Source of the DNA: a virus
Length of the DNA: 26,183 nt
Virus record (IMG/VR): IMGVR_UViG_3300027905_000375
Location: 1-26,183 of that record
Strand: one strand, 5' to 3'
Numbering within the stretch: position 1 is the stretch's first letter; each line of letters opens with the position of its first letter. This document shows, piece by piece, positions 1 to 26,183 of the stretch. The notes under the pieces are model-generated. The model saw only the letters and a program-made list of their open reading frames with translations. It made no database searches and was not told where the DNA came from. A program made the translations under genes and the position numbers.

Positions 1-158
1 CGGAAGGCCGCGGCCGCGCCCCCGAGGTTCGCCAGCACCGTGGCCTTGTCCTGCGGGATGATGGCGGCGCGCGTCGGGCTCGTGCCCACGGTGCCGAAGT
101 ACGGGGCCGGCAGTGCCTGCTGCGGCTCCACGGCACTCTGGATCATCGTCGTAGCCAT
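1..158 (-). CDS. Hypothetical protein, N-terminal fragment (runs off the left edge)
   Basis: An ATG at 158 is preceded by AAGGAG about 9 nt upstream. The frame stays open to the window edge, giving about 52 codons. The visible N-terminus begins MATTMIQSAVEPQQ and continues as a Pro/Ala-rich, weakly hydrophobic stretch with no signal peptide or membrane segment. It follows the lysis genes on the same strand, so it is probably the next gene of the operon. I do not recognise the family. The gene is incomplete, so no function is assigned. Confidence 0.6.
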   Translation of the reverse strand, partial: MATTMIQSAVEPQQALPAPYFGTVGTSPTRAAIIPQDKATVLANLGGAAAAF

Positions 159-227
159 CGTGGGCTCCTTGGGCGGGATTCTACGTCGGTTTGCCGTCCC
201 GTGACAACAAGACCGGATCCCCGGGGC

Positions 228-359
228 TCAGCGCCACCACCAGGCCAGCACGTCCAGGCCCACGTCGAAGGCGCGCGCCCAGCACGGGATCCCGCGGGCG
301 CCGAGCGGCGGGTAGACCCGGGTCCAGAGGACCCACAGCAGCAGGGCCGCCAGCGCCAC
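228..359 (-). CDS. Small putative membrane protein (43 aa)
   Basis: A GTG start at 359 lies nine bases beyond the endolysin stop codon, in the same frame, with GAGG of that stop region acting as a plausible ribosome binding site. The product is 43 aa. Residues 2-12 are strongly hydrophobic (ALAALLLWVLW), followed by a Pro/Gly turn and a Trp-rich C-terminus (AWWWR). One membrane segment is likely. Its place directly after the peptidase and muramidase suggests a lysis accessory role (small holin or spanin-like component), but this is inference from position. It could also be a chance open frame in GC-rich DNA. Confidence 0.4.
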   Translation of the reverse strand: MALAALLLWVLWTRVYPPLGARGIPCWARAFDVGLDVLAWWWR

Positions 360-368
360 GACCGCGCC

Positions 369-1052
369 TCAGCAGCTCGCCGCCGTGGCGACGCCCCACA
401 GGCGCCGCAGGCCTTCGACCGTGCCGTTCCAGTGGCTGCGGTCCAGGTCGCCGTCCACGCCGGGGAGCCGATGATCGGCCTGGGTGAACTGGTGCCCCGA
501 CCACGTGGGCCACGGGGCCACGGCGGCATCCGTCGGCACGGCCGCGGGGTCGGCCGGATACCAGGCCACCAGCAGCGGGCAGTCCTGGAAGACCGGGTCG
601 GCGAAGGCCTTCTGGTTCTCCTGGACGGTCGAGAGTTGGACGTACAGTACCGGCGAGCGCCCGATCAGTTCCTTGATCCGTGCCGCGTAGACCCTGGCCT
701 GGGCGATCGTCGCGGTCGTGCCGCCCGGCGTCGTGTTGCGCTCCAGGTCGATCATCGGCAGGAGGTCCGCCGGGAATAGGCCGCCTTCCGTCGACTTCAC
801 GAGCGCCACGAAGGCGTCGGCCTGCGCGGTCGGGTCCTCGCCGGTGAGGAAGTCGTAGGCGCCCCACAGGAGCCCCGCGCGGCGCGCGCCGTCCCGGTGC
901 GCCTGGTAGGTGGGGTCGCGGTAGCCGAGGCCCTGGTCGATCTTGTGGATCACGGCCAGCACCTGGGTGCCGTCCGGCTGCGGGGCGGCGATGGCGGCCC
1001 AGTCCCGGACCGCGTTGTGGTGCGACATGTCGAGGATCGCGCCGCGCAGCAT
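369..1052 (-). CDS. Endolysin, GH25-family muramidase (lysozyme)
   Basis: The 227-aa product matches the glycoside hydrolase 25 fold along its whole length. The N-terminal strand reads GAILDMSHHN (Asp8 in the usual GH25 first-strand position). A VIHKIDQG segment corresponds to the KATEG region. LPMIDLE (Asp102, Glu104) is the catalytic DxE strand, and YVQLS, LVAWYP and WPTWSGHQFT match later strands. GH25 enzymes cleave the beta-1,4 bond between N-acetylmuramic acid and N-acetylglucosamine in peptidoglycan. The start is the ATG at 1052, which overlaps the TGA of the upstream C1 peptidase (TGATG), so translation is probably coupled. The frame extends 30 codons further upstream, but that part is antiparallel shadow inside the peptidase gene. 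No cell-wall-binding domain or signal peptide is visible, so a holin is needed for export. Confidence 0.88.
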   Translation of the reverse strand: MLRGAILDMSHHNAVRDWAAIAAPQPDGTQVLAVIHKIDQGLGYRDPTYQAHRDGARRAGLLWGAYDFLTGEDPTAQADAFVALVKSTEGGLFPADLLPMIDLERNTTPGGTTATIAQARVYAARIKELIGRSPVLYVQLSTVQENQKAFADPVFQDCPLLVAWYPADPAAVPTDAAVAPWPTWSGHQFTQADHRLPGVDGDLDRSHWNGTVEGLRRLWGVATAASC

Positions 1053-1840
1053 CACTCCGCCCCGGTCCACGCTTCGATCAGGAAGGGCAGGAAGGCGAAG
1101 GGGATCCAGCAGTCCCCGTGGTCTCCCCAGGCGACTCCCCATTGATTGCGCACCAAGAAGGCCGCACGCGCGTTGTCGTAGCCGAGCGCCAAGAGGGCGT
1201 GGCCCCCGAGGAAGCCCTCGGCATCCGGGTTCGGGACCGCGATGTTCCCCTCGGCATCCGGCTGCTCGAAGCTCTGGTACACCTGGATCCCGAAGACCAC
1301 CGGGTTCGCCACCAGCGCGCGCTTGAGCAGTTCCAGGTCACGCTGCACCGGGAACACGGCGCCGAGCTTCCAGTCGTTGGCCGCGCAGTCGGCGAGGGGC
1401 AGCGGCGGCCTCGTGAAGTCGCCGGCGACGTAGGGCATGTCCTGCTCGGGGCAGATCCCGCGGTTCTGCGCGACGTGCGCGCCGTCCCCCAGGCTGGCGC
1501 CGCTGTCCTCGTCGATCCGGCCCTCGATCATGCGCTCGTAGAAGTAGACGAACGCGGGGCTCAGGTCGAACGCCAGGGGCTGACCGACCGTGTGGCCGTG
1601 GATGGCGGCGCGTGCCCCCGCCCAGGCGAAGCCGGAGCACGACCCCTCCTGGAGCTGGTCGCGCACCGGGCGCGCGTACATGCGCAGGTCCACTACGTCG
1701 GGTAGCGGGCTCCCCATGCCCACTGATCGGTACGCCCGCAGCATCGGGTGGGCGTCGTGCGTGGGCCGCAACATGTAGCGGAACCCGATCATGGACTTCG
1801 CGGGTTTCCGTGGCGCGTGCGTGTGGCGGTGTCGGTTCAC
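1052..1840 (-). CDS. Papain-like (C1 family) cysteine peptidase
   Basis: The 262-aa protein has the catalytic signature of clan CA/C1 peptidases. The oxyanion Gln62 and nucleophile Cys68 sit six residues apart (DQLQEGSCSGFAWA, as in papain DQxxCGSCWAF). His214 lies in GGHALLALGYD and Asn232 in VRNQWGVAWGDHG (the usual NSWG-type motif). There is no obvious signal peptide; the first 30 residues are basic and may be a short pro-region. It starts at the ATG overlapping the lipoprotein stop (ATGA) and its own TGA overlaps the muramidase start, so the three genes form a translationally coupled block. In a phage it could cleave host-envelope or peptidoglycan cross-link peptides, or act on virion proteins. 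The neighbouring muramidase favours a lysis role, but that is inference. Confidence 0.85.
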   Translation of the reverse strand: MNRHRHTHAPRKPAKSMIGFRYMLRPTHDAHPMLRAYRSVGMGSPLPDVVDLRMYARPVRDQLQEGSCSGFAWAGARAAIHGHTVGQPLAFDLSPAFVYFYERMIEGRIDEDSGASLGDGAHVAQNRGICPEQDMPYVAGDFTRPPLPLADCAANDWKLGAVFPVQRDLELLKRALVANPVVFGIQVYQSFEQPDAEGNIAVPNPDAEGFLGGHALLALGYDNARAAFLVRNQWGVAWGDHGDCWIPFAFLPFLIEAWTGAE

Positions 1841-2025
1841 AGGGCCCCTTCCCGGCGTGCCGCGGCACCCACCGGGACGCCGCCCGAGAATCCGCCGTCG
1901 GTCAACTGGAGCGTGCCGTCACCCGCGCACCCGTGCGAGGTCGGCGAGCGAGGTGGGAGCATGCGCCAGGCGCACCCGGCGCCTAGGCCGATCACCGCCG
2001 CGAGGATGAGGAGACGCCGCTTCAT
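1837..2025 (-). CDS. Small putative lipoprotein (o-spanin-like candidate)
   Basis: The 62-aa product begins MKRRLLILAAVIGLGAGC: two Arg after Met, a hydrophobic core and a Cys at residue 18. This resembles a lipoprotein signal peptide, although the residue at -3 is Gly rather than Leu. The mature part would be about 45 aa, rich in Pro, Gly and Ser, with no recognisable domain. The ATG at 2025 abuts the stop codon of the upstream membrane protein (2026), and its TGA overlaps the peptidase ATG. Size, lipobox-like Cys and position in the lysis block resemble Rz1-type outer-membrane spanins of Gram-negative phages. That assignment is tentative. Confidence 0.62.
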   Translation of the reverse strand: MKRRLLILAAVIGLGAGCAWRMLPPRSPTSHGCAGDGTLQLTDGGFSGGVPVGAAARREGAL

Positions 2026-2826
2026 CTACCAGGACAGGATGACGGTGTTGCCCGGGGGCGGGGCCGAGGCAACCGGCGCAGGCACGCCCACCACCGGCGA
2101 AGTGCTCGGAGCGCCTGCGCCCCCAGGGCCCCCGCCCAGGCTGAAGTTGAACCCGAGGCTGACGAGGCCGAACCAGGAAGCCGCCCCGGCCGACACGTAG
2201 AGATCCCGCCCGCCGCCGGCGCAGAGGAGGCCCTGAAAGGTGCAGACCAGCGCGGCCGCCGCCGCCGAGGTCACACCCGCGCCGTGCCCGAGGAACGCCG
2301 CGCCCTCGATCGACAAGAGGTCGTAGGAGTGCCCGGCGATCACCTTCGGGAAGAACCCGTACGAAACGGCGTAGCCGGCGCCCGCGCCCAGGACGGCGGT
2401 CTGCTTGGCTCCCGTGAAATCGATCCTCACGAGCGGCACGGTGGGTCCGCTCGACAGGCCGTCGGCGCGAGCTGGAACCGCCATGAAGGCGGAGAGCAGC
2501 GCGAGGAACAGGGGCGCGAGGATGATGGCGGCCGGCGGGGGCGGCAGGGGCGCCGGCGCGGGCTTGGTGGTCTCGCTCCCGATCGCGTGGATCAGGGCGT
2601 TCAGGGCCTGGTCGTGAGCGTCGGCGAGCGTGAGCGGCCACTTGAACCAGCCGGCAGTCTCGCCGCGTTCCAGGAACGACACGATCCCGACGAGGACGTG
2701 CAGCCAGGTCTCCACGCGCGGGTGCTTGATCGCCCAGCGGTTGGCGACGGAGGCGGTCAGGATGGTTCCGAGAGCCGAGAGGATCGCGACGTGGTGCGCG
2801 ACCAGGAATGCCCAAATGGCGGTCAT
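2026..2826 (-). CDS. Membrane protein with holin-like N-terminus and exported glycine-rich C-terminal domain
   Basis: The 266-aa protein has a hydrophobic N-terminus (residues about 4-28) and a second hydrophobic patch around 42-55. A Pro/Ala linker at 90-97 leads to a long hydrophobic stretch (about 98-117) ending in VPARADG, which looks like a signal-peptidase site. Residues 120-266 are Gly/Ala-rich with alternating beta-like segments (for example RDLYVSAGAASWFGLVSLGF) and a Pro-rich tail. The N-terminal third could be a holin or holin-like segment, given the peptidase and muramidase downstream. The C-terminal part would then sit outside the cytoplasm. I do not recognise a named family. The start is ATG 2826, with GGAGG rather far upstream (about 15 nt). 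Confidence 0.7.
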   Translation of the reverse strand: MTAIWAFLVAHHVAILSALGTILTASVANRWAIKHPRVETWLHVLVGIVSFLERGETAGWFKWPLTLADAHDQALNALIHAIGSETTKPAPAPLPPPPAAIILAPLFLALLSAFMAVPARADGLSSGPTVPLVRIDFTGAKQTAVLGAGAGYAVSYGFFPKVIAGHSYDLLSIEGAAFLGHGAGVTSAAAAALVCTFQGLLCAGGGRDLYVSAGAASWFGLVSLGFNFSLGGGPGGAGAPSTSPVVGVPAPVASAPPPGNTVILSW

Positions 2827-2857
2827 GGGCAGAGGGTTTCACCTCCGCCCGCCCCTG

Positions 2858-3358
2858 TCAAGGGTCCCCCCGGGTAGGCACCCCGAGCTTGGCGGCGATC
2901 CGCGTGATGTTGTCGTGGTCGGCCGCACGCTCCTTCAAGTCTTCCAACCGGTCGGCCTTGTACTGGATCACGAACTCGCTGAACGACCCGGCGAGCGCCG
3001 CGGTCGACGCCTTGTCGGCGGCGTCCCCGGCCTCGTGCTGGGCCACGTTGTCCCGGAGAGTCCCTACTTCGGTCGTGAGGGAGTCCAAATCCTTCCCGGC
3101 GGCGAAGTACAGTAGGCAGAAAGCCACGACGGCCCCGAGACCGCCGAGCAGGCCCGCGACGCCGCCCAAGATGGTCCCAATTCCGATAGTCGCCGGAACG
3201 CGGACCTTGATGTGCCTCGGCTTCTCCTCGTGGGCGTGCGGCGGAACCGCCACCGCGGCGATCTCCCCCGAGATCCCGGACTTCACCTCGACCACCGGGA
3301 TCTCCTGCGGGAGGTGTACGTGGCGCCCCGTCCCGTTGCGGTCATCGTCCTGGCCCAA
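2858..3358 (-). CDS. Single-pass membrane protein with coiled-coil domain (i-spanin-like candidate)
   Basis: The frame encodes a hydrophilic N-terminus, one strong Gly-rich transmembrane segment (IGIGTILGGVAGLLGGLGAV followed by a Leu/Tyr/Phe-rich end), then about 75 residues of charged helix with heptad-like spacing (KDLDSLTTEVGTLRDNVAQH and onward). One membrane anchor plus an external coiled coil is the layout of inner-membrane spanins and of some tail or lysis accessory proteins. The start is uncertain. I chose TTG 3358, just beyond the upstream stop and preceded by GGGGGG. An in-frame GTG at 3403 would overlap the upstream gene by 34 nt without a clear ribosome binding site. No family is recognised from sequence. 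Confidence 0.65.
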   Translation of the reverse strand: MGQDDDRNGTGRHVHLPQEIPVVEVKSGISGEIAAVAVPPHAHEEKPRHIKVRVPATIGIGTILGGVAGLLGGLGAVVAFCLLYFAAGKDLDSLTTEVGTLRDNVAQHEAGDAADKASTAALAGSFSEFVIQYKADRLEDLKERAADHDNITRIAAKLGVPTRGDP

Positions 3359-3369
3359 CGTGCGCCCCC

Positions 3370-3810
3370 CTAGAACATCGCCACGGCCGGCTCGACGTAA
3401 CACGGCGACGTGGGCTTGAGGTGGGTGCGGTGGCCGCTACCGTCGGCCATGATGACCTCGTACTTGTAGTAGCCGGACAGGAGCGCCGGCTTGTAGTCCG
3501 CGGGGTCGATCGTGAAGTCGATCGCCGTCCCCGAGGGGATCGGCGGGATCGACAGGTTCGGCGTGCCGGACTTTTGCAAGAGCGGCACGAAGTCCCTGGT
3601 GACCGGGGGGCCTATCGTCAGCGCGAAGGTCTGGCCGGCCACGATAGGCAGGGGTGAACCCCCGGCCAGCAGCGCCATGACGCGCACCGTGTAGGAGTTG
3701 CCCCGGATGATCCGCAGAGGTTCGCGCGGGTTGGTCGGCACCAAGCGTCCGCGGTTCGTCCCGTCCTCCAGGACGCCCGAGAGGACGATGAGGGCGCGGG
3801 GCAACGCCAT
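3370..3810 (-). CDS. Putative virion structural protein with Ig-like/beta-sandwich character
   Basis: The 146-aa product is predicted beta-rich. It contains a RIIRGNSYTVRVMAL strand region, a Pro-rich central loop, then FTIDPADYKPALLSGYYKYEV and a hydrophilic end. This layout (a request to bind 'RGNSY' then a beta strand, and a 'GYYKYEV' strand near the C-terminus) resembles small Ig-like domains found in baseplate or fibre accessory proteins of phages, such as BppU-type N-terminal modules. I cannot name the family with certainty. An upstream in-frame TTG (3816) exists, but the ATG at 3810 is more natural. It lies downstream of the fibre genes and upstream of the membrane proteins, consistent with a tail-tip or fibre accessory role. 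Confidence 0.65.
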   Translation of the reverse strand: MALPRALIVLSGVLEDGTNRGRLVPTNPREPLRIIRGNSYTVRVMALLAGGSPLPIVAGQTFALTIGPPVTRDFVPLLQKSGTPNLSIPPIPSGTAIDFTIDPADYKPALLSGYYKYEVIMADGSGHRTHLKPTSPCYVEPAVAMF

Positions 3811-3849
3811 GGGCAAAGCCTACTACGAGATCCCACGCGGGGGAAGGAT

Positions 3850-4119
3850 CTACGCCTTCTCCCCCGCGTCTAGCTCGATGGGCGCGCGCCTGATCTCGCC
3901 GGTCACATCGTTCACCCGGTCCTGCGGGCCCAGCTCGTACTTCACCCGGATCGCGTCGTCCAGACGCCGCGCCTCGGCATCACAAGCGGCCTGTGTCGCG
4001 GCGAGGAGCTTGAGCCGCTCGCTCAGGGCCAGGATGGAGGAGGCGGCCTGAGCCGCGCGGAGGTGCGCGTTCGCCGATCGCAGCAGGTCCAACTCCTCGA
4101 CGTGATCTGGCTTGGGCAT
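3850..4119 (-). CDS. Small alpha-helical phage protein
   Basis: The 89-aa product is almost entirely helical and charged, rich in Ala, Leu and Arg, with a coiled-coil-like centre. Its more specific C-terminal part is VKYELGPQDRVNDVTGEIRR. I have the impression of similar small proteins next to fibre genes in other phages but cannot name a family. The start was set by spacing: GGGGAG lies only 1 nt from the first ATG (4125) but 7 nt from the second (4119), so the second is preferred. It is probably cytoplasmic or a minor virion protein; no catalytic motif is seen. Confidence 0.65.
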   Translation of the reverse strand: MPKPDHVEELDLLRSANAHLRAAQAASSILALSERLKLLAATQAACDAEARRLDDAIRVKYELGPQDRVNDVTGEIRRAPIELDAGEKA

Positions 4120-4169
4120 GATCATGCTCCCCTAGGCGGCAACGGGACCCCCTAACAAGTGCGCAAGGC

Positions 4170-6179
4170 CTAGACCGTGGTGTCGACCTGCACGGTGCAG
4201 TTCACGGCACCGGCCCCGGCCACCGCGGACTTCGCCGACAGCGACATCGTCTGCCCGTCGGTGAACACCACGTCGCCGGTCGCGTCCGCTTCGGTCTGCC
4301 CCGCCACGATGGTGACGGTGAGGGCGGTGTTGACGCCGTTTTGACGCAGCGTGAAGGTGTTGTCCTTGTCGGCAGCCACCGTGAACTGTGCGATGATCCG
4401 GCGCGCCGTCCGCCCCTTGACGAGCTTGAGGAAGACCTCGGTGTTGGTGGGGGTCACTCCCCATGGCGCCAGGTAGACGGCACTTCCCGTTTCCGGGAGT
4501 GCCGCGCACCCGAAGATGAAGGGGCCGAGCCCGGCGTGCGTGTCGACGTAGTTCTTCGATGCGGCACCCTGAGCGGTCGCGGGGTCGGCCACGTTGAGGA
4601 TCGATTGGTTGGCGTCCACCGCCCCGTTGGAGCCCGCGAGGGAACCGTCGGTCTTGATCCGCCAGGTCGCCGCCCCGGCGTTCGGGGAGAAGAAGAGTTG
4701 CGCCGGCCCGTGCAGCTCCAACGCATTCGCCGCCACGCCCCCGCTGTCGAGGGACAGGCCGGCCTGTACCGTACCATCCCCGGTGGCGTTGAGGAGCAGC
4801 TCCGCGCGCGTCGCGGCCAGGGCGTCGGGGGTGTTGAGGTTCAGGACCGAGGCAAAGATGCCGAGACCGAGCCGCTGGGTCTTGAGCACCATCTGCCCGA
4901 CCACCCCGAGGGCGCCGTCGAAGTAGAGGTCCGCCCGGTGCGTGTGCCCGGCGCCGTCCCCGTCGAGCGCCGTGTAGCTCGGCTTCACGTGCGCCGCCGC
5001 CCCGGTGAAGTCGGGGTTGAGCGTCATGGACAGGTGGGCGCCCACGTGCCCGTCGATCCCCACGGAGAAGGTGACGTTGCCGAGGAGGTCGAGCGCGTCG
5101 AGCAGGTCCCCGGTCTGCGTGTACGTCCCGTTCCCGACCAGCGTGAGGGTCGCGGCGACCCCACTGGTGTCCTGGCTGAGGATCGATAGGAGCCCGCCGG
5201 TGTCCTCGTAGACCTGGGTGGTGTGGTCGGCGTGTGCCTTCCAGAAGGTGGCGACGCCCCCGAAGTGGGGGTTGTCGGCGCCTGCGCCGCTGAACCCGTA
5301 GGCCCCGCCGCCCGTGAACATCACGTCGAACGTGCCGCCCCCGCCGTCCACACTCGTGATGATGCCGAGGGGAACCGCGATGGCCCCCGACCCTGAACTG
5401 TGGGTCGGGATGTTGGTGAGCTTGCCGCCGGGGCCGAGGAAGATCGGCTGGGACTGCGCGAACGGCCAACCCGGCAGCGCGGCACCCGGAATCGCGTAGA
5501 CCGGGCCGACCAGCCGGATGTAGCAAAGCTCCCCGGCGTTGGCCGTGAGGGCCCCGTCACTGACCCTGGCAATCATCAGCCCCTGGACCTGGCCGAACTG
5601 GCCCCCGTTGAAGTCCGTGGGCTCCCAGGTCTGGATCCGCTCCTGCCCCGGGAGACCCACCTTGAGGGTGTCGTTACCGCCGGTCGGGTAGGCCACGTCT
5701 CCGAAGGTCAGCGTCGAGGCGGGCCCCACCTCCCCGGTGACCACGGGGCCGTCGGCGAACATCTGCTCCAGCCTCGCCAGCCAGCCCTTCGCCCCCGCGG
5801 CCGGCGCCTGCGCGCCCACGGCCGCGGCCCAGCCGCGCGTCGACGAGTCCTCGACGGTCTCGCCGGCCGCCGGGATGCGCTCCCGGGTCTTGAGGCTCCG
5901 GATGCCGACGATCGCCGTGTCGGAGGTCTCGGTCGGCAGCGTCTGGTTGACCGTGAGGCGGAGCCGGGTCGTACCCTCTTTGCGTGGTGTATACGTGGGG
6001 TTGTGGATGTTGGTCGCCGAGAGGTTGTCAGTAGTGCCTGGGGGCTGGTCTAGAATCTCCCACAGCCACGAAACGACACCTGCGTCGTTCTGGTTTGTGA
6101 GCTGGACGAGGTCATCAATGGGAAGGTCGTCGTTGCTTCCAGGTACGGCGTTGATTGTGATCTTGGCTACCGGGGGCAT
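4170..6179 (-). CDS. Tail fibre / receptor-binding structural protein (669 aa)
   Basis: The N-terminal ~90 residues look like a PKD/Ig-like beta-sandwich (VSWLWEILDQPPGTT, then NPTYTPRKEGTTRLRLTVN). The rest is long, beta-rich and Gly/Thr/Asn-rich with few charges, as in fibre shafts. It includes a TAQGAASKNYVDTH segment of the type common in fibre proteins before a C-terminal beta domain ending in VNCTVQVDTTV. The likely role is host recognition at the baseplate. The ATG at 6179 has GAGGAGGT upstream and lies inside the last codons of the GIY-YIG gene. The first ~200 nt look AT-richer than the rest of the gene, which may reflect co-conversion with the neighbouring homing endonuclease. Confidence 0.75.
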   Translation of the reverse strand: MPPVAKITINAVPGSNDDLPIDDLVQLTNQNDAGVVSWLWEILDQPPGTTDNLSATNIHNPTYTPRKEGTTRLRLTVNQTLPTETSDTAIVGIRSLKTRERIPAAGETVEDSSTRGWAAAVGAQAPAAGAKGWLARLEQMFADGPVVTGEVGPASTLTFGDVAYPTGGNDTLKVGLPGQERIQTWEPTDFNGGQFGQVQGLMIARVSDGALTANAGELCYIRLVGPVYAIPGAALPGWPFAQSQPIFLGPGGKLTNIPTHSSGSGAIAVPLGIITSVDGGGGTFDVMFTGGGAYGFSGAGADNPHFGGVATFWKAHADHTTQVYEDTGGLLSILSQDTSGVAATLTLVGNGTYTQTGDLLDALDLLGNVTFSVGIDGHVGAHLSMTLNPDFTGAAAHVKPSYTALDGDGAGHTHRADLYFDGALGVVGQMVLKTQRLGLGIFASVLNLNTPDALAATRAELLLNATGDGTVQAGLSLDSGGVAANALELHGPAQLFFSPNAGAATWRIKTDGSLAGSNGAVDANQSILNVADPATAQGAASKNYVDTHAGLGPFIFGCAALPETGSAVYLAPWGVTPTNTEVFLKLVKGRTARRIIAQFTVAADKDNTFTLRQNGVNTALTVTIVAGQTEADATGDVVFTDGQTMSLSAKSAVAGAGAVNCTVQVDTTV

Positions 6180-6943
6180 GCTACCTCCTCGTACTTCAAC
6201 ACGTGCCCCGCCGCGGTCTTGGACACGCCTCGCAGGTGTCGTGAAATCGCCTGTTTGCTTACCCCGTACGCAACCGCCGCCTCCCTGAGTGTGTAGTACC
6301 GATTCCCTTCCTCATCGTAGTAAGGGCGCAGTCCGGCCCGACGAGCTTGCGCGCGTCTGGCCTCTGGATCCGTGAATCGTTCCGTTTGGAACACGGACAT
6401 TTTGCGGCGCGATTCATCCGTCGCGCCCTGCTGGAGATACCCGAGTGCGACCGCCCGCTCCTCCGTAGTCTTGGCCTTCCATCGTTGCCGGGCAAACTCG
6501 GCTATTCGGCGCCGCCCATCGGGGGAAGGTGGGGTCCGCGCGTGGCTCGACAACCTCCGTTCACGAGTGGCAGGGTCGGCCCAGGATAGCTGTGTGGCCA
6601 ACGACATCTTTGCCCGCGATTCCGGAGAATGATTGTGTCCTACTTGGCCCCCGTCCGAATGGTTGGTGAGGTCGGGGTCGAGGTCACGATAGGCCGCGAT
6701 CCATTTCCGTTCGGCGGTATCAAGCGCTGTGTCATCGTTCCCCTGTACCACTTCCAGCACAAGACCGATCGGCGCATGACCCAGGGACCGTAACCACCGC
6801 GCAGAATGGGTAGAGGTGCCCCGGCGCGAATCTGCGATGTGGAGCGCAATGCGCTTCGTCAGGCGCAAGTGGGTCTGCCCCACGTACCTCACCCGCCCCG
6901 TGCAAGGGTCGATCAGGGCATAGATGAGGGCTTGCGGCGGCAT
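6167..6943 (-). CDS. GIY-YIG homing endonuclease (freestanding)
   Basis: The 258-aa protein has an N-terminal GIY-YIG nuclease domain. IYALIDPCTGRVRYVGQT carries the two signature strands (LIY and YVG forms), an Arg-containing helix (LTKRIALHI) follows, and a Glu in AERKWIAAY is the probable metal-binding residue. The middle holds basic NUMOD-like repeats (SPESRAKMS, DESRRKMS). The C-terminus is a helix-turn-helix/IENR1-type DNA-binding module (YYTLREAAVAYGVSKQAISR). Such enzymes cut a specific site in a sequence lacking the gene and are copied in by repair. There are no signs of an intron: it stands alone between two fibre genes, with AGGAGG before ATG 6943 and a 13-nt overlap with the next gene. 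It looks less GC-rich than its neighbours, consistent with transfer. Confidence 0.85.
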   Translation of the reverse strand: MPPQALIYALIDPCTGRVRYVGQTHLRLTKRIALHIADSRRGTSTHSARWLRSLGHAPIGLVLEVVQGNDDTALDTAERKWIAAYRDLDPDLTNHSDGGQVGHNHSPESRAKMSLATQLSWADPATRERRLSSHARTPPSPDGRRRIAEFARQRWKAKTTEERAVALGYLQQGATDESRRKMSVFQTERFTDPEARRAQARRAGLRPYYDEEGNRYYTLREAAVAYGVSKQAISRHLRGVSKTAAGHVLKYEEVACPR

Positions 6944-6955
6944 CGCGGCCTCCTG

Positions 6956-8113
6956 CTAGTAGGACCAGTCGATCGCGAAGTTGAGGGCGCCCGGGTAGAA
7001 CAGGTTGTCGGCCCCGTTGGCGATCAGCACGTACTCCGCCACGATGGTCTCTTGGCCGAGGGCCTCGGCAGTGGCCGGCACGCTCCCGGTCAACTCGCCG
7101 CCGGCGATCACGTGCGTGCCGAGCGAGTCGTTGTAGACGCCGACCCCGGCCGTCGCGGTCGTTCCCTTCTGCGAGGTCGCGCGCGCCGACAGCGCGGGGG
7201 ACCCGAAGGAGATGGCGCCGGCGATCACGTAGACCTTGACGATCCAGTGGGAGGCGTCCTGAATCTGCTTCACCGCGCACACCCGCACGCCCGGGGGCGC
7301 CATCACGTTGGTGAGGGACAGCACGCCGCCGACCGTCATGCCGAGCTGTCCGGATACCCGGCCCTGCCCATGCGGCAGGAGGATGAGCTGCCGCATGTCC
7401 TCGACGTTGGTGGCGTCGAGTGCCACGGCGCCGCCCGGTACGATGATCCTCGCGACTTCCTGGTAGCCGGCGTCCACGGCCGGGGGCGCGGGCGCGATCG
7501 ACGTGATGGCCCCGGCGGCAGGCGTGCCGGTCTTGTAGTTGATGGCGCCGGCCCCGTTGATCGTGAAGACCCCGCTGTCGAGCAGGAACTGTAGGGTCTT
7601 CTTCACCGAGCCCGGCACGTACTTGCCGGTGATCGTGTTGAGCAACTCGCGCACCTGGCTGTTGGTCCAGAGGCGCTGGTAATTGATCTCGATGAGGTCG
7701 CGCCGCGGGTTCACGTTGGAGGCCGGCACGACGAAGGCCGGAGTCGGCGGCTGGATGACCAGCGGCTTCCAGGCCGATAGGTCTGACACGTTGGCCGGCG
7801 CCGCGACGCCCGAAGACGGCGGCGACGTGGTGAGCACCGGGTTCAACTCGTCACCCGGAGCGTTGTAGAAGCCCAGGCCGGCCGCCATGGCAAGATTGAA
7901 CCCGCCAGCCGGCGTCACCAACCCGGCGGCCCCGATGAACCCGGCGGTCGGGACCGTGCCGACCGTGCCGGTGCCGTCGTGGAGCGCCGGCGTCGCGACC
8001 TGGAGTAGCAGATCCTTGAGCGTTCGGTAGACCTGGGAGAACCCCTGATTAAGATCGTCAATAAGCGGCCGCTCTAGGGCCGTCAGGGTCGTCTGATCGA
8101 AGTCGTTGTCCAT
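6956..8113 (-). CDS. Baseplate-associated tail fibre / collar-type structural protein (385 aa)
   Basis: The 385-aa protein starts with a helical, charged segment (about residues 1-40, LIDDLNQGFSQVYRTLKDLL) suited to docking on the baseplate. It then becomes Gly/Ala/Pro/Thr-rich and beta-like through to its C-terminus (FYPGALNFAIDWSY). There are no enzymatic motifs. Its position directly after the two gpJ-like wedge genes is where the gpI/fibre attachment proteins usually lie in contractile-tailed phages. AGGAGG precedes ATG 8113. It may link the baseplate wedge to the longer fibre encoded at 4170-6179, with the GIY-YIG gene inserted between them. The specific family is not recognised. Confidence 0.68.
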   Translation of the reverse strand: MDNDFDQTTLTALERPLIDDLNQGFSQVYRTLKDLLLQVATPALHDGTGTVGTVPTAGFIGAAGLVTPAGGFNLAMAAGLGFYNAPGDELNPVLTTSPPSSGVAAPANVSDLSAWKPLVIQPPTPAFVVPASNVNPRRDLIEINYQRLWTNSQVRELLNTITGKYVPGSVKKTLQFLLDSGVFTINGAGAINYKTGTPAAGAITSIAPAPPAVDAGYQEVARIIVPGGAVALDATNVEDMRQLILLPHGQGRVSGQLGMTVGGVLSLTNVMAPPGVRVCAVKQIQDASHWIVKVYVIAGAISFGSPALSARATSQKGTTATAGVGVYNDSLGTHVIAGGELTGSVPATAEALGQETIVAEYVLIANGADNLFYPGALNFAIDWSY

Positions 8114-8127
8114 TGGCGCCTCCTAAC

Positions 8128-9384
8128 CTACGGCCCATCCAGCTCCACGTCTACCAGAACCCCGGCCACCTTGAGCGCCTGCAAGAGGTCGAAGAGTCCC
8201 TTGTAAACGCTGTCCTTCGACGGATCGCTCCCATTCCAACACCCCTGGCGGAAGCCCACGGCGTCGAGCTGCGCGGCGGCCAGGGGCACATCCTTCCCCA
8301 ACCACGCCCCGATCGCACGGTCCCCGCCGGTGTCGGGCGAGGTCTCCACGGGGCCCACGGCCGTGTCGTTCCAGGCGAACCCCGTGTCGTGGAAGCACCC
8401 GAGAACCGGCACCACGACGATGAAACAGGCCACGACCGTCGCGAGGCTGAGCCAGCGGTTCCCAAAGGGAGACGCCGGGAAGTTGCCCACGTACCCGGGG
8501 CTCGCCGGGTCGGCCGTGTACCAGACGAAGGTGTTGGACGCAGCCTCGTCGTACTGCGAGTCGGCCCCGGGGATCGCGTGGGTGGGCGCGTTCCACACGG
8601 TCTGGAGGCGCATCTCGAAGGACTCGATGAAGTCGGCGGTGTCCCCGAGGTACGGCGTGAAGTAGGAGGTCAGCGCGCGCCGGATCGCGCCCGGCGTGAG
8701 GTTGTCGGGCAGCGCGCGCACCCGGATCCGGTAGGACAGGTCCGACTCCCCGGGCCGCCGCAGGATCCCGCGATCCCCGCCCAGCTCGTCAAGCCCGGCC
8801 GGCTGACCCCCGGTCGTGGGGTCAACCTGCTGGCAGGACGTGTTGTCGTCGATGACGGGCTGGCCGTCCGACGTGAAGGCCAATAGCCGCCGGATCGTAT
8901 CGATCTCGCCCGGCAGAACCTCGCCGTCCGCGGCCGTCACCTGGCCGGGCAGGTTGTACTCGTAGCCGTAGGCCTGCGCGACGATCGGCGCCGTCACGGT
9001 CTTCACGGTCCCGTCCGGCACGTCGAACAACTGGTCTACCGTGGTGGTGAAGCGCCGGTCGCCGCGGCTCGTCGTCACCTCGGTGCCCGCCCTGAGGGTC
9101 ACCCGGAGGGCGCCGGGCGGGTCCTGCCGGCTGAACACCTCGAAGCCGGCCGCCAGCGCGCCACCCGTGGCCGTCAGGATGACCATCTGCTTGTCCGTGT
9201 TGGCCGCGGCCTGCGAGGCGCGCACCGCAATCGCGGCGAAGGCCTGCAACAGCTCGTAGCCGGGGCCCGGGTCCTTGAGGTCGCCCACGTAGTCCTCGGG
9301 CAGCAACCGGTCGAACAACGCCAGAAGGTCGCCCTGCGTGAAGGCGACGATCAGTGGCGGCAGGGGGGGCGCGGGCGCGGGCAT
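8128..9384 (-). CDS. Baseplate J-like wedge protein (second copy)
   Basis: The 418-aa protein contains a gpJ/gp47-like beta region: RAGTEVTTSRGDRRFTTT, then a TAPIVAQAYGYEYNLPGQVT strand pair and LPGEIDTI. A wedge-type helical segment follows (RRPGESDLSYRIRVRALPDN, LTPGAIRRALTSYF). The C-terminal ~150 residues are less conserved and contain a hydrophobic stretch (LSLATVVACFIVVVPVLGCF). In contractile tails gpJ forms the baseplate wedge with gpI. This gene lies just after another gpJ-like gene, with 3 nt between that stop and this ATG, so the two are probably co-translated and co-assembled. The hydrophobic segment is odd for a wedge protein. Confidence 0.75.
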   Translation of the reverse strand: MPAPAPPLPPLIVAFTQGDLLALFDRLLPEDYVGDLKDPGPGYELLQAFAAIAVRASQAAANTDKQMVILTATGGALAAGFEVFSRQDPPGALRVTLRAGTEVTTSRGDRRFTTTVDQLFDVPDGTVKTVTAPIVAQAYGYEYNLPGQVTAADGEVLPGEIDTIRRLLAFTSDGQPVIDDNTSCQQVDPTTGGQPAGLDELGGDRGILRRPGESDLSYRIRVRALPDNLTPGAIRRALTSYFTPYLGDTADFIESFEMRLQTVWNAPTHAIPGADSQYDEAASNTFVWYTADPASPGYVGNFPASPFGNRWLSLATVVACFIVVVPVLGCFHDTGFAWNDTAVGPVETSPDTGGDRAIGAWLGKDVPLAAAQLDAVGFRQGCWNGSDPSKDSVYKGLFDLLQALKVAGVLVDVELDGP

Positions 9385-9387
9385 CGG

Positions 9388-10557
9388 CTAGGACGGGGGG
9401 ATCGCCGGGTTGACCAGGTTGAGGGCCGTGCGGATCACCTGGAGCGGCCCGGCCGGCACCACATCGCCGAGCGGGCTGATCAGCTCGTCCCCGGTGAAGA
9501 CGAGCCCGGGCACGCCGCGCAGGGTCCCCAGCGCCGTGTTGGCGACCCAGGTGGACCCCGGGGGTAGGGCGTTGGTGTACTCCACGATCGCGGCCTGCGC
9601 GCGCAGCGCCGTCGCCACCGGGTCGGCGCCCGTGGCGAAGTGCAGGCCGAGCTGCACCGACAGCACCGCCACGACCGCCACGGTTACGGGCACGTAGATG
9701 CCGGCGCCGCGGTACTCGTCCAGCGCCTGCGACACCGCCACGGCCAGCGCCTGTGCCTGTGCCTGGTAGGCTACCGGCGTGGGTGTGTAGGTCATCAGAT
9801 CCGGCGTGAAGGCGTCGGCCACGACCAGCTCGACGACGCCGGACGGACGGCCGTTCGGGTCGAGCGCCTCGATCACGGAGGCCGTGACGACGCCCGGAAC
9901 CGCCAGGGCGCCCTGCACGAGCGAGGACAGCGTGGCGCGCCGCACCGTCGTGAAGAACTGGCGCCCGCGCGCGCGGAACGCCGCGTCGGTCTCCTCGTCG
10001 GTCGCCCCCGCCGACGCCAACGCATTGGTCGTGAGGAGGCCGGCCGGCGCCCCCGAGATCGTCGAGACGATGTTGCTGAGGGTACCGGCCTTGACCTGCT
10101 GGCCCGATCCGGTCAGCACCGACCGCGCCGTAACGTCCAGTGACGAGTCTCCGGCGGGGAAGGGCAGGTCCACGACGGTCGCGTACTTGACCCCATCGGG
10201 CGTCTGGACCTGCGTGCCCGCCGGGATGTCGAAGGCGCCGGCGGCCGGCGCGGGCAGCGAGAACGTCTGCGTGACCAGGCCGGCACCCGCGGGCACGCGC
10301 ACGAGCCCGAACAGGTCGAACATCCGGCGATCGAGCAGCGCGCCCGATGCAGACGTCAGGTACGCGCCGGCCGCCACGTTCAGGAGCTGGAGGACCACCT
10401 GGTCGGCCGCCGCGCACGCCGCCGCCAGCATGGCGTTAGCGTCGGCGCCAGGACGCTCCACGGCATCGCGCGAGAGCTTGGCCTGTAGGACCAGCACCTG
10501 GTCGCGCGCCACCCGGAACAGATCGCCGTAGCTCGGAAAATCACTCACCACATTCAC
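9388..10557 (-). CDS. Baseplate J-like wedge protein (first copy)
   Basis: About 389 aa, with the classical baseplate J layout. An N-terminal helical region is followed by a beta domain (FDIPAGTQVQTPDGVKYAT, then AGTLSNIVSTISGAPAGLLT). Next is the conserved GATDEETDAAFRARGRQFF and RRATLSSLVQGALAVPGVV region, and finally a helical/beta C-terminal part (GIYVPVTVAVVAVLSVQLGL). It forms the baseplate wedge around the hub. The start is uncertain. The frame is open to 10614, but the upstream gp25 gene ends at 10574, and three GTG codons at 10557, 10551 and 10548 follow. I give the longest; GTG 10548 has the best-spaced GGTGA. Confidence 0.83.
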   Translation of the reverse strand: MNVVSDFPSYGDLFRVARDQVLVLQAKLSRDAVERPGADANAMLAAACAAADQVVLQLLNVAAGAYLTSASGALLDRRMFDLFGLVRVPAGAGLVTQTFSLPAPAAGAFDIPAGTQVQTPDGVKYATVVDLPFPAGDSSLDVTARSVLTGSGQQVKAGTLSNIVSTISGAPAGLLTTNALASAGATDEETDAAFRARGRQFFTTVRRATLSSLVQGALAVPGVVTASVIEALDPNGRPSGVVELVVADAFTPDLMTYTPTPVAYQAQAQALAVAVSQALDEYRGAGIYVPVTVAVVAVLSVQLGLHFATGADPVATALRAQAAIVEYTNALPPGSTWVANTALGTLRGVPGLVFTGDELISPLGDVVPAGPLQVIRTALNLVNPAIPPS

Positions 10558-10573
10558 CAGAGTTTGTGTCCAT

Positions 10574-10975
10574 CTAGAACCTCGTGCCCCCCAACACCAG
10601 GGGGATCTGAGCACCGACCGTCGTGCCCAGGCGCAGCCGCGCCCGGAACGTGATTGTAACGGATCCGGTCGCGGGGCTCGTGGTGATCGCTACGTCCACG
10701 GACTCGACCTCCGGCTCCAGCAGGATCTGCTGGGCGATCTGCTTCTTGAGCGTGGCGCGGTCGCTGGTCTTGAGCAGCCCCTTGGGCTTGAGGCCGAAGC
10801 CGTAGTCGGGGAGGTGGAAGAACTCCCCGGGCCGGGTCGTGAGACGCCGGAGGATCAACTTCTTCACCAGCGCGGCGCCCGTGTCGGTCGCGTAGTCCCC
10901 GCCGGCGGCGATCTGGAGGGTGCCCCCTACGACACTGCCGGAGGGCGCCGGGCAGTTGGCGAGGTCGCGCCCCAT
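10574..10975 (-). CDS. gp25/gpW-like baseplate wedge protein
   Basis: The 133-aa product has the size and pattern of the gp25-like (lysozyme-related fold) baseplate subunit. DYATDTGAALVKKLILRRLT precedes the conserved PGEFFHLPDYGFGL. Then come a basic helix (TLKKQIAQQILLEPEVESV) and a terminal beta hairpin (VTITFRARLRLG). In contractile tails this subunit sits at the junction of the wedge and the first sheath ring and starts sheath assembly. The ATG at 10975 overlaps the TGA of the preceding gene (TGATG). The frame extends far upstream, but that extension is shadow. Confidence 0.85.
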   Translation of the reverse strand: MGRDLANCPAPSGSVVGGTLQIAAGGDYATDTGAALVKKLILRRLTTRPGEFFHLPDYGFGLKPKGLLKTSDRATLKKQIAQQILLEPEVESVDVAITTSPATGSVTITFRARLRLGTTVGAQIPLVLGGTRF

Positions 10976-11412
10976 CAGCCTAGCCCCCGGCTCGCCAGCG
11001 CGGCTGCCGGCGTCGACACCTGGTCGTACGCGGCCCCCGGGCACTCCGCCACGGAAGGCGGCAGGATCGCCCCCCCGCCGGCGTCCAGCAGCGCCCCGGC
11101 GTCGACCTTGACCACGATGGCGAACTGCGGCAGCGGCAGCAGGAAGGTCAGGTCCCAAGCGGTCCCGCCGTCCGAGGCGGTCTGCAAGACCGTCAGGACC
11201 GCGTCGGTATCCAGACGGGTGACCACCCAGGTCTCCGGGTTGAGCGCGTCCCCCACGCCGTAGGGCGACGCCGCCAGCGGCGCCGTGGAGAGGATCACGC
11301 GGATCGTCCGGTTCGACACCGCGTAGGCGCCGGCCACGTAGAGCGCTGCGCCGCCCCCGCCGCCCCAACCGCCGAGTCCCCACGGCCCGCCGCCGCCCCA
11401 TGCGCCGCTCAC
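10975..11412 (-). CDS. Small baseplate-module protein with glycine/tryptophan-rich N-terminus
   Basis: The 145-aa product begins with a Gly/Trp-rich tail (SGAWGGGGPWGLGGWGGGGG), then a beta-sandwich-like region (SNRTIRVILSTAPLAASPYG, ETWVVTRLDTDAVLTVLQTA) and a C-terminal hydrophilic part. The start is GTG 11412, overlapping the TGA of the spike gene (GTGA). The stop overlaps the gp25 ATG. Proteins of this size with a similar 'DALNPETW' strand region sit between gpV-type spike and gp25 genes in related phages, probably as a baseplate adaptor; the exact role is not known to me. The Gly/Trp-rich head resembles a flexible anchoring peptide. Confidence 0.7.
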   Translation of the reverse strand: MSGAWGGGGPWGLGGWGGGGGAALYVAGAYAVSNRTIRVILSTAPLAASPYGVGDALNPETWVVTRLDTDAVLTVLQTASDGGTAWDLTFLLPLPQFAIVVKVDAGALLDAGGGAILPPSVAECPGAAYDQVSTPAAALASRGLG

Positions 11413-12182
11413 TTGATCCCCCGGATGGTGTCGGACAGGTAGTCGCCCGCGCTGCTCTCGAACGCTGCGATGAAGCCTTCGATCGCGAGCGCGATCGGCG
11501 CCGCCGACGCGGGCGTTACCCCCGGTAGCCCCCCGAGTGCGATACCAGCCGTCACCACGGCGGCCGCTGCCACCGGGGCGAGCCCGACGAATCCCGGATC
11601 GACCCCGGATGCCTGGAGTGCAGAACCGGCAGCCGCCAAGGCGGTCGCGAGGAGCCCCCACTGCGTCTGAAGATCGCCGTTGAGCGTGGCCTCGGCCGCC
11701 CGGTATGTCGTGCCCAGCAAGTACTGCTCGGCCGCGTTCTCCGCGCCGAGCTGCACCTTCGGCGCGTTGAGCGCGATCATGCCCGCGCCGGACGCGACCA
11801 GCCGAAGGTTGCGGCCGTCGCGCACGCGCGTCACGTAGTCCTCGGAGTGGGACACGGCCTCCGGGGGCGGCAGGTCCGACGGGGACCAGAACACGCCGAC
11901 GATGACGAGCCCGTGGGACGGTTCGCCGGACGGCGCCTCCACCAGCACCTCGGCGCCGACCTCGATGGGCCCGTAGGTGCCGTAACCCGACCCCGCGTAC
12001 CCGGCCGGCATGCGGGCGCGCTGCGGATCGCCGGAGGGCATGAGCGTCACGTCGGCGAACACGCCCTCCGCCGGGTCCACGACGATCTTCTCGACGGCCG
12101 CCAGGCTCGACCAGAACTTCTGGTTGACGCCGAGCGCCGCGGCGATCCTGTTCACGTCGGGCGTGGTTCCGAGGCGCCTCAT
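11409..12182 (-). CDS. gpV-like baseplate spike protein
   Basis: The 257-aa protein has an N-terminal OB-fold domain like those of gpV/gp5-type central spikes: IVVDPAEGVFADVTLMPSGD, GSGYGTYGPIEVGAEVLVEA and GLVIVGVFW. A short beta-helix-like transition follows (GRNLRLVASGAGMIALNAPK, VQLGAENAAEQYLLGTTYRA). The C-terminal part is Ala/Gly-rich and helical. The spike is the membrane-puncturing tip threaded through the hub. The ATG at 12182 overlaps the hub stop (ATGA). The usual PAAR-tip gene is not seen immediately downstream; the neighbouring small Gly-rich protein or a gene outside the window might provide the tip. Confidence 0.78.
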   Translation of the reverse strand: MRRLGTTPDVNRIAAALGVNQKFWSSLAAVEKIVVDPAEGVFADVTLMPSGDPQRARMPAGYAGSGYGTYGPIEVGAEVLVEAPSGEPSHGLVIVGVFWSPSDLPPPEAVSHSEDYVTRVRDGRNLRLVASGAGMIALNAPKVQLGAENAAEQYLLGTTYRAAEATLNGDLQTQWGLLATALAAAGSALQASGVDPGFVGLAPVAAAAVVTAGIALGGLPGVTPASAAPIALAIEGFIAAFESSAGDYLSDTIRGIK

Positions 12183-14203
12183 CCGCCGCCCCCAGGGAAG
12201 ACGGGGTTGCCGCCAATCGTGAAGGTCGTGGGCGGGGTGGCCCCGAGCTTGGAAAGGTCGAGCCCGGGCTGTCCGGTGGGCGCCGCGGGAGGCGGGGCCG
12301 TGGGGGGCGGCGCCTGGTGGGGCGGGTTGGCCGGGCCCACGTGCGGCACGGCCTTGGTGACCGGCACGGCCGTGTTGGGCCCGATCGCCTGGGCCATCGA
12401 CGCCGGGTTGTATCGGGCCTCCACGTAGTTGGCGTAATCGAAGGCGATGGACATGCCGGTCTTCGCCGACCACGTGAACCGCGCGGTCTGCACGCGGAAG
12501 GTCTGGACGTTCTGCGGCACGCCGTTTCGCGCCGTCGCCACGATCACGCGCGCCAGGTTCTCATCGCCGCCGAGCGCCGCGGCGATTGCCTTGATCTCCT
12601 CCTCGGGCGCCCGCCGCGCGTGGTCCGTCAGTTCGGAGACCAGCGGGGACTTCGCCGACAGGTGACGCGTGTCCACCAGGATGGTCACGGGATCGCCGGG
12701 CTTGAGCCGGAGGAGGTCCGGGTCGCTGTTGTCGCCACCGAAGGACGCGCAGTTCTTGGTCTCGCAGGTCCCCTGGATGTCGCCGATGCGCCCCAGCTCC
12801 TCGAAGACCGACTGCGCGATCTGGAGCAGGGTCGCGGGGTTGCGCACGCCCGGCACCGGGATCCGCAAGACGTTGGCCGCCGACGAATCGCCGGAAGGCG
12901 CCACCGCCGTCGTCGAGGCGGTGTCTTCGGCGGATCCCGCCGTGGGGTCCGCCTTCGGCCACCGCGCCGTGATGATCTTCTTGGCGCCCCGTGCCGGCGA
13001 AGACGTGTCGACGCCGATTGCCTCGATGGCCGGCACCGTCACGCCCGTCAGCTTCCGGTTCATCTTGAAATTCTTGAGATTGTTGCCGTAGATCATCGCC
13101 CGGAAGGAAATCGGCGAGGTCCCGCTGTCGAGCTGCACGGCGCGCCGGAGCCCGTTCTTGAACGGCGTGGGGATTCGCGGGTCGATCCCGGCGTCCTTCA
13201 CGACGTCGTAGATGCTGCGCACCGGACGGATGTTGAGCGTGAATCCCTCGTAGTAGGGGATGGCGCCGACGAGGTAGCAGAAGTGCGTGACGACGTCCCA
13301 CAGCTTCTGCTTGCCGGACTCCCCGGACGGCGGCGCCGATGGGTCCCCGCCGTCCGCGCCGCGCCCCACGCGGCACACGTCGTCGAGCCCCAGGCACGTC
13401 GGGATCCCGTCCGGCCAGTCATCCGGGTTCACGCGCACGTTGCAGAGCGCGTAGAAGGGGTGCAGCCCGAGGATCTGCCGCACCACGTCGTCGATGCCCT
13501 CGTCCAGCTTGAGGCCTTCGAGCTGCCCGGGGTAGAGCGGCGTGTCGAGCAGATATCCGCGGTAGTCCCGGCCCTCCAGCGTCACCTCCGACTTGTCGCT
13601 TCCGTACTCGACCGACACCTCGTCGACGAAGCCGGCGATCCGCAGGGTGTCGGGGCGCGGCCGCAACGTCGACCGCCGCCCCTGACCGGCCGGCGGCAAC
13701 GTGGTAACGCCCGTGCCGAAGTCCCCGGGGTCGATGCAGTCGGTGTGCACCTCGACGCCGATCGCGCGGAAGGCCCGCGGGTCGATCGGCAGGTCCCGGA
13801 AGTCCAACGTCAGGGAGAACTTGCCAGCCTGGCGGAAACCCGGCAGCTCCACGGTCGCGGCCTTCGGGATCACCCCCACGACCTGGGAGATCCGGTCGGC
13901 CGCGCCCGAGAGCGCCGCCGGCTTGAGCGACACCGGCGCACCCGACAGCGCCTGCTTGAGGACGTTGCCCACCGCCGTGGCCGCGCCCCCGAGGTTCTTC
14001 ACGATCTGGTCGGGGGCGAGCGGCGACGGCGCGGCGAAGTCGAGGAAGGCTTCGTCGAAGCGGATCGCCAGCATCACCGAACAGGCCGGGTAGTAGACCT
14101 GTGCGCCGGTGAGTAGCGGGTTGGTCCGGCCGCCCAGCGCCGCCGAAACACGGTCGAGCGCCTGCGCCGTCTTGCTGGTGCCGATGTCGCCGATCGCGGC
14201 CAT
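12179..14203 (-). CDS. gpD-like baseplate hub protein (late control D / gp27 fold)
   Basis: The 674-aa protein resembles phage late-control-D/gp27/gp44 hub proteins. A first beta domain has a GFVDEVSVEYGSDKSEVTLE-type strand and a RDYRGYLLDT loop. A helical segment follows (LWDVVTHFCYLVGAIPYYEG), then a second beta domain with LLRLKPGDPVTILVDT and a C-terminal FTWSAKTGMSIAFDYANYVE strand. The last ~50 residues are Pro-rich and probably disordered. The hub trimer joins the tail tube to the spike. The start ATG 14203 directly abuts the stop of the LysM protein, and the gene ends overlapping the spike start, matching the usual hub-spike order. Confidence 0.8.
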   Translation of the reverse strand: MAAIGDIGTSKTAQALDRVSAALGGRTNPLLTGAQVYYPACSVMLAIRFDEAFLDFAAPSPLAPDQIVKNLGGAATAVGNVLKQALSGAPVSLKPAALSGAADRISQVVGVIPKAATVELPGFRQAGKFSLTLDFRDLPIDPRAFRAIGVEVHTDCIDPGDFGTGVTTLPPAGQGRRSTLRPRPDTLRIAGFVDEVSVEYGSDKSEVTLEGRDYRGYLLDTPLYPGQLEGLKLDEGIDDVVRQILGLHPFYALCNVRVNPDDWPDGIPTCLGLDDVCRVGRGADGGDPSAPPSGESGKQKLWDVVTHFCYLVGAIPYYEGFTLNIRPVRSIYDVVKDAGIDPRIPTPFKNGLRRAVQLDSGTSPISFRAMIYGNNLKNFKMNRKLTGVTVPAIEAIGVDTSSPARGAKKIITARWPKADPTAGSAEDTASTTAVAPSGDSSAANVLRIPVPGVRNPATLLQIAQSVFEELGRIGDIQGTCETKNCASFGGDNSDPDLLRLKPGDPVTILVDTRHLSAKSPLVSELTDHARRAPEEEIKAIAAALGGDENLARVIVATARNGVPQNVQTFRVQTARFTWSAKTGMSIAFDYANYVEARYNPASMAQAIGPNTAVPVTKAVPHVGPANPPHQAPPPTAPPPAAPTGQPGLDLSKLGATPPTTFTIGGNPVFPGGGG

Positions 14204-15346
14204 CTACGAGGCCCTCACCGACACGCCGCTCGTGAGCGCCGGGATGTAGACGATCTGCCCGACGTCGAGCGAGGACGACGCCAACCCGTTGAAGACCAGG
14301 ATGTCACGCCAGTGGTCGGGCACGCCGTAGTACAGGCTGGAGAGCCCCCGCAGGTCGTCACCGGCGCGCGCCACGTAGACGGCGAGCAGCGGGCTGGCAT
14401 CCGACTGCTGCTGCACGTCGCTGGCGTTCTGCGCGGCAAACCACTGCATCTGCCGGGCGCTGTCGATCGTGGTCCGCTGGTAGAGCGCCGACGCCAGGGT
14501 CTGCCCGAGGGTCGGCTGCGCGCCCGGCACCAGGTCGAACAGCGCCATGACCGTGACGGCCAGAGAGTCGAGCCCGTCGATCACCTGGCCGGCCAACCCC
14601 TTGACGATCAGCAGCGACGAGACGGCCGATCCCGCGATGTCCGGCAGCGTGTAGGTCTGGTCGGCCAACAGCGACACGGACGACGACATCGCCGCGGCCT
14701 GCTGCTGGAGGCTCGCCACAGTGCCGGCCAGCGATCCGGATACCCCGGGGTCCAGCGGCGTCGGCGGCGCCTGGACGGTGTTGGTCATGTCGTCTACGCG
14801 CGCGCCCAACTTGCTGTTCAGGGAAGCCCAGTCCACCCCGTTGACCAGCGGGGGCGTCGCCGGGTCCCCCTGGTTGATCCAGTCGAATTCCATCTCCCAG
14901 CCAAGATCCCGGACCGACCCGTAGTCCTTGAGGGTCTTGGACTTGAACTTCGTCATGATGCCGCGGCGCAGGTACGGGCCCCACTGCACCTCCACGAGCT
15001 GCCCCTTGCGCCGGAAGTCGTCCGCCACCTCCGCCAGCGACACGGCGTCGGTCAGGGCGTTGCCGTCCAGCGTGGCCGGCGCCGGCGCCGTGGGGTCGGT
15101 GTTGCCGAGGAACCGATCCTTCCAGATGCCGTTGAACGCCGTCTCCTTCTCTTCGGGCCCGAAGACCTGCATGGTCGCCGTGGGGTTGCCCGGGTAGAGG
15201 GTCTTGTCGGTCCGCTGCTCGCCGGACCACTCGATGTCCCGGTACGGCAGCGCGCGGCCTTCCAGGCGCAGCACCCGCTGGTCCCCGGTCAGCTCCGTGA
15301 TGGTGAGGGGGAACTGGTCGTCGTTGAAGATGTGACTCGGCGTCAT
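14204..15346 (-). CDS. LysM-containing baseplate protein (gp53-like)
   Basis: The 380-aa protein carries a C-terminal LysM-like motif (about residues 325-372; AGDDLRGLSSLYYGVPDHWR, DILVFNGLASSSLDVGQIVY). The N-terminal ~180 residues are beta-rich (ITELTGDQRVLRLEGRALPY, LVEVQWGPYLRRGIMTKFKS), followed by a helical Ala/Ser-rich linker. A LysM-bearing protein just downstream of the tape measure and upstream of the hub is characteristic of contractile-tailed phages. It is placed at the tape measure-hub junction in gp53-type baseplates. The ATG overlaps the tape-measure stop (ATGA). Confidence 0.8.
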   Translation of the reverse strand: MTPSHIFNDDQFPLTITELTGDQRVLRLEGRALPYRDIEWSGEQRTDKTLYPGNPTATMQVFGPEEKETAFNGIWKDRFLGNTDPTAPAPATLDGNALTDAVSLAEVADDFRRKGQLVEVQWGPYLRRGIMTKFKSKTLKDYGSVRDLGWEMEFDWINQGDPATPPLVNGVDWASLNSKLGARVDDMTNTVQAPPTPLDPGVSGSLAGTVASLQQQAAAMSSSVSLLADQTYTLPDIAGSAVSSLLIVKGLAGQVIDGLDSLAVTVMALFDLVPGAQPTLGQTLASALYQRTTIDSARQMQWFAAQNASDVQQQSDASPLLAVYVARAGDDLRGLSSLYYGVPDHWRDILVFNGLASSSLDVGQIVYIPALTSGVSVRAS

Positions 15347-16902
15347 TTTACTGAAAAAGTCGGGCTAAAGGTGGACTGAACCGGGCGGTCGCCGAGCGAC
15401 GCCAGCGCCTCGGTGGACGATACGGCGATGCGCTCCGGGTCGAAGCCCTCGGCGAAGTTGAGGTCCAGGGCGACGTGGACGTTGATCGGCGGGGGCTCCT
15501 CCGGCTCCTCCGGGGCCTTGTCCTCGTCGGACTGGTTGAAGTCCGGCACGGTGAGGGCCCCGGTCACGGGGTTGACGTCGAACTGTGCGGTCTGCGCGGC
15601 CAACGTGCTGCTCACGCCGCCCATGGACTGCCCGCCGGCCGTGTGGCCCTGCGTCATGAGCGTGGGGAACCCGAGTTCGTCGGTCGTCGGGACGTAACTG
15701 CCGGCGATCGGCATGGAGATCCCCGACATCATGCGTTGCTTGGTAGGGTCCCCCTTGAGGGCATCCAGGGCCTTCGGGATCAGGTAGAAGGCGGTGGCCG
15801 CCACGCCCAGGCCCAGGATCACCGGCCCAAGCGCCGCAGCGAAGCTTCCTACCGCGTCCATCGCGCCTTCCATGGCGGACGTTCCGTCCAGCGCCTGCTT
15901 CCCGAAGGACCCCACGGCGCCGGCGGCCGCGCGCGCGCCGCCGGCCAGGGCGGATACGGCACCGGCCGCCGCCTTGGCCTCGCCGGCGCCGCCGATCATC
16001 CGGGCGAACCCGGCGATCCCGGAGACCGCCCCGGTCACGGTGGTCAACGCCTTGGCGCCCACCAGCACGGCGCCGATGGCTTCCACGGAGACGCCGATCG
16101 CGTGGATGTGCTCGGAGATGAAGGCGAAGACCGACTTGGCCGTCGACATCCAGCCATCGAGGTGTGCCTTCACGTAGCCCATGGCCTGAATGACGAGGGG
16201 CAGTAGCCCGCTCTCCAACTTGGCGATGGCCGCCGTGAACGACGCGCCCACCTGGCGGCTCAAGTTCTGCGCCTTCTCGAAGTTGGCGAGGTCCCCGGCG
16301 CCCAGTACGCCGCCGGCCATCGCGGCTTTGATGGCTTCGGGTCCCTGCTTGAGCAGGCGCATGAGGTCGGCGGCCTGGCCCCCGCGGATCGACATGGCCT
16401 GCATCAGCTCGCCGATCCCGAGCTTCCCCTTCTGCGCCAGGCCGGCGAGCTGCTCCAGCGTGGCGCCCGGGCCCTTGGTCAGGTCGACGCCGAGTTGCTT
16501 GAGGATGTTGCCGCCCCCGCGACCCGCCTTGCCGACCGACTCCTCCATGCGGGTGGCGGCGCGCGACATCGACAGCAGGATGCGCTCGGCCTCGCTTCCC
16601 TCGATGCCGACGCCCTGGAAGGCCTGCATGAGGCCGCTGGCGTGGCGCGCCGACAGCCCCGTGACCTCCGAGATGGTCCGCACCGACCCCATGAACTCGT
16701 TGGCCCCGCGGATCAGCCCCGGGAACGAGAAGGCCGCGCCGATCAGCCCGGCGGCGCCGGCTACCTGGAGGATCCGGGTGCCGAGGCCCGACAGCGACCC
16801 GACCAACCTCTTGGCGGCGCCGGCGATGCGGTCGATCCCGCCGGAGGCTTCGTCGTCGTTGATCTCGAAACGCTCCTCGATGACCACGCTCTCGTCGGCC
16901 AT
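15343..16902 (-). CDS. Tail tape measure protein
   Basis: The 519-aa protein is largely helical, Ala/Gly-rich and amphipathic. It has hydrophobic segments near residues 45-65 (LQVAGAAGLIGAAFSFPGLI) and in the middle (AIGVSVEAIGAVLVGAKALT and AALGPVILGLGVAATAFYLI), and a Pro/Glu-rich hydrophilic C-terminus. Composition, position after the frameshifted chaperone and before the LysM/hub genes, and length all fit a tape measure. At about 0.15 nm per residue, the family rule predicts a tail of roughly 78 nm. It acts as the ruler for tail tube length and is probably ejected during infection. It starts at ATG 16902, eight bases from the end of the chaperone extension. Confidence 0.83.
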   Translation of the reverse strand: MADESVVIEERFEINDDEASGGIDRIAGAAKRLVGSLSGLGTRILQVAGAAGLIGAAFSFPGLIRGANEFMGSVRTISEVTGLSARHASGLMQAFQGVGIEGSEAERILLSMSRAATRMEESVGKAGRGGGNILKQLGVDLTKGPGATLEQLAGLAQKGKLGIGELMQAMSIRGGQAADLMRLLKQGPEAIKAAMAGGVLGAGDLANFEKAQNLSRQVGASFTAAIAKLESGLLPLVIQAMGYVKAHLDGWMSTAKSVFAFISEHIHAIGVSVEAIGAVLVGAKALTTVTGAVSGIAGFARMIGGAGEAKAAAGAVSALAGGARAAAGAVGSFGKQALDGTSAMEGAMDAVGSFAAALGPVILGLGVAATAFYLIPKALDALKGDPTKQRMMSGISMPIAGSYVPTTDELGFPTLMTQGHTAGGQSMGGVSSTLAAQTAQFDVNPVTGALTVPDFNQSDEDKAPEEPEEPPPINVHVALDLNFAEGFDPERIAVSSTEALASLGDRPVQSTFSPTFSVK

Positions 16903-16905
16903 CGG

Positions 16906-17148
16906 TTACCCCCGCCCCCGCGCCGCGTCGCGCTCGGCCACGAGGTACTCGCTCACCGCTTCCTTGAGGGTGACGAGATCGGATAGCGGCAGTGCGAGCA
17001 CCTGGTCCATTGGCTGGTTCGCGTACCTCCCGAGGAAAGCGACGCCCTTCCAGATCTGCCGGCGCACGCCTTCCAGGCCGTGCGATACCCGAAGGATGAG
17101 GGTGACGAGCCCGGCCGGGACTACTCCTCCGTCGTCCCGGCTTTCAGA
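16906..17148 (-). CDS. Tail assembly chaperone, -1 frame extension (gpGT-type C-terminal part)
   Basis: This segment is in the -1 frame relative to the upstream chaperone and is open through and past that gene's stop at 17121. It encodes about 80 residues (RQIWKGVAFLGRYANQPMDQ, VLALPLSDLVTLKEAVSEYL) and ends at TAA 16906, just before the tape measure ATG. No well-placed start codon exists after the 17121 stop. Its size and location match the T part of gpG-gpGT chaperone pairs made by programmed -1 frameshifting. If slippage occurs at codon 125, the fusion is about 205 aa. It is predicted to bind the tape measure and recruit tube subunits. Confidence 0.68.
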   Translation of the reverse strand, partial: SESRDDGGVVPAGLVTLILRVSHGLEGVRRQIWKGVAFLGRYANQPMDQVLALPLSDLVTLKEAVSEYLVAERDAARGRG

Positions 17149-17522
17149 AAACTCTCGGCGTCCTCCTGGTCGAAGCTGTGGACCTTCTCGAAGGCCATGA
17201 GCACGAGGCCCCGGGCCTTCGGGTTGAGCTTCTCCCAGGCGGCCTGCGTGGTGTGGGCGCCGAGCGACACGGCCTCGCCGTTGATCGACGTGATCGACGC
17301 CTGCGCCATCTCGAACGACACCTTGATCGGGTTCATGTTGGCGCGGCGGCCCGCGGCGTTGATCTCCCCGGTGGTCAGCTCCTGGAGGGTGAACTCCACG
17401 AGGCCATCGGTGAAGGGTTGCAGGGCCTCGGGCACCGGCCAGCGGTGTTGCCGGCGCGCCACGGGCTGCGAGGCGCGCGTGAGGTCGCGCGCCGAAGTGA
17501 TGGGGGTCGGGTCGTTCGGCAT
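17121..17522 (-). CDS. Tail assembly chaperone (gpG-like)
   Basis: The 133-aa protein contains a short Arg-rich N-terminus (LTRASQPVARRQHRWPVPEA) and a helical body (PFTDGLVEFTLQELTTGEIN, NPIKVSFEMAQASITSINGE) with a VMAFEKVHSF-like C-terminal helix. Position between tail tube and tape measure, and the overlapping second frame, identify it as the upstream half of a gpG/gpGT-type tail chaperone. It guides tube polymerisation around the tape measure and is not expected in the mature virion. AGGAGG lies 8 nt before ATG 17522. The gene itself is not a close match to any family I can name. Confidence 0.72.
   Translation of the reverse strand: MPNDPTPITSARDLTRASQPVARRQHRWPVPEALQPFTDGLVEFTLQELTTGEINAAGRRANMNPIKVSFEMAQASITSINGEAVSLGAHTTQAAWEKLNPKARGLVLMAFEKVHSFDQEDAESFLKAGTTEE
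17148..17151 (-). other. Candidate -1 ribosomal slip site (T TTT) in the tail chaperone
   Basis: Read on the minus strand, codon 125 of the chaperone is TTT, preceded by T. A tRNA-Phe on TTT could therefore slip back one base and still pair perfectly with TTT. This moves the ribosome into the -1 frame that continues to 16906. A classical X XXY YYZ heptamer is not present in the overlap, so this single-codon slip is the best candidate I see, not a certain one. Confidence 0.4.
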
Positions 17523-17557
17523 TGCTGGTCCCTCCTACTGCGGGTGGCGGCGGACGC

Positions 17558-17992
17558 CTAGACGAAGGCGAGGTTGCCGGACTTCACGTTGAGCGTGGTG
17601 GTCGCGAAGGCGTCGCGGCCCGGCACGCCCAGCGGGATGTTGTCGAAGACGACGTCGCGCACCACGCCGAGCCGGCTGACGCCGTTCGGGAAGTTGAAGC
17701 GCGCCTGGATGCTGAACTTCGTCCCGGGCACGCGGCGGGTGCTGCGGTCCAGCACGTCGTTGATCAGGTTGATGATGGTGTCGTCGTGGAGGTGCAGCTC
17801 CAGCTTGCCCGTCACGCCCTTGTAGATGTCGTCGAAGTCGTCGCTGGTCTTGCCGAGGTAGCCCTCCTGCAAGGCTGTCATCATGACCTCCAGGTCGAAC
17901 GACTTGACGTCGGTCAGCTCGCGCTGCACCGCGCTGGTCGCCGAGTCCACCAAGCGAACGACCACCTCCTGGCCCTTAATTCTTACGCCCAC
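17558..17992 (-). CDS. Major tail tube protein
   Basis: The 144-aa protein resembles contractile-tail tube proteins (Hcp-like fold). Features are an N-terminal strand (GVRIKGQEVVVRLVDSATSA), a SFDLEVMMTALQEGYLGKTS segment, a charged loop (DDFDDIYKGVTGKLELHLHD) and a C-terminal strand pair (VVRDVVFDNIPLGVPGRDAF, ATTTLNVKSGNLAF). It is expected to form the inner tube that delivers DNA. The start is GTG 17992 with a strong GGAGGAGG ribosome binding site about 6 nt upstream. A dedicated promoter and structured leader lie just upstream, consistent with high expression of a major subunit. The sheath is encoded upstream, separated by an HNH gene and a glycine-rich gene. Confidence 0.78.
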   Translation of the reverse strand: MGVRIKGQEVVVRLVDSATSAVQRELTDVKSFDLEVMMTALQEGYLGKTSDDFDDIYKGVTGKLELHLHDDTIINLINDVLDRSTRRVPGTKFSIQARFNFPNGVSRLGVVRDVVFDNIPLGVPGRDAFATTTLNVKSGNLAFV

Positions 17993-18006
17993 GGGAACCT
18001 CCTCCG

Positions 18007-18049
18007 AAAAGTCAAAGGCGCGGTCCTGGGTTGCCCCGAGAGCCGCGCC
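18007..18049 (-). promoter_or_regulatory. Leader hairpin with GNRA loop and T-rich tail upstream of the tube gene
   Basis: On the minus strand, GGCGCGG (18049-18043) pairs with CCGCGCC (18023-18017). Inside it, GGG and CCC close a GCAA tetraloop (18034-18031), a GNRA loop only in this orientation. The stem is followed by TTTGACTTTT, like a weak intrinsic terminator or attenuator, and then by the tube ribosome binding site. It may attenuate or stabilise the tube message. A second, simpler stem (CGACCG with CGGTCG) lies at 18086-18057. Confidence 0.5.
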
Positions 18050-18098
18050 CTATCCCCGACCGTCTTACGGTGGGTGTAGCCGGTCGTTCCGATCCTGG

Positions 18099-18127
18099 AG
18101 GCTATCGCCCCCGGGGCCGGCTGTCAA
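18099..18127 (-). promoter_or_regulatory. Predicted sigma70-type promoter for the tail tube gene
   Basis: On the minus strand, a perfect TTGACA -35 box (18127-18122) is followed by a 17-nt spacer and TAGCCT (18104-18099), a TANNNT-type -10 box as common in high-GC hosts. Transcription would start near 18092, giving a ~100-nt structured leader before the tube gene. It lies immediately after the stop codon of the glycine-rich gene. Confidence 0.6.
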
Positions 18128-19243
18128 CTAGGCGGTGAGCTGGACGACGGTGCCGGCCGTGCCGGCCGCTCCTGCCACGCCGGTAGCCCCGACCTTCGCG
18201 CCACCCGCGCCGCCGTTCGCGTCGATCGTGCCGGCGCCCGATTTCCGCCCCGTCACCAGGTAGACGACGCCGCCCTGGCCGCCCGCGCCGCCGCCCGCGT
18301 TGTGGGCCGCCGAGGTGCCGGCCGAGCCCGCGCCGCCGCGCGCGTGGATGGCGCCCTCGTTGACGAGGTTCTGCACGGCCACCACGAGCCCCCCGCCGCC
18401 CGCGCCGCCGCCGCCGCCGCCGGCGTCCTCGTTGTCGCCCGCGCCGCCACCGCCGCCCGCGCCGCCCCCGATCATCAGCACACCGCCGTTGCCGATGGCG
18501 TGTCCGGTGAGCGCGGCGTGCAGGTCCCGCAGCCCGCCGCCCTTGGCTACGAGGGCGGTGGTCGCACCGCCGCCGCCGCCCGCGTGCGTGCCGTCACCAC
18601 CGCCAGCGCCGCCGCCCTGGGTCGCGGTGGCGAAGGTCTGCGTCTTGGCCGCGCCAGCCGCGCCCACGCCCACGCCGGAAGACCCGGCGCCGCCCGCCCC
18701 GCCCGCGCCGAGCGTGCCGTTGGCGTTGCCGGCGGCACCCGCCGCCCCCCCCGTTCCCGCCGAGGAAGCCCCGGCCGCCGCACCGTCGTTGTGGATGGTG
18801 CCGTTGTTCGACAGCGTGCCGTTGCAGAGTACGCGGAAACCCGCGCCATTGAGGGCCGCGCCCACGGCGATAGAGGACCCGTCACCGAGGTAGAGGTCGC
18901 GGGTCAGCGTGTAGACGCCGGAGGCCGGCGCGAGCCCCAGCACCGTCGCCACGCCGTCGAACGCAGCCGCACCGTCCGACCCGTCGCCGTAGTCGGCGGC
19001 CCCGCCGGCGGCCCCGCCGGTGTTGCTGTGGAACGTGGCGGCCGTGCCGTCCGCCAGGGCGTCGATCTGGAACTGGCCCGCGATGGCGGGGTCGTAGGGC
19101 GCGGGACCGAGCAGCGCCGCCGTGACGTTGGCGACGGTGTCCAGGATGATGGCGATGCCACCGGTGTGCAGCGCGCCCTTGTACGGCGCGGGCAGCGTGA
19201 AGACGCCGTCGCCCTTGTACGTGACCTTCGTTGCGTGTGCCAT
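18128..19243 (-). CDS. Glycine-rich structural protein (possible polyglycine adhesin)
   Basis: The 371-aa protein has an N-terminal beta-like region of about 65 residues (KVTYKGDGVFTLPAPYKGAL) and a central YTLTRDLYLGDGSSIAVGAA segment. The C-terminal two-thirds is extremely Gly/Ala-rich (runs such as GGGGGGAGGGG) interrupted by short hydrophobic strands (VLMIGGG, GGLVVAVQNLVNEG, GVVYLVTG). Such repeats can fold as polyglycine-II or beta-helical bundles, as in glycine-rich phage adhesins, where they bind host surface. Here it lies between sheath and tube genes, an unusual place for an adhesin. No signal peptide or enzymatic motif is seen. AAGGAG precedes ATG 19243. Fibre, decoration or tail-tip roles are all possible. 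Confidence 0.7.
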   Translation of the reverse strand: MAHATKVTYKGDGVFTLPAPYKGALHTGGIAIILDTVANVTAALLGPAPYDPAIAGQFQIDALADGTAATFHSNTGGAAGGAADYGDGSDGAAAFDGVATVLGLAPASGVYTLTRDLYLGDGSSIAVGAALNGAGFRVLCNGTLSNNGTIHNDGAAAGASSAGTGGAAGAAGNANGTLGAGGAGGAGSSGVGVGAAGAAKTQTFATATQGGGAGGGDGTHAGGGGGATTALVAKGGGLRDLHAALTGHAIGNGGVLMIGGGAGGGGGAGDNEDAGGGGGGAGGGGLVVAVQNLVNEGAIHARGGAGSAGTSAAHNAGGGAGGQGGVVYLVTGRKSGAGTIDANGGAGGAKVGATGVAGAAGTAGTVVQLTA

Positions 19244-19300
19244 GGTGCTGCTCCTTGGTCGGGGGGCGCGCCGCGCGCGCCGCGGTGGTTGTCGCCCGCG

Positions 19301-20149
19301 CTACTGCGGCGGCGTGTTGGTACTCATCCCCGGCAAGGTATCGCGCTTGAGAGGCGCGCGCAAGAGAGGCATGTTCGCCTGGTCCGGGGTCTTTGCTCCC
19401 TTCCGGCTGTTGCAGGATCTGCACGCAGGCACAATGTTCTCGATGTCGTGGGGGCCGTGTTGCTTGAGCGGGATGACGTGGTCCAGAGTGAGGCGCATCG
19501 GCCGATCCCCGCAGTATGCACACTGATGATCAAACAACTCCAGCACCAGTTTCCACTCGGCACGGGTAAACGCACCTTTGGCCCCACGCAACCGGGCGCG
19601 GCGCTGATGCGCGTCCGCCTTCATACGGCTAGGGTCTCGCGCGTATTCAGCCTGGGCGCGGGCATTGGCGCGCCTTTTGGCTGCTGGCGTCCGCCATTTG
19701 GCAAGGATCTGTTCTCGGTTGGCTGCGAAGTACGCACGGGCGCGCCTCCGAGCGGCTTCCTGTTGTGCTGGGGGCCGGGGTCGCCCGTCTCGTTCTCGTG
19801 CTTCCTCCGGGTGCTGCTCACGCCACCGCCGGGCCCCGGCAGCCTTGCCCGCCGCCGGACGGCCACGCTGTTCTGCCGCTTCACACTCTCGACAGCGCGC
19901 TCGTAGGTGCCGGACACCCCCGCGAGTGCGCGCCCCGAACGCCCCTCTCGGCAAGGTACGGCCGCACCCGTTACAGGGCTTCTCATCAGGCGCGATGTAA
20001 GGCAGCACCTTGACTCCGAGGCGGTGCGCGCGCACCCGTACGGCCTTTGGGGTCCTGGCGAGTGCGCCCGCGATCTTCTCCCCGGAAAGTGGATAGTCTC
20101 GCCGGATCAGATCATCATCTGTAGGCGTCCAAAGACGACCCCGTGGCAT
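19301..20149 (-). CDS. HNH homing endonuclease with N-terminal helix-turn-helix (freestanding)
   Basis: The 282-aa protein starts at MPRGRLWTPTDDDL with a SANT/GcrA-like helix-turn-helix (residues about 7-46; ALARTPKAVRVRAHRLGV). A CNGC...CREC zinc knuckle follows, then a long Arg-rich linker. The C-terminal HNH nuclease is CAYCGDRPMRLTLDHVIPLK, with HDIENIVPACRSCNSRKG providing the second Cys pair and the catalytic Asp-His and Asn. It is an HNH nicking or homing endonuclease, inserted as an independent gene between the tail sheath and the glycine-rich gene. The in-frame extension to 20224 overlaps the sheath gene and is rejected. No strong ribosome binding site is seen. Confidence 0.83.
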   Translation of the reverse strand: MPRGRLWTPTDDDLIRRDYPLSGEKIAGALARTPKAVRVRAHRLGVKVLPYIAPDEKPCNGCGRTLPRGAFGARTRGGVRHLRARCRECEAAEQRGRPAAGKAAGARRWREQHPEEARERDGRPRPPAQQEAARRRARAYFAANREQILAKWRTPAAKRRANARAQAEYARDPSRMKADAHQRRARLRGAKGAFTRAEWKLVLELFDHQCAYCGDRPMRLTLDHVIPLKQHGPHDIENIVPACRSCNSRKGAKTPDQANMPLLRAPLKRDTLPGMSTNTPPQ

Positions 20150-20174
20150 GCCGCCAGTATAGTAACGATGTGCC

Positions 20175-22169
20175 CTATTGGGGAGGGGTGTTCGAAATGA
20201 CCACGGTCGGGCCGACGCTCGCAAAGATAGTAATGTCGTTGCCCTCGAAGAGCGTCTGGACGTTGAGGCCGACGATGAAGATGCCCTGCGCCTCCAGCGC
20301 CGTGGTGTTGAGCTTGAGGTTCAGGTCGTAGCCCTGGATGCGCTGCAACGTCGGGTTGTCGGTGCTGAGCAGCTCCTCCAAGAAGCTGATGCCGGTCGTG
20401 AGGATGCCGTCCTTCCACTCCTCGGTGACCGGTTGCTTGACGAAGATCTGCCAGCCCTGCACGAGCGTCTGAGTGATGTAGTCGTCCATGCGGCGGCGTG
20501 AGATCGTCTTCTGGCCGGCCACCAGCGACGTCGTGATGCCCGACTGGAAGACCATGCCGACGTTCTTCTGGAGCTTCGGCGCGCACACGCCATTGGCCCG
20601 GAGGTTGATGTAGTCGGACATCTGGAGGCCGGAGACGCCTTTCTGGAGCGCGATGAACGGGGCCGTCAGGTTGGTGACGGCCTCATCCTCCTGGCCGGGG
20701 TTCCGCTCGGGCGGCAGCATCGACAGGATCGACGCCATCATGCCGTCGGACGACACGTCGATCACGCCGGTGAGCGACGGCAGCGGGCCGGCGGCCAACG
20801 GCGTGGACACGCCGTCCAATTCCGGGATGAAGGTCTGCACACCCGGCCAGCAGTAGAACACCGACTCGTCCCGGTTGGCGCCCACGCCCGGGTCCGCCCC
20901 GGCCGTCGCGTTGGCGACGGTCTGGACGTGAAGGTCCGGCGAGATCAGGCCCACACGCGGCAGGCCCTGCGCGCGCGCGGCGACCACGTGGGTCTTGATG
21001 GCCGTCCGGTTGTGCGCGGACTTTCGCGCGGCCCACACGATGTTGACATCGGCGGCAGGGTCATCCTCGGTGAGGAGCGCGCCGATCGCCGCGTCGTAGA
21101 GGGTGTCGAACGCCGAGGAGTAGGCGACGTTCGCGCCCTGCACGGCGTTCGTGTAGTGGATCGCGGCGGACGGGTGGCACGCGATCGACAGGCCCGACAG
21201 CGGGTCCCAGGTCGTGGCCGTGGCGGCCGGCGCCGCGACGGTCGGGGGGATCACGGTGCCCTGCGGGATGTCCCCGTCGGCGCCGGCGCCCGCCGTGACT
21301 GTGGAGGTCGGACGCGCCGGCACCGTGTAGCCGGTGGTCGAGGCGAAGTTGTGGTTGCCCCCAGTGTCCGCGGCGGCCGCGGGGTGGACGCGGTAGGCGC
21401 GCGCGGCTGCCGATCCGTTGAAGTTCGTCCCGTCGAGCTTCTCCAGCACCAGCACGGTGTCGGACGTGACGGCCTCGACCCGGTAGGTGCCGGCGTCCGC
21501 GTCGGTCCCGTAGATGCCGACCACCGCGATGTCGCCGACGGCCACGGGCGCTGCGCCGCTGACGAAGTGTGCGGCGGCGTCGGTGAGCGTCTGCGTCGCC
21601 GCCGCGCCCCCGTTCGAGATCGTGGCGCCGGTTCCCGTCGCGTACGCCGGATCCGCCGTGAAGGCGATGGGCCCGGCGTTCCGCAGGATGTTGGCGCCCC
21701 CAGAGAACTGTGTGCCGGGCTGCACGAGCGCGGCCTGCATGGGCACCACGGGGATCGGGTGCGTGTCGTCGACGTTCCCGGGCAGCACCCGGAAGCCCCG
21801 GATCGCCTTGCCCGAGGCGATGTTGACGCCGGCCGCGACCAGGCGCGAGTACGTCTTGTTGCGGATCTCGCCGATGCCGTTGCCGCCGCTGTTGCCCCAC
21901 TCGCCGATCGTGGGATCCAGCGCGCCCATGAGTCGCGCGATGTCGGAAGGCGTATCGGCCTCGACGGGGCGGCACTTGGTCGTCACGGTCCCGGTGGTGT
22001 CGACCGCCACCGCGTAGGTGCAGTCCGCGAACTCCCCGACGATCGCCGCCACTCCCGTACCCACGCCGGTGAGGGGGCCCGGCGGCACGAGATCCACGAC
22101 GTTGATGCCTTCGATGGCGGCGAGGACGTCAGCCCCGGGATCTTGAGGGAAGCGGCGATTGAAGCTCAA
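20175..22169 (-). CDS. Tail sheath protein
   Basis: The 664-aa protein has the layout of contractile tail sheaths. The N-terminal domain has a VVDLVPPGPLTGVGTGVAAI type strand and an AVVGEF-like segment (IVGEFADC). Conserved central and C-terminal regions include IVWAARKSAHNRTAIKTHVV, RVGLISPDLHV, FIALQKGVSGLQMSDYINLR and SRRRMDDYITQTLVQGWQIF, and it ends in a beta strand pair. A Gly/Ala-rich, beta-like insertion (about residues 155-305) is extra relative to a minimal sheath and may decorate the outside. The start is TTG 22169 with AGGAGG six bases away. The sheath contracts to drive the tube into the host. Confidence 0.86.
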   Translation of the reverse strand: MSFNRRFPQDPGADVLAAIEGINVVDLVPPGPLTGVGTGVAAIVGEFADCTYAVAVDTTGTVTTKCRPVEADTPSDIARLMGALDPTIGEWGNSGGNGIGEIRNKTYSRLVAAGVNIASGKAIRGFRVLPGNVDDTHPIPVVPMQAALVQPGTQFSGGANILRNAGPIAFTADPAYATGTGATISNGGAAATQTLTDAAAHFVSGAAPVAVGDIAVVGIYGTDADAGTYRVEAVTSDTVLVLEKLDGTNFNGSAAARAYRVHPAAAADTGGNHNFASTTGYTVPARPTSTVTAGAGADGDIPQGTVIPPTVAAPAATATTWDPLSGLSIACHPSAAIHYTNAVQGANVAYSSAFDTLYDAAIGALLTEDDPAADVNIVWAARKSAHNRTAIKTHVVAARAQGLPRVGLISPDLHVQTVANATAGADPGVGANRDESVFYCWPGVQTFIPELDGVSTPLAAGPLPSLTGVIDVSSDGMMASILSMLPPERNPGQEDEAVTNLTAPFIALQKGVSGLQMSDYINLRANGVCAPKLQKNVGMVFQSGITTSLVAGQKTISRRRMDDYITQTLVQGWQIFVKQPVTEEWKDGILTTGISFLEELLSTDNPTLQRIQGYDLNLKLNTTALEAQGIFIVGLNVQTLFEGNDITIFASVGPTVVISNTPPQ

Positions 22170-22224
22170 GGAAGACCTCCTGTGGCGGGGACGTCGCGGG
22201 CGCTACCCCCAACGAGTATCACGG

Positions 22225-22923
22225 CTAGGGGACCGGCACAACCGCCGCCGGGCCCACGACCGAGCGGATGGTGATGGGGAGGCCAAGGGGCCGCCGGAGG
22301 ATGCGGATCACCGGGATGACGCCGGTGCAGTGAAGCGCCCCATCCCGACGGTCCGCCTGCACGGACTCGGCGTCGTCCAGGTACTCGTCTTCCAGCAGCG
22401 AGTAGACGGCGCGCTCGCCGAAGTAGAAGGGCAGATCCAGACGCACGCCGTAGGCGAAGTCGTAGGGCGTCATGGCCTGTTGGATGAGGTCGAAGATCTC
22501 GGCGCGCTGCGCCGTGTCCACGCACTTCACCGTGATGCGGATCGGCGCCACGTACTCGCTGGCCTTCACGAGCAGTAGGCCGGGGGGCAGGCGCGCGGCC
22601 TCCGCGGGATCAATCGGGACCGAGGGCGTGAAGGCGCTGGCGTCGTACCGGCCCCGCCCGTCGAGCCGCACCAGCACGGCCGGGTAGCGCGCGACCCACT
22701 CCTGGGAGGGCCAGTTGGCGTAGGCGGCGCGGATCCGCACCTCGCGACCGCCCTCGGCCACGGCGGTCTGCTGCGACAGGTATTCGGCGAGCCCCCGACA
22801 CAGTGCGGTCCGCACGTCGGACTCGCGGCGCACCGTGCGCACGATCGGGACGCGCGGGCCGTCCACCAGGACGGTCGTGGGTTCCGGAAGCTCGCCGCCG
22901 TAGACGAGTGCCTGCTCCGACAT
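22225..22923 (-). CDS. Tail terminator / tail completion-like protein
   Basis: The 232-aa product has a helical first part (ESDVRTALCRGLAEYLSQQT), then strands (GREVRIRAAYANWPSQEWVA, YPAVLVRLDG) and a C-terminal half with VEYVAPIRITVKCVDTAQRA-type content, plus an AEIFDLIQQAM helix. This mix and its place between an HK97 gp10-like gene and the sheath suggest a tail terminator or connector. No specific family is recognised. The ATG at 22923 overlaps the TGA of the preceding gene (TGATG). The frame extends further upstream, but that part is shadow. The annotation is positional, so it should be read as tentative. Confidence 0.6.
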   Translation of the reverse strand: MSEQALVYGGELPEPTTVLVDGPRVPIVRTVRRESDVRTALCRGLAEYLSQQTAVAEGGREVRIRAAYANWPSQEWVARYPAVLVRLDGRGRYDASAFTPSVPIDPAEAARLPPGLLLVKASEYVAPIRITVKCVDTAQRAEIFDLIQQAMTPYDFAYGVRLDLPFYFGERAVYSLLEDEYLDDAESVQADRRDGALHCTGVIPVIRILRRPLGLPITIRSVVGPAAVVPVP

Positions 22924-23408
22924 CACGCGCCCCCCGCGGCGGCACGCCGCAACGCGCCCAGCAGCTCGTCGGTCATCGCCCGGGTCATCTCCGCCAGGGA
23001 GCCCCGCGCCACGTACCGGCCCGCAATGCCGCGGCGCGCGATGGCGCGGGCGATCGGGAACGCCGCCGCCTTGGCCGCCGCCGCCGTGAGGCTGAGCTTC
23101 CGCAGGGCCCATTCGGCGATGGCCTTGAGCGGGGGCGCACGGCGTCCGGCGCGCCGCCCGAACTCGATGACGCCCGCGTAGAGCGCGGGGTTGTAGACGC
23201 GCTGCCCGCCGTCTGTTGGTTCCGTCCGCCAGGCGCCCCGGTAGGCGCCGGTATTGAAGGCGCCCTTCTCCGCGGTCACGCGCTGCGCGATCGACACGCA
23301 CCGCTCGCCCCCCGCCGCCAGGCCCACGCGCGCGGCCCCGCGGAAGCGCGCGCCGAGACGGCGGTGCCAGTCGGCCAGATCCTGGAGGCGGATGCGCGTA
23401 GTCCCCAC
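22923..23408 (-). CDS. HK97 gp10-like tail/neck component
   Basis: The 161-aa protein resembles HK97-gp10/neck-type tail-completion proteins. It has a basic helical N-terminus, a central FNTGAYRGAWRTEPTDGGQR then VYNPALYAGVIEFGRRAG motif, and a C-terminal Ala/Arg-rich helix (IARAIARRGIAGRYVARGSL). The 'Tyr-Ala-..-Ile/Val-Glu-x-Gly' pattern after an 'RGAWR' turn is characteristic of this group. It acts at the head-tail junction or in tail completion. The start is GTG 23408 with GGGAGG, beginning just after the stop of the preceding gene at 23410. Confidence 0.7.
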   Translation of the reverse strand: MGTTRIRLQDLADWHRRLGARFRGAARVGLAAGGERCVSIAQRVTAEKGAFNTGAYRGAWRTEPTDGGQRVYNPALYAGVIEFGRRAGRRAPPLKAIAEWALRKLSLTAAAAKAAAFPIARAIARRGIAGRYVARGSLAEMTRAMTDELLGALRRAAAGGA

Positions 23409-23409
23409 G

Positions 23410-23994
23410 CTATCCTCCCGGCGCCCCGTCGCGCGTCCGCTCGCCGAGGGCCTTGGTGAGCCGCACGGACCACATGAAGCGATCGGCCGCGAGGAAGGGC
23501 GCGCCCGAGATGTTGAACCGGCGCAACCGCGCCGGGCGCCCGTCCTGCCGGCGGAACTCGATCTCGTAGAAGAAGGACACGTCCGGCGGGGGGCCCTGCC
23601 CCACCTTGTCGTCGGCGTCCCGCCCCAGCAGCATGTCCTCGGTGTAGCGATCCGGGCTGATCTGGTCCACCACGAGATCCGCGCCGATCTCCTCCAGGCC
23701 CGCCTCCGTCGTAACCTCCCGGAGCGATAGGTCGCGGATCCGCGGCGTCGGCAACAGCGCGCGCTCGTCCAGCAGCAACTCCGTACCCACGCCGCGGCGC
23801 CCCTCCGACCACCGCGTCCGCACGATCCGCACGATGTACAACCGGAGCCCGAACTCGGTGTACAGATCGCGCAGCTCGTCGGCCACCGGCATGAGGTCGG
23901 CCGTCAGGGTCTTCCGCACGTCCAGGTGCTCCAGGTCGGTGAAGCCGCCGGAGGACGGAAGGACGGGAACAAGCGGCCAGCGGTTCTGCGCCAC
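23410..23994 (-). CDS. Phage head-tail connector-region protein of unknown function
   Basis: The 194-aa protein shows strands and helices of mixed character (LRLYIVRIVRTRWSEGRRGV, DVSFFYEIEFRRQDGRPARL) and a RFNISGAPFLAADRFMWSVR end. There is no signal peptide and no enzymatic motif. I do not recognise a family. Its position between a probable adaptor and an HK97 gp10-like protein suggests a connector, stopper or completion role. It starts at ATG 23994, three bases after the upstream stop. Confidence 0.6.
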   Translation of the reverse strand: MAQNRWPLVPVLPSSGGFTDLEHLDVRKTLTADLMPVADELRDLYTEFGLRLYIVRIVRTRWSEGRRGVGTELLLDERALLPTPRIRDLSLREVTTEAGLEEIGADLVVDQISPDRYTEDMLLGRDADDKVGQGPPPDVSFFYEIEFRRQDGRPARLRRFNISGAPFLAADRFMWSVRLTKALGERTRDGAPGG

Positions 23995-23997
23995 GCG

Positions 23998-24393
23998 CTA
24001 CCCCGACGTCGCGACCGACCGCGCGGCCCCCGCGTAGCGCTGGCCGTAGGCGAAGAATGGGCACCCGAGCACACCCGCGAGTTGCCCGCCCCAGTCCCGG
24101 TACTCCTTGCGCAGCAACCCGGGCTCGTTCTCGCGGGTCTCCAGCTCGCCGAGCTTCGAGGCGGCGAGGTGCCCCTGCGCGCGCACCAGGCGCTCGTTGA
24201 TGCCGTCCAGGATGTTGAGGATCTGCCGGAGGATCGGGATGGCGCCCTCGGTGATCCGGCTCATGCAGTCCTCGACGACGAACAGGTACTCGACGGGCAG
24301 CGGGGTGCCCAGGGCCATCGACGTCCCCAAGTCCTGGAGCGGGTAGCCGAGGTGCCACTTCACTCGGATCCGTTCGTCAGGCGTCAGGGGCAT
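23998..24393 (-). CDS. Probable head-tail adaptor protein
   Basis: About 131 aa, mainly helical. It opens with LTPDERIRVKWHLGYPLQDL, followed by a long central helix (EGAIPILRQILNILDGINER) and ENEPGLLRKEYRDWGGQLAG with a LGCPFFAYG end. Small helical proteins with a 'T-DE-R...HLGYP' opening and an 'L-REY..W...LA..L' end recur in phage connector regions, supporting an adaptor role; this comes from memory of the pattern and is not certain. An in-frame TTG at 24399 has a better spaced GGAAGG than the ATG at 24393, so the start is not fixed. Confidence 0.6.
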   Translation of the reverse strand: MPLTPDERIRVKWHLGYPLQDLGTSMALGTPLPVEYLFVVEDCMSRITEGAIPILRQILNILDGINERLVRAQGHLAASKLGELETRENEPGLLRKEYRDWGGQLAGVLGCPFFAYGQRYAGAARSVATSG

Positions 24394-24436
24394 GGGCAAA
24401 AAAACCTTCCCGCGGCGCGCGGGCGGCGGGCGCCGC

Positions 24437-24781
24437 TTACTTCACGATGAGCGGGTCGATCTCCTCGTGCTCCAGGCCGGCCCGGAACAGCCCGGCCAGC
24501 GCGTCGGCGCCGTAGTGCTGCTCGCTCAGGATCTTGCCCTCCCGGAAGAGAGTCATGTGCCCCGCGTGCGACATCGTGCGGTCCTTCTTCACGCGGTAGC
24601 GCCGAAACGTCACGGGCGCGGGCGGCGGTGGGGTGGCCTGGTCCGGGTCCGGCGCGATCTTCGGCGCGGGCTTCGCGCTGGGCGCCGCGGCCTTGCGCGC
24701 CTGCGTGGGCGTCTTGCCCTCGGGCGTCGGGGCGTTGCCGAGCTTCGCGGCTTCGACTGGATCCTGCGGTTCCGGCGGCAT
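24437..24781 (-). CDS. Small phage protein with Pro/Ala-rich N-terminus
   Basis: The 114-aa product has a disordered Pro/Ala/Lys-rich first half and a compact C-terminal part (FRRYRVKKDRTMSHAGHMTL, FREGKILSEQHYGADALAGL) of about 58 residues. I do not know a function. It is the first protein gene of the minus operon, directly downstream of the structured RNA region. The ATG at 24781 follows GAGGAGAGGG. Similar small proteins often sit near head or capsid genes, but capsid genes are not in this window. Confidence 0.6.
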   Translation of the reverse strand: MPPEPQDPVEAAKLGNAPTPEGKTPTQARKAAAPSAKPAPKIAPDPDQATPPPPAPVTFRRYRVKKDRTMSHAGHMTLFREGKILSEQHYGADALAGLFRAGLEHEEIDPLIVK

Positions 24782-24825
24782 GGTGCGGTCCCTCTCCTCT
24801 GGCGTGGCGGCGGTTAGGCGACAGC

Positions 24826-24916
24826 GCCGCGCGGCTCTTCACAGATCGCAGGCCCGTAACCGACCTGTTCCCCGGTCGTCCGGTAGTGAGCCCGCAACAC
24901 ACGAGAGCCGCGCGGC
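24826..24916 (-). repeat. 13-bp inverted repeat closing the 3' domain of the structured RNA
   Basis: GCCGCGCGGCTCT at 24916-24904 pairs perfectly with AGAGCCGCGCGGC at 24838-24826 (minus strand). Inside it, TTGCGGGC (24897-24890) pairs with GCCTGCGA (24853-24846) using two G-U pairs. CCG (24883-24881) pairs with CGG (24856-24854), and CGACC (24878-24874) with GGTCG (24865-24861), over an 8-nt GGGGAACA loop. Each half of the outer arm is itself partly palindromic, so local foldback is an alternative. Confidence 0.7.
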
Positions 24917-25360
24917 AGACGCGCCGGGAGAACGCCGTGAAGCGGCCTCCCGGCAAACGGCCCGTGCGGACGTTGTGGACCCGTGAGGGTCCGCGTACCC
25001 GCATGGCTGCCTGGTGCGCCCGGAGGCGCACAAACGGACCGCGCAAGACCAAGGGACCGAAGTCCCAAGACCCCGCCGGCACCCGCAGGGCAGAGCCCCG
25101 CATCGCCGGCAGGAACGCGCGACCCATGGACCGACCCGTTGGCGTAGTCGTAACGCGCGGTCACAACCCGGGTACGGTGGCACGCAGAGAATCGACGCCA
25201 GTCTATCTCACAAGGCCCGAAGGCGCGTGCGCTTATCGCCGATCCGAAGATCGGCACAAGCCGGCCGAAGCCGGCAAGAGGGTGGAACCCGCGCCCCCTA
25301 CGCAGACCGGCGGCGGAGGGGGATCCGGCCGGTCGGGCGTCCGTGGGCGCGCGCTCCATG
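24826..25360 (-). ncRNA. Large structured RNA (candidate ~535-nt phage non-coding RNA or operon leader)
   Basis: Read on the minus strand, this gene-free stretch forms a chain of independent perfect stems. GCCGGC-UUCG-GCCGGC lies at 25275-25260, GCCGAUC-UUCG-GAUCGGC at 25255-25238, and a UUCG-capped stem with a small internal loop at 25229-25209. GGGAC-UUCG-GUCCC is at 25066-25053, GUGCGCC-UCCG-GGCGCAC at 25031-25014 and GGACCC-UCAC-GGGUCC at 24992-24977. A stem within a stem (8 bp over 4 bp) is at 24954-24923, and a GCCGGC/GCCGGC stem over a 7-bp stem at 25110-25075. A 13-bp stem closes a nested 3' domain at 24916-24826. Five loops are C(UNCG)G and one is UMAC-like only on the minus strand. 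Two of the internal pairs are G-U on the minus strand but would be A-C on the plus strand. A promoter lies directly upstream. The 5' end is set by that promoter and the 3' end by the last stem, so both are estimates. It may be a stable RNA, a leader of the tail operon, or both. Confidence 0.7.
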
Positions 25361-25366
25361 GACACG

Positions 25367-25394
25367 ACCTTATCAGATCGCGGGCGCGGGTCAA
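25367..25394 (-). promoter_or_regulatory. Predicted sigma70-type promoter for the structured RNA / tail operon
   Basis: On the minus strand, TTGACC (25394-25389) is separated by 16 nt from TAAGGT (25372-25367), a TANNNT-type -10 box. Transcription would begin near 25360, immediately before the hairpin region. The promoter sits between the RNA and the divergent plus-strand gene that starts at 25421. Confidence 0.55.
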
Positions 25395-25420
25395 GCGGCG
25401 GAAACAGGGGGAGGCCGGGG

Positions 25421-25564
25421 ATGATCGAGAGCATGGCCTCCTGGACCTGCTTCCACTGCGGCGAGTCGTTCACCGACCGCAAGCTCGCGCACCGCAGAAC
25501 CGATGCCAGTGGGGAAGCTGTGTGGTCTATTTTCCTTATGCGCGAGGGAAAAGGAGTAGTGTGA
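25421..25564 (+). CDS. Small zinc-ribbon-like protein (47 aa)
   Basis: ATG 25421 is preceded by GGGAGG at good spacing. The 47-aa product contains SWTCFHCGESFTDRKLAHRR, a CxxC pair in a context typical of small phage zinc-ribbon/treble-clef peptides, and possibly a His as a third ligand. The fourth expected Cys is not seen in this frame, so the metal site is incomplete or the gene is truncated. It is transcribed away from the tail operon and its stop lies 7 nt before the next plus-strand gene, so the two probably form one cassette. The function is unknown. Confidence 0.45.
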   Translation: MIESMASWTCFHCGESFTDRKLAHRRTDASGEAVWSIFLMREGKGVV

Positions 25565-25571
25565 GGACCGA

Positions 25572-26177
25572 TTGATCGCTGCCCTCTATGTAGCCGAGCG
25601 CGGGTGCTACTTCGGCCTGTCCGAGGTGGACCCGTGGCCTGCCACGCGCGATGCACGGCTCTACGACGGGCCGCATCCGGTCGTGGCCCACCCGCCGTGC
25701 GAGCGATGGGGGCGGTACTGGGGTGGTGGCCCATCGGCGCGCGTCAAGCGCGTGAAGGGCGACGACGGCGGATGCTTCGCCGCTGCGCTCGCATCAGTGC
25801 GGAGATGGGGGGGCGTGCTGGAACACCCGGCCGACTCCGCGGCATGGGACGCATTCGGGCTACGGCGCCCGCCCTGCCATGGCGGATGGGTCGTTGCGGA
25901 CTGGCTTGGTGGGTGGACGTGCCGAGTCGAGCAAGGGCACTACGGGCACCGCGCGCGCAAGGGAACATGGCTCTACGCCTGTCGCGTCGGCCTGCCTTCG
26001 CTCCGGTGGGGACGGTCAGTCGCCAGCGTGAGGCTCGATGAGGGATTCCACTCAGCCGAGGAGCGACGCCGCGCCGTGCGCACCGGCGTGTGCCAACGTC
26101 TAAGCGGGTCGCAGCGAGCTGCGACCCCGGTTCCATTCCGCGACCTACTTCTGTCCATCGCGCGGTCCGCTACCTAG
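25572..26177 (+). CDS. DNA methyltransferase-like protein with C5-MTase PPC motif
   Basis: The 201-aa product starts at TTG 25572 with GAGGA close upstream. HPVVAHPPCERWGRYW contains the Pro-Pro-Cys (Cys43) of the C5 cytosine methyltransferase nucleophile loop. EVDPWPATRDARLYDG before it resembles the acidic SAM-binding strand. Downstream are VLEHPADSAAWDAFGL, GHYGHRARKGTWLYA and a C-terminal SGSQRAATPVPFRDLL, like motifs VIII-X. However, the usual FxGxG SAM-binding motif I is not recognisable (ALYVAERGCYFG at that place), and at ~200 aa it is much shorter than standard Dcm-type enzymes. It may be a minimal or inactive methyltransferase, or a different base-modifying enzyme. It diverges from the tail operon. 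Confidence 0.65.
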   Translation: MIAALYVAERGCYFGLSEVDPWPATRDARLYDGPHPVVAHPPCERWGRYWGGGPSARVKRVKGDDGGCFAAALASVRRWGGVLEHPADSAAWDAFGLRRPPCHGGWVVADWLGGWTCRVEQGHYGHRARKGTWLYACRVGLPSLRWGRSVASVRLDEGFHSAEERRRAVRTGVCQRLSGSQRAATPVPFRDLLLSIARSAT

Positions 26178-26183
26178 CCCGCT

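Follow-up and report, generated by a model that had tools for sequence, protein, structure and literature searches.

A new family of large structured RNAs in the capsid-tail block of uncultured phages, with a probable divergent member in a 26-kb virus record

The window analyzed here is an entire virus record of 26,183 bases with a GC content of 70%. Most of its genes lie on the minus strand and belong to a contractile-tail phage. A gene-free interval at 24826–25360 raises the question of what this stretch encodes. An earlier note, made from the letters of the DNA, proposed a new large structured phage RNA, read from the minus strand and placed at the head of the tail operon. The proposal of such an RNA is supported by the lack of an Rfam match and by compensatory changes in relatives.

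The gene-free interval of the window

In the minus direction, the interval lies downstream of a divergent plus-strand gene (25572–26177) and upstream of a small gene, with no capsid gene before it. The downstream landmarks are as follows.

24437–24781, minus strand: small conserved gene of 114 aa with the Shine-Dalgarno sequence AGGAGAGG, the constant downstream neighbor of the RNA
20175–22169: tail sheath gene, whose homolog in locus L009 matches the tail-sheath family phrog_23
15343–16902: tape measure gene
11409–12473: base V gene
9388–10614: baseplate J gene

The small gene is located ~2.3–2.6 kb upstream of the tail sheath gene. The placement at the head of the tail operon can be refined: the RNA directly precedes the small gene, and the RNA of relatives comes after the major capsid gene.

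The small gene has 84 distinct homologs among the fetched loci, and the L140 homolog (37.5% identical) sits directly after the RNA of its own locus. The small protein is widespread in these phages; its N-terminus is disordered and rich in proline and alanine, and its C-terminus is a beta-alpha domain predicted with good confidence. A fold search gave no significant match to a known fold. The divergent plus-strand gene matches phrog_12600, shares 58% identity with a protein of Pseudomonas phage Persinger and is also found in a microvirus record. The tail gene block contains two HNH/homing-endonuclease-like genes (19301–20224 and 6167–6943). No tRNA was found in the window.

The minus strand of the interval (25360–24826) contains five C(UNCG)G hairpins, compared with 0.25 ± 0.49 in dinucleotide shuffles, none of 500 reaching five, and the plus strand contains none with at least four pairs. 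Four of the five loops are UUCG (25260–25275, 25237–25256, 25215–25224 and 25053–25066) and the fifth is UCCG (25014–25031), in agreement with the five tetraloops of the earlier note. A hairpin with a UCAC loop, also described earlier, is present at 24977–24992. The predicted fold of the minus strand has an energy of −315.7 kcal/mol, which none of 100 shuffles equaled (z −4.7), and z reaches −5.2 once the 3′ tail is added. Bins of 270 nt across the window have a mean z of −0.18 (sd 1.2), with the bins of the RNA among the lowest on both strands. By contrast, hairpins with a tetraloop of any sequence number nine against 7.6 ± 2.7 expected and are not enriched. The signal is therefore borne by the UNCG loops and the overall stability rather than by the number of hairpins. 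The stems and loops described on the minus strand are borne out by this fold and the hairpins listed below; a density beyond chance holds for the UNCG loops and the fold energy, but not for the count of hairpins.

The codon-position GC pattern of real genes is absent from every reading frame in 24839–25360. The interval of ~535 nt thus shows no coding signal, and the RNA runs beyond 24826 to a 3′ boundary at ~24800. An Rfam search of the RNA returned nothing at the gathering threshold and two chance-level matches up to E 10; no covariance model of a group I or II intron or other Rfam ribozyme was matched, nor that of GOLLD, ROOL or any other family, in line with the earlier note, which saw no reason to assign the RNA to either of the two. 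The parts of the RNA, from 5′ to 3′ on the minus strand, are listed here.

25367–25394, minus strand: putative promoter-like sequence, read from the sequence, with TTGACC (25394–25389), a 16-nt spacer and TAAGGT (25372–25367)
24800–25360, minus strand: structured RNA, ~560 nt with its 3′ tail, defined by fold z of −4.7 to −5.2, the excess of UNCG hairpins and family evidence
25283–25358, minus strand: 5′ domain, an outer stem (25345–25358/25283–25296) around a stem at 25328–25334/25305–25311, from inverted repeats and the predicted fold
25260–25275, minus strand: UUCG hairpin of 6 bp
25237–25256, minus strand: UUCG hairpin of 8 bp
25180–25230, minus strand: sub-domain with the closing pair GCACGC/GCGTGC, from the centroid fold
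25215–25224, minus strand: short UUCG hairpin of only 3 pairs inside this sub-domain
25187–25209, minus strand: element GAGATAGACTGGCGTCGATTCTC inside this sub-domain, common to two relatives
25037–25162, minus strand: middle domain, possibly closed by GACCGCGC/GCGCGGTC (25155–25162/25037–25044), predicted from inverted repeats I11 and I13
25053–25066, minus strand: UUCG hairpin within the middle domain
around 25072–25113, minus strand: predicted GCCGGC stem within the middle domain
25014–25031, minus strand: UCCG hairpin of 7 bp
24966–25004, minus strand: UCAC-loop hairpin (24977–24992) with an inner asymmetric loop, from sequence and fold, perhaps equivalent in position to the signature hairpin of the family
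24923–24954, minus strand: hairpin GCCGGGAG...CTCCCGGC, inverted repeat I5
24826–24916, minus strand: 3′ domain, a perfect basal stem of 13 bp (24904–24916/24826–24838, inverted repeat I1) around a pseudoknot hairpin, laid out as in relatives
24854–24886, minus strand: match to the family model R2 of the 3′ pseudoknot hairpin (20.2 bits, E 0.017), with the loop GGGGAACA
24800–24813, minus strand: 3′ tail CCGCCGCCACGCCA, also given as CCGCCGCCAC; the equivalent GCCNCC tail of relatives provides the 3′ strand for a long-range helix that closes this half

The promoter-like sequence ends ~9 nt ahead of the first paired base of the RNA. The pattern TTGACN-N16..18-TANNNT occurs only twice in the 26-kb window, counting both strands; a stricter sigma-70 scan did not call the sequence at 25367–25394. 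At the other end, the 3′ tail is present, its partner in a closing helix is not certain, and a U tract is absent.

Relatives at the capsid-tail locus

A search with the tail sheath protein retrieved relatives of ~40% identity that are syntenic with the window. A wider sheath profile added L009 (52% GC), whose interval contains UUCG hairpins and a segment matching the window. An alignment of the capsid protein (phrog_1357, major head protein) yielded 80 capsid loci, and the 450 nt following the capsid gene have a z of −5 or lower in about 26 of them. Baseplate J as a query gave remote relatives at most, a search for one exact motif of the window found nothing, and there is no meaningful DNA similarity to isolated GenBank phages. 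Two of the loci (L006 and L010) leave no room for an RNA, and the related GenBank phages Kromp and phiKX1 have a 58-nt gap and no gap, respectively, after the capsid gene. A literature search of open-licence papers found no description of such an RNA.

About 20 of the strongly folding capsid loci share a signature hairpin of the form stem-GC-AAACCC-[hairpin]-NGGAACC-GC-stem. A scan of 2.9 million viral contigs with this motif alone returned 43 stretches, and 41 of the 41 newly fetched ones lie at the capsid-tail locus. Where the contig includes the respective genes, the stretches are 173–853 nt after the capsid gene and 2.7–4.3 kb before the sheath gene; their orientation relative to the genes is constant. 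Most members of the family have this signature, and 9 of 12 large contigs carry a single copy of it. Changes in its outer and inner stems are compensated: among 30 unique hairpins, 91% of cells are paired and 81 cells are changed on both sides, with a covariation score of 0.524 against 0.129 ± 0.019 for shuffled and 0.07–0.12 for slid partners. The AAACC/GGAACC internal loop is invariant, partly because the search pattern demanded it, and probably constitutes a tertiary-contact or ligand site. A variant signature, GGGGC-AACTTC-[hairpin]-GAATA-GCCCC, is found after the capsid gene in L028, L029 and L034, which are close relatives of L037 with the standard form.

The 3′ half of the relatives' RNA is closed by a long-range helix, in which a GGNGGC-like segment that follows the signature hairpin is paired to a GCCNCC-like tail. 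This helix encloses two stems, the first a long basal one, and a hairpin with a GGG loop that pairs with CCC farther upstream. The pseudoknot pairing is CCC/GGG in most members, and seven swap it for a different complementary pairing; the pairings other than CCC/GGG comprise CGCG/CGCG, CGAG/CTCG, CCGC/GCGG, CGGG/TCCG, CGAGC/GCTCG and GCCC/GGGC. When partners are swapped among members, own pairs score higher in both the closing helix (15.25 versus 13.24 ± 0.46, 0 of 5000) and the pseudoknot (10.95 versus 9.04 ± 0.53, 2 of 5000); the segments were chosen by eye, so the swaps gauge partner matching only. Conservation of the stems by compensatory change, which the earlier note had named as the test of its proposal, is thus seen in the signature hairpin, the pseudoknot and the closing helix. 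The pseudoknot supported by relatives belongs to the 3′ domain, not to the 5′ end. In 20 of 25 members, the closing helix is followed by a run of at least three T and then by the Shine-Dalgarno sequence of the small gene.

Loci fall into two groups by the distance from the capsid stop codon to the small gene, with start codons picked by a simple Shine-Dalgarno rule: ~25 at 44–224 nt, in which the RNA is missing, and ~45 at 250 nt or more, mostly 350–700 nt, which include all 26 loci with a signature hairpin. On the capsid tree, the signature requires 17 changes, of which at least nine are forced by well-supported branches, although a few labels, such as that of L066, may be wrong. This patchiness indicates either gain and loss of the RNA or its movement between phages. 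Three genes, one of them HNH-like, separate the capsid gene from the RNA in L078, where the RNA still directly precedes the small gene.

Several features of individual loci were observed in passing. The inserted endonuclease-like frame of L078 (5419–6168) is HNH-type by eye, and this locus also has a frame resembling dCTP deaminase. A similar frame, again HNH-type by eye, lies between the capsid gene and the small gene in L017 (2808–3474). A capsid relative (43%) lies on a Methylocystis MAG contig (L098), from a genome bin of the alphaproteobacteria, which may hint at hosts of this phage group; the signature hairpin is absent from this bin and from 385 genomes of its class, the latter in a search without a positive control. 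Two of the syntenic sheath relatives, L007 and L008, have 466 nt free of genes at the equivalent place, from the major capsid gene to the small gene, with a fold z of −7.4. This interval was first taken as the same RNA; because the signature hairpin is missing and the start of the small gene is covered by the last stem, it is treated as a separate or very divergent type. This second, very stable type (z −7 to −9.7) is found at L007 1480–1940, at L008 7200–7650 and after the capsid gene in L073, and in its last stem the Shine-Dalgarno region of the small gene is paired to the beginning of that gene's coding sequence.

The window RNA very likely belongs to the new family. It shares with the family the small gene directly downstream, the excess of UNCG hairpins on the transcribed strand and a 3′ pseudoknot hairpin in a long basal stem. 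The model R2, built from 20 cleanly aligned rows out of 25 with the window left out, was searched against both strands of the whole window, and its best match (20.2 bits, E 0.017; next 16.0) is enclosed by the basal stem of 13 bp. The model is short, and in 419 kb of other loci it also gave a 21-bit match outside any RNA. The partner of the pseudoknot is weak in the window, CTC/GGG being the best. The segment GCCTTCGGGCCTTGTGAGATAGACTGGCGTC matches L018 with a score of 42, whereas the maximum in shuffles is 29.7 ± 2.7 and none of 100 comes as high, and the core GAGAT(A)GACTGGCGT.ATTC of this segment recurs in L023 and L140. A scan of viral contigs with the 5′ element found only one further relative, a near-copy of L023. 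The signature model R1 has no match on the minus strand of 24826–25360. Given the R2 match, the element common to L018 and L023, and the same downstream gene, we take the window RNA to be a divergent member that lost, or never had, the signature hairpin.

Mode of action and alternative readings

The reading toward which we lean is that the interval encodes a divergent member of the new family, made with the late genes and acting as a folded RNA by itself. The RNA would be transcribed late along with the capsid and tail genes; the window RNA probably has a promoter of its own immediately upstream. Processing or partial termination at the U-rich tract that follows the closing helix may then part it from the downstream mRNA, and it would work in late infection or virion assembly as a folded RNA and not via a protein. 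As judged from sequence comparison, a stand-alone mode of action appears about evenly balanced. It is favored by the patchy presence of the RNA and its independence from the capsid gene, and the gene insertions in L078, the ~25 loci without RNA, the T runs and the promoter-like sequence of the window were counted on its side. Counted against the reading are the fixed place upstream of the small gene, the lack of both a signature hairpin and a U-rich tract in the window, the weak pseudoknot partner there, and the shortness of R2 with its match outside any RNA.

That fixed place favors a cis-acting leader: the RNA would serve as 5′ UTR to the small gene and to the head-completion/tail operon, whose translation, stability or transcription it would tune. 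This is a possible but less probable account. The position directly upstream of the small gene is kept even in L078, where genes separate the RNA from the capsid gene, and the occurrence of all 41 newly found copies at one locus is expected of an element acting in cis. The Shine-Dalgarno sequence of the small gene lies under a 10-bp stem in the L007/L008/L073 type. However, the same two genes occur without the RNA in ~25 relatives, the RNA far exceeds usual leaders in size and complexity, and the main type ends in a closed helix 20–100 nt before the start codon, short of the Shine-Dalgarno sequence. Apart from regulation in cis, the RNA, made beside the capsid gene, might take part in building the virion, as a scaffold, as packaged material or as a regulator of the assembly of the head or head-tail joint, across a large clade of uncultured contractile-tailed phages; we consider this speculative and rather doubtful.

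Processive antitermination is unlikely. Here the nascent RNA would bind RNA polymerase, like HK022 put and EAR, so that transcription of the long operon downstream continues beyond a hairpin resembling a terminator behind the capsid gene. Most members indeed have a strong hairpin between the capsid gene and the RNA, in some cases with a T run after it, but the same hairpin occurs in RNA-less loci such as L067, and the window RNA has no preceding capsid gene. The put and EAR elements, at ~70–130 nt, are also much smaller.

An element read as DNA, such as a packaging, replication or recombination site extruding hairpins, is very improbable. Inverted repeats are symmetric in DNA, yet the UNCG loops are confined to the transcribed strand (five versus none in the window; 47 versus 1.75 expected across the family) and the orientation relative to the genes is constant. 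UUCG stabilizes RNA, and TTCG is no particular stabilizer of DNA (PMC2864571), so the loops on the transcribed strand argue for RNA over DNA, an argument that follows the same work. An undetected protein-coding gene is almost certainly not the explanation: although DNA of 70% GC has long open frames by chance, there is no codon-position GC signal, translated comparison of the window with family RNAs gives only three weak matches (E 0.002), which do not share a frame, and relatives show compensatory stem changes and variable hairpin lengths.

Comparison with known structured RNAs

Bacteria and phages have few large structured RNAs, and every one of these has raised new questions. The members described here are large structured phage RNAs of about 350–650 nt with closely packed UNCG-capped hairpins; dozens of uncultured tailed phages carry them, always ahead of one small gene within the capsid-tail block. 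With no match in Rfam or in isolated GenBank phages, and with the evidence from relatives, we are nearly certain that they constitute a real and new RNA family. It is the family that is new, outside all known classes; the broad kind, the large phage RNA, was already known. The apparent absence from isolated GenBank phages may explain why the family was missed. The family raises the question of what role a half-kilobase RNA plays in phage morphogenesis, and its dozens of members, invariant internal loop, compensated pseudoknot and fixed place make it a direct target for RNA-seq, structure probing and cryo-EM.

EAR (epsC) and HK022 put resemble the RNA in that a structured RNA heads a long operon, but both are much smaller and neither is matched by the RNA in Rfam. 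OLE and raiA are likewise large structured bacterial RNAs; they differ in lying outside phage structural gene blocks, and again there is no Rfam match. GOLLD and ROOL are the nearest in kind. Like the RNA here, GOLLD is a large phage RNA of many hairpins whose 3′ region is more conserved and whose 5′ region is variable, with no known function (PMC12286853). It lies near tRNA islands and often exceeds 800 nt, whereas the present RNA spans 350–650 nt in the capsid-tail block, the window is tRNA-free, and the GOLLD covariance model is not matched. ROOL is a large phage or prophage RNA with pseudoknots and no known protein partner; it too is often near tRNA islands, and its Rfam covariance model is not matched by the RNA here. 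ROOL assembles as a nanocage, and recent work has shown that GOLLD, ROOL and OLE each form assemblies made of RNA alone (PMC12286853).
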